A stretch of 64,000 nucleotides of DNA, from NCBI GenBank assembly GCA_902762305.1, contig CACWNW010000016.1, positions 1 through 64,000 of the forward strand. Reading direction: 5' to 3'. Below are positions 1-64,000 of this stretch, one piece after another. Origin of the DNA: Fibrobacter succinogenes (GTDB taxonomy: Bacteria > Fibrobacterota > Fibrobacteria > Fibrobacterales > Fibrobacteraceae). Positions within the stretch are counted from its first letter, which is position 1, and every line of letters begins with the position of its first letter. Made by a program: the position numbers and the translations under genes. Under the pieces are notes generated by a model that saw nothing but the letters and a program-made list of their open reading frames with translations, did not search any database and was not told the origin of the DNA.

Positions 1-870
1 GTCCTTCAACAGCAGGCGCACTTCGCTTTCCATGCTCGGCTGCAGCAGGCGTTCCCAGGCGTCCTGGCACATGGCCTCCAGGTACGGAGTCCAGGTCGAT
101 TCGCCCTTGATAATCTGAGTCTTGAGGTAGCCGACCATCTCTTCGGTCGGGACCTCGATGGTAAGACGGAGCACCTTTTCCTTCTCGCCGCGACGGAGCG
201 CGAGCATGCGGTGGCTCGGAATCTTCGAAACCGGCTCGCTGAAGTCGTAGTAATCCTTGAACTTCGTCTCCTGCTTTTCGAAATCCTTCTTGACCTTCGA
301 GACCATCACGCCGGTCTTTTCCATCTTGGCACGGAGGTACTGGCGGAATTCCGTATTGTCGGCAACTTCTTCGGCCAAAATATCGGCAGCACCCTTGAGC
401 GCGGCCTTCGGGTCAGCAAGGCCCTTCTCCTCGGAGAGGTAGATACGTGCGATTTCTTCGGCGGTGTTGCCGGTATTTTCCTGGGCCCACATCAGGCGGG
501 CCAGCGGTTCAAGACCGAGTTCCTTCGCGATGGTCGCGCGGGTACGCTTCTTGGGCTTGAACGGGGCATAAATATCTTCGAGGAGCGTCTTGTCCTTGCA
601 GGCCTCGATCTGGGCCTTGAGTTCGGGAGTGAGCTTGCCCTGTTCCTCGATGCTCTTGAGCACCGTCTCCTTGCGGTCGGAAAGTTCCTGCAAATAGTCG
701 CGACGGTGGCTGATGTCACGCAGCTCGATTTCGTTCAGCGTTCCCGTCTGGTCCTTGCGGTAGCGGGCGATGAAGGGGATCGTGCCCCCCTGGTCCATGA
801 GTTCGAGCGCCTTGGCGACGCGCCACACTTCGAGTTTCAGTTCTTCGGCAATAACTGCGGAAAAATCCAT
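1..870 (-). CDS. tex: Tex-family transcription accessory protein (N-terminal part; runs off the window)
   Basis: The first 290 residues match the conserved N-terminal half of Tex, an RNA-binding protein of about 750-800 residues that tunes transcription and stress tolerance. Recognisable stretches are TIPFIARYRKDQTGTL near residue 30, EEQGKLTPEL near 75 and APFKPKKRTRATIAKELGL near 105, all typical of the Tex N-terminal helical domain. The YqgF/RuvC-like, HhH and C-terminal S1 domains would lie beyond base 1 and are not visible. The ATG at 868-870 is preceded by AAGTAGG at a normal distance. The gene is read away from the lipoprotein gene at 1153, with about 280 bp between them. Confidence 0.93.
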   Translation of the reverse strand, partial: MDFSAVIAEELKLEVWRVAKALELMDQGGTIPFIARYRKDQTGTLNEIELRDISHRRDYLQELSDRKETVLKSIEEQGKLTPELKAQIEACKDKTLLEDIYAPFKPKKRTRATIAKELGLEPLARLMWAQENTGNTAEEIARIYLSEEKGLADPKAALKGAADILAEEVADNTEFRQYLRAKMEKTGVMVSKVKKDFEKQETKFKDYYDFSEPVSKIPSHRMLALRRGEKEKVLRLTIEVPTEEMVGYLKTQIIKGESTWTPYLEAMCQDAWERLLQPSMESEVRLLLKD

Positions 871-1152
871 TTGATATACCTACTTGTAGATTTATAGGGT
901 CATAAATGCCCTGGGTTGACCTGCCGCAATATAGCAAAAGAAAATGTCATTTTTGTGACAAAAAACACTATTAGGAAAAGAGGTGCAACCCGCACTACGG
1001 CACGAAAACCGCCTTATTTCGTTGAAAATCAACAAGTTACGCTTACGAAGGCCTTTTCGGGATTTGTCCCCCGTCACCATCCCCAAAAGCGACCCTTTTC
1101 CTGCACCCCCAAAAAACGTATTTTAGAATGCAGGTGTATCAAGGAGGTTGTG
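871..1152. promoter_or_regulatory. Divergent intergenic region between tex and the small lipoprotein gene
   Basis: This stretch of about 280 bp separates two divergently read genes, so it should hold promoters for both. It is AT-rich in 930-980. A TTGACC at 917-922 is a possible -35 for the rightward gene, but I see no convincing -10 at standard spacing. An AAGGAGG at 1141-1147 is the ribosome site of the lipoprotein gene. Open frames through it look like chance. Confidence 0.35.
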
Positions 1153-1542
1153 ATGAAAAGACTAATCGCCGTAGCCATGTGCGCGCTTTTCGCCGGCTGC
1201 CTCGAGCCTCAAGAAATCAAGCTCGTGTTGCCGGCGCAAAAGAATTCCCAGCAAAGCGCATCCGTATTCGACAACAATCTTGACTGGATTTCCGTAAAGT
1301 CCGTCAGGGTTTTCTCGACCGGCGACAATCGAACCGAAGTCGACTTCATTGCAATCAGCTCGAACCAGGATATAGAAAGGGCTCTCAAAGAAGACGTCCT
1401 GCACTGGATTACGGATTCGATATTCATACACCAGTCCAGCCAGGAACTGCTCATCCGGGAATACAGGCGCGACGCCCCGAAGTTCTACGAATACCCGCGC
1501 GGCAAGTACGTGCTGGAATTCGTTCCTACTTCGAATAAATAG
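1153..1542 (+). CDS. Small predicted lipoprotein of unknown function
   Basis: Encodes 129 residues. MKRLIAVAMCALFAGC is a short lipoprotein signal with lipobox FAGC and Cys16 as the lipidated residue, so the mature protein should sit in the inner or outer membrane facing the periplasm. The remainder is one small mixed alpha/beta domain that I do not recognise. The ATG at 1153 is chosen because a strong AAGGAGG lies six bases upstream; the longer open frame from 916 has no ribosome site and no signal peptide. The last 17 bases overlap the end of the convergent acyltransferase gene. Coding quality is good, but the function is unknown. Confidence 0.75.
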   Translation: MKRLIAVAMCALFAGCLEPQEIKLVLPAQKNSQQSASVFDNNLDWISVKSVRVFSTGDNRTEVDFIAISSNQDIERALKEDVLHWITDSIFIHQSSQELLIREYRRDAPKFYEYPRGKYVLEFVPTSNK

Positions 1543-2392
1543 AAGAATCTACAGAATAAAAACGCCTATGAGTGAACCCGTACCACAAGGACGGGTTTTC
1601 ACTTATACGCGCTTCAAGCCACCTATTGAATTCATCGATTGCGGCCGACCGCGTTTTTTCGCTTGTCCGCAAATGGATTTCTTCGGCATGGAGAATGCGC
1701 CGGTTACCGCGTTCCTCGAGCCAGCATACATATACGGGCGTCCCAGGACGGTGCTTCAGCAAAAAATCCGGAAGCGGGTTCATCTTCGCATTTTGCCCGA
1801 GAAACTCCCCCGGAAGGGCGCTCGGAATGCGGCTGTCCTGGTCGGCGAGCAGGCAGAAAAGCCTACCCTCGTCAAGCAGGCGCAAAAATTCCCGCGGGGT
1901 GCAGGCATCCACCCCGTAGCTCCGGCCATCGACAGCCCGAATTTTCTTGTCCAGAATGCGGTTGAGGCATGCGGGCTTGACCGGGATGTAGCTTGCAACG
2001 AGAGGTATGCCCAGGCGACAGAGCCACGGGCCTATGGCCTCGTAGTTCCCGTAATGCGCCGTAAGGAAAACGCCCCCATCGCGCATCTTCCCGAGAACAG
2101 GGGCAGCACCTTCCGCAAGGCAGAATTCCAGACCGCCCTGTCTGTAGGGGTACGATGCGGTATCGGCGGGCAGCCTCTTGAACGTGGAAAAACAGAAAAG
2201 CAAATCGCCCGCATGGCGCGTCACATTGAATATAAGACTACGATAAAGCGTGCGGGAATCTACATGCGGAACAGCAGCCGAGACATGGCGCAAGTTCGCA
2301 TAGACGACACCGCGCTTCCACCCCGCAAGGCGGAGCAGGGCGCTTGCGCCCCTAGAAAAAAATGCGGATGCAGTTCTGCGGAAGAGGTCCAT
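1526..2392 (-). CDS. LpxL/HtrB-family lipid A acyltransferase
   Basis: A protein of 288 residues resembling the lysophospholipid acyltransferase superfamily branch that adds secondary acyl chains to lipid A at the inner membrane. The hallmark is TAHYGNYEAIG near residue 120, corresponding to the catalytic H-x4-D/E box (HYGNYE). LLADQD follows near residue 195, and the protein ends in the usual ...LWYGFTHRRF, close to the family's WxxxRFR/K ending. Length is near the family norm of about 300. An in-frame TTG at 2410 gives a longer version; the ATG at 2390-2392 is preferred. Whether the donor is acyl-ACP and which chain it adds cannot be told from sequence. Confidence 0.85.
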   Translation of the reverse strand: MDLFRRTASAFFSRGASALLRLAGWKRGVVYANLRHVSAAVPHVDSRTLYRSLIFNVTRHAGDLLFCFSTFKRLPADTASYPYRQGGLEFCLAEGAAPVLGKMRDGGVFLTAHYGNYEAIGPWLCRLGIPLVASYIPVKPACLNRILDKKIRAVDGRSYGVDACTPREFLRLLDEGRLFCLLADQDSRIPSALPGEFLGQNAKMNPLPDFLLKHRPGTPVYVCWLEERGNRRILHAEEIHLRTSEKTRSAAIDEFNRWLEARISENPSLWYGFTHRRFYSVDSSIYSK

Positions 2393-2676
2393 TGCGCCTA
2401 CAATATACAATCACCAGGTTCCTCAGGCTTTGGAACTTTCACGGAAAGCATTCAAAAACAGCGTGAACAGCAGCAAAGTCCAAACGGACACCCGCAAGGA
2501 GGAATTGTAAACAAAAGCGTAATAATTTCAACAGAAACGTTCGTGCCGCCACTCATTCTAGGCCCGTGCGTCGTCATAATTGGAGCCGAATACAAGCAGG
2601 TTTACATTCGCTAATCGCAATTTGTTTATTATATTACGTAAAGAAAGGCTGAACCCACCCTAAAACCAAGGTAGCC
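2393..2676. promoter_or_regulatory. Divergent intergenic region upstream of nhaA
   Basis: About 280 bp between the acyltransferase and nhaA starts, which are divergent. No plausible gene is seen. The part just before nhaA (2610-2645) is AT-rich and could hold its promoter. No clear hairpin or known riboswitch was recognised. Confidence 0.3.
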
Positions 2677-4017
2677 ATGTCTGCAAAAGTAACGAGTAGC
2701 GATAAAATAGAAGATCTGTTCCCGGAGACCCCCATTCGAAAAATCATCACGCCGATGGAACGGCTGATGAAGGTGGAGACGACCGGGGGCATCGTCCTTA
2801 TCATCATGACGGTTGCCGCCCTCCTGTGGGCGAACCTGAGTCCAGAAACGTACCACCATTTCTGGCACATGCCGTTCTCGCTCACGATCGGCAGCTGGAT
2901 TGGCAGCGCGGACTTGCACTGGCTCATCAACGATGCGATGATGACGATATTCTTCTTCAACATCGGCCTCGAAGTCAAGGGCGAAATGACCTATGGTGAA
3001 CTCAGGAACCCGAAGGCTGCCAGCCTGCCGATTATTGCGGCAGCGGGCGGCATGCTGTTCCCGGCGCTCATCTACCTGCTGCTTTGCCCGCATGGCGAAC
3101 ATACCGCCGCTCATGGTTGGGGCGTCCCGACCGCGACCGATATCGCCTTTGTCGTGGGCTGCATGGCCATCCTCGGCAAGAAGGTTCCGCATGCGCTCCG
3201 CGTAATGATCTTGACCCTCGCAATCGCAGACGATATCGGCGCCATCCTCGTGATTGCCATCGGCTACCCGAGCGGTGACGGCATCAACTTTGCCGCACTC
3301 GGTACCGGAATCGCCCTGCTCGTGCTTATCAACGTGCTGTTCCGAATCGGCGTTCGCAACCTGCTGTTGCACGGCGTCATAGGCGTCGCCGTATGGGCAT
3401 TCTTCGTGAAGAGCGGCGTACACCCGACCATCGCGGGCGTTCTGCTCGGACTGTCTGTGCCGGCCAAGCCCGTACTTGCGAGCGGAAAGCTGGCTCGCTT
3501 TGCTGGCAATGTCGGCGGAGCCCTTTCGGGCGAATCGAGCGACAGGAACGAACAGTACGAAGTATTCACGCTCCTCAAGCGCGGTGCAAGCGAAAGCATC
3601 TCGATGCAGGAACGCCTGTTCAAGCCTCTCGTCCCCTGGGTGAACTTCTTCATCATGCCGCTGTTTGCACTCAGCAACGCGGGTGTCGAAATCAAACTCG
3701 GAGGCGTGGAAGTCCCCGTAATGGGAGCCGTCGCGCTCGCCCTTATCCTGGGCAAGCCCATCGGAATTTTCCTGTTCAGCCTGCTCGCTGTCAAGATCGG
3801 CGTGTCGGTGAAGCCCAGTTACAGCTGGAAAATCCTGTGGGGTGGCGGCATGCTCGCCGGTATCGGGTTCACCATGGCCCTCTTTGTCGCGAACCTCGCA
3901 TTCGACGTAGGCGACCGTCAGGACTCCGCGAAGCTCGGCATATTGCTCGGAAGCTTCTGCGCAGCATCCCTCGGCACCATCTACATGAGCCTCGTGTCGA
4001 AACCGAAAAGCGAATAG
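2677..4017 (+). CDS. nhaA: Na+/H+ antiporter NhaA
   Basis: 446 residues of a multi-pass inner-membrane protein of the NhaA family, which exchanges cytoplasmic sodium for external protons and controls pH and salt tolerance. Seen directly: FFFNIGLEVKGEM near residue 92, the TDIAFVVGCMAILG segment of TM4 near 150, and LAIADDIGAILVIAIGY near 180, which carries the paired Asp residues that bind the ion. The C-terminal half has the usual GKPIGIFLF and GIGFTMALFVA segments. A loop of about 40 residues around 285-320 is somewhat longer than in E. coli NhaA. The gene ends in a clear hairpin terminator. Confidence 0.96.
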   Translation: MSAKVTSSDKIEDLFPETPIRKIITPMERLMKVETTGGIVLIIMTVAALLWANLSPETYHHFWHMPFSLTIGSWIGSADLHWLINDAMMTIFFFNIGLEVKGEMTYGELRNPKAASLPIIAAAGGMLFPALIYLLLCPHGEHTAAHGWGVPTATDIAFVVGCMAILGKKVPHALRVMILTLAIADDIGAILVIAIGYPSGDGINFAALGTGIALLVLINVLFRIGVRNLLLHGVIGVAVWAFFVKSGVHPTIAGVLLGLSVPAKPVLASGKLARFAGNVGGALSGESSDRNEQYEVFTLLKRGASESISMQERLFKPLVPWVNFFIMPLFALSNAGVEIKLGGVEVPVMGAVALALILGKPIGIFLFSLLAVKIGVSVKPSYSWKILWGGGMLAGIGFTMALFVANLAFDVGDRQDSAKLGILLGSFCAASLGTIYMSLVSKPKSE

Positions 4018-4025
4018 AACTTAGG

Positions 4026-4050
4026 TGGCGGACTCAGGTCCGCCATTTTA
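4026..4050 (+). terminator. Rho-independent terminator of nhaA
   Basis: A perfect 8-bp stem (TGGCGGAC at 4026-4033 with GTCCGCCA at 4038-4045) closes a TCAG loop and runs into TTTTA. It lies 9 bases after the nhaA stop and before the next start. Confidence 0.8.
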
Positions 4051-4087
4051 CTATCAAGTCCCAATAAAAATCCAGCAACTAGAAAAC

Positions 4088-4492
4088 ATGCCTCATTTCG
4101 TCTACATGCTCCGGTGTGCGGGCAACCGCATATACACGGGTTATGCCGTCGACGTGGAGGCGCGGTTCGAACAACATAAATCCGGAAAGGGAGCGAAGTT
4201 CACGCACGCGTTCCCGCCGGAATGCATTCTACAGAAATTCGAACTGCAATCGTACGAAGAAGCGCTCCGGCTGGAAGCACGTATCAAGAAACTCGCCCGC
4301 ACGGACAAGGAACGCCTTGCCGCAGGCGACCCGGAACTGACCGCGGAACTCCTCGGCGGGCTCGGCGAAACGCTCGACCAGAAGAAGAAGCGCTTGAGAA
4401 AAGAAGCCCGCAAGAAAAAAGATACCCGCGAGAGGAAATCCTCACGCGGGATCAAGGCTGGACACTCCGACCTGCCTATACCTAACGAATAG
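4088..4492 (+). CDS. GIY-YIG nuclease-family protein (YhbQ-like)
   Basis: 134 residues starting HFVYMLRCAGNRIYTGYA, which is the GIY-YIG fold in the form seen in small YhbQ/YazA-like proteins, followed by EARFEQHKSGKGAKFT with the conserved Arg and His region. The last 50 residues are a Lys/Arg/Glu-rich tail absent from minimal family members. These proteins are single-domain nucleases or nuclease-like DNA/RNA-binding proteins of mostly unclear role. The ATG at 4088 is chosen because the fold begins there; the open frame extends upstream through the nhaA terminator, which is not credible coding. Its 3' end overlaps the convergent GH74 gene by 11 bases. Confidence 0.85.
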   Translation: MPHFVYMLRCAGNRIYTGYAVDVEARFEQHKSGKGAKFTHAFPPECILQKFELQSYEEALRLEARIKKLARTDKERLAAGDPELTAELLGGLGETLDQKKKRLRKEARKKKDTRERKSSRGIKAGHSDLPIPNE

Positions 4493-7040
4493 TCACCTTC
4501 TTGCTAATGCGGACCATACCGCGGGAATCAAGAACCTTGACCACATAGGCGCCCGCAGGGATATCCGCGAGGTCCACATGCCTTACGCCCTGGACCCTTT
4601 CAGAGAGAATGCCCTTGCCGTTCACCGCGAAGAGCTTGACGGTGCCGCCAGCGGGTGCAACTACATGCAGGGAGCGGTTTTCGAACTGTAGCGACGGTGC
4701 AGCAAACGATACCGCACGCTTTATTCCCGAGATGAATTCCGTGCCCTCGGGGGCGCCCACGATGAGCCCGCGGCCCACCGTGCTCATGTACACCACACCG
4801 AACGTGTTCATGTCGCCCTGCACGAAGTTCCCGTTGCCCGGTCCACCGAACTGGTGCATGTCATCGTTCACGCGCTCGAAAGTCTTGCACTTGTCGGTAC
4901 TGCGGTAAATGCCGATCGGGTCGCCATCCTTCGCGGCACCCCAGATAAAGATGGTCTCGTAGTCGGCACCTTCCTTAGCCTTGCCGATACCCACGGCGAT
5001 TGCGACCTTCGCGCCTTCACAACGCGTCCAATCCTTGCCGCCGTTTTCGCTATAGGCAAGGCCGTTCTCGCTGAAGCCCTTCGTAAGCCAGACCTGCGCC
5101 TGGTCCATCGGGACCCACAGGTGGCCTTCCCTGCCAGGTACCGTGCGGATGAGACCGCCTCCGTTATAGTATTCGCCCGCACCATCGTTCTGGAGCCTCT
5201 GCCCATACTTCGCGAAAGACTTGGCTCCGTCATCGGAGCGGTACAGGTTCGCCTGCGCATCCATCACGTAGAACACGTCCGGATTCACGGGGTCGGCGAC
5301 TATGCGGGAATTCTGCGTCTGCCCGCCGTCCAATTCTACAGCGGTCCATGTCGCGCCATTATCGGCCGAGCGGTATGTAGTCGAACTCATCTCGGGGCGG
5401 TGCAGCATCACCTTGCCGTTGGCAGAGAGCACCACCAATCCCTTCGGGCCCTTGAGCGTCGTCTTCACGCTGTCCCAGGTTTGGCCCATATCATCAGAGC
5501 GGAACATCACGTTGTAGTTGATGGATTCATACTGGCCGTAAACCGTAATCACGCCCGTACGCAAGAGCGAACCGCTCAACGGTGCATAGCCCATACTCTC
5601 GGTAGAGCCGACCGTAGGCCTATGGCGCTTCGCGCTCTCGTTGATGTTCGTGTAAGTCGCGCCGTCGTAGTCGCCAATCGCCGTTACCAGCGGGCCACCC
5701 GGAATGCTCACGATATCAAGCGGGACGGTTTCCTCGATACCGCGGGACTGGAACTTCCACACAGGGACCTTCGCAGTGATGTCGTCCGTCATGAAGATGC
5801 CGTTGCCGCTCGTGACCCAGGCCTGCTTGTTGTTGAACGGGTTGATTTCGAGCGAGCCCGCCCAGTGGATAGCGTTGCCCGGAATCCAGTCCGTGCCGTT
5901 CGCATCGATATTGATGCCGTCGCCGTAATGCTGGCCGTGATTCCACGTCTTGCCGCCATCCGTGGTCGTGTAGATGCGGTCGCCGTAGTTGTCGCGTTCG
6001 TTGCCCGCAGCATCCTTCGCAAGGTGGCGACCGGTATACTTGCCCAGCGTCGAAATCACGATGTGGTTCTTGTCCTTCGGGTCAATCGCGACACCGCCGT
6101 AGGAACTCTTGTCCTTCTCGTAGGTGGTGGGGCTCTGCTCGTGCGTCACCGAATCGCTCGGGGTGAGATCGGTCCAGGTGCCACCCGCGATGTTGTACTT
6201 GTAGAAGGCTCCGCTGTTAATGCTATGCGGGCCCGGGCCGTCGGCAAAAGTGATGAACATGTCGCCATCGACAATCTTCGCGCGGTGGGGCATCAGGCCG
6301 GTAGGTACTCCCGAAACAGTCTTCCACGTAGCACCGCCGTCGTTACTCACCTGCAGGTTGTCTTTCGTGTCAGAAATACCGATGTAGATGGTCTTGGTCG
6401 AACCGTCGGCGTTCTTGCCCTGCGCCTCGTCGAACATCACGAAGCTGATGCCGTTCACGTTATTCAAGCTCGATTCCTTCGCATCGGAAAGCGCGACCTT
6501 GTAGGCGCTCGTCCACGTCTTGCCGTAGTCGGTACTCTTGTAGAGGCCCTTCGTGCGGCTACCACAGAAGATGATGTTCGGCTTGTTCGGGTCCACCGCG
6601 AGCTTTTCACCGGTCTGGCGGCCCATGCCGTTGCCGTGCGCGAGCATTTCCACATAGCTCGTGTCCCATGTGGCACCGTAGTCCTCGCTCCGGAGCACGG
6701 CAGTGCGACCCTGGCTAAAGTATCCCGTACCCGCAAGCACGTAGATGCGCCTCGGGTCCGTCGGGTCGAGCGCGAACGCCTCGGTGCCGTAAAGTCCCAC
6801 GTCGTTCTGGCTCACCCAGTCCATCAGCGGGATCCAGACCTTGTTCGCAAAATCGAAACGGTAAACGCCACCCACGTCGGTACGGGCGTAAAGCACATTT
6901 TCTGCCTTGGGGTGGAAAATCACCGCCGACACGAATCCGCCGCCATCGAAGCGGACATTGCCCCAGTTATAGTTCTCAGCCTGAGCAAGGCCAGCAATAG
7001 CCGCGACCGTCGCGGCGCCCATCAAAAATTTTCCAAACAT
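4482..7040 (-). CDS. Secreted GH74 xyloglucanase with C-terminal sorting domain
   Basis: 852 residues. A signal peptide (to AQAEN near residue 22) is followed by a beta-propeller enzyme of glycoside hydrolase family 74, which cuts the beta-1,4-glucan backbone of xyloglucan. The two places where GH74 carries its catalytic Asp pair are visible: ARTDVGGVYR (Asp55) and AIGDYDG (Asp457/459). Repeated blade motifs of the type S.D.G.TW (DYGATW, DYGKTW, DGGATW, DGGKTW, DNGATW) confirm the BNR-like propeller. The last 60 residues (TVKLFAVNGKG... to ISKKVTIR) look like a type IX secretion sorting domain. The ATG at 7040 has GGAG upstream. It stands alone and would help degrade plant hemicellulose. Confidence 0.93.
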   Translation of the reverse strand: MFGKFLMGAATVAAIAGLAQAENYNWGNVRFDGGGFVSAVIFHPKAENVLYARTDVGGVYRFDFANKVWIPLMDWVSQNDVGLYGTEAFALDPTDPRRIYVLAGTGYFSQGRTAVLRSEDYGATWDTSYVEMLAHGNGMGRQTGEKLAVDPNKPNIIFCGSRTKGLYKSTDYGKTWTSAYKVALSDAKESSLNNVNGISFVMFDEAQGKNADGSTKTIYIGISDTKDNLQVSNDGGATWKTVSGVPTGLMPHRAKIVDGDMFITFADGPGPHSINSGAFYKYNIAGGTWTDLTPSDSVTHEQSPTTYEKDKSSYGGVAIDPKDKNHIVISTLGKYTGRHLAKDAAGNERDNYGDRIYTTTDGGKTWNHGQHYGDGINIDANGTDWIPGNAIHWAGSLEINPFNNKQAWVTSGNGIFMTDDITAKVPVWKFQSRGIEETVPLDIVSIPGGPLVTAIGDYDGATYTNINESAKRHRPTVGSTESMGYAPLSGSLLRTGVITVYGQYESINYNVMFRSDDMGQTWDSVKTTLKGPKGLVVLSANGKVMLHRPEMSSTTYRSADNGATWTAVELDGGQTQNSRIVADPVNPDVFYVMDAQANLYRSDDGAKSFAKYGQRLQNDGAGEYYNGGGLIRTVPGREGHLWVPMDQAQVWLTKGFSENGLAYSENGGKDWTRCEGAKVAIAVGIGKAKEGADYETIFIWGAAKDGDPIGIYRSTDKCKTFERVNDDMHQFGGPGNGNFVQGDMNTFGVVYMSTVGRGLIVGAPEGTEFISGIKRAVSFAAPSLQFENRSLHVVAPAGGTVKLFAVNGKGILSERVQGVRHVDLADIPAGAYVVKVLDSRGMVRISKKVTIR

Positions 7041-7218
7041 AGTCGACTCCAATAGTCTCATGCACCACCAAGAAGATATATTAATGACTGCGCGAACACC
7101 CCAAAATACGGGTCCGGCCCGCCAAAAGCGTTTATGCAAACACAACAAGGCTAAAAATGGGGGTAAAAAAGGGCGACGCCTTTACAAAACGGCATTTTTT
7201 TTTAAATTTGGAACACTC

Positions 7219-7291
7219 GCGGGAGTAGCTCAGTTGGTAGAGCGCGACCTTCCCAAGGTCGATGTCGAGGGTTCGAGACCCTTTTCCCGCT
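7219..7291 (+). tRNA. tRNA-Gly (anticodon CCC)
   Basis: A 73-base cloverleaf: acceptor GCGGGAG at 7219-7225 pairs with TTCCCGC at 7284-7290 and the discriminator base is T7291. The D-arm is GCTCAGTTGGTAGAGC, and the anticodon arm CGACC-TTCCCAA-GGTCG gives anticodon CCC (glycine, GGG codons). The T-arm contains GGGTTCGAGACCC. CCA is not encoded. A terminator follows at once. Confidence 0.95.
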
Positions 7292-7303
7292 CTAAAAACA
7301 AAG

Positions 7304-7333
7304 AAGACGCCACCAGGCGTCTTTTTTGTTTTT
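7304..7333 (+). terminator. Terminator after tRNA-Gly
   Basis: An 8-bp perfect stem, AAGACGCC at 7304-7311 and GGCGTCTT at 7316-7323, with loop ACCA, runs into a T-rich tract. It lies 12 bases after the tRNA. Confidence 0.85.
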
Positions 7334-7443
7334 TAGAGTTGGGAGAAAAAGGTGGCGAGAACCCTCGAAGAGGGTTCGGCACAAAAGTGCCGTGGGCACG
7401 AAGTGACCATGAAATAGGCACTTTTTGAGCTTGATGCGAGTGA

Positions 7444-7510
7444 GTGAGCAATGTAGCCCTCGGGTGTTAACCGAGGGCGATTGCGAGAGCAAAGTCCATG
7501 CCGTAGTTTA
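7444..7510 (+). repeat. Structured intergenic repeat, copy A (3' part diverged)
   Basis: GTGAGCA, then a 7-bp stem CCCTCGG (7457-7463) / CCGAGGG (7471-7477) around loop GTGTTAA, then GCGATTGCGAGAGC and ...CCGTAGTTTA. It aligns with the copy at 20005-20096 up to about 7510 and then loses similarity. Confidence 0.6.
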
Positions 7511-7601
7511 TCATTTACATTTAGACTTTGCTGTCTCATAAACGAGCATCGAGCCCGTAGGGTTGACAATCAGCCGCGAAGCGGTGTCTGATTGGCAACA
7601 A

Positions 7602-7616
7602 ACCCTTTTCCCGCTC
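7602..7616 (+). repeat. 15-bp direct copy of the tRNA-Gly 3' end
   Basis: ACCCTTTTCCCGCTC here is identical to 7278-7292, which spans the T-arm end, acceptor strand and discriminator of the tRNA gene. Both copies are followed within 25 bases by a terminator-type hairpin. This is the pattern of an attachment-site duplication, but no integrase is seen between the copies, which are 324 bp apart. Confidence 0.6.
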
Positions 7617-7624
7617 GAAACAGG

Positions 7625-7652
7625 ACCGCCGGCCGAGGCGGTTACTTTTTTT
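7625..7652 (+). terminator. Terminator-like hairpin after the tRNA-end copy
   Basis: The stem ACCGCC (7625-7630) / GGCGGT (7637-7642) with loop GGCCGA is followed by TAC and a run of seven T. No gene precedes it; it may be the original or a captured terminator of a tRNA-type unit. Confidence 0.55.
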
Positions 7653-7687
7653 GTTTTTGACGGGGGAAGTCTCCCCCTAGTTGCAGC

Positions 7688-7736
7688 CTTGCCCTTTTGT
7701 CACTCTGGAGCCAAAGGCGATAGAGTCCAGGGCAAG
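7688..7736. repeat. TCTGGAGCC-type intergenic repeat, copy 1
   Basis: GTCACTCTGGAGCC followed by GGCGATAGAGTCCA forms an imperfect palindrome. In this copy it is bracketed by CTTGCCC and GGGCAAG, so it can fold as a longer hairpin. A second copy lies at 7803-7837. Confidence 0.55.
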
Positions 7737-7802
7737 TCTTCCACCACCCCCTCGCCTAGGTGGCTCTGCCCCCTAATACCCCCGAATGTCATCCCGTAGC
7801 CG

Positions 7803-7837
7803 GTCATTCTGGAGCCACGCAGTGGCGATAGTATCCA
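7803..7837. repeat. TCTGGAGCC-type intergenic repeat, copy 2
   Basis: GTCATTCTGGAGCC, an internal GCCACGCAGTGGC hairpin, and GGCGATAGTATCCA match the copy at 7688-7736 in order and polarity. Confidence 0.55.
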
Positions 7838-7888
7838 TTGTTTCTTGATAATTAGTTTGCTTCGAGGGGCATTTCGCACGCTTTTAGA

Positions 7889-7981
7889 GACCGCTCGTTC
7901 GTCATCCTAGTTAAAAAAACTCCGGTTCCTCACTCGCTCTCGCCAACACGGCACGCTTGCGCAGTGCCGCTTTTGGCTCAC
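7889..7981 (-). repeat. Structured intergenic repeat, copy E (reverse orientation)
   Basis: Read on the minus strand: GTGAGCC, a 6-bp stem CGGCAC/GTGCCG (plus-strand bases 7949-7954 and 7964-7969), GGCGAGAGCGAGTGAG, ACCGGAG and GACGAACGAGCGGTC. It is the inverted counterpart of the copy at 19893-19986, with a different stem sequence that still pairs. Confidence 0.6.
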
Positions 7982-8109
7982 AACAATCACTTCGTTCCAT
8001 TGTCTGCTTAGCAAAACGCCCCTCTCCGCAAAGAAACACGAGAGTGGCTCCGGAATAAGACAGTGTATCGCGGGAACGTTTCGATGCGGGTACTGCGAAA
8101 GCCTTGTGT

Positions 8110-8199
8110 GTGAGCCACAAGCGCCTTGTATCAACGAGGCGTGGTGGCGAGAGTGAGCGCATACCAGAGTATAAAAACCAGAGTGTAGCGCGAACGGTC
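8110..8199 (+). repeat. Structured intergenic repeat, copy B
   Basis: GTGAGCCACAA, a stem CGCCTTG (8122-8128) / CGAGGCG (8135-8141) with one G-T pair and loop TATCAA, then GGCGAGAGTGAGCGCAT, CCAGAGTA and GTGTAGCGCGAACGGTC. It shares the order and most of the flanking words with the copy at 20005-20096. Confidence 0.6.
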
Positions 8200-8374
8200 G
8201 CATCAGTTAGTCACTGCGGCCTTCGCGAAAAGCGGGTCCGTATTAAACTGCAGGAAGATGTTTTTTGCCTTTTTAGTTAAAACTTTTCGTGTGGAATTTG
8301 TGAAAAATTCCGTTTAGGGTAAAACAACTACAGCGCACCTCGAGGTGCGTTGTAATTATTTTCAAAATTTTTGA

Positions 8375-9394
8375 TTATTCCTCTAGTTTAGTACAGCGGA
8401 CGGAGAGACCGTGAGTTTTGAGTTGAGAAAAAACCATAGCCCCGGTATCTGTATCGTTCACTCCTATTGCAAGGGCATACTTTTCGACATACCCTTCATT
8501 TCCTTCTTCCGGATAATACCAATATGTAGCAACATTTATATTTTTCAATCTTCGATCCCACACATAGCCAGCGCCGACGAGGGAATAGCCGGTAGAATTG
8601 AACCCATTAAATCCATACGAAGAACGAACCCCCGCAATTCCATGCGTGTTGCCATCAGCATTAATCACTATATAAAAATCTTCCTGAGTCAAAAGGCGCC
8701 AGCCATCCGGGCAAATTCCCTGGTGGTTCGGCTGGATCAAATCGGCGCAGCTCTTGGTATTACATTCGCTCGGCAATTGCATCATCTCGGCCCACTGATA
8801 GAGGGCTCCGTAACGGTCGCAATTTGTGGTATCATCATCATAGCAGTAGCGCTCAATCTTAGAATCATTCGCCTGATCATCGTCATAAAAAATCATTGTG
8901 CCGACATTTAGGTTTTCTGCCATTACTGTCACAGAATCCGGTTTCCCCTTCGAATTCTTCCCCCTTATGGTGAGGTAATAATAAGTGCGTCCATTGCGTT
9001 CGTCTGTAAACTTCTTATATTCGTCTCTCATTTCACCCAAAGTTACCGTATGATCGAACGGCACATATTCACTGCTGCTAGACTGCTGTGTAACGCTAGA
9101 GGAAGACTTCGCGCTGCTGCTGGATTTCGCAGAGCTACTGGAAGATTTTGCACTGCTACTGGACACACTTGTCTCGCTGCTGCTCGACTTCGGTGTGACG
9201 CTAGAAGAAGATTTTGCACTGCTGCTGGATTTTGCAGAGCTGCTGGAAGATTTTGCGCTGCTACTGGATCCTATCGTTCCTTCGGAACTCCAGGATGACG
9301 ATGTGGGTTCATCGTCACGCGGGGCGAAACTGCTCTCGTCGTCACCACACGCAACAAAAAGTGCAAGCGCAAAACCCAGTAAAAAGCGCTTCAT
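8375..9394 (-). CDS. Lipoprotein with Ser-rich linkers and a TIGR02145 (Fibrobacter major paralogous) domain
   Basis: 339 residues. The lipoprotein signal has lipobox LFVAC (Cys16). Residues about 30-108 are low complexity: repeated SSSSAKSSSS units with VTPK and VTQQ breaks, typical of linkers in Fibrobacter surface proteins. From about 115 on it has the features of the TIGR02145 family: a short repeat around DERNGRTYYYLTI, WM/VMAENLN, YGALYQWAEMMQ, HQGICPDGWRLLTQEDF, the GFNGFNSTGYSLVG middle and a final SVRC. The family's function is unknown; it is greatly expanded in Fibrobacter and found at the cell surface. AGGAGGAA lies upstream of the ATG. It stands alone. Confidence 0.9.
   Translation of the reverse strand: MKRFLLGFALALFVACGDDESSFAPRDDEPTSSSWSSEGTIGSSSSAKSSSSSAKSSSSAKSSSSVTPKSSSSETSVSSSSAKSSSSSAKSSSSAKSSSSVTQQSSSSEYVPFDHTVTLGEMRDEYKKFTDERNGRTYYYLTIRGKNSKGKPDSVTVMAENLNVGTMIFYDDDQANDSKIERYCYDDDTTNCDRYGALYQWAEMMQLPSECNTKSCADLIQPNHQGICPDGWRLLTQEDFYIVINADGNTHGIAGVRSSYGFNGFNSTGYSLVGAGYVWDRRLKNINVATYWYYPEEGNEGYVEKYALAIGVNDTDTGAMVFSQLKTHGLSVRCTKLEE
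9050..9290 (-). repeat. Internal Ser-codon tandem repeats of the TIGR02145 lipoprotein
   Basis: Degenerate units encoding SSSSAK/SSSSVT recur, including two near-identical blocks of about 80-90 bp, each made of AK-SSSS repeats ending in VTPK or VTQQ. They encode linker only and vary by whole codons, as expected from slippage or unequal recombination. Confidence 0.7.
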
Positions 9395-9494
9395 GCAGAT
9401 ATTCCTCCTGTTCCACCATTCTTAATGTAGTAAAAAAACAAAAGTCACCCGCTGGGTGGCTTTCATGTAATCCGTCAATCCTGTACGGAAAGTT

Positions 9495-9659
9495 CTATTT
9501 TTCGCTAGACAAAATATCGCTTTTGGAAACATGAAGGAGGCTGACCGCTTCATCGATAGTCAGTTTGCCTGCATTTATCATAATCCGAGCGACCTCTATA
9601 CTTTGATCTTTCTTTCCCTGCAGGTAGGAACCCTGTTTTTCGTAAAGCAAATCCATCAT
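9495..9659 (-). CDS. Separate copy of the Rpn C-terminal tail (candidate small protein)
   Basis: 54 residues starting MMDLLYEKQGSYLQG and continuing KKDQSIEVARIMINAGKLTIDEAVSLL. They repeat the last 48 residues of the Rpn protein just upstream (MTDILYEKQGSYLQG...), including the helix ...AGK(I/L)T.DEA. The segment is out of frame with the nuclease, separated by its TAA and a run of nine T. GGTGAG nine bases before the double ATG could initiate it. It may be a small inhibitor made from its own start, a tail joined by frameshifting, or a decayed fragment; its clean conservation argues against simple decay. Confidence 0.45.
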   Translation of the reverse strand: MMDLLYEKQGSYLQGKKDQSIEVARIMINAGKLTIDEAVSLLHVSKSDILSSEK

Positions 9660-9684
9660 TTTGTCTATCTCACCGAAAAAAAAA

Positions 9685-9831
9685 TTATTTTTCCTGCTTA
9701 CGCTTTGCCGAAATTTTAGAGAAATACTCCGCCTCATCAGCAGTGATTTTCCCTGCTTCAATCAGCGCCTTCGCAAGGTCTTGCTGCCCTTGCAAGTACG
9801 AGCCCTGTTTTTCGTAAAGTATGTCAGTCAT
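9685..9831 (-). CDS. Possible internal small product of the Rpn gene (C-terminal tail)
   Basis: An in-frame ATG at 9829-9831 (MTDILYEKQG...) is preceded by GAGG eight bases upstream, so a 48-residue C-terminal protein could be made within the nuclease gene. Short C-terminal products of rpn genes that neutralise the full protein are known in enterobacteria. Here it is only inferred from the start signals and the independent copy at 9495-9659. Confidence 0.3.
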   Translation of the reverse strand: MTDILYEKQGSYLQGQQDLAKALIEAGKITADEAEYFSKISAKRKQEK

Positions 9832-10581
9832 TCCGTCAACCTCGTTCAATAGGGTTTCGTCGGTATACCCCTTTAAAGATACATCTTTCGCAAACTCCTT
9901 GTCAAGGAGACGCTTCAGCTTTTCTTCGGGGATCTCTTTGTCTTCGAGAACATCCCTTAAAATTCGCAGCATTTCGGCCCTGTCTGACGTATCGCGCTTT
10001 TCGGGCGGGGTGCGGTCGTCGATGGTGAAGAACTTTTCGATTTCAATTAGGTAAATGTCCAACTTGTCGTAGTAAAGACGGCGGTTTCGCACCAACTGGG
10101 CGTGATGCAGGTATGTATTCCTCTTCTTCGGGAACTGGTTCTCGGTCAAGATTGAAAGTACATAGATGTGCGGCAGGTTGTAGTCTTGCGATTTCTTGAC
10201 CGTACGCGAAATAACGCGGACAGTGTAATATATGAGTCGGTCCACGAAAAGCGTGTTGAAGTTCTGTTGGACCTCAATCAGCACAGGTTCTCCCGCCTGC
10301 GTGGTGCCGTAGATATCAAAAATCGCTGTTTTGTCGTTTAGCACGCCGGGATTTTCAGGCACTCCGAGTGTATAGGATTTTATCGCCTTTTCGCCCGTTA
10401 GCCCGAGCATCGCGTTCAGGAATTTCACGGTACGTTCGGGCTTGGCTTCGTTCGCCAGGAGCATCTTAAAGATGCCGTCGCTAAACGGATAGACGTTCTT
10501 GTATTTCTTGCGGTAGTATGCCAGACGTTCGGGGTGCTCGTGCACGTCCTTTGCCATAACGATGAATTCAATGCGGTTCAT
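9685..10581 (-). CDS. Rpn/PDDEXK_2-family recombination-promoting nuclease (putative transposase-like)
   Basis: 298 residues of the Rpn (YhgA-like, TIGR01784) family: PFSDGIFKMLLANEAKPE near 32-49 and the nuclease core IFDIYGTTQAGEPVLIEVQ near 88-106, with the D...E-x-Q arrangement of PD-(D/E)XK enzymes, then RLIYYTVRVISRTVKK. Such proteins are DNA endonucleases that stimulate RecA-independent recombination, and some act in phage defence. The start has GGAG five bases upstream. The C-terminal tail (from 9831) begins with Met preceded by GAGG, allowing internal initiation as described for Rpn small products. A second tail copy follows out of frame. Confidence 0.88.
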   Translation of the reverse strand: MNRIEFIVMAKDVHEHPERLAYYRKKYKNVYPFSDGIFKMLLANEAKPERTVKFLNAMLGLTGEKAIKSYTLGVPENPGVLNDKTAIFDIYGTTQAGEPVLIEVQQNFNTLFVDRLIYYTVRVISRTVKKSQDYNLPHIYVLSILTENQFPKKRNTYLHHAQLVRNRRLYYDKLDIYLIEIEKFFTIDDRTPPEKRDTSDRAEMLRILRDVLEDKEIPEEKLKRLLDKEFAKDVSLKGYTDETLLNEVDGMTDILYEKQGSYLQGQQDLAKALIEAGKITADEAEYFSKISAKRKQEK

Positions 10582-10723
10582 TTAATCTCCGTTTGTTGCG
10601 GCCCCCAGAAGTGGAACACCTCTATCCTTAAAACGGAGAAAGGGGCCAAAATAAGCCGAAAAACTTTGTTTACGTGAAATTTTTACAAAACCGCGCACTC
10701 GAACTTTTTTCTATCATTGTCGC

Positions 10724-11329
10724 ATGCTTTTCCGCAAATTCATTCCCGGGACAACTATCATCGCGCTTGCTCTCTGCGCGACAACCGCATTGCACGCCGC
10801 CGAAGAAAAATCCCTCTGGCAAAGTTTTATCGACTGGTTCAAGCCCGCCCCCACGCTCGAGGGCGAAGGCCCGCTCTATGACGAGCTCAAGGAACTCGAC
10901 GACAAAATCGACCGCATCGAGAGCCGTTACTCGCGCGAACGCCGCCCGGGAAACAAGAGCCGCCTCAAGAAAGAAATGGAAAGCCTGCGGGCACAACGCG
11001 ATGCCCTCGTCCAAAAAATCCTCGACGAAGAAGCAGCGAAAAAGAACCAGCCGGTCGCCGCGGCACCTGCAAGTTCATCCGCGAAGCAAGTTCCCGCAAG
11101 TTCGGCAGCCACCGCGCCTGCAACAGTTCCCGCAAGCAGCGCAACGGCAGCAAAAGACGTTTCCGCATGCAAGCCCGACACGGTATTCGTGCGCGACACC
11201 GTCGTAATCCATGACACGCTTTACGTGATTGTCGCAGGCAAGCCCGGCGAAAGTGCAGCACCAGCGCAAGCAAGTTCGCAGCCTGCCGACTCCGCCGCAG
11301 TTCCGCAAGCCGATCAGACTTCCAAGTAG
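10724..11329 (+). CDS. Secreted coiled-coil protein of unknown function
   Basis: 201 residues. The signal peptide ends near ALHAAEE (residue 26). Residues about 45-105 are strongly charged and form a predicted coiled coil (ELKELDDKIDRIESRYSRER... to KKEMESLRAQRDALVQKILDEE). Then comes an Ala/Ser/Pro-rich low-complexity stretch, with a short conserved-looking segment KPDTVFVRDTVVIHDTLYVIV near 155-175. The pattern suggests a periplasmic or surface-tethered structural protein. No family is recognised. No good ribosome site precedes the ATG. The 3' end overlaps the convergent HAD gene by 16 bases. Confidence 0.7.
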   Translation: MLFRKFIPGTTIIALALCATTALHAAEEKSLWQSFIDWFKPAPTLEGEGPLYDELKELDDKIDRIESRYSRERRPGNKSRLKKEMESLRAQRDALVQKILDEEAAKKNQPVAAAPASSSAKQVPASSAATAPATVPASSATAAKDVSACKPDTVFVRDTVVIHDTLYVIVAGKPGESAAPAQASSQPADSAAVPQADQTSK

Positions 11330-12219
11330 TTGTCAGGAACTATCCCGAGAGCGCGTTCATCCGCCTTCAGTTCCGCCGCAGGTTCATTCCGCCCCACAAC
11401 AAGCGCGGAATCGATTCCCGCATAGCGCGCGCCCATAACATCAGTACCGAGCGTATCGCCCACCATAAGGATACGCGAACCCGCCGGCAAACTGAATTTT
11501 ACTTTGTTAAAAATTGCAGGGAAAGGTTTCCCGAAATAATGGACATCGCCGCAACCCGATTCGCGACGCAGGCGCTCGGCAAGCGCACCCGAAACAGGCG
11601 AACGCGTTCCATCAATGTTCGGGGCCCACGCATCGGAATTGAGCACCAGCAGAGTCGCACCAGGCTTTTGCAGAATGCGCACAGCATGTTCGAACATCGA
11701 TTCGTCGGCGGTCGCCGAAGAGACTGCCACCACGAGGCTCGCGGGATTTTCGACTGCGGAAACTCCGAACGATTCCAAAACGGCCACACCCGAAGGGCGG
11801 CCAATATAGTACAATTCCCGGATGGCGTTCCCCGTCCGGGAACATTCCTCGAAGAAAGATGCCGCAAGACTGCCCGAAGAGACGGTCTCGCCCGCAGTAA
11901 AGTCAAACCCGCGCGCATCCGCCTCGGCCGCCAGCACGCTCTCGACATTCGAGGCAGCATTCGTCACGAGGCGAATCTGCTTGCCCGCACCACGCAACAC
12001 GGAGAACCATTCCAGAGCGCCTTCATAAACGAAAGAGCCGCGGTTGTAAAGCGTGCCGTACCCGTCAAAGCAGAAGGCGTCGTATTTATCCAGCAAGTCA
12101 CCAAGCCGGACATTGCGAGGCTCATTAAAATTAATAGCCAAGGAACCTGACCCCGACTGCCAGTCCGGGTCAATCACATCCCTGTACCTCTTATAAATTT
12201 CCAGTTCCAGCGCGTCCAT
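11314..12219 (-). CDS. HAD-superfamily (subclass IIA, NagD-like) phosphatase
   Basis: 301 residues with the four HAD motifs: FDGYGTLYNRG (motif I near residue 51, the FDGYGTL variant of DxDGTL), LVTNAAS (motif II near 85), HYFGKPFPAIF with the motif III Lys near 232, and ILMVGDTLGTDVMGA (motif IV near 252). This is the layout of IIA enzymes such as NagD and p-nitrophenylphosphatase, soluble phosphatases of sugar phosphates, nucleotides or glycerol phosphate. The substrate cannot be assigned. The start lies 4 bases after the preceding secreted-protein gene, so it is the last gene of a three-gene operon running 14150 to 11314. Confidence 0.88.
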   Translation of the reverse strand: MDALELEIYKRYRDVIDPDWQSGSGSLAINFNEPRNVRLGDLLDKYDAFCFDGYGTLYNRGSFVYEGALEWFSVLRGAGKQIRLVTNAASNVESVLAAEADARGFDFTAGETVSSGSLAASFFEECSRTGNAIRELYYIGRPSGVAVLESFGVSAVENPASLVVAVSSATADESMFEHAVRILQKPGATLLVLNSDAWAPNIDGTRSPVSGALAERLRRESGCGDVHYFGKPFPAIFNKVKFSLPAGSRILMVGDTLGTDVMGARYAGIDSALVVGRNEPAAELKADERALGIVPDNYLEV

Positions 12220-12223
12220 GCAG

Positions 12224-13495
12224 TCAACGACGGTTCACGCCAAACACGCGAGAAACGGAGCTTGCTTCGGCATCGCTCTGGAAAACGACCTTTCCGTTGT
12301 ATTCAATCGTTGCAAAGACGTTCGCGATATATGCACCGGTAGAAACACGACGGTGATGCGTATCCATCAAGTTCCATCGGAGCGAAAGTTTCGTGGGCGA
12401 AGTACCGAAACGGGAATCATCGCCTTTCACCACGTGGCTAGACCCGGCGACATAGGCGCCGAGATTCGTATAAATTCTAACGTTATATGTAACCTTGATT
12501 TTCGAGAGGTCAATCGGTTCCTGCACTTCCAATCCCAAAACACTGCGCAAGGCGCTCTCGAATTCAGAACCGAGCATTTCAATCGACATATCCCACGCGT
12601 TCGCGGCATCCTCGCCAACTTCATCAAGCGGAAGGAACATCAGCTGGAACACGGGCACATCATCCGCGAAAGCGGTACCGTCATCTTCCACCAAGCTGGG
12701 GGTCTTCAAATCGAACGGATAAAAACCATCCACCTCAACAAACCGGCCTGTACCGGGCGCAACGTTGCCCGACGTATCCTTCAGGCAGCCCTTTGTAATC
12801 CGCAGGGAGTCGCCCGGAGAAAGCCTCGTATCGAGCGCCAAGTCCTCATCGAAAGTAAACAGGGCACGCGAATTGAGGATCGTCCATTCCACGGAAGACG
12901 CCGGCAAGAACCTCACCGTCGAATCCTTCGGCTTCTTGAATTCCAAAATAGCGTCACAACCATCTATGGTCTCTGTCCATTCCGTAAAGCTCACACGCAA
13001 GGAATCCACCCTGCGACCACGGTAGCTCTTGAGGTGCGCTTCCATAATCGTCGGCGCCATACCATCGCGCATCATGACATGGAAAACAGTGCTATCAGAA
13101 AGGTAGAGGTTTACCGAGCCATAACTGTCCGCAGGCAAATACATGGAAGCCGGCGAAGAAAGAAGTCCAAACCTCCGCTGGTCCACATCAATCAGGACAC
13201 GGCGAACGTTCGCGCTATCAATCCGCATATCTTCGGGGAGAACAACTTCACGCACAACCACACCGGCCGAATCGAGCCACGTGTAGTCAAGGCTGTCAAT
13301 CATCTGCTTGAGATAGTCATAAGAGAGCGCTCCCAAGAACAGGACCTCGATTCGGTCCATCCTGCCATCCCTATCCGTATCGCGGAAATAGTTCTGCTTG
13401 GAACTCGGCGGAATCGGACTTTGAATAAAAGCAGCAAAAGCCCCGCTACAGAGCAGGGTTGTGACAAGTAATATTTTACCCCAAAACCTACGCAT
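12224..13495 (-). CDS. Secreted protein with FlgD-like Ig C-terminal fold, unknown function
   Basis: 423 residues. The signal peptide ends near CSGAFAAF. The mature part begins NYFRDTDRDGRMDRIEV, a calcium-loop-like DxDxDG segment found at the start of many Fibrobacter surface proteins. Several beta-sandwich segments follow, and the final 70 residues (LSLRWNLMDTHHRRVSTGAYIANVFA) resemble the FlgD/Ig-like capping fold. The ATG at 13495 follows AAGGAG closely and overlaps the end of the upstream gene by 8 bases, so translation is probably coupled. No enzyme motif is visible; an exported structural or adhesion role is a guess. Confidence 0.75.
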   Translation of the reverse strand: MRRFWGKILLVTTLLCSGAFAAFIQSPIPPSSKQNYFRDTDRDGRMDRIEVLFLGALSYDYLKQMIDSLDYTWLDSAGVVVREVVLPEDMRIDSANVRRVLIDVDQRRFGLLSSPASMYLPADSYGSVNLYLSDSTVFHVMMRDGMAPTIMEAHLKSYRGRRVDSLRVSFTEWTETIDGCDAILEFKKPKDSTVRFLPASSVEWTILNSRALFTFDEDLALDTRLSPGDSLRITKGCLKDTSGNVAPGTGRFVEVDGFYPFDLKTPSLVEDDGTAFADDVPVFQLMFLPLDEVGEDAANAWDMSIEMLGSEFESALRSVLGLEVQEPIDLSKIKVTYNVRIYTNLGAYVAGSSHVVKGDDSRFGTSPTKLSLRWNLMDTHHRRVSTGAYIANVFATIEYNGKVVFQSDAEASSVSRVFGVNRR

Positions 13496-14150
13496 CACTC
13501 CTTAATATACCATAATCTCGGCCCTCTACGGGAATCACCAACTGCATTTTGGCCAATATTTTGATGTATTTTTGAAAAACTGCCTTAAAATCCTCGCCCA
13601 AGACCTCCTCATCGTCGTTTTCGAGGTTGTAGGCAACGTAACTTCCGTCCGCAAAAATGGAAATACAGCAGTCCCAGGTGATGTCCCCTTCCTCAACTTC
13701 CTGGTCGTCGTCGCGGTCCTGGCTTTCGAGCATGAGCATCGGGCGCGGTGCGGGAATGGACTCCGCATGGCCGTTCTCGTAGACAAAGTAATTGCGGCTG
13801 ATAAGTTCGTGTTCCAAGGCCATCGTACTCGGGACGCGTTCGAACTCGCTACGCAGGCGGCGGATGTTGCCGAGGTCGTCTTCGTACGGATCCTCGAAAT
13901 CCTTCGGGAGCACAATCTGGTAGTAGTCGAACTGCTTGCCACTGGCAGCGTAAGTATCGAGCCAAGCCTGCGGCGGTTCGGGGCGCATGGTCAGGAAGTC
14001 CTCGAACGAATCGAGAATGTCCGACAGGCGGGACTGCCAGCCCTCGCCCCTCTGGGCTTCGATCAGCTGCATCAGGTTTCCAAGGCGCTCTTCACCGGGA
14101 AGGGAAGAAAGTTCTTCGCCCGGCACGCTGCTCATATCAAAATCTTGCAT
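13488..14150 (-). CDS. Conserved-looking acidic protein of unknown function
   Basis: 220 residues, cytoplasmic by appearance (no signal or membrane segment) and acidic, with clusters such as DRDDDQEVEEGD. There is no motif I recognise. The C-terminal part contains a small alternating strand region (DCCISIFADGSYVAYNLEND) resembling a regulatory beta-domain. The ATG at 14150 is preferred over the TTG at 14171. Its stop overlaps the start of the secreted protein gene by 8 bases, making it the first gene of the 14150-11314 operon. Confidence 0.7.
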   Translation of the reverse strand: MQDFDMSSVPGEELSSLPGEERLGNLMQLIEAQRGEGWQSRLSDILDSFEDFLTMRPEPPQAWLDTYAASGKQFDYYQIVLPKDFEDPYEDDLGNIRRLRSEFERVPSTMALEHELISRNYFVYENGHAESIPAPRPMLMLESQDRDDDQEVEEGDITWDCCISIFADGSYVAYNLENDDEEVLGEDFKAVFQKYIKILAKMQLVIPVEGRDYGILRSDA

Positions 14151-14185
14151 ACTATTCTCATTCCAAATCAAAAATTCATTCCTAG

Positions 14186-14252
14186 ATCCTTCGACTTCGA
14201 GGCTTCGCCTCGGAGTTTACCCTGAGCTTGTCGAATGGGCTCAGGATGACTC
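14186..14252. repeat. REP-like palindromic repeat between the aspA-like gene and the 14150 operon
   Basis: ATCCTTCGACTTCGAGGC... has an inner hairpin CGAGGC-TTC-GCCTCG (14198-14212) and outer pairs TTCGAC/GTCGAA and CCTGAG/CTCAGG, ending GCTCAGGATGAC. It resembles the common TTCGACTTCGCTCAGGATGAC intergenic repeats of many bacteria and may act as the terminator of the 14254-15165 gene. Confidence 0.6.
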
Positions 14253-14253
14253 A

Positions 14254-15165
14254 TTACCACATTTCCACGGTCTTCACGGTCAGGCTCATCGCGATGTCCT
14301 TCTCGTAGTACGCGGGTTCGTTGATGAAGATGGGCCACACGCTCTCGCGCCCGTCCGCCTCGCCTTCGTACAGGATATCCTTCCCGTCAAAAGTGCGGAA
14401 CAGCTTGTCGCCCTTCCTGAGTTCGCCGAAGTCACGACCCAGCAAATCTGGGTGAATCATCGCCTCGATGGGGGCGCCGGCGCACGCCTTCGGGTAACCG
14501 AGGTCGCGCAGCTGCGTGTAGACTTCCACCTGGATGGGGGGACGCTTCTGCAGTTCCCCGCGGTTCCATTCGTCCGCAAGTTCCAGGTAGCGCTTCGTCA
14601 GCTTTTCTGCCTGCTCGAACAGGCGGGCATCCAGCGTGCCGTGCTGCTGCGGGCCAATCTCAATACACACGTCCGCCTTCGCGACCGTGCCAAAGTAGGG
14701 CGACGCACTGCGTTCTTCCGGCTGGTAGTAAATGCGGGCGGTATCGAATTCCTGCGTCAAGACGGCGGAGGCCTTCATCGTGAACGCATCGCGCGCCGAA
14801 AGAATCAGGCAAAGCCCCATGTTCGAGCCCGTGTTGTGCACATCGAGCAAGAGGTCGGTCTTGGTATTCGCACCCTTAGGGCCGTAAACACGGTTCAGTT
14901 CGCGCGCACGCCTGAACTCGTACTGTTGCGGTTCAGATATGGCATCAAGGCAGACCTGCGAAAAGGAACGGTTCAAATCAAAGTCGCGGTAACGCCGGTT
15001 GAGCCGCATGGCCTCCGGGTTCGCAAGCACCAGCGATACTTCGGCGCTGGGGCAGCACATGCTGAAGCATTCGGGACACGACATCCACTTCTCGACCAAG
15101 CGAACACCCGTCCGCTCGTTCCCGTGCGTCCCGCCAGCAACGACTATGGTGTTAATTAAACTCAT
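14254..15165 (-). CDS. Aspartoacylase / succinylglutamate desuccinylase-family deacylase
   Basis: 303 residues with the zinc-peptidase-like core of the AspA/AstE family: GGTHGNERTG near residue 11 (H and E zinc ligands), DFDLNRSF near 62 (substrate-binding Asn/Arg), LLLDVHNTGSNMG near 105 (third zinc ligand His) and CIEIGPQQHGTLD near 167 (catalytic Glu). Aspartoacylases hydrolyse N-acetyl-L-aspartate to acetate and aspartate; aromatic N-acyl amino acids are used by close relatives. Length matches aspartoacylase. It is a single gene ending in a REP-like palindrome. The substrate is inferred only from the family. Confidence 0.85.
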   Translation of the reverse strand: MSLINTIVVAGGTHGNERTGVRLVEKWMSCPECFSMCCPSAEVSLVLANPEAMRLNRRYRDFDLNRSFSQVCLDAISEPQQYEFRRARELNRVYGPKGANTKTDLLLDVHNTGSNMGLCLILSARDAFTMKASAVLTQEFDTARIYYQPEERSASPYFGTVAKADVCIEIGPQQHGTLDARLFEQAEKLTKRYLELADEWNRGELQKRPPIQVEVYTQLRDLGYPKACAGAPIEAMIHPDLLGRDFGELRKGDKLFRTFDGKDILYEGEADGRESVWPIFINEPAYYEKDIAMSLTVKTVEMW

Positions 15166-15257
15166 GTAATGTATTATAGAAATTTCAGGCGTTCTAAAAA
15201 CGATACATCTCTAACAGCAGAGCCCCAAAATTATGCAGTTCCTGCCTGAGCGACATA

Positions 15258-16013
15258 TCAAACGCTGTCATCCCAGTAGGGATTCCGCTCAAGATTTTTC
15301 TTTTGGATCAAGTCTTCCCACATCTGTGCACGGATCATCCCTACATATTCGCGCATCTTCTTCATATCGGGGAATACAGCCCGAATGCCCTCGCAGAATT
15401 TCTTCTGCAAGTCCTTTTCTTCGTTCTTTATTTCAGCGACTTCGAATTCTTCACCGTTAGGTATCCATCGATTTTCAAACACGCCGCCATACTGGACACC
15501 CGTTTCATCAACCACGCAACAAACAGAGAACTTCATTGTATTTGGAAGATTCGTTCCTTCAATTTTGAAAAGATCTCCCGTATGCAAGGCTCTTTCTGCC
15601 GTCCATACGCAAATAACGCAAGTATCCTTCAACGCAAGCTTACTTTTGAACGTAAAGTCTTCCGCCTCCAAGGCATCGGGATTCACGTAGAAGAAACGGC
15701 AAATCTTTTTTCCATCATCGCCTTGAAGCATGATATACGTAAAAGGGAAACTCACAAGAGGATTGTCTAACAAATCGGAAAACGATATGCTCTCGCCTGC
15801 ATCCACGGGGATATCCATATGGCAAAGAGGTTTTCCCGAAACCAGAATCTGCGAAAAGATTTCCATCGGCTCCGGCCAGAACTCAAGTTCATTGTCACGC
15901 AACAACAGTTGCCGAAGAGAAAGCCACACATCCTTGCGTTCCGCTTCATCAAAATACGAACGATCCACCAGGCGCTTGATTTTCCTGTATTCCTGAAATT
16001 CATCCATTGTCAT
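15258..16013 (-). CDS. Protein of unknown function
   Basis: 251 residues, soluble, with no signal peptide or recognised motif. It alternates helices and strands, is acidic overall and has scattered Cys and Trp (VICVWTAERAL, SVCCVVDETGVQYGGVF). The ATG at 16013 (MTMDEFQEYRK) is chosen because GGAG lies seven bases upstream; the longer frame from 16067 begins in AT-rich non-coding DNA. It has the codon use of its neighbours, so I believe it is real, but I can say nothing about its role. Confidence 0.65.
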   Translation of the reverse strand: MTMDEFQEYRKIKRLVDRSYFDEAERKDVWLSLRQLLLRDNELEFWPEPMEIFSQILVSGKPLCHMDIPVDAGESISFSDLLDNPLVSFPFTYIMLQGDDGKKICRFFYVNPDALEAEDFTFKSKLALKDTCVICVWTAERALHTGDLFKIEGTNLPNTMKFSVCCVVDETGVQYGGVFENRWIPNGEEFEVAEIKNEEKDLQKKFCEGIRAVFPDMKKMREYVGMIRAQMWEDLIQKKNLERNPYWDDSV

Positions 16014-16178
16014 TTTTTTCTCCGCGTTTTTTTTGTTAAAAAATATCACTCCACTAAATATATTCAAACATTACAACAAAAGTAACACGAATGATTTATT
16101 TTATTAGAAATTACCAAATAGGGCCCCTTTATCATGCCGACCGTGGCCGCAAGTATCCTTTTTTCTACATTTGACCGC

Positions 16179-17210
16179 ATGAACCTGGACCTCTCCCGCC
16201 GCCTATCCATAGCGCCGATGCTCGACTGCACCGACCGCCACGAGCGCTACTTCCTGCGCCTGCTTTCGCGGAACATCCTGCTCTACAGCGAGATGGTGGT
16301 ATCGCACGCGCTGTTGCACTGCGAGAATACCGAACAGTTCCTCGGGCACGAACCCTTCGAGCAGCCTGCGGTATTGCAGCTCGGGGGCAGCAACCCCGCA
16401 GACCTCGCGCGGGCATCTAAACTCGTGGAGGCAGCGGATTTCCAGGAAGTGAACCTGAACTGCGGATGTCCTTCGGACCGCGTGCAGAACGGGAACTTCG
16501 GCGCATGCCTCATGAAGGATAAGAACCTTGTGGCCGATTGCTTCAAGGCCATGCAAGACGCAGTAAGCATCCCGGTCTCCATCAAGTGCCGCATCGGGGT
16601 CGACGAGTTCGACAGCTGGGAATTCTTCACCGATTTTGTACAAACTATCAGCAATGCGGGTTGCAAGGTTTTCATTGTCCATGCACGCAAGGCTTGGCTC
16701 CAGGGACTCAGTCCCAAGGAAAACCGCGAAGTCCCGCCGCTGCATTACGATTTCGTGCACCGCCTGAAGGCGGAGATGCCGGACCTGAACATCAGCATCA
16801 ACGGCGGCATCAAGACTCTCGACCAGGTGGAAGAGCAACTACAGGACCTGGACGGCGTGATGGTCGGGCGCGAAGCGTACGAGAACCCGTGGTTCCTGCG
16901 CGATGCCGACGAAAGAATTTTTAAAGACGTCCGCCCCGAGAGCGACAATCCCGCAGATATCATTGCAGGCAAGGCGCGGCCCGCCACCCGCAAGGCATTG
17001 CTCGAGGCCTACCTCCCCTACGTGGAGAAACAGACCGCCGAAGGCTGCCCCGCGACAATCCTCGTCCGCCACCTATACGGGCTATTCACCGGACTCCCCG
17101 GCGCCCGCAAGTACCGCCAGATGCTCAGCAATAACGCCCCGCGCGCCGCACAGTTCGGCGGGGCCGCGGCACTTATCCGGAGCGCGATGGACCAGGTCCA
17201 AGAATCGTAG
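16179..17210 (+). CDS. dusA: tRNA-dihydrouridine synthase A
   Basis: 343 residues. RRLSIAPMLDCTDRHERYF at the start is diagnostic of DusA, the FMN/NADPH enzyme that reduces U20/U20a in the tRNA D-loop. Also seen: NLNCGCPSDRVQNGNFGACL with the catalytic Cys near 100, IKCRIGVDEFDS near 141, HARKAWLQGLSPKENR near 175 and SINGGIKTLDQVEE near 212 for FMN phosphate binding. The C-terminal four-helix domain is present. An upstream ATG at 16134 would add 15 residues without homology, so the later ATG at 16179 is preferred; neither has a good ribosome site. Confidence 0.95.
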   Translation: MNLDLSRRLSIAPMLDCTDRHERYFLRLLSRNILLYSEMVVSHALLHCENTEQFLGHEPFEQPAVLQLGGSNPADLARASKLVEAADFQEVNLNCGCPSDRVQNGNFGACLMKDKNLVADCFKAMQDAVSIPVSIKCRIGVDEFDSWEFFTDFVQTISNAGCKVFIVHARKAWLQGLSPKENREVPPLHYDFVHRLKAEMPDLNISINGGIKTLDQVEEQLQDLDGVMVGREAYENPWFLRDADERIFKDVRPESDNPADIIAGKARPATRKALLEAYLPYVEKQTAEGCPATILVRHLYGLFTGLPGARKYRQMLSNNAPRAAQFGGAAALIRSAMDQVQES

Positions 17211-17219
17211 ACTTCCCGG

Positions 17220-18296
17220 CTATTCCAGGTAAACGACTTCGCCCATTTGCGGCATCAGGACGGGCTTCCCGGATTCTTCGGCAGCCCGCTTCGCATTTTC
17301 GAGAGGCTCACGGTAATCGTGCGTAGAAAGGCAGAACCGGGAATGATGGACCGTAAGGTAGCGGTTCGCCTTCAGGTCGCTCATGGCCTTCCCCAAAAAC
17401 TCGGGCATGGTATGCACGAATTCCCAGTCCTTGTTGTACTGGCCGTTTTCCAGGATGGCTAGGTCTATTCCCGGGAACCTTTCGCCTATCATCGCAAAAT
17501 GCTTGCCGTAGCCGGTATCGCCACCAATCCACACCGTACGCTTCGGAGTCTTCAGCACGAACGACGCCCACAGGGTCTTGTTCTGGCGCAGGTCACGGCC
17601 CGAAAAATGCCTCCCCGGAGTAGCAGTCACGGTAAACCCGCGCGCGACAGCGGAAAGCTTCTGCGTAGAACGTTCCCACCAGTCCAGCTCCACCAGTTTG
17701 TCCTCGGGGTACCCCCAGTATTCGAAATGCGACCCCACACCGAGCGGGCAGATGACCATCTTCACGCGGGGTTCCAACTCCGTTACGGCCTCGTAATCTA
17801 GGTGGTCCCAATGGTCATGGCTTATCACGAGGAAATCGATATCCGGGAAATCCGCGGGCTTGTAGACATCGGTCCCATTGAACATCTTGTTCGCGAACCC
17901 CACCGGCGAGCCGGAGTAGAGAATGGGGTCGACCAGGACCTTCTTCCCGGAAAGGTTCATGAGGTAGCTCGAATGCCCGAACCACACGATCCAGTCCTTC
18001 TCGTCCGGCAAGGCCTTCAAGTCCGTGCGGATGACCTGCATGGAATCCGGCACCCTCACCACGCCGTCCCCGCGGCCGAACAGGAAATCACGCCATATCT
18101 GGAGTTTGCTCTTGCCATCCTCCATCGTCGTTGTGGGTTCCAGGTTCACGAAATGTCTGTTTTGGTAATTCGGCGACTTCGATATGCGTTCCAGCCTTTC
18201 GCCCTCGGGAAGGCGCCCGAAACTCTTCTGGCTAATGAACAGCACTCCGCAATCTCCAAATATGAAAAGGATGGAAAGGAATATAGCTGCAATCAT
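17220..18296 (-). CDS. Metallo-beta-lactamase-fold hydrolase, NAPE-PLD/RomA-like, membrane-anchored
   Basis: 358 residues. An N-terminal hydrophobic segment (IMIAAIFLSILFIFGDCGVLF) anchors or exports the protein. The core has IVWFGHSSYLMNLSGKKVLVDP near 105 and the zinc motif SHDHWDHLD near 163, a fold like N-acyl-phosphatidylethanolamine phospholipase D and bacterial RomA-like proteins. GGDTGYGKHF near 262 and TVHHSRF near 314 supply further metal ligands. A phosphodiesterase on a lipid or similar substrate is likely, but the substrate is unknown. The ATG at 18296 is preferred to upstream GTG codons. Its end lies 9 bases from the dusA stop (convergent). Confidence 0.85.
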   Translation of the reverse strand: MIAAIFLSILFIFGDCGVLFISQKSFGRLPEGERLERISKSPNYQNRHFVNLEPTTTMEDGKSKLQIWRDFLFGRGDGVVRVPDSMQVIRTDLKALPDEKDWIVWFGHSSYLMNLSGKKVLVDPILYSGSPVGFANKMFNGTDVYKPADFPDIDFLVISHDHWDHLDYEAVTELEPRVKMVICPLGVGSHFEYWGYPEDKLVELDWWERSTQKLSAVARGFTVTATPGRHFSGRDLRQNKTLWASFVLKTPKRTVWIGGDTGYGKHFAMIGERFPGIDLAILENGQYNKDWEFVHTMPEFLGKAMSDLKANRYLTVHHSRFCLSTHDYREPLENAKRAAEESGKPVLMPQMGEVVYLE

Positions 18297-18385
18297 AATT
18301 TTTCTATTCCTACACACCACAAAGCAGAATATATATTAAATAAAATCAAAAACCCCCGCAAAAAATCCCTTTTTACCTCCGTCCC

Positions 18386-18414
18386 TTGACAAAACGGCAA
18401 AAAATTTCTCTATT
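18386..18414 (+). promoter_or_regulatory. Candidate sigma-70-type promoter of the small basic protein gene
   Basis: TTGACA at 18386-18391 is a perfect -35; 17 bases later TCTATT (18409-18414) is a weak -10. The gene at 18457 starts about 40 bases downstream with CGGAGATACA as ribosome site. Confidence 0.5.
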
Positions 18415-18456
18415 TGGGTGCACATTTTTAAGTTTAACCCTTAACGGAGATACAAC

Positions 18457-18552
18457 ATGCCTTGCGGAAAGAAAAGAAAGCGCAGGAAGATTGCGACTCA
18501 CAAGCGTAAAAAGCGCCGTCGTCGTGACCGTCACAAAAAGAAACTTCGCTAA
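18457..18552 (+). CDS. 31-residue AURKAIP1/COX24-domain protein (bS22/mS38-like ribosome-associated protein)
   Basis: The sequence opens MPCGKKRKRRKIATHKRKK and is almost entirely Lys/Arg/His. It is nearly the same as the MPSGKKRKRHK-type small proteins of Bacteroidota, which carry the AURKAIP1/COX24 domain; relatives are mitochondrial mS38 and mycobacterial bS22, which bind the small ribosomal subunit at the decoding end of helix 44. GGAG sits upstream of the ATG at 18457, a TTGACA promoter lies before it and a terminator follows. It is easily missed because of its length. Confidence 0.85.
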   Translation: MPCGKKRKRRKIATHKRKKRRRRDRHKKKLR

Positions 18553-18585
18553 TATCCGTTAGCATTTTCTTGTGATTTCCTAAAG

Positions 18586-18610
18586 ACGGAGTGAAAAAAC
18601 TCCGTTTTTT
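18586..18610 (+). terminator. Terminator after the small basic protein gene
   Basis: ACGGAG (18586-18591) pairs with CTCCGT (18600-18605) around an A-rich loop and runs into T residues. It separates the 31-codon gene from the carbamoyltransferase gene. Confidence 0.8.
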
Positions 18611-18648
18611 AGTTTTTTTCATTAAAGGGCTTGCCCAAAGGACTGAAG

Positions 18649-19608
18649 ATGATCGATCGCAACAAGCATTTCCTCCGCCTCATGGACTGGAGCGAAGAAA
18701 AGATCCTGGAAACCGTCGAGATTGCCTCGCGCCTCAAGAAAGAGGTCCATGCGGGCAAGGTATCCGACCGTCTGCACGGCCAGAACATCGCCATGTTCTT
18801 CGAGAAGCCCTCCCTGCGAACCATCACCACTTTCCAGGTGGGCATGAACCAGCTCGGCGGCCATGCCGTGCTGCTCGCCCCGGATTCCATCGGGCTCGGC
18901 AAGCGCGAAAGCGTGAAGGACGTCGCCCGCTGCCTCAGCCGCTGGGTGAACGCAATCGTGGTCCGCTGCTTCAAGCAGCAGCTCGTGGAAGAACTCGCCG
19001 AATTCGGTAGCGTCCCCGTAGTGAACGCCCTGACCGACGACTGCCACCCCTGCCAGGCCATCGCCTTCGCGCAGATGATTTCCGAAAACCTCGGCGGTTT
19101 CAAGAACGCCGACGGCAAGCCGAAGACTGTCGCCTTCATCGGTGACGGCAACAACGTCGCAAACTCCTTCCTCGCCCTCGCCTCCAAGGTGGGCATGAAC
19201 TTCACGCTCGCCTGCCCCAAAGGTTTCGAGCAGCCGAAGAGCGTTGTGGAAGAAGCCGCCGACGGCCTCAAGAAGCACGGCTGCCAGTACCGTGTGTTCA
19301 ACGACCCGAAGGAAGCCGTCAAGGACGCCGACATCCTCTATAGCGACGTGTGGGTCTCCATGGGCCAGGAAGGCGAAAAGGCCACGAAGCAGAGCCACTT
19401 CTTGCCGTTCCAGATCAACGACGAACTTCTGAAGCTCGCTCCGGCACACTGCAAGGTGAGCCACTGCCTCCCCGCACACCGCGGCGAAGAAATCACGGAC
19501 TCCGTGATGGACAACCTCGACGTGAACATGAGCTTCGAAGAAGCGGAGAACCGCCTGCATGCGCACAAAGCTGTTCTCTGGCAAGTCATGCCGCCGTTTT
19601 CCCGATAA
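18649..19608 (+). CDS. argF: Ornithine carbamoyltransferase
   Basis: 319 residues. It joins carbamoyl phosphate and ornithine to citrulline in arginine synthesis. Seen: FFEKPSLRTITTF near residue 51 (carbamoyl-phosphate loop; the usual STRTR is SLRTI here), HPCQAIAFAQM near 128 (HPxQ), IGDGNNVANSFL near 161, and SHCLPAHRGEEI near 275, where HCLP and the absence of aspartate-carbamoyltransferase features mark an OTC. The SMG loop appears as WVSMGQEGE near 245. The loop variant (Leu for Thr, Ile for Arg) is worth noting, since N-acetyl/N-succinylornithine carbamoyltransferases also vary there. AAAGGA precedes the ATG. Confidence 0.88.
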   Translation: MIDRNKHFLRLMDWSEEKILETVEIASRLKKEVHAGKVSDRLHGQNIAMFFEKPSLRTITTFQVGMNQLGGHAVLLAPDSIGLGKRESVKDVARCLSRWVNAIVVRCFKQQLVEELAEFGSVPVVNALTDDCHPCQAIAFAQMISENLGGFKNADGKPKTVAFIGDGNNVANSFLALASKVGMNFTLACPKGFEQPKSVVEEAADGLKKHGCQYRVFNDPKEAVKDADILYSDVWVSMGQEGEKATKQSHFLPFQINDELLKLAPAHCKVSHCLPAHRGEEITDSVMDNLDVNMSFEEAENRLHAHKAVLWQVMPPFSR

Positions 19609-19644
19609 GCTTCGCTATACAGCGTTGTTCGGCCTCTCACGTAC

Positions 19645-19812
19645 CTTTTAGTACGCTACGAGGCCTCGCGCCTTGTCTAGCTCGCTTCTCTGAAAAACGG
19701 GTTCTCCTAATTAGATTTTCTTAATTTATAGCCGTCCTTATGGATGGCTATTTTAGTACGCTACAGGCGACCGACGCTTCGTCTCACTCGTTTCTTAAAC
19801 GAAATGCGTTTT
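19645..19812. repeat. Two diverged copies of a TTTTAGTACGCTAC repeat
   Basis: TTTTAGTACGCTAC occurs at about 19647 and 19753, each followed by a G/C-rich word, (C)CTT/CTTCGTCT and CTCGYTTCT, ending in a run of A with ACG or ACGAAATGCG. The two copies are in the same direction, about 105 bp apart. Confidence 0.45.
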
Positions 19813-19839
19813 TTATAAAACTTTGATTTTATGCGAAAA

Positions 19840-19865
19840 TCCCGCCGGTCGGCGGGACTTTTTTT
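19840..19865. terminator. Strong terminator between argF and trpS
   Basis: TCCCGCC (19840-19846) and GGCGGGA (19851-19857) form a 7-bp GC-rich stem with loop GGTC, followed by CTTTTTTTT on the plus strand. The A-run before the stem could make it act in both directions. Confidence 0.85.
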
Positions 19866-19892
19866 GCAATTAATTTTCGCGAGCGGTCTTCT

Positions 19893-19986
19893 GTGAACGG
19901 GAAAGGCTCGTATTAACGAGCCTTTGCAGTGAGAGCGAGTGAGAAACCGGAGGTCTCGTCACCCGAAATGTCGAACGAGCGGTCGC
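19893..19986 (+). repeat. Structured intergenic repeat, copy D
   Basis: GTGAACGGG, a 9-bp stem AAAGGCTCG (19902-19910) / CGAGCCTTT (19917-19925) with loop TATTAA, then GTGAGAGCGAGTGAGAAACCGGAG and GTCGAACGAGCGGTCGC. This is the longest perfect stem of the family. Confidence 0.65.
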
Positions 19987-20004
19987 TTAAACGAGCGGTC
20001 TTCC

Positions 20005-20096
20005 GTGAGCAACAAACCCCTGTTACTAAACAGGGGCGGTTGCGAGAGCGAGCGCATTCCGGAGTAATTTAATACTCAAGTGTAGCGCGAGCGGTC
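20005..20096 (+). repeat. Structured intergenic repeat, copy C
   Basis: GTGAGCAACAAA, an 8-bp stem CCCCTGTT (20017-20024) / AACAGGGG (20029-20036) with loop ACTA, then GGTTGCGAGAGCGAGCGCATTCCGGAGTA and GTGTAGCGCGAGCGGTC. It follows copy D in tandem and ends at the trpS stop codon. Confidence 0.65.
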
Positions 20097-21092
20097 TTAA
20101 TACGTTCCTAACAAAGAGCGGACCTTTTCCATCATCGCCTTGGACTTCACGCGGGCCTTCTCCTTGCCGTACGCGAGAATCTTGTCGATTTCCTCGGTGT
20201 GGTTCAGCAAGTAGAAGTACTTTTCGCGGGCAGCACCCAGGTGTTCTTCGAGAACGTTCTGGAGTTCCTGCTTCGCGTGTCCCCAGCCCATGCCACCGGC
20301 GCGATAGCGGGCGGCAAGCGCTTCGGTCTGTTCCGGCGTTGCGAACAACTTATAAAGCTTGAACACGTTGCAGGTATCGGGGTCCTTCGGTTCCTCGATG
20401 CCCTGGGAGTTCGTGACAATCTTGCCGATTTTCTTCTTCAAGGCCTTGCTCTCGAGGAAGATGTCGATGACGTTGTCGTAGGACTTGCTCATCTTGCGGC
20501 CGTCGAGACCGGGGATGATACCCGTCGTTTCCTGGAACACCGGTTCCGGAATCGTGAAGACGTCTTCGCCGAAATGCTTGTTGAACTTGATGGCGATGTC
20601 GCGTGCGAATTCCACGTGCTGCTTCTGGTCCTTGCCCACGGGCACGATGTCGGCGCTGAACATCAGGATGTCGGCGTCCATCAGGCACGGGTAGCAGTAG
20701 AGGCCCATGTTCACGTTCGCATCCGGATCCTCGCCGGCGGCTTCGTTCTTCGCCACCTTGTCCTTGTAAGCGTGGGCGCGGTTCATGAATCCCTTCGGCG
20801 TAAAGCAGCTCAAAGCCCAGCTGAGTTCGAAGATTTCGGGAATATCGCTCTGCTTGTAGAACAGGCCTTCTTCGGGGTTCAAACCGAGAGCAAGCCAGGT
20901 CGCCGCAATCTTGTAGATGTTCGCACGCATCTCGGCACCGTTCTGCACGGTGGTAAGAGCGTGGTAGTCGGCGATGAAGTAGACCGTATCGTAAGTCTTC
21001 GAAAGTTCGAGGGCGGGACGGATAGCACCGAGGTAGTTACCCAGGTGAGGAGTGCCGGTGGGCTTGATGCCCGTAAGGGATATCTTTTTCAT
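20097..21092 (-). CDS. trpS: Tryptophanyl-tRNA synthetase
   Basis: 331 residues, the usual length for this class I synthetase. SLTGIKPTGTPHLGNYLGAI near residue 5 is the HIGH region in its PHLGN form, FIADYHALT near 40 binds the amino acid and adenylate, and GRKMSKSYDNVIDIF near 195 is the KMSKS loop. FTIPEPVFQE and KDPDTCNVFKLYKLF are further TrpS landmarks. It charges tRNA-Trp in the cytoplasm. The gene is divergent from the RNase D gene, with about 80 bp between starts. Confidence 0.96.
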   Translation of the reverse strand: MKKISLTGIKPTGTPHLGNYLGAIRPALELSKTYDTVYFIADYHALTTVQNGAEMRANIYKIAATWLALGLNPEEGLFYKQSDIPEIFELSWALSCFTPKGFMNRAHAYKDKVAKNEAAGEDPDANVNMGLYCYPCLMDADILMFSADIVPVGKDQKQHVEFARDIAIKFNKHFGEDVFTIPEPVFQETTGIIPGLDGRKMSKSYDNVIDIFLESKALKKKIGKIVTNSQGIEEPKDPDTCNVFKLYKLFATPEQTEALAARYRAGGMGWGHAKQELQNVLEEHLGAAREKYFYLLNHTEEIDKILAYGKEKARVKSKAMMEKVRSLLGTY

Positions 21093-21172
21093 GGGCGCAA
21101 ATATAGAAAACAGAATGGTTTGTCCACAGTTCGATGCCCACCTCTCCAGTTATTTATTTAAATTTACCGAAA

Positions 21173-22330
21173 ATGATGCAAAACGAGAAATATATCCTAG
21201 TCGACAACGAAGAATCCCTGGCAAACCTGCTGGCGGATCTCGAGCAGTACGACATGGCCGCAGTCGATACTGAAGCCGACTCCATGCATCACTATGTCGC
21301 GCGGCTCTGCCTTATCCAAATAACTATCGGCGAACACCACTACATTGTAGACCCGCTGTGTGACACCGACATTTCGCCGCTGTTCAAGACCCGCGCCATG
21401 CAGACCGTCATTTTCCACGGTGCGGACTACGACCTGCGGCTCCTGTGGCAGACCTACGGGTTCTCGCCGAAAAACATTTTCGACACGATGCTCGCCGCAA
21501 AGTTTTTAGGAGCGGAGCACCTGGGCCTCGCCGACCTCGTACGGGAGTACTTCGGCGACGAACTGAAAAAAGAAAACCAGCGCGCCGACTGGACCATAAG
21601 GCCCCTGCCGCTCGAGATGTGCGAATACGCCATCCACGACACTTTCTACCTGCACGAACTGTGCGCCATCCTTTCGGAAAAGCTCATCGCGGCCGGACGC
21701 CTCGACTGGCTCATGGAACAGTGCCAAGCCCTGATCGAGCATGCCAAGATGCCCAGCGAAAAGACGCGCGAGCACTGGCGGCTCACCGGCTCCAGCCTAT
21801 TCAACCCCTGCGGGCTCAACATCCTGAAGCACCTCTGGGAATGGCGCGAAAAGCAGGCCGAACTCATGGACAGGCCTCCCTACAAGGTCATGCCCGCAGA
21901 ACTCATGCTTGCCATCGTGCGCTCGGCACAGGCGCATTTCCCCGACGTGAAGGTGGAACACCTCCCCAAGCTCCCGAGAAATTTCCGGGACGAGCGTCTG
22001 GAATCCTTCAAGGAAATGCTGCAGGCGGCAATCTCCACACCGGAATGCGAGTGGCCCGAACGCCTGCCGAAGGCCCCGCCTCCGCCAGTGGTCCCCCATT
22101 CCGAACTGCTCGCCGCCCTCAAGTTCTGGCGCGACGAAGAAGCCGAAAAAGAACACCTCGACCCGTCGCTCCTCGCGAACAGGGCCCAGCTCATCTGGCT
22201 TGCCGCACCGGGATGCATGGCCTGGGAAGAACGCTACGCCGAAGCCCACCTGATGAACTGGCAAAAGAATATCTGGAACCGCATCCTCCGCGAAAAGCTC
22301 CCCACGGCAAAACGTATCGGCGAGGACTAG
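21173..22330 (+). CDS. rnd: Ribonuclease D
   Basis: 385 residues. The DEDDy 3'-5' exonuclease core is clear: MAAVDTEADSMHHY (Exo I), VIFHGADYDLRLLW (Exo II) and EMCEYAIHDTFYL (Exo III with Tyr and Asp). An HRDC-like helical domain follows (PPYKVMPAELMLAIVRSAQ). RNase D trims tRNA precursors and other small RNAs. The start is uncertain: the ATG pair at 21173/21176 begins the conserved sequence, while an ATG at 21134 adds a run that looks like promoter DNA. It leads a co-directional run with the next gene 3 bases away. Confidence 0.92.
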   Translation: MMQNEKYILVDNEESLANLLADLEQYDMAAVDTEADSMHHYVARLCLIQITIGEHHYIVDPLCDTDISPLFKTRAMQTVIFHGADYDLRLLWQTYGFSPKNIFDTMLAAKFLGAEHLGLADLVREYFGDELKKENQRADWTIRPLPLEMCEYAIHDTFYLHELCAILSEKLIAAGRLDWLMEQCQALIEHAKMPSEKTREHWRLTGSSLFNPCGLNILKHLWEWREKQAELMDRPPYKVMPAELMLAIVRSAQAHFPDVKVEHLPKLPRNFRDERLESFKEMLQAAISTPECEWPERLPKAPPPPVVPHSELLAALKFWRDEEAEKEHLDPSLLANRAQLIWLAAPGCMAWEERYAEAHLMNWQKNIWNRILREKLPTAKRIGED

Positions 22331-22333
22331 CCT

Positions 22334-22924
22334 ATGAGTTTGCTACCGGCAATCGCCATCTGCATCCTGGTCATGCTCGTTTTCGGGAGTAGCCCCATCG
22401 TGGAGCTCGTCCTCAAGAAGCGTCGCGAAAAGAGGGGCGAAGACATCATCAAGGACCCCTGGACCGAGATACACGAAATCCCCGGCTACAGGGACGCGCG
22501 CAACATCGCGGCGTTCTACCCCGTCAAGGGTGAGCCCAACATCAAGCCCATCATCCAGGAACTGGCCATCGAGGGCCGCCTGCTGCTCCCGCGTTGCGAG
22601 GGCGACGGCATCATGAATTTCTACAAGGTAAGCAGCCTGCGCAAGGACCTGGTCAAGGGGCATTTCGGCATCATGGAGCCCCGCGAGGGCCTCGAAAAGT
22701 TCGAAGGCGACATTCCCGTGTTCCTCGTCCCCGGAGTGAAGTTCAACTGGGACGGCTGCCGCATTGGCCACGGGAAGGGCTACTACGACAGGTTCCTCCC
22801 CAAGTACCCCAGGGCCTACAAGGCCGGCATCGCCACGCCCGCACAGATTTCGAAGGAGCCGCTAGCACAGAAGGAAACCGACGTCAGGATGGACGTCGTC
22901 ATCGCCTGCAAGGAACTGTACTAG
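22334..22924 (+). CDS. 5-formyltetrahydrofolate cyclo-ligase with an N-terminal membrane segment
   Basis: 196 residues. The C-terminal two-thirds fit the 5-FTHF cyclo-ligase family: ARNIAAFYPVKGEPNIKPII, RLLLPRCEGDGIMNFYKV, LVPGVKFNWDGCRIGHGKGYYDRFL (the nucleotide/folate motif) and a closing KETDVRMDVVIA. It converts 5-formyl-THF to 5,10-methenyl-THF. The N-terminus is odd: instead of the usual K..LR..L..R helix there is a hydrophobic segment (LLPAIAICILVMLVFG) and a basic patch KKRREKR, so the enzyme seems membrane-anchored. It starts 3 bases after the rnd stop, so the two are co-transcribed. Confidence 0.82.
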   Translation: MSLLPAIAICILVMLVFGSSPIVELVLKKRREKRGEDIIKDPWTEIHEIPGYRDARNIAAFYPVKGEPNIKPIIQELAIEGRLLLPRCEGDGIMNFYKVSSLRKDLVKGHFGIMEPREGLEKFEGDIPVFLVPGVKFNWDGCRIGHGKGYYDRFLPKYPRAYKAGIATPAQISKEPLAQKETDVRMDVVIACKELY

Positions 22925-22969
22925 AGGCAGCAAAAGCACTTAAAACAAGGTAAAAAACGGAGTTATTCA

Positions 22970-23914
22970 ATGGTTTTCAACAATGACGGCAACCGTCGCG
23001 GTTTCAGCAGCGACCGCAGGCAAGGATTCGGACACGAACGCCGGTTCGAAAAGAGGTTCGACAACAGGAACGACAGCCGCGGCGAAAACAGGTTCGAGAA
23101 CCGTTTCGAGAACAGGCGCCCTGCACCGGACAAGGTGATTACAGCAATGGGCGACGCGGATTCGCAACCGCAGGTCGCCGTCGGCGGCATCAAGGAAGTC
23201 ACCGAGCTCTTGACCAAGGAACCGCTGAAGGTCCACCGCGTGCTGTTCATGCACCAGTCGGGCAACCCCAAGCTCTACGAGCTCCAGAAGCTCGCCAAGC
23301 GTTCGCATGTACACGTGCAGCAGGTCGACTCGAAGATCCTCGACAGCTACGCCCGCCCGAACCAGGGCGTGGTCGCGCTCATGAACGAGAAGGAACTCCT
23401 GAACTGGATGGACGTGCGCGAAGAACTGTTCCAGGCAAAGGAAAAGGGCGAAAAGAAGCTTATCGCCGTCGCGACGAACATCGAAGACCCGCGCAACCTC
23501 GGCGCCTGCATCCGCAGCTGCCTCGCGCTGGGTGTCGACCTGTTCCTGATCCCCGCGAAGGGAATGTGCGGGATTACCCCGAGCGTGGCCCGCACCTCTG
23601 CCGGCGCCCTCGAAAAGATGCGCGTTTGCAGGCCCGATAACCTCGAGGCCGCCGTCGGTGAACTCAAGATGGCGGGCTACCAGATTCTCGGGCTCGACGC
23701 CGACACCGAAACAAACCTCGCCGATTTCAAGTTCCAGGACCAGGCCGTGATTGCCGTCGGCGGCGAAGACGTGGGCCTCCCGCCGTTCATCAAGAAGCAG
23801 TGCGACGCTGTGCTGCGCATCCCGATGATGCCCGAAGCCCATTCCTACAACGCATCTGTAGCCCTTTCCCTCGGACTTTACGAATTTGCGAGGCTCCGCA
23901 TCAAGACCCCCTAG
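22970..23914 (+). CDS. TrmH/SpoU-family RNA 2'-O-methyltransferase with a basic Asn/Arg-rich N-terminus
   Basis: 314 residues. Residues 1-52 are low complexity, rich in Arg, Asn, Phe and Gly with repeated (R)FENRF units, like an RNA-binding tail. Then come an RlmB-type substrate-binding domain (about 65-145; KVHRVLFMHQSGNPKLYELQ) and a SPOUT domain with ATNIEDPRNLGACIRSCLALG, AVGGEDVGLPP and IPMMPEAHSYNASVALSLGLYE, the knot motifs that bind S-adenosylmethionine. It probably methylates rRNA or tRNA ribose; the target cannot be chosen. It lies 45 bases after the cyclo-ligase in the same run. Confidence 0.9.
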   Translation: MVFNNDGNRRGFSSDRRQGFGHERRFEKRFDNRNDSRGENRFENRFENRRPAPDKVITAMGDADSQPQVAVGGIKEVTELLTKEPLKVHRVLFMHQSGNPKLYELQKLAKRSHVHVQQVDSKILDSYARPNQGVVALMNEKELLNWMDVREELFQAKEKGEKKLIAVATNIEDPRNLGACIRSCLALGVDLFLIPAKGMCGITPSVARTSAGALEKMRVCRPDNLEAAVGELKMAGYQILGLDADTETNLADFKFQDQAVIAVGGEDVGLPPFIKKQCDAVLRIPMMPEAHSYNASVALSLGLYEFARLRIKTP

Positions 23915-23969
23915 ACGGGGAGCGCCCGATAAAATTATCTTGAAACCATAAACAGAACAGAGGTCTCTT

Positions 23970-25712
23970 ATGGAAAGCGCAAGAAAAGTCATCAACCTGT
24001 TCCTCAAGACAAAGTTCAACCCGAACGACCTGAAGAGCGAGCTCTACAAGGCGGGCGAAGCCGCCAAGGAAGAAGGCTGGACCTTCATGGACGCAAGCTT
24101 CCAGCTGGGCGGGAAGGCCCGGGACGAAGGCCTCTCCCCGGACGAAGTCGAACAGGTCTTGCGCAGGGCGTTCTCCTCGGAAAAGCGTTCCAGCGAACGC
24201 GAGGAAGTACGCCAGGAGGCACCTGCGGCAGCCGCTGCACCCGCTGGCCAAGGCCCCGTAGTGGAATCCATGCCGAAGCCCACGATTATCTCGCCGCTCC
24301 CCACGGGCATGATCTCGATGGAGCAGATGCTTGCGCTCGGCCTCGACACGCAATCGATGGAACTGTTGCAGAACTTCAAGATTGACCCCGAAGCCCTTTC
24401 CATCCCTTGGCCCGCCGCCGACTGGAGAAAGGACCTCGCGAAGCTCCTCGAAGTAGCCTTCGAAAAAGACGAGACCATCGAATTCAAGATTTCGGACACG
24501 CCCACGGCGACCACCGAGCTGGTTTCGAACATCGTCGACCGCGACGACACCATCAAGAAGATAATGAAGAGCCTGGACTGCCAGGACGGTGCGCTCATCT
24601 GCGTGAACGCGGCCAAGGGCGGGCCGGACGCCACCGACGAAAGCTGGCGCTACCGCTATGCAGTCATCGACAACCCGAAGATGTCCCTGGCAAAGCAGCT
24701 CGCCTACTACAAGGCATTGAACCTCCCCTGCGCCGCCCTCGTGAACACGGGCGCAAACTCCGTGCAGGCCTGGGTGAAGATCGGCGCTGCCGACCGCGAA
24801 GAATACGACGAGCGCATCGATTTCCTGTTCAAGACGCTCGACTCCCAAGGGTTCAAGATCGATTCCGCGAACAAGAGCCCAAGCTTCATGGCCCGCATGC
24901 CGGGCGTGCTCCGCGGCGGCAAGCAGCAGTACCTCATCGCCACGGAACAGGGCGCGAAGAACTTCAAGGAATGGAAGGAATGGGTGGAATACTCCCTCGA
25001 TGGCAAGCCGCTCATCGAGCTCGCCAGCGACAGCGAGGAACCGCCCAAGAAAGACGCGAGCATTATCGAGAACATGCTGCGCGCAGGCGAATTCTTCTTG
25101 TTCCAGGCCCCTCCCAAGAGCGGCAAGTCGCTCGCCCTCATGGACATGGCGCTTTCCATATGCTACGGCGAAGAATGGTTCGGCAACTCGACCACCTCCA
25201 ACGACGTGCTGTTCATCAACTTCGAGCTCACGAAGTCGGTGTTCCTGAACCGCCTCCACTTGCTCGGTAACAGGCGCGGGCTCAACGCGAGCACGCCCAA
25301 GTTCGGCTTCTTGAACCTGCGCGGAACGGCGCTCTCCCCGCTCGAGACGGCGCAACTCATCGCGAAGAGAATCGAGGGTGCAAAGAAGCTCGAGAACCAC
25401 GACTACCGCGTGGTGATTATCGACCCGATATCCGCCGTGCTCCACAACCCGAAGTCCATGCGCCTCACGGGCTCGCCGCACCAGATTTTGATGCAGATGG
25501 TCGATACCATCATCGCGCTTACCGGTTGCGCCGTAGTCACGGCATGCAACAACGACGAATACCCCTACCTCCAATCCCGCGCAGACAGCGTCATCTCGCT
25601 TTCGCCGGTGGAAGGCGGGCTGAACCTTTTCCAGATCAACGGGACATTCCGCGAATTCCCGAAAATGCTTGCCAGGGAATGCTCCTGGATTTATCCGCGC
25701 TTCTTCGTGTAG
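23970..25712 (+). CDS. Primase-like (AEP) plus RecA/RepA-type ATPase protein
   Basis: 580 residues. About 1-75 is a helical region and 75-110 an Ala/Pro linker. About 150-335 resembles a prim-pol (archaeo-eukaryotic primase) fold: YAVIDNPKMSLAKQLAYYK, VNTGANSVQAWVKIGA and SANKSPSFMARMPGVLRG match the order of family motifs, but the DxD is reduced to IDN and the motif His is Gln (SVQAW). About 370-560 is a RepA/DnaB-like ATPase: FQAPPKSGKSLALMDMAL (Walker A) and RVVIIDPISAVL (Walker B). It looks like a chromosomal replication or repair protein with an inactive primase. Its role is unknown. Confidence 0.6.
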   Translation: MESARKVINLFLKTKFNPNDLKSELYKAGEAAKEEGWTFMDASFQLGGKARDEGLSPDEVEQVLRRAFSSEKRSSEREEVRQEAPAAAAAPAGQGPVVESMPKPTIISPLPTGMISMEQMLALGLDTQSMELLQNFKIDPEALSIPWPAADWRKDLAKLLEVAFEKDETIEFKISDTPTATTELVSNIVDRDDTIKKIMKSLDCQDGALICVNAAKGGPDATDESWRYRYAVIDNPKMSLAKQLAYYKALNLPCAALVNTGANSVQAWVKIGAADREEYDERIDFLFKTLDSQGFKIDSANKSPSFMARMPGVLRGGKQQYLIATEQGAKNFKEWKEWVEYSLDGKPLIELASDSEEPPKKDASIIENMLRAGEFFLFQAPPKSGKSLALMDMALSICYGEEWFGNSTTSNDVLFINFELTKSVFLNRLHLLGNRRGLNASTPKFGFLNLRGTALSPLETAQLIAKRIEGAKKLENHDYRVVIIDPISAVLHNPKSMRLTGSPHQILMQMVDTIIALTGCAVVTACNNDEYPYLQSRADSVISLSPVEGGLNLFQINGTFREFPKMLARECSWIYPRFFV

Positions 25713-25736
25713 CAAGCCCCTCAAGAGTAATACCAA

Positions 25737-27056
25737 ATGTTCAAGAACACAAGAAAGAATACAACCGCCGGCCGCGCCCCGAAGAAGATGGTCGCCGGCA
25801 GATTCCATGCGTCTACGCGCAAGACCGCACCCGAAAAGAAGGCCGAGGCAAAACCGGCTCCCGCAAGGGCCAAGGTCGCCAGTTTCGAAGACCTCAAGCA
25901 GCAGCTTACCGCATGGGCCGAAAACGAACGCGTCCCCGGCAAGATCCAGGCCTGGTTCACGCGTGACGCCGTAAGCGAACACAGCGACTGGCGCATAGTA
26001 AACAAGCTCGTGAACGGTCACGAGACGCTCGTGCTCGACGCTCCCGCAAAGGGAATGGAGCCGCCCGAGCCCGTGCAGGGAATTTTCGACCAGCTGCACA
26101 AGGAGCACCTCCGCACCATCAAGAAGGCGCTCCGCCAGATATGGTTCCGCGCGACAGGCGACGGAAGGTTCGCGCTCCTCGTGCAGGCCAACGTGCACGG
26201 CAAGAACTCCGGCCACGAAATCAAGACACTCATCGAGTTCGTCCAGCACACCTACCCGCAGGTCATCAGCTGCCACCTGGTCCAGTGCACTCCGAACCAC
26301 ATTTTCGACCCCGCCGCCCAGCTCAAGATGCGCGTCGATTTGCGCGGCGTTTTCGGGAGCGCGTTCATGCCCATCGCGGGCACGGGATTTTCGATGCACG
26401 TGCTCGACTGGTCCCCGAGAATCAAGGACGCCTGGATAGAGCTCCCCGAACGCATCCGCGACGCCATCCACCCGGCCGCGGGCGACAAGTTCTTCGAATT
26501 CTACTGCGGGCCAAGTTTCGTGGCATCGAGCCTCGCCCAGGACTTCGCGCAGGTCGACACCCTCGACTGCCGTGAGACCGCCATGGAATCCTCGAAAATG
26601 AATTCCCGCAACCTCGCGGGCGGTTCGCTCAAGTTCCACCGCGGGCATCTCGAAGCAGGCTTCCTCGAAAAGTTCTTCTCCCGCAAGGAGAACGAAGGCC
26701 GCTGGACGTTCTACCTGAACATCCCGGCGGAAGAACCCCTGAACGCAGAACAGATCCAGGCCATCGCGGCCTCGCGCCCCGAACGCATCCTGCTGCAGGC
26801 AGGCGACCTCGAATCCGCGGGGAAATACGTCAAGCGGTTCCGTGCCGAAGGCTACATGCTCCGCAAGAACATCCCCCTGTATCTCGAGCCCGGTACGGGG
26901 AAATTCGATCTGCTGATGCTGTTCGTACCCGACAGGGCCGGCCTTTTGGGCGGTTTTGCGGCCCAGAAGAGCCAAAACCGCAAGGTTGAACGCCCCAGGG
27001 AACAGGTTTTCCGTAAAAAACAGGGAGATATCCCGCATTTCGTGCAAAAAAAATAG
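25737..27056 (+). CDS. Degenerate TrmA/RlmD-like SAM-dependent methyltransferase paralogue
   Basis: 439 residues. After a basic, Ala/Lys-rich N-terminus the protein follows the order of uracil-5 methyltransferases: GTGFSMHVLDWSP, FFEFYCGPSFVASSLAQDF (motif I; RlmD has LFCGxGxFxLxLA), the adenine-binding DTLDCRETAMESSKMNSRNL and a C-terminal GYMLRKNIPLYLEPGTGKFDLLMLF. The catalytic Cys of the YxSCNP loop is replaced (ERILLQAGDLESAG), as is the DPPRxG loop, so methyl transfer by the usual Cys mechanism is unlikely. It may be a non-catalytic RNA-binding paralogue. It lies 24 bases after the ATPase gene. Confidence 0.6.
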   Translation: MFKNTRKNTTAGRAPKKMVAGRFHASTRKTAPEKKAEAKPAPARAKVASFEDLKQQLTAWAENERVPGKIQAWFTRDAVSEHSDWRIVNKLVNGHETLVLDAPAKGMEPPEPVQGIFDQLHKEHLRTIKKALRQIWFRATGDGRFALLVQANVHGKNSGHEIKTLIEFVQHTYPQVISCHLVQCTPNHIFDPAAQLKMRVDLRGVFGSAFMPIAGTGFSMHVLDWSPRIKDAWIELPERIRDAIHPAAGDKFFEFYCGPSFVASSLAQDFAQVDTLDCRETAMESSKMNSRNLAGGSLKFHRGHLEAGFLEKFFSRKENEGRWTFYLNIPAEEPLNAEQIQAIAASRPERILLQAGDLESAGKYVKRFRAEGYMLRKNIPLYLEPGTGKFDLLMLFVPDRAGLLGGFAAQKSQNRKVERPREQVFRKKQGDIPHFVQKK

Positions 27057-27128
27057 CCACGCCGCAAAAGAAAAGATTAAATTATAAGCAGTTAACTCGT
27101 TTTCATTCAAAGGGTTACAAGGTTCTGT

Positions 27129-28313
27129 ATGAAGTTTTTCAAGTGTGCGACCATCACCCTCGGTCTATCGGCCCTGATTGCCTCCGCCTACGTGGTCAAG
27201 GAAGGTGATACCCTCTGGGACCTGAGCGACGAATACCTGCACGACCCGTTTGCCTGGCCCGACCTCTGGGAAAACAACAGGCACATCCAGGACCCGCACT
27301 GGATTTATCCCGGCGATTCCATCTACCTCGGCGATTCCATCCGCGACGAGCATGTGATGGTGATTCCCGCCGACAAGAAGAAATACCCCTGCAAGGCCGC
27401 TGTCGCCGACTCGAACCTCCCCAAGGGACGCGGCTACAAGGTCAACAGCGCCGGCTGCGACGAAAAGGACGAACGCAGCGGTGAATTCGAAAGCATGCTC
27501 GGGAACCTGCGCGACAAGGACAAGAAGCAGAAGAAAAAGAAGCAGGAAGGAGATTCCTACTACTACAAGAAGCGCCCCGCTCCGAAGATTTTCAACGGCT
27601 ACTACCAGATCCTCGCCCCCGAAATCTACACGCTGGATTCCCTCAAGAAGGACAGCAACTTCATCTCCGTCCGTTCCGGCGAAAAGAAGGAACCCATCAT
27701 CCACATTCCCGAAATGGAAATCGTCGTGGGAATCGGCAAGAAGACCAAACCCGACCTGAAGAAGGGCGACCTCGTAGAAATTCTTGACGCGAAGCCCATC
27801 GAAGTCCCGTCGAACCGCGGGCGCAGCTTCGACAAGTACGCGCTCCTCAAGCTTGCGGGTGTCGCCAAGATTACCGCAATCGGCGATACGCTTTCGCGCG
27901 CGATTATCATGCAGAGCTTCCGCGAAATCAAGGTCAACCAGTCCAAGTGCCGCCTCAAGCACCCGATTGACCCGATCAACGTGAGCGGCTACGAAAACGT
28001 CACTGAATCGAATATCGACTCGATGGCCCAAATCCGCTATGCGATGGACCCGATGCTCATCATCGGTAGCTACTCCTACGTGCTCATCAACAAGGGCGCG
28101 AACCAGGGCTACGGAACGGGTGACGCAGTCGCCATCTGGGAAGAAGACAAGTCCGACGCTGCAATACCCCCGCGCCTGCTCGGCCGCGGTATCGTAGCAC
28201 GCGCCTCCCTCAACGAATCGGCAGTACTTGTCCGCGAAGCTTATTCCAACAACCGCCGTATCGAAACCGGACACCGGGTTTCCGTGACCCACAAGGCAAG
28301 CATCGTCAAGTGA
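27129..28313 (+). CDS. Secreted LysM-domain protein
   Basis: 394 residues. The signal peptide ends near SALIASAY, and the LysM fold follows at once (YVVKEGDTLWDLSDEYL... WIYPGDSIYLG, about 21-70), so it likely binds peptidoglycan. A charged stretch KDKKQKKKKQ near 135-142 separates it from a long C-terminal region (about 150-390) of mainly beta structure that is common next to LysM in Fibrobacter and Deltaproteobacteria but has no assigned function. Start and stop fit well; the TGA overlaps a possible downstream GTG (GTGA at 28310). Confidence 0.85.
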   Translation: MKFFKCATITLGLSALIASAYVVKEGDTLWDLSDEYLHDPFAWPDLWENNRHIQDPHWIYPGDSIYLGDSIRDEHVMVIPADKKKYPCKAAVADSNLPKGRGYKVNSAGCDEKDERSGEFESMLGNLRDKDKKQKKKKQEGDSYYYKKRPAPKIFNGYYQILAPEIYTLDSLKKDSNFISVRSGEKKEPIIHIPEMEIVVGIGKKTKPDLKKGDLVEILDAKPIEVPSNRGRSFDKYALLKLAGVAKITAIGDTLSRAIIMQSFREIKVNQSKCRLKHPIDPINVSGYENVTESNIDSMAQIRYAMDPMLIIGSYSYVLINKGANQGYGTGDAVAIWEEDKSDAAIPPRLLGRGIVARASLNESAVLVREAYSNNRRIETGHRVSVTHKASIVK

Positions 28314-28426
28314 CCAAAGCGCTACTCATTACAACCGGGCTCGCCCTCTCTCTGGTGATGCTGCTCATGGCGAGCAGCGTCCTCGTGCTGCTGTTTCCAA
28401 GCATTTCGGCCAGTCTCCCCCTATAA
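28310..28426 (+). CDS. Possible 38-residue membrane protein, translationally coupled to the LysM gene
   Basis: A GTG at 28310 overlaps the LysM gene stop as GTGA and opens a 38-codon frame, (V)TKALLITTGLALSLVMLLM and on, ending SASLPL-stop. It encodes almost one hydrophobic helix. The frame fills the gap to the histidine kinase gene exactly. Small single-span proteins often regulate sensor kinases, but here that is only suggestion. Confidence 0.4.
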   Translation: MTKALLITTGLALSLVMLLMASSVLVLLFPSISASLPL

Positions 28427-28438
28427 CGCGGGGTGACG

Positions 28439-30478
28439 ATGCGTTTTTCCAAAGGAAACCTGATTCTCATCCTCGTGTTCGTAGGCGGCATCATCATGCC
28501 TACGGCCATCCTCTCGTTCCTCGGATTCCGCAATATCCAGAACGAGATGTTCCTCGCCCAGAAGAACTTCGACGAGAACCAGGCGGCGCTCCAGAAAGAT
28601 ATCGAAGACGCCATCGCCAAGGAACAAGAAAAAATCTACCAGGAGACGAAGGCCGCATCGCTGTTCCTCTACGAACAGCCGCGCAGCCTGCTCGAATTCG
28701 GCAACGCAGCATCGTTCAAGGATGTCGCCGGCATCGAAGCGATTTTCCTGTACAACAACGGTAGCCTGGTCTACCCCGACATCTCGTCCAAGCACTTCTA
28801 CAACACGCACGATTTTTCCGCCATCGTGGCGACCCCGCTCGAACAGAGGCTTTTCGATGCCGAACAAGATTCCGGCAATGTCGAGAGCTACATGCCGCGG
28901 CTCATGAAAAGCGTCGCACCATTCGAGACCCGCAACGAGCAGGTGCTGAACATCCTCGGGCTGATACGCCTCTGCTACAAGGAGAAGAACTACAACGATG
29001 CGCTCAAGTGGCTGAAGGTCCTCGAAAGCCACCCGCACCTGCAGGGCTACCTCCATGCGGACATCACGCGCTCGGTGAACCTGCTGCACTTCGAAATTCT
29101 CGTGAAGCAGAAGAAGCACGCCGAAGCCGAAGACTACAGCCTCTCCGTGCTGAACCAGTTCCTGCAGAGCGAAAGCATCGAAGACATCCCTTCCGCCAAG
29201 TTCTTCTTCGAGACGGCGTTCTCGCAAATCCTTTCGTTCGAAGACCTCTCGCAAGAAAAGCGCGAATCCTTCTGGAACCTGCGGGCCAACTTCAACCGCC
29301 AGCTCGGGTACATGGAAATCCTTTCCAAGTACCGCAAGAACTTCGAGGAACTCCTGGACAACGATTTTTCGACAAAGGAAGGTATCCTCTACAGGAACGA
29401 CGACGGCATTACCTTGTTCAAGATGGGCTACCCGTACCTTTCCGGGAACCAGATAGTCATTGCCAAAATCGACGAGGAAGCCTACCGCGCAAGGCTTCTC
29501 GAAAAGGTGAAGAACGTATCCCAGCGCTGGAAAAACGTGCCGTACTCCATCGTCGATGAGCGTGATTCCGTCCTAGTCGGGAGCATTCCCGACAGTTCCA
29601 ACGTACTCTCGCAATCGCGCATTTCGGAAGCATTCGCCTGGGAATTCTCGCTCTACGAAAAGGACATCAGCGAAATCCGCAAGGAATCCCGCCAGAGGAT
29701 GTTCCTCATGTACGGGCTTCTGCTTTTCTCGCTCATCACGGTCATCTTCGGCTCGTTCTTCATGTTCCGATTCATCGTTCAAGAACGCAGGCTGCTCGCC
29801 ATGAAGGCAAACTTCCTCTCAAGCGTCTCGCACGAGCTCAAGACCCCGCTCACCTCCATCAAGATGTTCGCCGAGATGATGGCCCGCGGGCGCGTCGCCA
29901 AGGTAGAGAAGGTCCAGGAATACTCCGGGCTCATCGGCAAGGAGGCGACAAGGCTCGAGAACCTTATCGGGGCTATCCTAAACTACACGCGCATGGAACA
30001 CGGCACGGGCGCCTTCAAGTGGGAAAAGCTGGACTTCTCGGTGTGCGCGCGCAAGGTGTTCGATGCGGTCGAAGACATCGGCGTCGAGAAGGGACTGGAA
30101 TTCCATACGCGCTTCGAGCCGGGCGCCTACGTCATGGGCGACTATACGGCACTCTACAGCCTCGCGCAGAACCTTATCGAAAACGCCATCAAGTACACGA
30201 ACGCCCCCGGCGAAATCACCATCAGCGTGTACACCGAAGAGGACAGGACGGTATTTTCGGTGGCGGATACGGGAATCGGCATCGATTCTTCTGAACAAAA
30301 GAATATATTTAACGACTTCTACAGGGTCGGCGACGAGATGACCCGCAGTACGAAGGGTTCCGGACTCGGGCTTGCCATCGTGAAGAGGGTTGCCGAAACG
30401 CACAAGGCGACCATCTCGCTTGTAAGCAAGCTCGGGAAGGGTTCAACATTTACGGTTAGATTCAAGAAGGTGGACTGA
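28439..30478 (+). CDS. Sensor histidine kinase with a large extracytoplasmic domain
   Basis: 679 residues. The first membrane helix is near 7-27 (LILILVFVGGIIMPTAILSFL), the second near 420-442 (MFLMYGLLLFSLITVIFGSFFMF); about 390 residues between them form the periplasmic sensor, helical in its middle with TPR-like features. The cytoplasmic part has HisKA with SSVSHELKTPLTSIKM (His465), then HATPase motifs NLIENAIKYTNAPGE, VADTGIGI and KGSGLGLAIVKRV. It autophosphorylates and passes phosphate to the regulator that begins one base after its stop. The ATG at 28439 has GGGGTGA upstream. Confidence 0.93.
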   Translation: MRFSKGNLILILVFVGGIIMPTAILSFLGFRNIQNEMFLAQKNFDENQAALQKDIEDAIAKEQEKIYQETKAASLFLYEQPRSLLEFGNAASFKDVAGIEAIFLYNNGSLVYPDISSKHFYNTHDFSAIVATPLEQRLFDAEQDSGNVESYMPRLMKSVAPFETRNEQVLNILGLIRLCYKEKNYNDALKWLKVLESHPHLQGYLHADITRSVNLLHFEILVKQKKHAEAEDYSLSVLNQFLQSESIEDIPSAKFFFETAFSQILSFEDLSQEKRESFWNLRANFNRQLGYMEILSKYRKNFEELLDNDFSTKEGILYRNDDGITLFKMGYPYLSGNQIVIAKIDEEAYRARLLEKVKNVSQRWKNVPYSIVDERDSVLVGSIPDSSNVLSQSRISEAFAWEFSLYEKDISEIRKESRQRMFLMYGLLLFSLITVIFGSFFMFRFIVQERRLLAMKANFLSSVSHELKTPLTSIKMFAEMMARGRVAKVEKVQEYSGLIGKEATRLENLIGAILNYTRMEHGTGAFKWEKLDFSVCARKVFDAVEDIGVEKGLEFHTRFEPGAYVMGDYTALYSLAQNLIENAIKYTNAPGEITISVYTEEDRTVFSVADTGIGIDSSEQKNIFNDFYRVGDEMTRSTKGSGLGLAIVKRVAETHKATISLVSKLGKGSTFTVRFKKVD

Positions 30479-30479
30479 T

Positions 30480-31184
30480 ATGCAGCACAAAATACTCATC
30501 GTCGAAGACGAAGAAATTATCCGCCTCGGGCTCCAGGATAACTTCGAGCTCGAGAACTACATCGTCGAAACCGCCGCCGATGGCGACGAGGCCGTAGCGA
30601 AGGCGGACTCGTTCCTTCCGCACCTGGTCATCCTCGACCTGATGATTCCCAAGAAGAGCGGGTTCGAAGTCTGCCGCATCATCCGCAAAAAACACCCGGA
30701 ATGTTTCATCATCATGCTCACGGCAAAGACCGAAGAGACCAGCAAGGTCGCAGGCCTCGAGATGGGCGCCGACGACTACGTGACCAAGCCGTTCTCCATC
30801 CTCGAACTGCTCGCCCGCGTAAAAGCCTTCCTCCGCCGTACCGAAACCGTAGTGGCACCGGAACCCGTGCAGAACCAGGATGCCATCGACTTCGCGGACA
30901 TCCACCTGGATTTCAAGAAGTACGAAGCAACGAAGGGCGGCGAGCCGCTTGAACTTTCGGCCCGCGAATTCCAGATCCTCAAGTATTTCTGGCAGCACCG
31001 CGGCGAAGTCGTACTCCGCGAAGACCTGCTCACCGACATCTGGGGCTACACCCCCGACAACATGCCGTCTACCCGCACCATCGACAACCACATCGTGAAC
31101 CTCCGCAAAAAGCTCGAAGACGACCAGACCAACCCAAAAATCATCGTCTCCATCCGCGGGGCGGGCTACAAGTTCGACGCATAG
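30480..31184 (+). CDS. OmpR-family response regulator
   Basis: 234 residues: a receiver domain (ILIVEDEEIIRLGL; acceptor Asp53 in VILDLMIPKKSG; MLTAKTEE and YVTKPFSILELLARVKAFLRR with the conserved Thr and Lys) followed by a winged-helix DNA-binding domain (LSAREFQILKYFWQHRGEVVLREDLL ... TRTIDNHIVNLRKKLEDD ... IRGAGYKF). It is the transcription-factor partner of the kinase immediately upstream. The adjoining propeller-protein gene 10 bases downstream is probably in the same operon. Target genes are not known. Confidence 0.95.
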   Translation: MQHKILIVEDEEIIRLGLQDNFELENYIVETAADGDEAVAKADSFLPHLVILDLMIPKKSGFEVCRIIRKKHPECFIIMLTAKTEETSKVAGLEMGADDYVTKPFSILELLARVKAFLRRTETVVAPEPVQNQDAIDFADIHLDFKKYEATKGGEPLELSAREFQILKYFWQHRGEVVLREDLLTDIWGYTPDNMPSTRTIDNHIVNLRKKLEDDQTNPKIIVSIRGAGYKFDA

Positions 31185-31194
31185 GAATAAACGC

Positions 31195-33726
31195 ATGTTC
31201 ATCCGGCATCAAAACAGGAACGCAGCAACAGCATCGTGGAAGGCGAAATCAGTCCTCGTCCTCCTGAGCCTATGCGGCGTTTTCGCGCATGCCGAAAAGA
31301 TGAACTCGACCATCCAGGAAGCCATATACGAATTCGAGATGAAGGGCGAGACGGCCAAGGCCACGCGCCTACTCGAAAAAGTCACCTCGCAAGGAGACCG
31401 CGAGGACAAGGAGAAGGCGTTCTTCTACCTAGGCAAAATCAAGGAGCTCGCCGGCAACAACGCCTCCGCGAATTTCTACTACCAGCAGAGCCTCGGTTCG
31501 ACAAAGGAAATAAACAAAGCCTACTGGCTTTCGGAACGCGAAGCGGCCACGGGAAACACAAACGAAGTCCTGATCAAAAACAAGGTCACCCTCCGTTCCC
31601 CCATCAAGAAAGTCTTCAAAGGGGAACCTTCGTACATATTGCTCAACAATGGTCTTATCAAGAAGGTCCTCGCCGACACCGTCATAAACGTACGCACAGG
31701 CATTCCCGATAAATCGGACATTCTGAACATCGACGCATCGGGCATCTGGTACCAGACATTCACCAAGGACAGCCTGTTCTACAAGCCCCACAACAGCAAG
31801 CAGCCCTCGAAGGTATTCCCGATTTCTGCGACATCGGAATTCTACTCCAAGGGAGACAATGCCATAGCCCAAGGTGGACACACGCTCACCCTCCTCAACA
31901 AGAAGGGGATTGTGGCCCAGGTGAAAGAGACGTACAACGGCTGCCACATCGAGGGATTCTACTCCACGACAGGTCACTACATATTGAACTGCACCGACAA
32001 CGCCCTGCATTTCGTATCTGCCGAAGACGGAACCGAGTCCTACACCATTTCGCATTTCGACGCCATCCAGAAGGTCCTCATCGACGGCAAGGACATCCTG
32101 CTGCTGTCGGGCAACTACCTCTACTGCTACCAGCCCAAGATTCGCACCAGTCCCCTCTGGAAAGTACAATTCAGCAATGCCGAAGAAATCCTCCCGTTCA
32201 ACAAGCGCATCGCCGTACTCGAAGCATCCGGCAAGATAACGCTTATCGAAAAGAGATCCGGCATCATCGCAAACATCATCCGCAGCGACGCCATCGCCAT
32301 GCACCCGCTCGCCCTCGGCACGCTCGGGCTGTTTTCGAACGAAGGCGACCTCATCGCGGTCGACACGCTGCTGCTCCCCCTCTGGCATTTCAACTTCGCA
32401 CGCCCCATCACGGCGCCGCCCATCCACACCGAAAACGGCATCTACCTCATCTTCGACGATTCGCACCTGCTGAGCATCGCCCCGCACTACTACGGCAAGC
32501 GCGCACTGCAATCCGACCTGCTCGCCCTCAAGGCTTCGGCGATGGCGGAAGCTGGCGCATGGAAAGAAATCACCCCGCTCATCGACACGCTTCTCAGGCT
32601 AGAACCCGGCAATGCCGAAGCATGGCTCTACAGGGCGCTCATGCTCGAAGCCACCGGCGGTAGCGAGAGGGAGCGCCAAAAAGCCTGGAGCGAGGCGGTA
32701 AGGCTCTCCATCAGCATGCTCCGTTCGAGCAACAGCATCTTGAGCCGCTACAGCAAGACCATCGGCGCGAAATTCGTAAGCCTCCTTTCCATATCGCCCA
32801 AGACAATGTACCCGCAGTTCTTCGGGCACAAGAAAAACCTCTTCACCATAGACCCCGCGGCTGAAAGGCTCATCTGCATCAATGCCGACAACGGAGATAT
32901 CCGCTGGACAAGGAACCTCCCCAAGATGACAGACAGCCCCGTCATGAGCAACGAGGAGAACACGCTCACGCTCGCCTCGGGATTTGCTCTCTACATCTAC
33001 GACCTAGACAAGGAAGCCGACCCGCAGACCATCCAGCTGCCGGGCAAGGCGTTCAACATCCAGCAGACATCTTCGGCCATCTACATCGCCACATGGAACG
33101 GGTTCCTCCTGAAAATTACCAAGTCCGAAAACAGGCTCGCCTGGTCGCGCAAGGTATTCTCGTCACCGTTCCTGTTCGCCCCGGGAGAATCCACCATCTA
33201 CTCGGCAAGCCTCGAAGGCGAAATCAAGTACATCGTCGAAAACTCCGGCCAGCCGCTCGAATCTAGCCCGCGCCTGCAGGGCGGTATTTCGCATATCGTC
33301 TACGCCGATTCAGCCATAGTGTTCGCCACCGACAACAACCGCATCTACCTCTACAACGCGGCAAACATTTCGCGCGAACCGACACAGATCCTGATGGAAT
33401 CCCCCATCATATCGCTCCAGACGGCATCCACCCACGACGGCAACCGCATCTTGGTCGGGCTCGCCGACCAAAGCCTGATGCTCTATTCCTCGTCCGGAAC
33501 CCCGCTCTGGAAATTCCAGGGAAAGAATTCCATTTTCATGAAACCCTTCATCGCAGGGTCGCTCGCGTGGATTGACCAGGGGAACGAAGTCGTGTCCATT
33601 TCGCTCAAGGACGGCTCTGTCGTCAACCGCTTCAAGACCCCGGGAGGGGCAGGAACCCCGTTCATCATGAACAGGACTCTATACAGCGCTTCGTCGAAAC
33701 GTTTGCTCTATGGTTTTTCATTGTGA
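31195..33726 (+). CDS. Exported TPR plus PQQ-type beta-propeller protein
   Basis: 843 residues. A signal peptide (SVLVLLSLCGVFAHAEK, near 18-34) is followed by a short tetratricopeptide region (about 38-110, IYEFEMKGETAKATRLLEKV...YYQQSL), a first propeller-like set of beta repeats (about 125-430), a helical TPR insert (about 440-530; PGNAEAWLYRALMLEATG) and a second PQQ/WD-type propeller (about 550-843) with repeats such as RLICINADNGDIRWTRNL. Such proteins are often periplasmic scaffolds or outer-membrane assembly factors. It follows the two-component genes by 10 bases, so it may share their sensory job. Confidence 0.75.
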   Translation: MFIRHQNRNAATASWKAKSVLVLLSLCGVFAHAEKMNSTIQEAIYEFEMKGETAKATRLLEKVTSQGDREDKEKAFFYLGKIKELAGNNASANFYYQQSLGSTKEINKAYWLSEREAATGNTNEVLIKNKVTLRSPIKKVFKGEPSYILLNNGLIKKVLADTVINVRTGIPDKSDILNIDASGIWYQTFTKDSLFYKPHNSKQPSKVFPISATSEFYSKGDNAIAQGGHTLTLLNKKGIVAQVKETYNGCHIEGFYSTTGHYILNCTDNALHFVSAEDGTESYTISHFDAIQKVLIDGKDILLLSGNYLYCYQPKIRTSPLWKVQFSNAEEILPFNKRIAVLEASGKITLIEKRSGIIANIIRSDAIAMHPLALGTLGLFSNEGDLIAVDTLLLPLWHFNFARPITAPPIHTENGIYLIFDDSHLLSIAPHYYGKRALQSDLLALKASAMAEAGAWKEITPLIDTLLRLEPGNAEAWLYRALMLEATGGSERERQKAWSEAVRLSISMLRSSNSILSRYSKTIGAKFVSLLSISPKTMYPQFFGHKKNLFTIDPAAERLICINADNGDIRWTRNLPKMTDSPVMSNEENTLTLASGFALYIYDLDKEADPQTIQLPGKAFNIQQTSSAIYIATWNGFLLKITKSENRLAWSRKVFSSPFLFAPGESTIYSASLEGEIKYIVENSGQPLESSPRLQGGISHIVYADSAIVFATDNNRIYLYNAANISREPTQILMESPIISLQTASTHDGNRILVGLADQSLMLYSSSGTPLWKFQGKNSIFMKPFIAGSLAWIDQGNEVVSISLKDGSVVNRFKTPGGAGTPFIMNRTLYSASSKRLLYGFSL

Positions 33727-33835
33727 TATCCATCACATTTTGAAAAATTTTACTTACAAAGGTTCGAAAAGACATTCGTTTATTCCATTTTAGAGTTACT
33801 GTAAAGAAAATTTAGTAGCAAAAAACTTCTATTCT

Positions 33836-33850
33836 CACTAAATTTTAGTG
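33836..33850. promoter_or_regulatory. Perfect palindrome immediately upstream of the peptide-binding lipoprotein start
   Basis: CACTAAATTTTAGTG (7-bp arms, one central base) ends three bases before the ATG at 33853, where a ribosome site should be. It could be an operator or a hairpin affecting initiation. Confidence 0.4.
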
Positions 33851-33852
33851 GT

Positions 33853-35625
33853 ATGAGCATATTTGGTAGATTATTACGAACAACTTTAGCATTCCCGCTG
33901 GTCTTTACTGCAGGAGTGTTCGTTGCGTGTGAAGACGAGTCTGCAGAAAAAACCGTCTCCGACAACTCCGAATACCCGCGTGCAGAAACACTCTATATCG
34001 GCGGTTTCGATTGGGCTCCCCCGTCTACGTTTAACCCGTTGGATTACGACCCGAACTTTCCCATCGACGGAAACGTCCGCCTGATGTACGAGACGCTCGT
34101 AACATATAACCAAATTACCGACAAACTCGAACCTATGCTCGCGGATTCGTTCACCAAGACGGATTCGAGCATCACGGTACATCTCGACGAGAAGGCGAAG
34201 TGGAACAACGGCACACCCGTGACTGTCGACGACGTCATCTTCACGTTCCACATCGATTCCATCCTGCCGACCCCGCGCCACGGGAACTGGCAGTACCTTT
34301 CCTCGGTCAAGGCCGACGGGAAGAACAACATCGTATTCAATTTTGCAAGCAACAACAGGAACCCGCTCATAATCCTGAATGCGATTGCAGAAACGTCCAT
34401 CTTGCCGAAGGCCGTTTTCGAGCCCATCATCGCAAGTGCCCGCGATGGCCAAACCTACAATTTCGCGAAGGTCACGGAATTCAAGAACGATTCCATGCCG
34501 GTCGTCTCCGGCCCGTACAACCTGAAGGCATTCTCGCCCGACAAGATCGTGCTCGAGAGGAACGACAACTACTGGGGCAACGCGAACCACGGGGGTAAGC
34601 TGCCCGCACCGAAATACATCATCCACTCGTTGTACAACGGTAACAATCATTTCAATAGCGCAATGACGAAGGGATACCTCGACGTCTCGTCGATATTCCT
34701 CCCGCAAATCTGGAACAAGGCCAAGGACGGAATCCGTGCCTGGAGCCGCGAAGAACCCTACCACCTTCCGGGTTCCATCACGACGCTCATCATCAACCAC
34801 CAGGTCGAGCCGTTCAACGATCCCGCATTCCGCAGGGCACTCGCGCATTCCGTGAACTTCGAAAAGATCAAGTCCAGGGCGAACTCCAACTACACGCCCG
34901 CCATCCAGGCCGGCTTCATCCTGCCGTTCGGCCCCGAAGCGCGCTTCTTCAACAAGGAAGACGCCGACAAGTACGGCTATACCTATAATGTAGAGAAGGC
35001 TAAGGAAATCCTCACCGAGGCGGGCTACTCCTGGAACGCCGAGGGCAAGCTCCTCGACAAGCAGGGCAACCCGGTCCGCGCCATCAGCATCGAATGCCCG
35101 CAGGGCTGGACCGACTGGGAAGACGCCATCAAGGTCATCGTGGAATCCTTCGGCGAAGTCGGCATCACCGCCGAACAGAACTTCGTGGACTACAGCGAGT
35201 GGGACAAGAACCTGCGCCACTGCACATTCGACCTCGCCATGAAGACGCAGACCGCAGAACTTTCGGCAGCAACCCCGTGGACGCGCTTCGACCAGGTGAT
35301 GGGAAGCGTAGCCCTCAAGCCTGTCGGCGAAGACGCCTTCTCGAACCAGGGACGCTTCAAGAACGACGATGCAAACCTGCTGCTCGCGAAGATTCCGACC
35401 ATCACGTCGGAAGAGGAACTCACAAGCGCCTACCGCGAACTGAACAAGATTTTCATGGAGACCATACCGGTACTTCCGGTCATGTACCGTCCCACGCAGT
35501 ACTACCAGTTCTCCACAAAGCACTGGACGAACTTCCCCACCGAGGAGAACCCGTACGCGCCACCGCAGCACCTGATCGTGGCCGCCGGCGTGAAGGCCCT
35601 GTGGGAAATTCAGCCGGTCAAGTAA
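33853..35625 (+). CDS. ABC transporter peptide-binding lipoprotein (SBP_bac_5 family)
   Basis: 590 residues. The signal has lipobox VFVAC (Cys26). The body is a family-5 extracellular solute-binding protein: DWAPPSTFNPLDYDPNFP, MYETLVTYNQITDKLEPMLADSF, ITVHLDEKAKWNNGTPVTVDDVIFTF, the conserved FRRALAHSVNFEKI segment and a final LPVMYRPTQYYQFS. It captures oligopeptides or similar solutes outside the inner membrane and hands them to a permease. No permease is next to it; an ATPase of the same class (51523-52341) is 16 kb away. A terminator at 35643 follows. Confidence 0.92.
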   Translation: MSIFGRLLRTTLAFPLVFTAGVFVACEDESAEKTVSDNSEYPRAETLYIGGFDWAPPSTFNPLDYDPNFPIDGNVRLMYETLVTYNQITDKLEPMLADSFTKTDSSITVHLDEKAKWNNGTPVTVDDVIFTFHIDSILPTPRHGNWQYLSSVKADGKNNIVFNFASNNRNPLIILNAIAETSILPKAVFEPIIASARDGQTYNFAKVTEFKNDSMPVVSGPYNLKAFSPDKIVLERNDNYWGNANHGGKLPAPKYIIHSLYNGNNHFNSAMTKGYLDVSSIFLPQIWNKAKDGIRAWSREEPYHLPGSITTLIINHQVEPFNDPAFRRALAHSVNFEKIKSRANSNYTPAIQAGFILPFGPEARFFNKEDADKYGYTYNVEKAKEILTEAGYSWNAEGKLLDKQGNPVRAISIECPQGWTDWEDAIKVIVESFGEVGITAEQNFVDYSEWDKNLRHCTFDLAMKTQTAELSAATPWTRFDQVMGSVALKPVGEDAFSNQGRFKNDDANLLLAKIPTITSEEELTSAYRELNKIFMETIPVLPVMYRPTQYYQFSTKHWTNFPTEENPYAPPQHLIVAAGVKALWEIQPVK

Positions 35626-35642
35626 GCGACAAAAAACTTACA

Positions 35643-35681
35643 ACGAGTAACTCAGAAGCAGTTACTCGTTTTTCTTTTTTC
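35643..35681 (+). terminator. Terminator of the peptide-binding lipoprotein gene
   Basis: A 10-bp perfect stem ACGAGTAACT (35643-35652) / AGTTACTCGT (35660-35669) with a 7-base loop, then TTTTCTTTTTT. Confidence 0.9.
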
Positions 35682-35736
35682 ACACCACACATAAAATATC
35701 TATCTTTCCCATGACACGCACAAGCGGAGGTATTTT

Positions 35737-36525
35737 ATGGGTAAGACTCGTTTTATTTTGCCGAATGCATTCACCAGCATGAACTTCCTTTTGGGAGCTT
35801 TTTCCATCTGCTGGACAACCGGAGCATTCGCAACGAACGACCCTATCCTCATGGGCGCATACTTCATCATCCTGAGCGTCCTCCTCGACAAGCTCGACGG
35901 TTTTGCCGCACGCCTCGTGAACGCCAGTTCGGAATTCGGAGCGCAGTTCGATAGCCTCGCCGACCTCATCGCGTTCGGCCTCGCCCCCGCATTCAGCATC
36001 CTGTTCGCCTACAAGACCCTTTCGCCCTCCTTCTTCGAAGCCAACGTTCCCCTGATGGCGGTCGGATTCTCGGTCTACGTGCTCTGTGCAGCCATGCGCC
36101 TCGCCAAGTACAACGCCTGCGACGCGGACTGCTACCACCACCATTTCTCCGGCGTGCCCACCACCTTTGTCGGTGCAGCAAACGCCATCCTCGTCGTGTT
36201 CCTCAAGAACAAGGGCGTCTTCGCCGACACCTCCAGCATTCTCATCTACCTCCCCGTCGTCGTCCTCCTGATTACGGGATTCCTGATGGTGTCGCCGCTG
36301 TTCCTCCCGAAGCTCCAGCCGCGCAAGAACAAGGCTATCAACCTGTTCCAGGCCGTACTCGTCGTGATGACCTACATCGCCGGTTTCATGTTCATCTCCG
36401 AAAAGATGATTATCCTGGAATACCTGCTCGTCCTCGGCAGCAGCTACCTCATCATCGGTCTTGGCCTCGGCCTCGTCCAGCGCAGCAAGATTATCGCAGA
36501 GGCTAAGGCCGAAAGCGACAAGTAG
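35737..36525 (+). CDS. pssA: CDP-diacylglycerol-serine O-phosphatidyltransferase
   Basis: 262 residues, multi-pass inner-membrane enzyme of the CDP-alcohol phosphatidyltransferase family. The signature D-G-x2-A-R-x8-G-x3-D-x3-D is present as DGFAARLVNASSEFGAQFD plus SLAD (near residue 50-75). The N-terminal LPNAFTSMNFLLGAFSI is also typical of Bacillus-type (type II) PssA. It makes phosphatidylserine, the precursor of phosphatidylethanolamine. GGAGG lies six bases before the ATG. No psd gene is adjacent in the window. Confidence 0.92.
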   Translation: MGKTRFILPNAFTSMNFLLGAFSICWTTGAFATNDPILMGAYFIILSVLLDKLDGFAARLVNASSEFGAQFDSLADLIAFGLAPAFSILFAYKTLSPSFFEANVPLMAVGFSVYVLCAAMRLAKYNACDADCYHHHFSGVPTTFVGAANAILVVFLKNKGVFADTSSILIYLPVVVLLITGFLMVSPLFLPKLQPRKNKAINLFQAVLVVMTYIAGFMFISEKMIILEYLLVLGSSYLIIGLGLGLVQRSKIIAEAKAESDK

Positions 36526-36562
36526 GCGCGAATCGCCATAGAGAACAGTTCGGATTTTTGCC

Positions 36563-37294
36563 ATGTTCTCCGGAGTCATTCATTTACCTTTCAAGGAATA
36601 CGGGCGTTCCGCAACGGGATGTCCGCTTCGCTATATCCCCAGCGACGGAGACTGCCGCCTGCTGGTCATCGCGGGCATACACGGCGAAGAGCCCGAGACG
36701 ACGTTCCTGCTGAGCCGTGCGCTCCGCCTGTGCGGATGCACGATGGAGCATACCGCATTCGTGCTGTGCGCAAACCCCGACGGCATGACGCTCGGTACCC
36801 GCGGGAACGCGAACGGCGTCGACCTGAACCGCAACTTCCCGACATCGAACTGGAGCAGCAGCCCCGTGCTCGTGAGGTCAGTACTCGAAGCGGAGCGCGA
36901 TACGGAACTATCCCCGGGAACCTCCGCCGGTAGCGAACCCGAGACGCAGGCGCTTGTCCGCCTGATAGAAGCACTCGCCCCTGAAGCCATCCTCTCGATG
37001 CATGCCCCCATCGGGTGCGTCGACGCTCCCGAGATGAATCCGCTGGTGCAAAGCCTGTGCGAGGCGTTCCGCCTGCCGTGGTGCCCCGACATCGGCTACC
37101 CGACTCCCGGGAGCCTCGGGACGTGGTGCAAGGAAGCGGGTACGGGAACATCGGCGAAAAGGCCGGAATGCATCACGCTGGAACTCCCGCGCCTCTCGCC
37201 GGAAGCGCTCTACGAAAGGTACGGGAAAGACTTCGCTAAGTGGCTAAAAAAATGTGTAATGTGTAGTGTAAAATGTGAAATGAAAAAAGAGTAA
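36563..37294 (+). CDS. mpaA: Murein tripeptide amidase MpaA-like M14 carboxypeptidase
   Basis: 243 residues. The zinc carboxypeptidase motifs of family M14 are clear: VIAGIHGEEPETT (His and Glu zinc ligands near 40), CANPDGMTLGTRGNANGVDL plus NRNFP near 70-90 (substrate Arg/Asn), SMHAP near 152 (third ligand His) and ITLELPRLSPE with the catalytic Glu. MpaA cleaves gamma-D-Glu-diaminopimelate in recycled murein tripeptide. No signal peptide is seen, as expected for a cytoplasmic recycling enzyme. The last 14 residues are translated from a terminator-like hairpin region and look accidental. Confidence 0.9.
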   Translation: MFSGVIHLPFKEYGRSATGCPLRYIPSDGDCRLLVIAGIHGEEPETTFLLSRALRLCGCTMEHTAFVLCANPDGMTLGTRGNANGVDLNRNFPTSNWSSSPVLVRSVLEAERDTELSPGTSAGSEPETQALVRLIEALAPEAILSMHAPIGCVDAPEMNPLVQSLCEAFRLPWCPDIGYPTPGSLGTWCKEAGTGTSAKRPECITLELPRLSPEALYERYGKDFAKWLKKCVMCSVKCEMKKE

Positions 37295-37319
37295 CACCTT
37301 TCATTCCACATTTCACATT
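37272..37319. terminator. Possible bidirectional terminator between mpaA and the M15 peptidase gene
   Basis: AATGTGAAATG (37272-37282) pairs with CATTTCACATT (37309-37319); T-rich tracts follow on both strands. It begins inside the final codons of mpaA, at the junction of two convergent genes. Confidence 0.5.
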
Positions 37320-37340
37320 ATCTTTTAATCACCTGATCTT

Positions 37341-38015
37341 TTAAATAAAATACGGGTAGATGTAGTCTTCCGCAAGCTGCGGCAGGTTCGCAAGGATGGC
37401 GTCCTTGCAGGCGATATCGCACTTCTCGTAAATACCCCGCAGGGTCTCCAGCGAAAAGCCTTCAAGCAATTTACGTGACGTGGGCAGGTGCGCAATGTGC
37501 CAGCCTTCGGGCTTGATTTTCCCGCGACCGGGCTCGAACACGCGGTTGAAGCCGAAGGCCTCGTCTGCGCCAAAGCGCGCATCCAGGAACGCGTGGAACT
37601 TCGCGAACATCCCCGTGCATTCGTCGGGCGTGAGCTGCACCTCGTAACCCTCGGGGCACGCGTTGGCATCGACCACGTCGATGTCGGTGCCCAGGTGGTG
37701 GCGGCTCGCACCGGGCAACGCCGACCAGGTAAGTATCGCGAACATCAGTTCTTCTTCGTCGGTCGGGCGTTCCATCGGCTTCCCGAACTCGTCGAGCAGT
37801 GCAAGTTCGCCGCGGGCCTTGCGGTTCCAGATGGACAGTTGCTTTTCGAACGGGCGGTACGCCGACTCGAGTCGCAGTTCGAAGCCGTTTTCATGCAACA
37901 GCGTGCTGAACTTCTTCAGGTCTCCGCAAACATCTTTACAGACAAAGTAACCATCCTGGAATTCTACCAGGTCCGGCCTGCCGAGGCCATACGGCAAAAG
38001 GTTCTCCGCACTCAC
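37341..38015 (-). CDS. M15-family (VanY-like) D-Ala-D-Ala or L,D-carboxypeptidase
   Basis: 224 residues. Zinc motifs of M15B peptidases are present: SAYRPFEKQLSIWNRK near 62, GASRHHLGTDIDVVD near 113 (the SxHxxGxAxD box) and KPEGWHIAHL near 183 (the ExxWH box). No signal peptide is visible, so it may be cytoplasmic like LdcA-type recycling peptidases, or its export is unusual. The GTG at 38015 is preferred: GGGAGG sits nine bases before it and it overlaps the ruvC stop as GTGA. A longer ATG start at 38054 would overlap ruvC by 43 bases. Confidence 0.82.
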   Translation of the reverse strand: MSAENLLPYGLGRPDLVEFQDGYFVCKDVCGDLKKFSTLLHENGFELRLESAYRPFEKQLSIWNRKARGELALLDEFGKPMERPTDEEELMFAILTWSALPGASRHHLGTDIDVVDANACPEGYEVQLTPDECTGMFAKFHAFLDARFGADEAFGFNRVFEPGRGKIKPEGWHIAHLPTSRKLLEGFSLETLRGIYEKCDIACKDAILANLPQLAEDYIYPYFI

Positions 38016-38581
38016 TGGATAGTCCCTCCCATCTTTTCGACAAGCGCCTTCCATTCCGAAACGCTGGCCTTCTTTTTACGGTGGACAGGCCGCCCCTTCA
38101 AGGCAACCGCAAGCGGCGCCGGGTTTGCATGCGTCCACGCAATCGCGAGCGCGTCGGAGGCATCGAGCGGGAGTTCGGAATGCTCTATACCCAAGCGCGC
38201 GAACACCATGTTCGCCACCTGTTCCTTGGCGGCACTTCCGTCGCCCGTGACGGCCTGCTTGACAATCTTTGGCGGATACTCGCTGAACGACATCCCGCGG
38301 CGGCGGCAGGCCACGAGGATGGCCCCGCGGATATGCCCGAGCACAAGAGCGCTCTTCGCGTTCTTCGCAAAGAACACGCCTTCCATGGCGAGCGCTTCGG
38401 GATGGTACACGTCGAGCCTAGCTTCCAGCTCGGTCACAATTTGCAACAGGCGGTCTTCGACCGGGAGGGTCGCCTTCGCATGGAACACGCCGTATTCGAG
38501 CACGTCCACCTTCCCTTTTTCCGCCTTCAGGAAGGCGTAGCCCGTCGTGATGGAGCCGGGGTCGATTCCGAGTATGATCAT
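38012..38581 (-). CDS. ruvC: Holliday-junction resolvase RuvC
   Basis: 189 residues. The RNase H-like fold has its four acidic residues: MIILGIDPGSITTGYAFL (first Asp), ALAMEGVFFAKNAKSALVLG (second, Glu), and LDASDALAIAWTHA (last two Asp). YPPKIVKQAVTGDGSAAKEQV is the conserved Lys-rich segment that contacts DNA. It cleaves Holliday junctions with RuvAB, whose genes are not in the window. The ATG at 38581 is preferred to a TTG at 38590. The M15 peptidase starts within its stop codon, so the two genes are co-translated. Confidence 0.93.
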   Translation of the reverse strand: MIILGIDPGSITTGYAFLKAEKGKVDVLEYGVFHAKATLPVEDRLLQIVTELEARLDVYHPEALAMEGVFFAKNAKSALVLGHIRGAILVACRRRGMSFSEYPPKIVKQAVTGDGSAAKEQVANMVFARLGIEHSELPLDASDALAIAWTHANPAPLAVALKGRPVHRKKKASVSEWKALVEKMGGTIQ

Positions 38582-38663
38582 GCCATCCAAAATAGATAAA
38601 TAGTTCTCCGGTATTATTCCTTTTACCGAATTTCTTATTAGATTTTCAAGGAGAGAGGTTTAT

Positions 38664-40544
38664 ATGGTCATCGATCAAGAACACGCCGGAATCATGCGCA
38701 AGAAGACACACCCGAGACAGTTGGGTGTACCCCTGAGCCGTTGGGGAAGAAACCTAATTTCGTGCTGTCCGTTCCATTCGCCCGAAGAAACATCGCTGTT
38801 CTTCTACGACGCGCTGGGCTACTGGCGCTACCGCTGCCTGCAATGCGGGAGCGAGGGCGACCTTGTCGAATTCGTAATGAGGAGCCGCTTCAACGGCCTG
38901 GACGAACAGTCCGCACGCGCCGAGGCGACCGAGTTCCTGGGCACCCGCGAACAGGAACAGGATTCGGACCCCGACGAACATCCGTGGATCAAGGAAATCG
39001 GCGGCGAAAAGTCGCGCGTCCTCGAGAACTTCGTGCGCTACTGCCACTGGGCCGCCTGCAAGAGCCCGTCTTCGGCGGAATTCCTGGAAAGCCGCGGCTG
39101 GAGCATCGGCCAGGCGCAGCTCTACGGCCTCGGCTACTACAGCGGCGACCCGGAACCGTTCTATAGCTACTGCATGCTTTCGGGCATAGAGCGCCACCAG
39201 GTCGCTTTCTACCTCGACAACCTCGAAGACTACCGCGAGCCGCGCATCACCATCCCGGCCCGCAACTCCAAGGGGCTCATCCATTCCGTGTACGGCCGTT
39301 CCATGGAAAACGACGGCGCGCACAACCCCTACATTTCCTATGCATCGGGCCCGGGCGACATCCCGTTCAACATCCAGCCCGATAACGAAAAGCCCATCAT
39401 CGTGGAAGGCATGTTCGATGCGCTTACCGCAGACCTCGCCGGCATTCCGGGCGTGGTCTCGACCATGTACCAGGAACTCACGATGAGCCACCTGTACAAG
39501 CTGAAGGCATGCGGGGCAGATTCCGTGACCTTCATCCTCCGCAGGGAACCGAACCGCAGGGAACAGGAATTCCGCATCCAGAAGTACCTGAAGATGGCGG
39601 AAACGCAGGGCCTGAAATTCAAGTCCATCGTGCTGCCCGAAAACGAGACGCTCGACCTGATGCTGCGCAACTACGGCGCAGACCACCTGCTCAAACTGAT
39701 TGCCGAGACCGAAGAGGACACCATACACACCCACCGCCGTTCCATGCTGCTCCAGGACATCAAGGAGAACTACGACACGGCAATGGGATGCCCGCCCAAT
39801 GAATGCGTGGGCTACCTCCTCAACACCTTCCCGCAGTTTACCCGGAAAATTGACGGCATCCAGTCCGGGCTCTTCTACGTATCGTCGAACCCGTTCGGCC
39901 TCAAGACGTCGCTGCTCTCGAGCCTCGCACTCGACCTCATCGACAGCAACCCGAGCGTAAAACTCATCTACATCGCCCTCGAGACGCCACGCCGCCAGAT
40001 ATTCGACAGGCTTATCGCCATGCGCATCGGCAGGTCCATCCTCGATGTCCGCAAGAAGAACGAAGACGAGCAGGTGAACCAGATGACCCTCGAGGCCACG
40101 CGCAAACTGATGGAATTCGTGCGCGAGAACCGCCTCGAAATCTGGGAAGACCACCCCACTTTCGACAACACGGAGCTGCTCGCCACGCTCAAGGAAGAAC
40201 AGCGCGAGCACCCCGACCTGATCGTGATGATTGACGGTATCGACCACTTCAAGGTCACCGACAGGCCCGACCTCGACGACATCCACGAACGCCGTTCGTC
40301 AGCGATGCTCGACATCTACAAGGCGCTCGACATCCCGATATTCCTGGGTGGAGAACTTGTCGACGAAAACGGGACCCTCATCGCGCCGCGCGCCTACCTG
40401 CGCGATGCCGATGCCATCTACTGGCTCGAAACCAAGGACGAGGAACATTCCCTGACCGTGAATTCCAAGCGGCTCGGGAACAACAACCTCTACAAGGGCC
40501 TGCTCGCCATCGATCCGGAATCGAACCGCATCTGCGAAGCCTGA
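38664..40544 (+). CDS. Primase-helicase-like protein (CHC2 zinc finger, TOPRIM-like and DnaB-like domains)
   Basis: 626 residues with the domain order of phage T7 gp4 or mitochondrial Twinkle. About 30-75 is a DnaG-type zinc finger (CCPFHSPEETSLFFYD ... YRCLQCGSEGDLVEFVM). About 190-310 is TOPRIM-like with IIVEGMFDALTADLAG keeping the catalytic Glu, but the expected DxD stretch reads TFILRREPNRREQE without the pair. About 395-620 is DnaB/RecA-like: SSNPFGLKTSLLSSLALDL as an altered Walker A (Leu before Lys) and LIVMIDGIDHF as Walker B. AAGGAGAGAGG precedes the ATG. Domain identity is fairly sure, activity is not; no phage genes surround it. Confidence 0.7.
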   Translation: MVIDQEHAGIMRKKTHPRQLGVPLSRWGRNLISCCPFHSPEETSLFFYDALGYWRYRCLQCGSEGDLVEFVMRSRFNGLDEQSARAEATEFLGTREQEQDSDPDEHPWIKEIGGEKSRVLENFVRYCHWAACKSPSSAEFLESRGWSIGQAQLYGLGYYSGDPEPFYSYCMLSGIERHQVAFYLDNLEDYREPRITIPARNSKGLIHSVYGRSMENDGAHNPYISYASGPGDIPFNIQPDNEKPIIVEGMFDALTADLAGIPGVVSTMYQELTMSHLYKLKACGADSVTFILRREPNRREQEFRIQKYLKMAETQGLKFKSIVLPENETLDLMLRNYGADHLLKLIAETEEDTIHTHRRSMLLQDIKENYDTAMGCPPNECVGYLLNTFPQFTRKIDGIQSGLFYVSSNPFGLKTSLLSSLALDLIDSNPSVKLIYIALETPRRQIFDRLIAMRIGRSILDVRKKNEDEQVNQMTLEATRKLMEFVRENRLEIWEDHPTFDNTELLATLKEEQREHPDLIVMIDGIDHFKVTDRPDLDDIHERRSSAMLDIYKALDIPIFLGGELVDENGTLIAPRAYLRDADAIYWLETKDEEHSLTVNSKRLGNNNLYKGLLAIDPESNRICEA

Positions 40545-40555
40545 CGAGACTCCCG

Positions 40556-41752
40556 ATGGACGCAGACAACAAACGCAAATTCACCATAGTCGACTTCAAC
40601 AACTTCTGGAGCCCGTCGGGCGGCGGCGTACGCCGCTACCACCTGCAGAAGATGGCATTCTACGAACAGCAAAGCGACGCGCTCGACGTGTTCGTAATGC
40701 CCGACGCGAAGACATTTACCGAAGTGCGCAGCGACGGCCTGATTGTCGAACACGTAGAAGCATTCCGGTTCCCGGGCAACTGGGAATACCGCTTTATGTG
40801 GAAGCGCAAGCAGATTGCGCCCGTGCTCGAGAAATACAAGCCCGACATTATCGAAGTGGGTTCGCCCTATATCTTGCCCACGGCCGTGCGCCATACCGCA
40901 AAACGCGTCAGCCCGCAATCGAGGCTGGTCGCTTTCTGGCATGCCGACTTCCCCGTAACCTACGTGGGGCGCCCCGTCGCGCAGAAGCTCGGCGCCGGAA
41001 TCGGCAGGTTCGCCCGCAAAGAAGCCTTCTGGTACGCCCGCAAGGAATTCAAGCAGTTCGACTGCATCGAGGCCTCCTCGAAAGAGGCCATGGCACGCCT
41101 GCGCAAGAACGGGCTGCCTAACCCGCAGTGGATTCCGCTCGGCTGCGACATCAACATGTTCTCCCCCGCAAAGAGGGACGACACGCTCGTAAACGAGCTC
41201 AAGGCCGGAAACCCGAACAGGCTCGTCATATTCTTCCCGCACAGGCACTGCAACGAGAAGGGAATCGACCTGGTGCTCGGTGCATACGACATCCTCGCCA
41301 AGGAACTGGGGCACGAGCCCGCAATCGTATTTGCGGGTACAGGCCCGAGCCTCCCGCTAGTGCAAGAGGCCGCAAGCAAGTACGAGCACGTGCGCTATAT
41401 CGGGTTCATCAATTCCATCGACGAGATGGCACGCTACTACGCGAGCGCTGACATCGGGCTTGCGCTTTCGGGCTGGGAGACCTTCGGGCTTTCGATTCTC
41501 GAGAGCATGGCCAGCGGGAACGCGCTTGTCGGGGCAGCCGCCGGAGCCGCCTTCGAGCACGTAACCGAATCGGGCGCAGGGACAATCCTGAGCGAACGCA
41601 CGCCCCAGGCGCTCGCAAACGCCATCGCGGAGCTGTACCGTTCCGACATGCACGCCATGAAGCAAAAAGCCCGCGCCTACGCCGAGAAGTTCAGCTGGAA
41701 GGACTGCTTTACGCGCCAGCTGGAACTCTACCGCAACATCGCGGCAAAATAA
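40556..41752 (+). CDS. GT4-family glycosyltransferase
   Basis: 398 residues, a GT-B fold retaining glycosyltransferase. The N-terminal Gly-rich acceptor loop is WSPSGGGVRRYHLQKM, and the C-terminal donor domain has PHRHCNEKGIDLVLGAY, FAGTGPSLPLV and GWETFGLSILESMASG, the E-x7-E motif of family 4. Substrates might be polysaccharide, glycolipid or a compatible solute. It begins 11 bases after the primase-helicase gene in the same direction, though no functional tie is obvious. It is followed by a non-coding repeat region. Confidence 0.9.
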   Translation: MDADNKRKFTIVDFNNFWSPSGGGVRRYHLQKMAFYEQQSDALDVFVMPDAKTFTEVRSDGLIVEHVEAFRFPGNWEYRFMWKRKQIAPVLEKYKPDIIEVGSPYILPTAVRHTAKRVSPQSRLVAFWHADFPVTYVGRPVAQKLGAGIGRFARKEAFWYARKEFKQFDCIEASSKEAMARLRKNGLPNPQWIPLGCDINMFSPAKRDDTLVNELKAGNPNRLVIFFPHRHCNEKGIDLVLGAYDILAKELGHEPAIVFAGTGPSLPLVQEAASKYEHVRYIGFINSIDEMARYYASADIGLALSGWETFGLSILESMASGNALVGAAAGAAFEHVTESGAGTILSERTPQALANAIAELYRSDMHAMKQKARAYAEKFSWKDCFTRQLELYRNIAAK

Positions 41753-42043
41753 CCCCGCCGCTTTCAAAACAAAAAACTCGCCATACAACAGTACCGCGAG
41801 CCGATTGGTTTTTGCAAAAAAACTAGCGACGCTCAGAACTCCAAGCCGATGCTTTGCAAAGTTAAAACCGTAGTCAAAGTCAGAAACGAGCAGAACGACG
41901 CCGCAGGACCGAAGCCGTACAAATAGTACGGCGAGTGGGTCGAGAAAATCTATGAGGCGAGCGCAGCGCAAGCATATTCATATGCTTGCATTGCCGAGCC
42001 GATTGGATTTCTGCAACGACGCTATGCGAAGCTTCTAGCGAGA
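41753..42043. repeat. Non-coding region with hairpins and a direct repeat between two convergent genes
   Basis: No gene is seen. GAGCCGATTGG(T/A)TTT.TGCAA occurs twice (41798-41817 and 41996-42016). Hairpins are GCCGTAC-AAATA-GTACGGC (41914-41932) and GCAAGCATAT-TC-ATATGCTTGC (41968-41989). Words such as GGCGAGCGCAGCGCAAG recur in other Fibrobacter-style spacers. Confidence 0.6.
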
Positions 42044-44647
42044 CTACTTCTTTTTAAGCCAGGTGCCGCACAAATACATCGTAAACACGATACTCGTAAC
42101 AAGGAACATCGCAATGCTTATGCATGCCAGGTCGCCGATGCCCTTGAGGCCGCGGTGGGTCGTGAAGAGGAAGCCGACGAAACCTGCTATGGTTGTCGTA
42201 GAACTTGCCATCACGTTGCGGCCGGTGGTATCCATCAACTGACGGAGGGTCATGTTCTTGTCGCTCATCCAGGAGGTAATCATGTGGATGGTGGCATCGA
42301 TGCCTATGCCGAGCGCCATGGGGATAACAATAACGTTATAGATGCTTATTTTCCCGAATTCAAACAGGTCCGTCAGAAGCCCGAGGAGTCCGAGCGTCAG
42401 GAGGGAACCCATGCCGAACGAGACGCAACCTGCGATAAACAGCTTCGGCTTGCGGAACGAAATCACAAGCGTACCGAAAATCACCAGAATGATTACTAAA
42501 GCAAGATTGAAGCTGTCCTTCTTGACGGAATCGATGACATCGGACAAGATAAACTGCGACGAGAAGGTGCGCAGGTCTTCGCCGTCAAAGTTCCAGTGGC
42601 CGTAACGGTCCTGGAAGTTGCGCAAAGCCTTTGCATCCCAGCTCGGGAAGTTGCCATAAATAAACCCGATATTGCCATAGCTGCCGTCCTTTTCGCGGAG
42701 CAGGTCCAAAGCCCAATCGGGAATATCCTCGGCGGTAAAGGCCTGCTCCACGGAGGCGAGCTTCCGGAGCGTCGCTATGTTCGCGGAATCCTCACCCTCG
42801 GCTCGGTCAAACACGCGGGCTTCGACCAGGTCGCGGATTTCCTCGATAACCTCGAGACGGCGTTCCTGCGAATCCTTGGGCGGCACGAAAGTCTTGAGCG
42901 TGAGGAAGCTGCGGAGCGTGGAATCGTGCTCCACATGCAGGCGCACCATGAGCGTGTCGTAAAGCTTGTCGAGCTGCGCCGGATTGCTGCCCATGACCGC
43001 AGCCGGCGTAGACGTGGCTCGGTTGTTTATTCGCGTCACACCCGTATTGATTCCGTTCTCCTGCTTCTTTTCCGTCGATACGCGGCGGAGGTTTCGCAGG
43101 TTATGCTCGAAATCCACGTCTTGCGCAAACCAGAGCGAAACTGCCCCCAGCGCAAAGCCGGCGAATGCCGCATACTTGAAGAACCTAAGGATTTTCGCCT
43201 CGTCCCAGGACTTGGGAAGGAGCGTATTGTCCGGAGCCTTGGGAATGCCGCCCATGCACTTGACAAACACCGGGAGGACAAGCACGGAGGTGAGCATACT
43301 GAACAGCACGCCCATAGAGGCCACCACGCCGAATTCATAGAATCCGCGGAAGTGTGCCGCCAGCAAAGTGAGGAAGGCCGCAATAGTCGTGAAGCTAGCC
43401 AAGATGAACGGCTTGAGCATCTTGCGCTGGGCGGCCTCGAGCACCTCCTCGAGCGTCGCGTACTTGTGCATGAGCTTCTGCGATGTCCCCAGGATATGGA
43501 TGGAATAGTCGATACCGATACCCAGAATAATCGAGGCGACAAAGACCGTGAACGGGTTCAGCTTGCCATAGAAGAGGGCCGTAAACGCGAGCGTCGGGAT
43601 GCAGGCGTAAAGCACCGAAGACGTGACCAAGATGGGGCCCTTTACGCTCCTGAAGAAGATGACCGTAAGGAAGAAGATAAGGATAAGGCTTATGCCGAAA
43701 GAGAATATGGAATCGTTCGCCACGTCGTCCACTTCCTTGAGGCCCTCGTAGGTACCCTCGACCGTAAAGCGGGTGGGGACCGGATAAGTCTTAGCGCTGA
43801 AATAGGCAAGGAGGGAATCCGTGCGGGCAAGGATGTGCGTCACGAACTCATAGTCGGTAGAGGGCCTGACGAGTTTCGCGTTCACCACGCCGTTGAAAAG
43901 AATCTTTCCGGTGCTGTCCGGGCGCGGGCACCCGATAAGGCGCGTCTTCAAATGGTCGGGAACGGGCTTCTTCTTGTCCCATTCTTCGGCCTCGCCCGCC
44001 TTCACCGCGGCCTCTTCCTTGTCCTTCTTGAAGAAGCTGTCGAATGCGCCGGCCGCCTCGTCGGGTAGACCCAGTTCCTGCGGCAGGTTGGCATCGAACC
44101 ACACGCGTTCCTTCTTGGCAGGAGCAGCGGAATTCGAATCCCCGGCAGCAGACTCGTCTTCGAGCAGATCGACAACCAGCGGGCCGTTCTTGCGCCCGAT
44201 TTCGAGCTGCAGGTCTTCGAGGTTGTCGCGGATATGTTCAAGATGCTTGACCGGCAAATAAAGGAGCGCATTGTCCTTGAAGAACTTGTTCTCGTTGTCC
44301 ACCTGGGTCGAGACGAAATCGCCCTTCCAGTTCTTATGGATATAGGCGCTGATGGAATCCTGCAGGGCGGCAACCAGTTCGGCGTCCTCGCTCTGGATGG
44401 CTATCATGAAGCGGTCAGTAGAACCGAACCGCTGGTAGGATTCCTCGAGGGCCTTCACGCTGGGCGTATTTTCGGGCAGCAGGTGCGAGAGGTCGGCATC
44501 GAGCTTGAGCCCCGGCTTGAACAAGATCGGGACTGCCAAAATGACGGCCAGAATCAGGTAAAAGGCGAGCGCCTTGTACTTGTGCCTGCAAATCAGGGGG
44601 ATATACCAATTGGAAAAACGTTCTATCAAGGATTTTTTGCTAGCCAT
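42044..44647 (-). CDS. MMPL-family RND transporter
   Basis: 867 residues. Two repeats of one helix, a large periplasmic loop and a cluster of five helices are seen: first helix at about 25-45 (YKALAFYLILAVILAVPILF), a soluble loop with an Asp/Ala/Lys-rich insert near 170-245, helices about 315-470 including TVFVASIILGIGIDYSIHILG, then the second half with INLRRV..., and helices to 867 including VIVIPMALGIGIDATIHMITSW. The paired GIGIDYxIH / GIGIDAxIH motifs are the RND/MMPL signature for proton coupling. Such proteins export lipids such as hopanoids or glycolipids. The cargo is unknown, and it stands alone. Confidence 0.9.
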   Translation of the reverse strand: MASKKSLIERFSNWYIPLICRHKYKALAFYLILAVILAVPILFKPGLKLDADLSHLLPENTPSVKALEESYQRFGSTDRFMIAIQSEDAELVAALQDSISAYIHKNWKGDFVSTQVDNENKFFKDNALLYLPVKHLEHIRDNLEDLQLEIGRKNGPLVVDLLEDESAAGDSNSAAPAKKERVWFDANLPQELGLPDEAAGAFDSFFKKDKEEAAVKAGEAEEWDKKKPVPDHLKTRLIGCPRPDSTGKILFNGVVNAKLVRPSTDYEFVTHILARTDSLLAYFSAKTYPVPTRFTVEGTYEGLKEVDDVANDSIFSFGISLILIFFLTVIFFRSVKGPILVTSSVLYACIPTLAFTALFYGKLNPFTVFVASIILGIGIDYSIHILGTSQKLMHKYATLEEVLEAAQRKMLKPFILASFTTIAAFLTLLAAHFRGFYEFGVVASMGVLFSMLTSVLVLPVFVKCMGGIPKAPDNTLLPKSWDEAKILRFFKYAAFAGFALGAVSLWFAQDVDFEHNLRNLRRVSTEKKQENGINTGVTRINNRATSTPAAVMGSNPAQLDKLYDTLMVRLHVEHDSTLRSFLTLKTFVPPKDSQERRLEVIEEIRDLVEARVFDRAEGEDSANIATLRKLASVEQAFTAEDIPDWALDLLREKDGSYGNIGFIYGNFPSWDAKALRNFQDRYGHWNFDGEDLRTFSSQFILSDVIDSVKKDSFNLALVIILVIFGTLVISFRKPKLFIAGCVSFGMGSLLTLGLLGLLTDLFEFGKISIYNVIVIPMALGIGIDATIHMITSWMSDKNMTLRQLMDTTGRNVMASSTTTIAGFVGFLFTTHRGLKGIGDLACISIAMFLVTSIVFTMYLCGTWLKKK

Positions 44648-44804
44648 AATGAGTAATATAACAAAAAAAACGCGTTTTTCTACCTCAAAAGCCGTTTTTG
44701 CGACAACTTGTTGATATTCTGCAAATATGGCTGACGAACGTAAATTCTGTAAAAAAAATCGGGCCGCTTCCCCACGGGGTGTTTTTGATAGTAAATTTTT
44801 AAGT

Positions 44805-47168
44805 ATGGTCAGTATGGTACATTCAAAGTTTGGTTATTTACGAATTTCCACAATTCTCGCAGCCAGTCTCGGGTTTTCTTTCCAAGGCTGTTCCGACACG
44901 CCCTCCTCGACAAACGATGAAGAAATTATCCCCATCCCCACAGAACCCATCCACGTCGTCGAAGAAGAAAAAGTGCAGGTACAGCTGAACGAAGTTTCAG
45001 CGCTCAACCTCTCCTGGCTGGACCAGGACGGCGATGATCCCGCATGGGTGGAAATCTACAACATGCTCGACAAGGAAGTGAACCTGAAAGGGTTCGCGCT
45101 CGTAGAGAATCTCGAAAATCCGAGAAAATGGGTTTTCCACGACGAAACCATCGGTCCCAAGTCCTACCGCACCGTATTCCTCGACAAGAAGGACATTCAT
45201 ACGGTCAAGGAAATGGCGGACGGAATCGATGACGAAGGGAACACGCTCCATGCCCGCACGCACACGAACTGGAAAATCAACAAGGACGGCGGCACGATCT
45301 ACATCATCGACAACCACAACGCCATCCACGATTCGATAACCTACCCCGCACTCCCCGCAAGCATAAGTTTCGGCCGCACAGTGGACGGCAGCTACAAGTA
45401 TTTCGCCAACCCGACACCCGAAGCGGCAAACGATGACGCGAACGCCTATGCGGAACTCGCCCCGACCGTAGACTTCAGCACCTCGCCGAGCGGTTTCTAC
45501 GCCGAACCGTTTACCCTCAATCCGCCCACGGTCGCCGAAGGGGCCACGGTCCGCTGCATGGACAACGGATCCAAACCCACCGAAGACTCCCCCGCCTTTA
45601 CGGAACCGATGGAGATATCCAAGAACACCGTCCTGCGCTGCGCGACGTTCGTTCCTGGCGCCCTCACCACAGAGGTTTCCACCAACACGTACTTTATCGA
45701 AGAAACGGTCAACATGCCCGTCGTCGCCGTCACGGTCGACTCCGCTTTCTTCAGGGAATACTACATCAAGACCGATGCCGAGACCCCGAAGACTGCCCCC
45801 GAAGGCCTTTACGAAGACAAGGAATACCCCGTACACGTGGAATACTTCGAAAAAGGCAGTTCATCGAAAAAATCGAGCTGGAACATCGAAGCGGGCATTT
45901 CCATCATGGGCGGCTACAGCAGGCTCAAAAACAAGAAATCCGTCGCCATCGTGATGCGCGAGCAATACCAGGACGGAAAACTCGAATACCCGTTGTTCGA
46001 AACCCGCAAGGAGACGAACAGCAAATTCCGCGGATTCAACCTGAGAAACAACGGCAACCGCTTCGTTAGCGACTACATCGGAGACGCCGTTGGCGGTGCC
46101 ATCCTGGAAGGAAGCGGAGTCGATTACCAGAGAAGCCGCCAAGTGGTGGTGTTCTACAACGGAAGGTACTACGGCATCCACGACATGCGCGAACGCTTTA
46201 ACAAGCACTACGTAGAAACAAACTACGGCATCGACGCGAATACCGTCACCATGGTCAAGCACCTGGGTCACGAAGTTACGGCAAGCAACGGTTCCGTCGA
46301 CGAATACAAGTCGCTACTCTCCTTTGTCGCGAACAACGACTTCAGCGGAGCCGGAAACGCAAACTACGAGATGGTCAAGACCATGATGGACGTAGGCAAC
46401 TTCGCCGACTACATGGCCGCAGAAGCCTACGACCACAATGGAGACTGGCCGAACAACAACGTACGTGCATGGAAGAGCCCCAATCAGCCCTGGAAATTCA
46501 TGGTATACGATCTCGACCACGGATTTGACTGGACATGGGGCGTGAACGGCGGCGAATTCGGGCAGACTACAGAAATCTTCCCGTGGATCCTAAAAGGCGG
46601 CGGAAACAAGCCCTGCCCGGACGAAGGATGTTTCGCGAACCTCTACATACAGCTCATCAACAACCCCGATTTCGTGAGGCTGTTCCTGAACCGTTCCGCC
46701 ATCATGCTGCAGAACAACCTGAATAGCGCAAACGTGACCCGCGTAGTCGACGCGATGACAGCGACCATCGATACCGCCGAAATCAGCCGCGACCTGAAGA
46801 AGTTCCACCAGGACGAGATGTACTACAAGAACTCCTGCGGGCACGGATTCAGCAAGTCGGGCAGCTGCCTCAAGGAATGGACCGAATCTCGTGATACCTC
46901 GATTATCCACGATTACGCGGACCAGTTCGGCGTAGACACTACCCTGATTACCGTTAAAATTACCGCGGATGGTTTAGGCCAGGTACAAGTCGAAGGAAAA
47001 ACCGTTCCGCAGACATATTCGGGCAAGTTCTTTGCCGGTGTGGCGATGGAACTGACCGCCGTACCGACCGGCGGAGCCATTTTCTACCAATGGGAAGACG
47101 GATCGACCGACAACCCGAGGCTCGTAGCACCGACTGACGGAGCATCTTACACAGCGTCTTTCAAATAG
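44805..47168 (+). CDS. CotH-kinase-family lipoprotein with lamin-tail-like domain
   Basis: 787 residues. A lipoprotein signal ends in GFSFQGC (Cys29). About 60-190 resembles a lamin-tail beta-sandwich (VQLNEVSALNLSWLDQDGDDPAWVEIYN). About 290-660 is a CotH spore-coat-kinase domain: FRGFNLRNNGNRFVSDYIGD, FYNGRYYGIHDMRERFNKHY and FMVYDLDHGFDWTWG, the last carrying the metal-binding DxD motif. A C-terminal beta domain (VKITADGLGQVQVEGK ... FYQWEDGSTDNPRL) ends it. CotH proteins phosphorylate surface proteins; in Fibrobacter they are envelope proteins of unproven activity. The start is uncertain: ATG 44814 and 44727 are alternatives and none has a ribosome site. Confidence 0.82.
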   Translation: MVSMVHSKFGYLRISTILAASLGFSFQGCSDTPSSTNDEEIIPIPTEPIHVVEEEKVQVQLNEVSALNLSWLDQDGDDPAWVEIYNMLDKEVNLKGFALVENLENPRKWVFHDETIGPKSYRTVFLDKKDIHTVKEMADGIDDEGNTLHARTHTNWKINKDGGTIYIIDNHNAIHDSITYPALPASISFGRTVDGSYKYFANPTPEAANDDANAYAELAPTVDFSTSPSGFYAEPFTLNPPTVAEGATVRCMDNGSKPTEDSPAFTEPMEISKNTVLRCATFVPGALTTEVSTNTYFIEETVNMPVVAVTVDSAFFREYYIKTDAETPKTAPEGLYEDKEYPVHVEYFEKGSSSKKSSWNIEAGISIMGGYSRLKNKKSVAIVMREQYQDGKLEYPLFETRKETNSKFRGFNLRNNGNRFVSDYIGDAVGGAILEGSGVDYQRSRQVVVFYNGRYYGIHDMRERFNKHYVETNYGIDANTVTMVKHLGHEVTASNGSVDEYKSLLSFVANNDFSGAGNANYEMVKTMMDVGNFADYMAAEAYDHNGDWPNNNVRAWKSPNQPWKFMVYDLDHGFDWTWGVNGGEFGQTTEIFPWILKGGGNKPCPDEGCFANLYIQLINNPDFVRLFLNRSAIMLQNNLNSANVTRVVDAMTATIDTAEISRDLKKFHQDEMYYKNSCGHGFSKSGSCLKEWTESRDTSIIHDYADQFGVDTTLITVKITADGLGQVQVEGKTVPQTYSGKFFAGVAMELTAVPTGGAIFYQWEDGSTDNPRLVAPTDGASYTASFK

Positions 47169-47184
47169 GCTATTGCATCGTCCT

Positions 47185-47290
47185 CGTGTAGACGAGATAC
47201 TAAAAAAGAGTGCCGTGGCGGCAGAAATGACACCCGAGCAGCCCTCTTTCGCCCAAGGAATTTGACCGCACTCGCGGGCTTTTCTATCTT
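47185..47290 (+). promoter_or_regulatory. Possible structured leader upstream of metH
   Basis: A CTCGT-GTAG-ACGAG hairpin (47185-47198), then AAAGAG (47207-47212) pairing with CTCTTT (47246-47251) around an inner hairpin TGCCG-TGG-CGGCA, then a GC-rich stretch ending GGGCTTTTC. It could contain the terminator of the CotH gene and a leader of metH. It matches no riboswitch that I know. Confidence 0.3.
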
Positions 47291-47344
47291 TATGCATAAA
47301 ACTGAATAGACGCATAAAAAATGCATTACACGGTGGTTCGTGCC

Positions 47345-49231
47345 ATGGAAAAGAAAATGACTCTACGCGAAGCTTTTGAAAGCAAGATGATGCTGCTCGA
47401 CGGCGGCATGGGTTCTGTCATTCAGACCTACGGCATCAAGGGCGCAAACAACGACATGCTCTCCATCGAGAAACCGGATATCATTCTCGATATCCAGCGA
47501 CGTTACGTGGATGCGGGCGTAGACTGCCTGACCACGAATACGTTCTCGAGCCAGCGAGTCAGCCAGCACGAATACCACCAGGAACACCGCATTGCCGAAA
47601 TGAACCGCGCCGCCGTGAAAATCGCAAAGCAGGCCGCGGCAGAAGCCATGGAAAAATATGGCCGCCAGGTGTACATTCTGGGCGACGTGGGCCCCACGAG
47701 CAAGATGCTCTCCATGAGCGAAGACGTGAACGACCCCGCAAGCCGTAGCATCACTTTCGACGAACTGGAAGACGCCTACCTGGAACAGATCCAGGTGCTG
47801 ATTGAAGAAGACGTCGACGCAATCCTGATTGAAACGATTTTTGATACGCTGAACGCGAAGGCCGCCGCCAGTGCATTCACCAAAGTGATGGAAAAACGCG
47901 CTGCCAAAGCCGGCGACAAGGCTGCCGACCTCAAGCCCGTCGAAGTCATGTTCTCCATGACGGTGAGCGACGCCTCGGGCCGCACACTTTCGGGCCAGAC
48001 GGTTGAAGCATTCGCCGTGAGCGTGATGCACATGCACCCGCTTTCTATCGGCCTCAACTGCGGTCTCGGTGCCGACGGCATGGTGCCGTACCTGCGCCGC
48101 ATGGGCAAGGTCGCGCCCTGCTACATTTCCTGTCACCCGAATGCGGGCCTGCCGAACCAGTTCGGCGGTTACGATGACACGCCCGAAGACATGGTGCGAC
48201 TCATGGGCGTGTACCTGGACGACAAGTTGGTGAACATGATTGGCGGTTGTTGCGGTACAACTCCGGAACACATCGCAGCCATGCGCAAGATGCTCGACGC
48301 CCTGCCGGCAGATTATGAACGCCGCAAGCCCGCGCCCAAGTACGCCACGAGCCCGCTGCTTCGCCTCGCCGGTTTGGAACCGCTGTTCAAGGAACAGGTG
48401 CGCCCGAGCAACGGCGCCGACAGCTGCAACGCCGAAGACTTTGTGAAGGTGGGCGAACGCTGCAACGTGGCAGGCTCCAAGAAGTTCCTCCGCCTCATCA
48501 ACGAAAAGAATTACGAAGAAGCGCTCGACATTGCACGCAAACAGGTCGAAGACGGAGCCGATGTGATCGACGTGAACATGGACGACGGCCTCTTGGACGC
48601 TACCGCCGAAATGCAGACTTTCTTGAACCTGCTCGCTTCGGACCCGGCTATCAGCCGCGTGCCCATCATGGTGGACTCTTCCCGTTTCGAAGTGATTGAA
48701 GCAGGCCTCAAGTGCGCACAGGGCAAATGCATCGTGAACTCCATCTCACTCAAGATGGGCGAACAGGCATTTATCGAACATGCGCGCACCATCAAGCGCC
48801 TCGGCGGTGCGGTCATCGTGATGCTCTTTGACGAAGAAGGTCAGGCCACCAACTACGAGCGCCGCGTGCAGATTGCCGCCCGCGCTTACGACATCATGGT
48901 GAAGAAGCTCGGCTTCGACCCCTCCGACATCATTTACGACCCGAACGTCTTGACCGTCGCAACCGGCATGGCCGAACACAACGCCTACGCCATTGACTTT
49001 ATCCGCGCCGTCCGCTGGATTATGGACAACCTGCCCGGCGTGCGCATTTCGGGAGGGCTTTCGAACCTTTCCTTTGCCTTCCGCGGTAACAACTACCTGC
49101 GCGAAGCGATGCACACCACGTTCCTGCATTACGCGATTCCGAACGGCATGGGCATGGCCATCATGAACCCGAGCGCGATTATCGAATACAAGACGATTCC
49201 GCTCGAACTCCGCATGGCCATTACCGCATGA
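47345..49231 (+). CDS. metH: Methionine synthase, N-terminal half (homocysteine and methyl-THF domains)
   Basis: 628 residues comprising two of the modules of cobalamin-dependent methionine synthase. Homocysteine domain, about 1-325: LLDGGMGSVIQTYG, DCLTTNTFSSQ, GLNCGLGAD and MIGGCCGTTPEHIAAM, whose Cys residues bind zinc. Methyltetrahydrofolate (pterin) domain, about 345-620: VGERCNVAGSKKFLRLI, GADVIDVNMDDGLLD, VMLFDEEGQAT and DPNVLTVATGM. The protein stops right after the second module (IPLELRMAITA). The cobalamin and activation modules are a second gene that overlaps it by ATGA. GGTGG lies eight bases before the ATG at 47345; an ATG at 47321 has none. Confidence 0.9.
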   Translation: MEKKMTLREAFESKMMLLDGGMGSVIQTYGIKGANNDMLSIEKPDIILDIQRRYVDAGVDCLTTNTFSSQRVSQHEYHQEHRIAEMNRAAVKIAKQAAAEAMEKYGRQVYILGDVGPTSKMLSMSEDVNDPASRSITFDELEDAYLEQIQVLIEEDVDAILIETIFDTLNAKAAASAFTKVMEKRAAKAGDKAADLKPVEVMFSMTVSDASGRTLSGQTVEAFAVSVMHMHPLSIGLNCGLGADGMVPYLRRMGKVAPCYISCHPNAGLPNQFGGYDDTPEDMVRLMGVYLDDKLVNMIGGCCGTTPEHIAAMRKMLDALPADYERRKPAPKYATSPLLRLAGLEPLFKEQVRPSNGADSCNAEDFVKVGERCNVAGSKKFLRLINEKNYEEALDIARKQVEDGADVIDVNMDDGLLDATAEMQTFLNLLASDPAISRVPIMVDSSRFEVIEAGLKCAQGKCIVNSISLKMGEQAFIEHARTIKRLGGAVIVMLFDEEGQATNYERRVQIAARAYDIMVKKLGFDPSDIIYDPNVLTVATGMAEHNAYAIDFIRAVRWIMDNLPGVRISGGLSNLSFAFRGNNYLREAMHTTFLHYAIPNGMGMAIMNPSAIIEYKTIPLELRMAITA

Positions 49232-50943
49232 CCGCGGCAGCCGCTGCCGCCAAGGAAGCGGGCACCAAGTACGACCCGAAGGCGATTTTCGCCATGAGCA
49301 CGGGCGCAAGCAGCTCTTCTGACGACAACGCGAACGCCACCGCAGACGCAAAACCCACAACACCCGAAGAACGTTTGCAAGAAGCGCTTCTCAAGGGAAC
49401 TTCCACGACGCTTCAGCCCGACTTGATGGAACTCATCAACCGCGGCGATAGCCCGGTGGGAATTATTTCTGGCCCGCTCATGGACGGTATGAACGAAGTC
49501 GGTCGCCGTTTCGGCGAAGGCAAGATGTTCTTGCCGCAGGTGGTGAAGACTGCACGCACCATGAAGAAGGCCGTAGAAATTTTGCAGCCCTATATTGAAG
49601 CGGGCAAAGACGCCAACGCATCGAGCCGCGGCAAAATCGTGATTGCGACCGTCAAGGGCGACGTACACGATATCGGCAAAAACATCGTCTCCGTGATTAT
49701 GGCCTGTAACGGCTACGAAATGGTGGACCTCGGCGTGATGGTTCCCGAAGATGTCATCGTGAAGGCGGTCATCGAAAACAAGGCCGACATCCTGAGCCTC
49801 TCCGGACTGATTACGCCCTCGCTCGAAGAAATGTGCACTGTCGCGAAGGCCATGCAAGATGCAGGCCAGCGCATCCCGATTATCGTCGGTGGTGCCACCA
49901 CCTCGCCCACGCACACCGCAGTAAAGATTGCCCCGTGCTACGACGGCCCCGTATTCCATGTGCGCGACGCCGCAAGCAACCCGGGCCTCGTGCAAAAGCT
50001 TTTGGATCCAGCTACTAGCGAACAAACCATTCAGGAAAACCGCGAAGAACAGCAGCGTATCCGCGACAAGCAGAACGGCATCCAGACCGAAGCCGCAAGC
50101 GCCATGGCCGCCGCCGAAAAGACTCCCGAAGAACGCCGCTATCAATGCGACTGGAGCAAGTACCAGCCTGTCGAGCCTCCGTTCATGGGCGAAAGCAAGC
50201 TTCCGCCGATTCCGCTCGAAAAAGTTATCCCGCTTATCAGCTGGGAATACTTCTTCTTCACCTGGAAAATCAAGCCCGACGAAGAAGAAGCCAAGAAGCT
50301 CAAGGCCGACGCCGAAGCGCTCATCAAGTCGCTCACAAAGCCCGAATATGCGCTGCGTGCCGTGCAGGCGTTCTACCCTGCAGCCGGTACGGAAAATTCC
50401 ATCAAGTTCAACACGGGCCGTACCGGCACCGACTCCGACCTTGTCGAAGTCGCTACGGCACGCCAGCAGAATCCCGAAGGCACTTGCCTCGCCCTCTGCG
50501 ACTATGTGGCGCCCGCCAATGCGAACACCGCAAGCGTCTTCGCCGCTCCCGCCGGTAAGGATGTATTCCGCGACATCGTGGGCGCTTTCGCCGTCACCGT
50601 AAGCGACGCATTCGTCAAGCGCTTGGAAAAGCTCAAGGCCGAACAGGGCGGCAGCGACTACGACGTGCTCCTGATGCAGACTGTCGCCGACCGCCTCGCC
50701 GAAGCAGGCGCCGAATACCTGAGCAAGGAACTCGAACGCACCAACAGCTGGAAGGGCATCCGCCCGGCCGTCGGCTACCCCGTGCTCCCGAACATCAAGG
50801 AAATCTTCAACGTCGCGAAGCTCATCGACTTCAATAGCGTGGGAATCAGCCTCACCGAGAACGGCGCCATGTACCCGCAAGCCTCCGTGAGCGGCCTCTA
50901 CATCAGCCACCCCGAAGTCGACTACTTCCACGTAAAGGCATAA
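49228..50943 (+). CDS. metH: Methionine synthase, C-terminal half (cobalamin and activation domains)
   Basis: 571 residues. After an Ala/Thr/Ser-rich stretch (about 1-45), the Cap helices appear (GPLMDGMNEVGRRFGEGKMFLPQVV), then the cobalamin domain with TVKGDVHDIGKNIVSVI (the DxHxxG loop whose His ligates cobalt), and the activation domain at about 320-571 (YFFFTWKIK ... GIRPAVGYPVLPNIKEIFNVAKL ... ASVSGLYISHPEVDYF) for reductive methylation by S-adenosylmethionine. With the gene before it, it rebuilds a full MetH that methylates homocysteine. The ATG overlaps the stop of the first half, so it is probably made by termination-reinitiation. A terminator follows at 50967. Confidence 0.88.
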   Translation: MTAAAAAAKEAGTKYDPKAIFAMSTGASSSSDDNANATADAKPTTPEERLQEALLKGTSTTLQPDLMELINRGDSPVGIISGPLMDGMNEVGRRFGEGKMFLPQVVKTARTMKKAVEILQPYIEAGKDANASSRGKIVIATVKGDVHDIGKNIVSVIMACNGYEMVDLGVMVPEDVIVKAVIENKADILSLSGLITPSLEEMCTVAKAMQDAGQRIPIIVGGATTSPTHTAVKIAPCYDGPVFHVRDAASNPGLVQKLLDPATSEQTIQENREEQQRIRDKQNGIQTEAASAMAAAEKTPEERRYQCDWSKYQPVEPPFMGESKLPPIPLEKVIPLISWEYFFFTWKIKPDEEEAKKLKADAEALIKSLTKPEYALRAVQAFYPAAGTENSIKFNTGRTGTDSDLVEVATARQQNPEGTCLALCDYVAPANANTASVFAAPAGKDVFRDIVGAFAVTVSDAFVKRLEKLKAEQGGSDYDVLLMQTVADRLAEAGAEYLSKELERTNSWKGIRPAVGYPVLPNIKEIFNVAKLIDFNSVGISLTENGAMYPQASVSGLYISHPEVDYFHVKA

Positions 50944-50966
50944 ATCAGCGCCAATCCCCCAATTTC

Positions 50967-50997
50967 AGTCCCGTAAACTAACGGGACTTTCTTTTTT
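50967..50997 (+). terminator. Terminator of the split metH operon
   Basis: AGTCCCGT (50967-50974) / ACGGGACT (50981-50988) with loop AAACTA, followed by TTCTTTTTT. Confidence 0.88.
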
Positions 50998-51099
50998 GCA
51001 TACACATGTACTTTTTTGAAATTAAAAACATATTTTATGTTACGCTAATCGAAAAATTCCGTACAAAATATGCATTCCCGATATTGAGGTACCATTGTA

Positions 51100-51519
51100 A
51101 TGAAAGACAGGCAAGATCTTCCCGAACTGGCAAAAGCGTACCTTTTCACTATCAAAATTCAGTTCGACAACATACTGCCCGACAAGGCGGAAGAGTTCAA
51201 CGAGCTTGCGAACAACCTTTCTGCACGATGCCGCAAGATAAAGTTCCTCAAGGAGAACACGAGCGACGTGTTCACCATCGTCGAGATATCCTTTGACGAA
51301 TTCGAAGATTACCTCGTCACGACCTGCATCAAGAACGAGTACCTCAAGAGTTTCCGCATGACCATCGACCACTACTCGTCAAATATGAAACTCGTGTACA
51401 GCGAGAAATTCTTTGACTGCAAGGCCGTCTATGTGGAAGAATTTTCATACGACAAGTTCGATACGAACCAGGAGCGCCTGGTCAAGACCATCGGCGTCAA
51501 GTGCAAGCGCGGCCACTAG
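51100..51519 (+). CDS. Protein of unknown function
   Basis: 139 residues, cytoplasmic by appearance, mixed alpha/beta, with FTIKIQFDNILPDKAEEFNELANNL at the start and FRMTIDHYSSNMKLVY in the middle. There is no recognised family motif. The start ATG at 51100 has weak upstream purines only. It ends three bases from the convergent oppF gene. Upstream 51001-51099 is strongly AT-rich and likely holds its promoter. Confidence 0.6.
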   Translation: MKDRQDLPELAKAYLFTIKIQFDNILPDKAEEFNELANNLSARCRKIKFLKENTSDVFTIVEISFDEFEDYLVTTCIKNEYLKSFRMTIDHYSSNMKLVYSEKFFDCKAVYVEEFSYDKFDTNQERLVKTIGVKCKRGH

Positions 51520-51522
51520 GGC

Positions 51523-52341
51523 CTAGCGCCTAATAACGGGGACGCACGAAAGCAGTTTCTTGGTATACTCGTGCTGCGGGTTCACGAGCACGTCGTTTGC
51601 GGCTCCCCGCTCAACCACATGCCCGAAGTACATAACGAGCACATCGTCCGAAAGGGCGCGCACCACCTGCATGTCGTGGCTGATAAACAGGATGCTCAGG
51701 CCGAGATCTTCGCGCAAGTCATTGAGCAAGTGCAGGATTTGAGCCTGAACCGAGACATCGAGTGCGCTGGTCACTTCGTCGCAAAGCAATATCCTGGGTT
51801 TAACCATCAGGCTGCGCGCAATGCACAGGCGCTGCCTCTGCCCGCCGGAAAACTCGTGCGGGAACTTCTCGAGCGCCGAATGCGGAAGGGAGACGCGGTC
51901 CATCAGTTCAAAAGCCCTTGCCCTCGCCTCTTCGAAAGGCACCTTCCGGGCTATAAGCGGAGCGGTCAGGATTTCCTCGACGGTCTGGCGCGGGTTCAGG
52001 CTGCTGTACGGGTCCTGGAAAACCATCTGCATCATGTCGCAGACGCGCGCGGCCTTGCCGTAGGCGTCGGGAGCAAGCTTACCGCCATGCACCTCACGCC
52101 CGAAGACCTTCACTTTGCCCGAGGCGAGGGGGACAAGCCCCACCAGCGACTTCACCAGAGTCGACTTGCCGCAACCCGATTCGCCTACGACGCTCAGGAT
52201 TTTACCCTGTTCCAGGCAGAACGAAACACCGTCGACCGCGGTAAAGTAGTCCTTCACCTTGCCGAGCACGCCGCCGCGTACCGGGAACTTGACCGAAAGC
52301 CCTTGCGCCTCTATGGCGGGAATATCGCCTAAATCAGGCAT
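51523..52341 (-). CDS. Oligopeptide-type ABC transporter ATP-binding protein (OppF/DppF-like)
   Basis: 272 residues. All nucleotide-binding motifs are present: VVGESGCGKSTLVKSLVGL (Walker A), MVFQDPYSSLNPRQTV (Q-loop, in the SSLNPR form typical of OppF/DppF), FSGGQRQRLCIARSLM (signature), ILLCDEVTSALDVSVQAQI (Walker B and D-loop) and LFISHDMQVV (switch His). It ends in the family's HEYTKKLLSCVP tail. It would energise peptide or nickel import, but no permease or second ATPase is next to it. It overlaps the xseB stop by 8 bases. Confidence 0.92.
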   Translation of the reverse strand: MPDLGDIPAIEAQGLSVKFPVRGGVLGKVKDYFTAVDGVSFCLEQGKILSVVGESGCGKSTLVKSLVGLVPLASGKVKVFGREVHGGKLAPDAYGKAARVCDMMQMVFQDPYSSLNPRQTVEEILTAPLIARKVPFEEARARAFELMDRVSLPHSALEKFPHEFSGGQRQRLCIARSLMVKPRILLCDEVTSALDVSVQAQILHLLNDLREDLGLSILFISHDMQVVRALSDDVLVMYFGHVVERGAANDVLVNPQHEYTKKLLSCVPVIRR

Positions 52342-52546
52342 CCGATTCCCCGTCTAGGCTTTCCAGCGCTCCCTGCACACTCTTCTCCGTATCCAGCAGG
52401 ATTTGCCGACACTTCTTCAAGAGTTCGGTCGCCTCCTGGACATTGCCAGCAAGCTCGTCGATTTCCATTTCGGAATTGTCGATGCGCTCAAGAATCGCCT
52501 CCAGGCGTTCCATCGCGTTCTTGTACTCGAAGTTTTCCTTACTCAT
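52334..52546 (-). CDS. xseB: Exodeoxyribonuclease VII small subunit
   Basis: 70 residues with the XseB pattern NFEYKNAMERLEAILERIDN followed by the amphipathic helix ELAGNVQEATELLKKC. Several XseB bind one XseA to form the enzyme that trims single-stranded DNA ends. xseA is not nearby. The ATG at 52546 is where the conserved sequence starts; the longer frame to 52609 is not coding-like. Its stop overlaps the start of oppF. Confidence 0.88.
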   Translation of the reverse strand: MSKENFEYKNAMERLEAILERIDNSEMEIDELAGNVQEATELLKKCRQILLDTEKSVQGALESLDGESDA

Positions 52547-52595
52547 ACAAGGGAATATAGTTAATCGGGAGAAGAATAAGTTACATTTACTACCA

Positions 52596-53366
52596 GTGGA
52601 CAAGTACAATCATCACACTCCGCGGAAACGAGCCGCGGCTATAGCTGGGGGGTTCCGCATCATTTGCGGGGCAGTTTTCGCCAGCATACTCCTGATGGCC
52701 TCCGGTTGCCTGGATATTCCCGACGAACCGAATACGGCACAGGAACTGGAACGGTTGGACATAGTCGTATTGCAGGCAGGCAAGGAAGACTCTACCCTCC
52801 TGAAAATCCGCCCGAGCGATTCGTCTGTTGTCCGCGCCGACGTCTACCCCAGGCAGCACAAGAAGCAACTATCGTTCACGTGGCTTAGGCACACCCTGGA
52901 TACGACGTTTGTCCTTGGCAACGAGCAGGCATACACAATCGCCGCAAACACAAGCAAAGACATGCTCCCGAACGAACTTAAGGTCACGGACGAGGAAGGC
53001 AATTCACTCCTGAAAAAATTTGAGATTGCAGTAAACATGGAGCCCATGCTGAGCAGCGCGACCATTCCCGCCTCGAACGATACACTTTACGGAAATTCGC
53101 ATACCTCCATCCTGTTCAAGTGGAAATCCTACGACTACGATGACTTCGACGAAGACAGACTGGAACACACGATTATCATCGACGGACTGCGTTACCCTGT
53201 CGGGCACCTCAGCGAAATCTGGCAGTCCGGCTTCGAAGAGGGCCAGCATACATTCCAGATTATTGTTTTCGATACCTTCGGGGATTCCGACACGCTTGCC
53301 CCCACGACGTTCTACGTGGCCGATACGACACTCCACATGGCCGACACACTCGGAGGCGAACAATGA
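52596..53366 (+). CDS. Predicted lipoprotein, first of three related envelope lipoproteins
   Basis: 256 residues if started at GTG 52596; the frame has no suitable ATG near the signal sequence. The lipobox is LMASGC (Cys38) after a basic N-terminus and hydrophobic core. The mature protein is all-beta in appearance. A segment EIAVNMEPMLSSATIPASND, then SILFKWKSYDYDDFDEDRLEH, matches the middle of the next two lipoproteins (IPA...W(K/D)), suggesting a shared Ig/FN3-like domain. Its stop overlaps the next start as ATGA. The function is unknown; a surface or periplasmic assembly is likely. Confidence 0.65.
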   Translation: MDKYNHHTPRKRAAAIAGGFRIICGAVFASILLMASGCLDIPDEPNTAQELERLDIVVLQAGKEDSTLLKIRPSDSSVVRADVYPRQHKKQLSFTWLRHTLDTTFVLGNEQAYTIAANTSKDMLPNELKVTDEEGNSLLKKFEIAVNMEPMLSSATIPASNDTLYGNSHTSILFKWKSYDYDDFDEDRLEHTIIIDGLRYPVGHLSEIWQSGFEEGQHTFQIIVFDTFGDSDTLAPTTFYVADTTLHMADTLGGEQ

Positions 53367-54922
53367 TTCTCCGCATGTTTGCCATTTTCGCCTGTGCGAC
53401 CGCCCTATTCTTCGCGGCCTGCACCAACAGCGACGACTTTCTCTACAACGAAAGAGAATCCATTTTTATCGATGTTTCAGCAGAAATGGCATTTTCGTTC
53501 GATACTATTAGCAAGAGGAGCAAGTCGGACACGCTCAGCCCCAACGACACGCTCATATTTATTGCAAACATCCTTCCCTCGAAATCTATCAAGATCAAGC
53601 GATACCTCTGGACTCTAGACGGCACCCCGCTCTCCTACGACTTCAGTTTCCGTAGTTCGATACCGGAACCGGGCCTGCACAAAATCGCATTCATACTTGA
53701 AACCTTCTTAGGCGACACCCTGAGCGACACGCTCACTCTCTGGATTTCGAACCCGCCGATATTGCAGGATTCCGTGTTCATACCCGCGAAAGGCTCGCAG
53801 GGCATCCCGACAATGGGAGGAGTTTCCTTCGCATGGGACGCATACGACCCGGACTCCCTGGCAACCCTGTTCTACCGGTTCTCCATAGACGGACTTATCG
53901 ACACTGTCCTGTACGAACCCAATTTCACCTACTGGAATGAGCTCAAACCGCTAACCCACTACCGCTGGCACGTGCAGGCGATAAACGAATTCGGTTTTGT
54001 CTCCGACAACACGATTGATGGCAACTTCTTCACGAGCGGAGGCCCGAACGAAGGCGGCATAACAGGATTCATCGATGTGTCTGCGAGGGATAACGCCCCC
54101 AACACTTTTGTGATTTCCACAAGAATCACGCTCCTGGATTCAGCCGGAAACGAATGCTACAGCAGCGATGTAAACGGCAGCAGCCAGGCAGTCCAACCGT
54201 TCGTTATCTCCCCCTTGAAGGCAGGGAAATACAGAGTTGCATTCAACATCCCCAAATACCCCGATTTTATCCACGACACCCTCGATCTCGTTATTTCTCC
54301 GAACGAAGTCCAGGAACTCGACACCATCGTCCTCAGAGACACCATTCCGCCCAGGATTTCCTTTATCGATAGCAACGGTACAAACGAGGGCGCTGACACA
54401 CTAGACTACGCGGACACGCTGAAATTCCTCGTAACAGACCTCGGGACGCTGCAGACACAGAAAACTATTTACGCCTACCTGGAATCAGAATTGATTACTG
54501 AGAAGGTTGGCGTAGGAGACACAATCACCATAGTCCTCCCCACAACAGCAAAATCCTGGAACATTCAGCAGCTGGACATTGTCGCAATCGATGCGAGCAA
54601 GAACAAGGCTATCCACAGTTTTTTCATCCGACCAGCGGAAAGTTGGATCAAGACTAACGAGTCTTTCACCCAGGTTGGCCCCGGGAAAATAGACCTTTTT
54701 ATCATCGATTACAATCCTTACCGTTTAGACATCAAGGCCTGCACGTTCATAGTCAACGGAACGGCTTACAGTGGCAACAACTATTCGACGCTCTTGTGCT
54801 CTTATCGGCTTACCACCGACAAACTGCAAAAAGGAGACAACACCATACTGAGCATCGCCGAATACTCAAACGGCATTAACTACTGGCAAGAATGGCATAT
54901 CACTTACACCGATGAAGAGTAG
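53363..54922 (+). CDS. Predicted multi-domain lipoprotein (FN3- and carboxypeptidase-regulatory-like domains)
   Basis: 519 residues. Lipoprotein signal MILRMFAIFACATALFFAAC (Cys20). About 30-120 is a beta-sandwich; about 130-220 is FN3-like (VFIPAKGSQGIPTMGGVSFAW, then LKPLTHYRWHVQAINEFG); about 225-320 is a CarboxypepD-regulatory-like fold (GGITGFIDVSARDNAP, then LKAGKYRVAFNIPKYPDF). The remainder is beta-rich. FN3 and such folds mediate protein or carbohydrate contact, so a surface or periplasmic scaffold is likely. It is translationally coupled to the gene before (ATGA) and lies 3 bases before the next. Confidence 0.7.
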   Translation: MILRMFAIFACATALFFAACTNSDDFLYNERESIFIDVSAEMAFSFDTISKRSKSDTLSPNDTLIFIANILPSKSIKIKRYLWTLDGTPLSYDFSFRSSIPEPGLHKIAFILETFLGDTLSDTLTLWISNPPILQDSVFIPAKGSQGIPTMGGVSFAWDAYDPDSLATLFYRFSIDGLIDTVLYEPNFTYWNELKPLTHYRWHVQAINEFGFVSDNTIDGNFFTSGGPNEGGITGFIDVSARDNAPNTFVISTRITLLDSAGNECYSSDVNGSSQAVQPFVISPLKAGKYRVAFNIPKYPDFIHDTLDLVISPNEVQELDTIVLRDTIPPRISFIDSNGTNEGADTLDYADTLKFLVTDLGTLQTQKTIYAYLESELITEKVGVGDTITIVLPTTAKSWNIQQLDIVAIDASKNKAIHSFFIRPAESWIKTNESFTQVGPGKIDLFIIDYNPYRLDIKACTFIVNGTAYSGNNYSTLLCSYRLTTDKLQKGDNTILSIAEYSNGINYWQEWHITYTDEE

Positions 54923-54925
54923 CAC

Positions 54926-56353
54926 ATGAAAAGGCGTTTCAGGACATACACTATTCTAGCCGCAGCGGCAGCATCCGCCGTCATGTTCTCTGTATCGGGT
55001 TGCGGCGAGAATAGTCTTGCATCCGAAGACAACATTCCAATGCTCGTCCAGCACATGTTCGTTATTTCCGACCGGTTTTCGGGCCAGCCGTACCAATATA
55101 CCTCCCCAACCAAAACTGTTTATCTCGATACGAACGAAAGTGTCAAGTTCTGTGCGGCCTATCTAATCAACAACTCTTACATGCATTCGGATACCGCAAG
55201 CAACCATTACCTGAACCACAGCTGGATTATCGAGGGCGAAGAATACAACATCTCTCCGCTACGTTTCAGTTTCAAGACTCCTGGGTACAGGCAAGGTATC
55301 CTGCAAACGATAGACCTTTTTCTTGACACGCTTCGCGACACACTGAACATTTTCGTAAACACCCCGATCAGCCTTTCGCTCATAGCCCCCGCAAACGGCT
55401 ACAACCAGGTAAAGCCAGACAGCGACGGCGAGGTCCAAATTCGCTGGGACCTGAAAGGGCTTGACCCGTGGGAAATGCACGAATGCAACCTTTATGCCTC
55501 GTTCAGCGAGAACGATGTCTGGACGAAAAACTTGGGCGTTGTCGACTGTTTCGAAAACGCGCGGTTCGTCGGGCCGTTCCTCAGGGATTCCCTCCGGACC
55601 TTCCTGCAAAACTATCCAGAGAGAGATACCACCGAGACAATATACTGGGGCATGACGGCAAAATTCTTCACAGCTGACGGCTTCGAAGAAATAGACACGA
55701 CGGACATATTCCACTTTTCGACTCTGTACCTGCACGAGGACTCCTCGGTCATAAACATTCCTATAGGCTATAAAGATTATCAGGAAGGAGCAATCGTCAC
55801 ACAAGTAATCATTACGGACACCAAGGGCGATACGGTTCTTGTCAAGAATAAGCAGACCATCCCATCGACGGTCAGGGCGAAAATCGCACCGCAAACCGGA
55901 CTGCGCATTTACGCACAGGAACTATTCCTAAGGGAATTCCAGGCGGAGCCCGTAACCGTCAACACCTCGCCGGGAGCCTTGACAACCGTCGATACGATTT
56001 GGTTCCAGGACAAGGTTCAACCTCAGGTATTGCCGTTCGCATCGATTCAGGACAATCTCGAACCCAACGATGCCGCCATATCAGGCGATACCATATCTTT
56101 CTACGCTCTCGACAACGGCACCGGAATCAACAAGGATAAGATTATCGTCTCGACAGAAAAAGACACGCTCTCTTTCCTTTACGAAGAACCTTTCATCAAG
56201 TTCAGGACTCCATGCCTGAGCACCTGCAAGATCCGCGTGCAAGTCGAAGATTACGCCCACAACACCAGCCCCAAGCACTACTGGATATTCTCTTCGACCG
56301 GAGAGCACCCGACCCTGAAAGGGCCATACTCCGAGACAGGAGGCGACAAATGA
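54926..56353 (+). CDS. Predicted lipoprotein, third of the related set
   Basis: 475 residues. Signal MKRRFRTYTILAAAAASAVM and lipobox SVSGC (Cys26). The mature region is beta-rich; it has the segment SLSLIAPANGYNQVKPDSDG and EVQIRWDLKGLDPWEMHE, the same position and pattern as in the two lipoproteins before it. A later region (VIITDTKGDTVLVKNKQTI and QPEVLPF-like stretches) aligns loosely with the second lipoprotein. No enzymatic motif is seen. Its stop overlaps the next start as ATGA, so all of 52596-56979 should be translated as a coupled set. Confidence 0.7.
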   Translation: MKRRFRTYTILAAAAASAVMFSVSGCGENSLASEDNIPMLVQHMFVISDRFSGQPYQYTSPTKTVYLDTNESVKFCAAYLINNSYMHSDTASNHYLNHSWIIEGEEYNISPLRFSFKTPGYRQGILQTIDLFLDTLRDTLNIFVNTPISLSLIAPANGYNQVKPDSDGEVQIRWDLKGLDPWEMHECNLYASFSENDVWTKNLGVVDCFENARFVGPFLRDSLRTFLQNYPERDTTETIYWGMTAKFFTADGFEEIDTTDIFHFSTLYLHEDSSVINIPIGYKDYQEGAIVTQVIITDTKGDTVLVKNKQTIPSTVRAKIAPQTGLRIYAQELFLREFQAEPVTVNTSPGALTTVDTIWFQDKVQPQVLPFASIQDNLEPNDAAISGDTISFYALDNGTGINKDKIIVSTEKDTLSFLYEEPFIKFRTPCLSTCKIRVQVEDYAHNTSPKHYWIFSSTGEHPTLKGPYSETGGDK

Positions 56354-56979
56354 GAAACGCCTTCCGTATCCTCGCCATCCTGATATGCTGCGCAACGGCA
56401 ATCTGCGCGCAGGAAGCCCCGAAATACCTGCATATTTCGACAAACCCCTCCTACGCGGACGCCTACGTAAACGAGACTCGGGCCCCAATAGCCTCGAACC
56501 CCGACGTAGCGCTCCCCGGATTCATCCGGGTGCCCGATGGAGAATCAAGCGTACTCGTCACCATATTCAAGCCCGGTTACAAGGACACGACCATTTCCAT
56601 AAAGATATCGCAGGCAGATACCTCCTACCTGATTGTCGCGCTCACGCCCTCGTACGACGACGAGCAGCTGCAATACCAGCAGAAGTCGCTGATGAGGCGC
56701 GCCCGCCGGAACATCGGACACAAGTTCATCTTCGCATCGGCAGTCCCCCTCATCGCAAGCGGAATTTCGGCCATCGTCGCACATAGCGAAATCAAGCAAG
56801 CGAACAAGAAGAAGGAATCCATCGAGAAGAGCCTCATACGGGAAGGCGAAGAATACGAACACAACATCGAGAAATTCAACGATCACCGCGACAAAGCGAA
56901 AACATCGAGGAATATCGCCATCAGTACCGCTATCGGCGGAGCGATTCTACTCGGGTTCGGGATAGTCCTTTCCTTCTAG
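56350..56979 (+). CDS. Exported PEGA-domain protein with a C-terminal membrane hairpin
   Basis: 209 residues. The signal peptide ends near CATAICAQE. About 25-100 is a PEGA beta-sandwich (YLHISTNPSYADAYVNE, RVPDGESSVLVTIFKPGYKDTTI), the surface-layer-like repeat that often sits against the cell wall. About 125-145 and 185-209 are hydrophobic helices (FIFASAVPLIASGISAIVA and IAISTAIGGAILLGFGIVLSF) joined by a charged region, so the C-terminus is membrane-embedded. The end GFGIVLSF resembles GLGIFLSF in the next protein, indicating shared ancestry. Confidence 0.78.
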   Translation: MRNAFRILAILICCATAICAQEAPKYLHISTNPSYADAYVNETRAPIASNPDVALPGFIRVPDGESSVLVTIFKPGYKDTTISIKISQADTSYLIVALTPSYDDEQLQYQQKSLMRRARRNIGHKFIFASAVPLIASGISAIVAHSEIKQANKKKESIEKSLIREGEEYEHNIEKFNDHRDKAKTSRNIAISTAIGGAILLGFGIVLSF

Positions 56980-56987
56980 GTAGCAAT

Positions 56988-58577
56988 ATGAGTAGTCCTA
57001 TGAAAAAAATAGTCTCGCTTATAGCCATCTGCCTCTCTGCACATACCTTTGCCGCGGACCCGCAGGGTATATTCGCCCAGGTGGAACTCGTCTCGGGCAC
57101 AAAGCAGAAAGCGCAATTCCTCGGTATCGCAAACGATACCGTAAGTCTCGGCGGCTACATCAAGAATCAGTTCACCATCGTGAAGTTTCCGAAGGCTCAG
57201 TTCAAGAGCATCGTAGACGAGCAGGGCAACGACCTCCTGAACCCGGCAAAGGCAGCGCCGGATTCTGCTGCGGGTGCAGATTCCTCGATTGTCAAGAACG
57301 ATTCAGCCCAGGCAAGCGATACCACCACACAGGATTCCGCCACCGCCGGTTTAGAACAAAATAACAACGATACCGCAACCATAGCAAAAGGCAATTCCGC
57401 CAAGGTTTTCGTCGATTTCGAGCCCTCCGACATAGATGCAGCCACACAGGAACTGCTCGGGAACATCACCTACGGCCTGCTGCACGAACTGGATACCGCC
57501 ATCCAGATGCACCGCTGGAACGAGATTTCGGAATGTAACGACAGGGGATGCATCCAGGAGCACTGGAAACAAGCGGGCGCCAAAGAAATCTACTTCGGGA
57601 AAATAGCGCACGCCAAGCATCCCGATTCCGTCAGTATCGAGCTCACCCGCATTCTTTATGAAGAAGACCTCCCGACAATCACGAAATCTCATATAGTCGC
57701 CCCGCGCGATTCCATTTTGCAGAACGTCCTCAACAAGAACGTCCTCACGAACCTCGTCAAAAAGGCTAACGGGAAGCCCGTCCCGACAAAGGCGGAACGC
57801 AGCTACATCCACATCGAGACCGACCCGGAAGCGGCAACCATCTCCCGCCCCGAAAAAGACGCCATCTGCAAATCCCCCTGCACCTTCGCTGTAACCGACA
57901 CCGGCAAGATAGAAGTAAACGCCTTCTGGAATGTCGACAAGCACCTCTGGGGTGCACAGACCTTCGTCCGTCCGCTTCCGGGCGACACCGCGAAAGTTTC
58001 GCTCAAACTCAAACGTATCAATCCCGAAATCAAGATAGTGAGCAACCCGGTCGGCGCAGAAATATTCCCGGGTCAAAACGAAATCACCCACGAAAGCCAG
58101 TCCATCGGCAACACGCCCAAGAAGGTCACGCTCACAACTCCGGGCATGACTTACCTGCGCCTCCGAAAGGCCGGCTACCGCGATACGCTAGTCAGCTTCT
58201 ACGTTGCACCCGTTTCCGAAATAAACCTCGACATTTCCATGGAGCACCTCACCGACTTCGACGAAATCAAGATGCAAGAGGAATGGTACCACAAGCGCAA
58301 GGTCTCGTTCATCGGCAAGGTACTGATGGGCTCCTCGGTCACCCCCATCCTCTTGGGCACGCTGTTCTTCTATCTGGCCTCGCAAGATTACGATGAAGCC
58401 AGGGACATCAAGGACGAACTCGGCATGCCTAGTGCCGCCAAGGGCGAGAAATTCAACGAAAGAATCAAGAAAAACAGGGACCTGGTTGACTCGGGAGACC
58501 GCTACTCCATCATCGGAGGGACCCTAGTCGGTACTGGAATAGTCCTGTTCGGACTAGGCATTTTCTTGTCTTTCTAG
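56988..58577 (+). CDS. Exported protein with TolB-N/LpoB-like and PEGA domains and a C-terminal membrane hairpin
   Basis: 529 residues. Signal peptide to about 23 (HTFAADPQG). About 25-75 is a small beta domain (VELVSGTKQKAQFLGIANDTVSL), followed by an Asp/Ala/Ser-rich linker to about 125. About 135-270 resembles the TolB-N/FlgO-type family (NDRGCIQEHWKQAGAKEIYFGKI), as in other envelope proteins that sense or assemble. About 275-420 contains PEGA-like repeats (YIHIETDPEAATISRPEKDA; EIKIVSNPVGAEIFPGQ). The end has two hydrophobic segments and the tail GTGIVLFGLGIFLSF, like the protein before it. It begins 8 bases after that gene. Confidence 0.75.
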   Translation: MSSPMKKIVSLIAICLSAHTFAADPQGIFAQVELVSGTKQKAQFLGIANDTVSLGGYIKNQFTIVKFPKAQFKSIVDEQGNDLLNPAKAAPDSAAGADSSIVKNDSAQASDTTTQDSATAGLEQNNNDTATIAKGNSAKVFVDFEPSDIDAATQELLGNITYGLLHELDTAIQMHRWNEISECNDRGCIQEHWKQAGAKEIYFGKIAHAKHPDSVSIELTRILYEEDLPTITKSHIVAPRDSILQNVLNKNVLTNLVKKANGKPVPTKAERSYIHIETDPEAATISRPEKDAICKSPCTFAVTDTGKIEVNAFWNVDKHLWGAQTFVRPLPGDTAKVSLKLKRINPEIKIVSNPVGAEIFPGQNEITHESQSIGNTPKKVTLTTPGMTYLRLRKAGYRDTLVSFYVAPVSEINLDISMEHLTDFDEIKMQEEWYHKRKVSFIGKVLMGSSVTPILLGTLFFYLASQDYDEARDIKDELGMPSAAKGEKFNERIKKNRDLVDSGDRYSIIGGTLVGTGIVLFGLGIFLSF

Positions 58578-58663
58578 GTTTTTTCCGCGAAAACACCCAA
58601 AAAAGCGCTATTTTTTGCACACCTTTTTGCAAGATGGCCGTTTTTAATCTAAATTTTTATACG

Positions 58664-60292
58664 ATGCGAAAAATAGTTAACAAAATTTTGCCCTTTTTGC
58701 TTCTGACTGCAAGCGCGTACGCGGCCGACTTCGAGCGCTCCAATTGGCGTACTCAGATATACCTGCAGGCAGAACCCGCCTTTGTCCATTTTGAAGCCCA
58801 GAACCCCCAGTTGCTCAAGGAACCCATCGATAAGGAAATCCTTACGGTTCCGCTCAACGTCGGCTTCCTGTTCAGCCCCCTTTTCACCCCCATCGCCAAG
58901 GCCGACATCCCGTTTACCTTGTGGCTCGGTGTCGAGGTCAACTCCATCCAGTTCCGTGAAATTGACAGCAACCCCCAGTACTGGGGCGTAGACGACAACG
59001 GCAAGGCCGACCACAGCAAGGACCTTTCCGAGACGGGCGAAGGCCGTTCGTTCTCCTTCCGTGCATATGCCCCGTCCGTGGTAGGCGGTTTCTCCTTCAA
59101 CCTCGGTGGCGACTTCGACTTGCGCGTCCTCGGCGGTTACGGATTCCAGTTCTTCACGTTCATCGACAACTACTCTACGAGCACTAAGGATAATACCGAG
59201 ATGGCTCCCACCGCATTTGTGTCGGGCGCACTCGAATACCGCATCACCGAAGTGTTCCGCGACGTAGACCTCAAGATCGGCGTGAACGTCCGCAAGGAAT
59301 TCCTCCCCTACGAGAACCTGAAGGCGACCGATCCGTACACCTACGACGCAGAGAACCCGACCCCGTCGTCCGGTTACGCCGGAATCACGGTCGACAAGAT
59401 TTCTTACAAGTGGCCCGTGCGCGTCGGACTCGAACTCTCGCTCGACTTCGGGCGTGAAAGCCGCCGCGACCGCCGTATGCGCTTCACCCTGCGCGACCGC
59501 GACCAGGTGCTCCGTGAAAACAGCGAAGTCAAGGACACGCTCAGCGACTGGGACTGCATGGCCATCGAGCGCGACTACCGGTTCTTCCTCGACGACAACG
59601 GCGAACTGCCCGACATGAGCGAAGCCTTCACGCGCACCCAGTTCTCCGACGTGCTGGAAAGCTTCCTTGCCTTCTGCCACCCGGCAGACCTCGCCACGAA
59701 GGAAAAGCTCTACGCGACTCTCGATACCGGCAAGGTCGAACTGAAGGAATACCAGGTACGCCAGGAAGATTCCCGTTTCGATCAGGTCATGGCAAGCAAC
59801 GACCCCGAAATGCTCGAGATGTTCCTGCAGTACTACCCCGACTCCCCGCGTAGGGGCGAGGTCGAAGCCAAGCTCAAGACGCTCGGCGAATACCACAAGT
59901 TCCGCGAAATCCAGGCACAGAACACCTTCAAGGCTTACCTCGCCTACCTGAACGACAACCCGAACGGTGCGTTCCGCGACGAAGCCGAGACGGGCATCTT
60001 CGAACTCGTGAAGAGCAGCAACCGCCAGAAGGACTACGAAATTTACCTGAAGCGCTTCCCCAACGGCAAGTACGTCAACGAAGCGAAGGCCGCCCTCAAG
60101 GGATCCAACTCCAGCGAGCCTTCCGTGATGGAATACCAGGCCCCCGAGTACGTAGCCGAAGAGGCCGCACCTGAGGTCGAGGAAGACGAGGATGAAGTGG
60201 AAGAAGCACCGAAGGTGAAGAACAAGAAAGCCGCCAAGAAGGCCGCGAAGAAGAAAGCCAAGGCCAAGGCTAAGTCCAAGAAGAGAAGATAA
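58664..60292 (+). CDS. Outer-membrane-like protein with TPR-like domain and a histone H1-like Lys/Ala tail
   Basis: 542 residues. Signal peptide to LTASAYAADF (about 20). About 22-275 is a beta-rich region in alternating strands (FSFNLGGDFDLRVLGGYGFQFF; VRVGLELSLDFGRE), consistent with an outer-membrane barrel. About 350-470 has helical tetratricopeptide-like repeats (DPEMLEMFLQYYPDSPRRGEV; FKAYLAYLNDNPNGAFRDEA; YEIYLKRFPNGKYVNEA). After an acidic segment (about 495-515) the protein ends in a run of Lys and Ala (AAKKAAKKKAKAKAKSKKRR), unusual in an exported protein. No close family is known to me. A terminator follows at 60312. Confidence 0.7.
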   Translation: MRKIVNKILPFLLLTASAYAADFERSNWRTQIYLQAEPAFVHFEAQNPQLLKEPIDKEILTVPLNVGFLFSPLFTPIAKADIPFTLWLGVEVNSIQFREIDSNPQYWGVDDNGKADHSKDLSETGEGRSFSFRAYAPSVVGGFSFNLGGDFDLRVLGGYGFQFFTFIDNYSTSTKDNTEMAPTAFVSGALEYRITEVFRDVDLKIGVNVRKEFLPYENLKATDPYTYDAENPTPSSGYAGITVDKISYKWPVRVGLELSLDFGRESRRDRRMRFTLRDRDQVLRENSEVKDTLSDWDCMAIERDYRFFLDDNGELPDMSEAFTRTQFSDVLESFLAFCHPADLATKEKLYATLDTGKVELKEYQVRQEDSRFDQVMASNDPEMLEMFLQYYPDSPRRGEVEAKLKTLGEYHKFREIQAQNTFKAYLAYLNDNPNGAFRDEAETGIFELVKSSNRQKDYEIYLKRFPNGKYVNEAKAALKGSNSSEPSVMEYQAPEYVAEEAAPEVEEDEDEVEEAPKVKNKKAAKKAAKKKAKAKAKSKKRR

Positions 60293-60311
60293 GATTCAAA
60301 CCGAAACTCGC

Positions 60312-60338
60312 AGCACGGTCTATCGCCGTGCTTTTTTA
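60312..60338 (+). terminator. Terminator after the outer-membrane-like protein gene
   Basis: AGCACGG (60312-60318) / CCGTGCT (60326-60332) with a 7-base loop, followed by TTTTT. Confidence 0.85.
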
Positions 60339-60351
60339 AATACCTTAAGAC

Positions 60352-61110
60352 ATGAAAAATTTCGCCATACTAGCACTCCTTGTCGCAGGTCTGAACCTCG
60401 CGGCTTTTGCTCAGACAGATTCCTCATTAACGCCCGCGACGGCTCCTGCAATTGAAGTCGAGGCCGCAACCTCCGACACCGCCCCGAAGAGCGGCATCTA
60501 CGACCAGGTCATCGACTGGTACAACGACAACCTGAACTACGGCACCATCGCGCTCCTCATGGCTGTCGAGAGTTCGTTCATCCCCTTCCCGTCGGAACTG
60601 GTGGTGCCCCCTGCCGCCTACAAGGCAATGCAGCCCGAGTCGGGCCTGAACATTATCTTCATCGTGATATTCGCGACCCTCGGCGCACTCGCCGGCGCAT
60701 TCATCAACTACTTCCTCGCGAAGTTCCTCGGGCGCCCGATTGTGTACAAATTCGCAGACAGCCGCCTCGGACATTTCTTGCTTCTCGATGCGGGCAAGGT
60801 CGAGAAGGCAGAGACCTTCTTCCGCGACCATGGTGCAATCTCGACCCTGGTGGGGAGGCTCATTCCCGCAATACGCCAGCTGATATCCATCCCGGCGGGG
60901 CTTTCGAACATGAAGCTCTGGGCATTCGCGCTCTACACCGCCATCGGTGCCACCTTCTGGAATATCATCCTCGCCATCCTCGGGTACATCGCCCACGGGC
61001 AGAAGGACTTGATACAGGCATACAGCCACGAGCTTTCCATCGGGCTCGTTGGGCTCGGCGTGCTGTTCATCGCCTACATGACCTGGTGTGCGTTAAAGCC
61101 GAAGAAGTAA
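60352..61110 (+). CDS. DedA-family membrane protein
   Basis: 252 residues. An N-terminal hydrophobic leader (FAILALLVAGLNLAAFAQ) is extra to the usual family and may be a cleaved signal peptide or an additional helix. The core has the DedA/SNARE-associated features: ESSFIPFPSELVVPPAAY near 77, GAFINYFLAKFLGRPIVYKF near 120, and FFRDHGAISTLVGRLIPAIR plus QLISIPAGLSNM near 160-185, the conserved F/LxGRxxPxxRxxxxxPAG motif. Such proteins scramble or recycle undecaprenyl phosphate and phospholipids. The final helices end at KPKK. Confidence 0.9.
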   Translation: MKNFAILALLVAGLNLAAFAQTDSSLTPATAPAIEVEAATSDTAPKSGIYDQVIDWYNDNLNYGTIALLMAVESSFIPFPSELVVPPAAYKAMQPESGLNIIFIVIFATLGALAGAFINYFLAKFLGRPIVYKFADSRLGHFLLLDAGKVEKAETFFRDHGAISTLVGRLIPAIRQLISIPAGLSNMKLWAFALYTAIGATFWNIILAILGYIAHGQKDLIQAYSHELSIGLVGLGVLFIAYMTWCALKPKK

Positions 61111-61719
61111 TTAGAAGTTGCAGTTCTCGATGCAGCGGTTCCTTTCGAAGGTCGCTTCCAGAACTTTCACGCCCAATTTGAACCGGCGGTAAGGGCCGTT
61201 CCGTAGCCCGTTTTCGAAAGTCATTTCTTCTTTCAGCACGCCCAGTTCATCGTAAACTCTTGCGACTCCGTGGATGCGGCCCGCAACATAGGGAATCTTG
61301 CGCCACACGAGTCCGCGTTCATTGTACTCTTCGCTCATTCCGTCGAGGACGCCATCCTTGTACACTTCGCGCAACTTTTTCATTCCGTTGTCGTAGTAGT
61401 CCGTGCTAATGCCGTGCTCTATGCCGGCACGATAACCGATAGTCTGCCAAGGCTTCCCATTCTCGTAATAGCTCTTGAACACGCCATCGAGTTTGCCGGC
61501 CTTGTAGGGGGCTTCAATCGCGACCTTGCCGTTCGGGTGGTAGCTCACCGCCACACCCTCGCGGATGTCCGTCCCCTTCTGCACCGTGTAAAGGCGCGAA
61601 GGAGTGCCGTCAGAGTAAAATTCTTTTATCGTATCAAGTGCCGCCGTTGGCGTTTTTTGCGCCAGCGCAATCGAGCAGAGCCCGCATAGAATGATACACA
61701 ACGAAAATAACGTTTTCAT
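61111..61719 (-). CDS. Exported YwqK/MORN-repeat protein
   Basis: 202 residues. Signal peptide to about 20 (CGLCSIALAQ). The rest is a chain of MORN-2/YwqK units of about 20 residues: VAVSYHPNGKVAIEAPYKAG, KSYYENGKPWQTIGYRAG, TDYYDNGMKKLREVYKDG, EEYNERGLVWRKIPYVAG, RVYDELGVLKEEMTFENG. Each is a two-strand hairpin and the set forms a beta-meander. Such proteins occur in the periplasm, and some act as immunity or antitoxin partners, but no toxin is adjacent. It is convergent with the DedA gene, whose stop is directly beside it. Confidence 0.85.
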   Translation of the reverse strand: MKTLFSLCIILCGLCSIALAQKTPTAALDTIKEFYSDGTPSRLYTVQKGTDIREGVAVSYHPNGKVAIEAPYKAGKLDGVFKSYYENGKPWQTIGYRAGIEHGISTDYYDNGMKKLREVYKDGVLDGMSEEYNERGLVWRKIPYVAGRIHGVARVYDELGVLKEEMTFENGLRNGPYRRFKLGVKVLEATFERNRCIENCNF

Positions 61720-61770
61720 CGGAAACAAATGTAGTTTTATCGGCGATAAATATGTATTTTGCGAGTGCTT

Positions 61771-63276
61771 ATGCGCATTACTTTTTTAAACCCGCCGTTC
61801 CATCCGATGTTCAGTCGCGAGTCCCGCAGTCCGTGCGTGACCAAATCGAGCACTCTTTACTGGCCCATGTTTTTGAGCTACGCCGCCGGCACTGTCGAAG
61901 CCGACGGTAACGAAATCCAGCTCATCGACAGCCCCGCCATGGAACTCGACCTGCCGAAGACACTGGACGGCATCAAGAAGTTTGACCCCGCGCTTGTTAT
62001 CTGCAGCACGAGTACGCCTAGTATTTTGAACGACCTCAAGGTGGTGCACGCCATCAAGGATACGCTCCCGAACACGAAGGTCGCCATCATGGGCACGCAC
62101 GCCACCGCCGAGCCGCTCGAATCCATGGAGATGGAACCGAGCCTCGATTTCGTGATTATCGGCGAGGCGGACTACACCGCGAGGAACCTCGTGCGTTACA
62201 TGCGCGGCGACATCAAGGATATCGCGAGCATCGCGGGCCTCGCCTTCCGCAAGGCGGACGGCACGACCGACTTCCAGCCCGAAGGCCCAAAGATCGAGAA
62301 CCTCGACGAGCTCCCGTGGGTTTCCAAAGTTTACCGCAAGCACCTGTACAGCTGCTACAAGAAGTATTTCTACGGAGCGAACCTCAACCCGCTGATCGTC
62401 ATCTTGAGCGGGCGCGGTTGCCCGAACCGCTGCAGCTACTGCGTGATTCCGCAGACGCTCAACGGCCACAGGTTCCGCCGCCGCACGCCGAAGGACGTGG
62501 TCGACGAACTGCAGTACATCAAGGATAATTTCGAGGACCTGGGCGAAGTCTTCTTCGAAGACGACACGTTCACCGCAAGCCACGAGCACGTCCGCGAAAT
62601 CTGCAACCTGATCCTGGAACGCGGCCTCAAGATTACGTGGAGCTGCAACGCCCGCGCCGATGTCCCGCTGGATTTGCTCAAGCTGATGAAGAAGGCGGGC
62701 GGCCGCGAGATGTGCGTCGGTTTTGAAAGTGCAAGCCCCGTGGTTCTCGAGAACATCCACAAGGGCGTGAAGAACACCGACAAAGCAATCGAGTTCACGA
62801 AGAACGCCCGCAAGGCAGGCCTCCTGGTGCACGGCTGCTTCATGGTGGGTAACCCCGGCGACACTCCGGAAACTCTCCGCATGACGCTCGACTACGCCAA
62901 GAAGTTGAACCCGAACACCGCGCAGTTCTACCCCATCATGGCGTACCCCGGTACCGAGGCCTACAAGGAAGCCCTTGCAAGCGGTGCATTACAGACAAAG
63001 GATTACAACCAGTGGCTCGACAAGGACGGCTTCCACCGCACTACCATCCAGCGCGGCGAACTCACCAGCCAAGCACTTGTGGACTTCTGCGACAAGGCCC
63101 GCCGTGAATTCTACCTGCGCCCGAGCTACATATTCCGCCAGGGAATCATGGCCATCAAGAACCCGCGCGAACGCTACCGCGTATTCCGTGGATTCGGCAC
63201 GCTCGTGAAGCACCTGTTCCGCAAGCACGGGCAGCTCGCCCCTGTCGCGCGCCAGGCCCCGACGATCAAGCAATAG
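61771..63276 (+). CDS. B12-binding-domain radical SAM protein
   Basis: 501 residues. N-terminal cobalamin-binding-like Rossmann domain (about 1-160; MRITFLNPPFHPMFSRESRS, IMGTHATAEPLESME, FVIIGEADYTARNLV), then a radical SAM TIM barrel with RGCPNRCSYCVIPQTL carrying the CxxxCxxC cluster at about 215, and FFEDDTFTASHEHVREICN, MCVGFESASPVVLENIHKG and VHGCFMVGNPGDTPETL, typical of BchE-, HpnJ- and P-methylase-like enzymes. It may methylate or rearrange an unactivated carbon or alter a lipid or cofactor. Partners are not apparent. A terminator follows at 63305. Confidence 0.9.
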   Translation: MRITFLNPPFHPMFSRESRSPCVTKSSTLYWPMFLSYAAGTVEADGNEIQLIDSPAMELDLPKTLDGIKKFDPALVICSTSTPSILNDLKVVHAIKDTLPNTKVAIMGTHATAEPLESMEMEPSLDFVIIGEADYTARNLVRYMRGDIKDIASIAGLAFRKADGTTDFQPEGPKIENLDELPWVSKVYRKHLYSCYKKYFYGANLNPLIVILSGRGCPNRCSYCVIPQTLNGHRFRRRTPKDVVDELQYIKDNFEDLGEVFFEDDTFTASHEHVREICNLILERGLKITWSCNARADVPLDLLKLMKKAGGREMCVGFESASPVVLENIHKGVKNTDKAIEFTKNARKAGLLVHGCFMVGNPGDTPETLRMTLDYAKKLNPNTAQFYPIMAYPGTEAYKEALASGALQTKDYNQWLDKDGFHRTTIQRGELTSQALVDFCDKARREFYLRPSYIFRQGIMAIKNPRERYRVFRGFGTLVKHLFRKHGQLAPVARQAPTIKQ

Positions 63277-63304
63277 CGGATTGACAAGCAACGCAACCTT
63301 ATTT

Positions 63305-63332
63305 AAATCCCGGCCCTTGCGCCGGGATTTTT
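63305..63332 (+). terminator. Terminator of the radical SAM gene
   Basis: A 10-bp perfect stem AAATCCCGGC (63305-63314) / GCCGGGATTT (63321-63330) with loop CCTTGC, followed by TT. Confidence 0.85.
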
Positions 63333-63357
63333 ACTACATTGGTTGACAGAGGCCAAT

Positions 63358-64000
63358 ATGATTTGCAAGAAGTGCGGAAGGGAATACGATGACGACATGC
63401 CGAAGTGCCTGTGGTGTGACGCACCGAACGACAGCAAAGTCGATTCCTCGGCCACAAACCCGGCAGACGGAACCGAGCCGGAGGAAACTGCAACCCTCTC
63501 GGAATGCGAGATTTACTGTAAGAATGCAGTTTTCTGGCTCAGTTTTTTCTTTATCGGCTTAACCATTCTCGCTATTCCGACGGAACTTTCAATTGCAACT
63601 CATGGTGGCTTCGACAATTACTTTGGAGAATTGCTTAAAGGATTTTTGCTTTCGGGAATTTTGGGCATATTCGTTCCATTCATATTTCTACAGCTCCTTT
63701 CAGGAACAAGAGCAAACGCAGTCGGCGACCTCCTGGGCTTCGGCATCATCATAAACTTCTTCCTGCTATTTGTACATCTCTTTGTCACCTCTTGGATTGC
63801 CATTTACAAGTTTTGCGCTTGGCTCCACTGCGTCATCAAGGAACAGCAACGTTATTCAAAAACCGATTTTACACCCCGTGGAGCAATATTCTTTGCCCTG
63901 ATCCCTATTATTTTTCCGGTATATCACTATATGATTTTCAAGGACCTACTCGCCCGGCAAAAAGAGGCTCTCGGACAAAACAGCCTAGAAAACGCTCACC
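63358..64000 (+). CDS. Zinc-ribbon membrane protein (C-terminus outside the window)
   Basis: At least 214 codons, open to the window end. The start MICKKCGREYDDDMPKCLW followed by CDAP carries a CxxC...CxxC zinc ribbon, followed by an acidic/Ser/Thr-rich linker and then at least four hydrophobic helices (FWLSFFFIGLTILAI, LLSGILGIFVPFIFL, GFGIIINFFLLFVHLFV, AIFFALIPIIFPVYHYMIF). It resembles zinc_ribbon_2 plus membrane proteins common in Bacteroidota and Fibrobacterota. The role is unknown. The ATG at 63358 follows an AT-rich region with TTGACA at 63343. Confidence 0.7.
   Translation, partial: MICKKCGREYDDDMPKCLWCDAPNDSKVDSSATNPADGTEPEETATLSECEIYCKNAVFWLSFFFIGLTILAIPTELSIATHGGFDNYFGELLKGFLLSGILGIFVPFIFLQLLSGTRANAVGDLLGFGIIINFFLLFVHLFVTSWIAIYKFCAWLHCVIKEQQRYSKTDFTPRGAIFFALIPIIFPVYHYMIFKDLLARQKEALGQNSLENAH

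Follow-up and report, generated by a model that had tools for sequence, protein, structure and literature searches.

In the 64,000-nucleotide stretch of Fibrobacter succinogenes DNA analyzed here (the window, on contig G000:C16 of a 3.6 Mb genome), a gene for a predicted PD-(D/E)XK nuclease appears to encode its own antitoxin within its 3' end, and is followed by a second, antitoxin-like tail of another type. The locus as a whole is best explained as a toxin-antitoxin gene-within-a-gene of the RpnL/RpnS type after displacement of its C-terminus, a reading to which we assign a probability of roughly two in three. RpnL/RpnS systems are known in Escherichia coli and Clostridioides difficile (COG5464; Zhong et al., 2023, PMC10327210), and the general kind of arrangement, including a second rpnS copy downstream of the long gene, has already been described in E. 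coli. New elements are the nuclease family, the apparently non-cognate type of the second copy, and a putative displacement at a hinge that carries start signals.

Homologs were sought in 80 genomes, all of the genus Fibrobacter. The long reading frame (Table 1) matched PF12784 (PDDEXK_2; E = 4e-28) in a Pfam search that returned one further match, sub-threshold and unrelated, and no match to PF04754 (Transposase_31), to which Pfam assigns the Rpn proteins of E. coli. With PF12784 matched and PF04754 not, the Fibrobacter nuclease is placed by its domains as a sister branch of the E. coli Rpn family and not as a member of that family itself. The NCBIfam Rpn model TIGR01784 matched weakly (33 bits, under the model cut-off of 52). 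The motif residues are D89 and E103-V-Q105, of which D89, E103, and Q105 are invariant across 46 homologs. A sequence search of the PDB with the full nuclease protein gave no match, PADLOC held no model covering these proteins, and a Foldseek search with a full-length model of moderate confidence gave weak matches to PD-(D/E)XK proteins (EcoO109I, McrC, and EndoMS). By analogy with its E. coli relatives, the long product is likely to be toxic.

Table 1. Features of the rpn-like locus, in window coordinates.
Feature	Position	Strand	Basis
Long product, RpnL-like PD-(D/E)XK nuclease, 298 aa, type C tail at C-terminus	9685..10581	-	Pfam, homolog alignment
Intragenic promoter-like site TTGACA-N18-TATCTT	9876..9905	-	Frozen synonymous codons, promoter scoring
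Internal Shine-Dalgarno GAGG, 8 nt upstream of ATG 9831	9840..9843	-	Codon conservation
Small intragenic product, RpnS-like candidate antitoxin, 48 aa, type C tail	9685..9831	-	Invariant start Met, tail homology
Hinge copy 1, direct repeat with Shine-Dalgarno, start, and first helix	9779..9843	-	Sequence repeat
Hinge copy 2, 75% identical to copy 1	9607..9671	-	Sequence repeat
Shine-Dalgarno GGTGAG of second tail, 9 nt upstream of ATG 9659	9669..9674	-	Sequence
Second tail, stand-alone ORF, 54 aa, type A, without stop or frameshift	9495..9659	-	Sequence, tail typing
Terminator-like hairpin followed by T run, downstream of second tail	9446..9458	-	Sequence

Synonymous codon use was scanned in 39 Fibrobacter homologs with core identity >60%, excluding pairs with synonymous divergence <0.15. 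For each column, codon changes were set against those expected for that amino acid in that sequence pair; since related sequences are treated as pairs, the P values are approximate. At the 3' end of the gene, synonymous codons were frozen at exactly three spots in the 39 homologs: CTTGACA, GATGTATCTTT, and GAGGTTGAC-N3-ATG. The six lowest three-codon windows among 262 codons all fell at residues 226–249 (O/E 0.04–0.36 against a mean of 1), the lowest being DVS (0.04) and LDK (0.14), followed by KDV, VSL, EVD, and NEV. Seven of the eight columns with O/E ≤ 0.15 lay among the 21 scored within this stretch (hypergeometric P of 2e-7, approximate); the single frozen column outside it was E220. Codon use was nearly fixed at L226 (CTT, 39/39), D227 (GAC, 38/39), D233 (GAT, 39/39), and V234 (GTA, 39/39), as well as in the S235 column, where TCT was used at 35 of 36 Ser, and at the Shine-Dalgarno sequence (GTT, 33/39; GAG of E247, 39/39). 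The internal start Met was invariant in all 46 aligned homologs. We read the frozen blocks as a promoter, TTGACA-N18-TATCTT, together with a Shine-Dalgarno sequence and an internal start, and on this comparative evidence an internal start for a small product is highly probable.

These signals extend to more divergent genes. In a clade of 46–51% identity, GATGTATCTTT is kept, the -35 part of the promoter is not conserved, and the Shine-Dalgarno sequence ahead of the ATG is GGGAGG or AAGGGAGG. In a clade of 36% identity, all 20 genes use GAG as the Glu codon and 19 of them contain GAGG-N-ATG. The composite GATGTATCTTT-N-GAGGTNGA-N-ATGA occurred 45 times in 30 of the 80 genomes and not once in the reversed control. 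A further promoter-like site, TTGACA-N17-TATATT, was observed ~80–110 bp upstream of the long start of a 50% identical paralog (G000:C26:10930-10958), which raises the possibility that each form, long and short, is transcribed from its own promoter, both of a single class.

The tail encoded behind the internal start is related to a characterized antitoxin. A profile of 20 tails matched the crystal chain of E. coli RpnA-S (7TH0; E = 2.2e-4), with profile positions 14–52 aligned to 7TH0 residues 10–47. RpnA-S consists of three helices, the first of them long (PMC10327210), and the model of the second tail of the window has the same composition (H4-29, H35-42, and H46-53). In a Foldseek search with that model, 7TH0 ranked first of 350,542 chains with a TM-score of 0.60–0.68 and an E-value that is not significant by itself. 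A hallmark of RpnS proteins is four-residue repeats 8–20 residues past the internal Met (PMC10327210). Some relatives have such repeats close behind the internal Met (GREEGRKEGREEG-like and EGFAEGRA-like), and both of the short window tails lack them. Pfam assigned the tails to no family and returned weak HTH-like matches only. A match of the tail profile to 8VD6 was set aside; this is a repeat protein, aligned over five copies of one helix-turn-helix. An earlier note on this DNA had proposed a C-terminal antitoxin produced by internal initiation. With the promoter, Shine-Dalgarno sequence, and start frozen in 39 homologs, the Shine-Dalgarno-ATG pair kept in a second clade, and the match to RpnA-S, there is good support for the prediction of a conserved, Rpn-like antitoxin encoded inside the gene, and for extending the RpnL/RpnS gene-within-a-gene to the PDDEXK_2 branch.

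The same note had described an out-of-frame second copy of the tail behind the Rpn reading frame, after the TAA and nine T, with a Shine-Dalgarno sequence and Met at each copy. All of these features are present (Table 1): a 65-nt direct repeat with 75% identity and a spacing of 172 (frame +1) covers EVDGMTDILYEKQGSYLQG and EIDKMMDLLYEKQGSYLQG, and the second copy is an intact frame, free of stops and frameshifts, that ends at 9497-9495. A repetition of the last ~50 residues, as then described, applies to the hinge of ~22 residues, which is duplicated; the remainders of the two tails are only distantly alike and differ in type, being type C (48 aa) in the gene and type A (54 aa) downstream. In a whole-genome protein search, copy 2 was homologous to residues 222–289 of the gene (E = 5e-9). 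This match, together with the recurrence of the layout in two other genomes, speaks against a chance resemblance.

Tails are modular in Fibrobacter, and cores up to 96.8% identical bear tails that are only 19% identical. The hinge-tail-hinge-tail layout of the window recurs in two other genomes (G018:C31 and G055:C46); the second tail at the window locus was found in one genome only. G018:C31 has the order core-hinge-A-hinge-B-flank, and the syntenic locus G072:C20 the order core-hinge-B-flank. Since the two align at ~89% identity over the hinge, tail B, and 1.6 kb of flanking sequence, the difference between them is one 189-bp hinge-plus-A unit. G055:C46 and G000:C41 show the same one-unit, hinge-plus-tail difference. 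In the window and in both loci with this layout, the second unit begins right after the TAA and T run, at the Shine-Dalgarno sequence or a few bases before it. Recombination of tails, which the earlier note had listed as an alternative, is supported by near-identical cores with unrelated tails and by the unit that separates syntenic loci.

In Rhs and CDI systems, toxin tips undergo C-terminal displacement, and orphan tips and immunity genes are retained. The Fibrobacter loci share with them near-identical cores, a conserved junction, an exchanged and unrelated tip, and an apparently old module downstream, a pattern that both insertion and loss fit. They differ in that the displaced module of Rhs and CDI systems is a toxin tip with its immunity gene, whereas in Fibrobacter it would be the antitoxin-bearing tail itself, and in that the Fibrobacter junction holds the start signals of the exchanged tail. 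We consider it probable that a tail was displaced at the hinge bearing the antitoxin start and that the displaced antitoxin was retained. As to direction, tail A may have been displaced by C or added behind C; we infer the former, and the two loci fit both.

The syntenic counterpart of the window locus, G072:C26, carries tail C without a second tail, and in other close genomes the rpn gene is absent at this site. In G064:C5 (L119), both flanks (the window 9436 and 10620 sides) are present with no rpn match between them, and the gene is therefore a presence/absence item at the site. G072:C26 was also considered as another case of tail displacement and rejected: its DNA lacks a second tail and instead has a palindromic insert of ~66 bp that separates the internal promoter from the hinge.

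Tails also occur by themselves. Stand-alone tails that retain the promoter, Shine-Dalgarno sequence, and ATG were identified at G046:C1, G047:C1, G018:C125, and G046:C6; further orphan tails retain the Shine-Dalgarno sequence and ATG only. Several of the orphans are adjacent to further genes of the Rpn type, from either PF12784 or PF04754. The orthologous orphan pair L073/L075, from G047 and G046 and beside the same neighbor gene, has accumulated 9 synonymous against 6 non-synonymous substitutions (neutrality test, P = 0.001), and orphan tails are, judging from these substitutions, evolving under purifying selection. Conversely, the long frame is broken while the Shine-Dalgarno sequence, start, and tail remain intact at G000:C5, G072:C26, G032:C57, and G041:C4, as would be expected if the short product were useful by itself. 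The first of these (G000:C5:115421-116120; L004, L005), a paralog in the window genome, also retains the internal promoter. As a separate observation, short palindromic-looking elements lie between the intragenic promoter and the internal Shine-Dalgarno sequence, in the leader of the small predicted transcript, in three genomes: L071 (G072:C26) at 1479-1545, L077 (G032:C57), and L153 (G068:C34). The long frame is cut in two of the three and open in one, and relatives of the L071 element are dispersed in G072 and G000.

Whether the second tail of the window is itself a product can be weighed against these orphans. It could be an inert scar of a tail swap that yields no product, a possibility that we regard as unlikely but that fits the occurrence in a single genome, the syntenic G072 locus without a second tail, and a hinge identity down to 75%. 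A scar would not be expected to have an intact frame of 54 codons, exactly the length of type A, with a good Shine-Dalgarno sequence, an ATG at the homologous place, and a terminator-like hairpin downstream, and comparable orphans elsewhere are under purifying selection. Among in-gene type A tails, the closest belongs to G010:C5 (94% core identity with the window gene); between it and the second tail of the window, dN is 0.13 and dS 1.43, a low ratio that may reflect an earlier history inside a gene. On balance, we lean toward the second copy being a non-cognate antitoxin that was kept after tail displacement.

Less probably, the second tail would serve, as the earlier note had suggested, as an additional copy dedicated to supplying the cognate inhibitor. 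In E. coli, Rpn genes have internal transcription starts and internal initiation, inhibition by RpnS is cognate-specific, and separate or downstream copies such as rpnES (ypaA) and rpnCS group with the tails encoded upstream of them (PMC10327210). The layout of the window, with a second rpnS directly behind the long gene, is that of ypaA behind rpnE, and the hinge, which comprises most of the predicted first helix, is common to both window tails. However, the second tail is of type A and the in-gene tail of type C, and the second tail resembles its neighbor less than it resembles several tails elsewhere, those of G010:C5 and G050:C5 among them; the two tails also differ in type within G018:C31 and within G055:C46. 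Given this difference in type and the cognate specificity of RpnS in E. coli, the second copy is probably not a cognate inhibitor, whereas ypaA is cognate in E. coli.

Other features of the RpnL/RpnS systems are shared, namely a PD-(D/E)XK nuclease, a variable three-helix tail at the C-terminus, an internal start with a Shine-Dalgarno sequence, four-residue repeats soon after the internal Met in several tails, and both stand-alone and downstream rpnS copies. The differences are that the Fibrobacter core belongs to PF12784, while RpnS action was shown in the PF04754 family; that a separate internal transcript exists in E. coli, while the Fibrobacter promoter is a prediction; that the downstream copy is of another tail type, unlike rpnES and rpnCS; and that in Fibrobacter a comparison of syntenic loci reveals displacement at the hinge.

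Tails exchange at exactly the spot where codons are frozen, and the frozen sites might mark where recombination or cleavage exchanges the tails, or result from homogenization by gene conversion, instead of being a promoter and ribosome site. We consider this improbable. Homogenization predicts a smooth block, but the frozen codons are punctate (L226 D227 / D233 V234 S235 / G238 / E247) and interrupted by variable ones, such as F230 (O/E 1.25), D241 (1.39), and L244 (1.06), with F230, A231, and T240–L245 mostly near 1. Moreover, the frozen words correspond to a promoter and Shine-Dalgarno sequence at standard distances: TTGACA-N18-TATCTT is the strongest promoter-like site of the region (10/12), and sites of its class are over-represented genome-wide (70 occurrences versus 25 for the reversed control pattern). 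Divergent clades with other residues retain the Shine-Dalgarno sequence and ATG (e.g., AAGGGAGGATATTATG), and one clade that differs in both residues and sequence has retained a still better Shine-Dalgarno sequence ahead of the ATG; in the 46–51% clade, genes with AAGGGAGG have the residues REDIM in place of EVDGM. Finally, that both tails form one longer protein by frameshifting at the poly-T run, an alternative of the earlier note prompted by window copies one frame apart with the T run in between, is highly improbable, as a TAA precedes the run, the copies in G018:C31 and G055:C46 share one reading frame with a TAA between them, and single tails of relatives terminate where copy 1 or copy 2 does.

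Under the RpnL/RpnS-type reading with tail displacement, the full reading frame would yield the nuclease, and the promoter within codons 226–236 and the Shine-Dalgarno sequence at codons 247–248 would allow the last 48 residues to be made separately. The free 48-residue tail would pair with the identical tail of the nuclease and block it. The hinge, with its Shine-Dalgarno sequence, start codon, and first helix, would double as the junction for tail exchange, and the type A tail, with its own Shine-Dalgarno sequence and ATG, would be expressed as a second cistron from the intragenic promoter. The type A copy would most likely be an older or foreign antitoxin kept beside the new tail, and would neutralize nucleases with type A tails (the older protein or related genes elsewhere) and not the window nuclease. 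More tentatively, and rather less likely to be correct, such loci may form a tail-cassette system whose junction is a ribosome site, start codon, and first helix directly behind a promoter. Each tail swap would then give the nuclease a new specificity and the matching antitoxin in one step, the displaced antitoxin, still active downstream, would guard against nucleases of the earlier type, and recombination between the hinges could restore the old tail.

On evolutionary evidence from frozen synonymous sites, these results extend the range of intragenic antitoxins to a further nuclease family and a further phylum, and the approach is applicable to many Rpn-like genes that are annotated as transposases. 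They also suggest how obligatorily linked toxin-antitoxin pairs might switch specificity without killing the cell, by swapping toxin tail and antitoxin as one module and keeping the old antitoxin, and they bear on the origin of downstream rpnS copies, a question left by the 2023 Rpn paper (PMC10327210).

Two observations concern the neighborhood of the locus. At 7001–7620, a tRNA (7219-7291) and the adjoining sequence to ~7620 are 81–96% identical beside the same neighbor gene in several genomes, and the neighboring genes are only 65–70% identical in the more distant of those genomes; the part beyond the tRNA gave no Rfam match at the gathering score. The FISUMP lipoprotein-like gene that adjoins the rpn-like locus contains a serine-rich linker (9069–9268) that consists of two 95-bp direct repeats with 87% identity.
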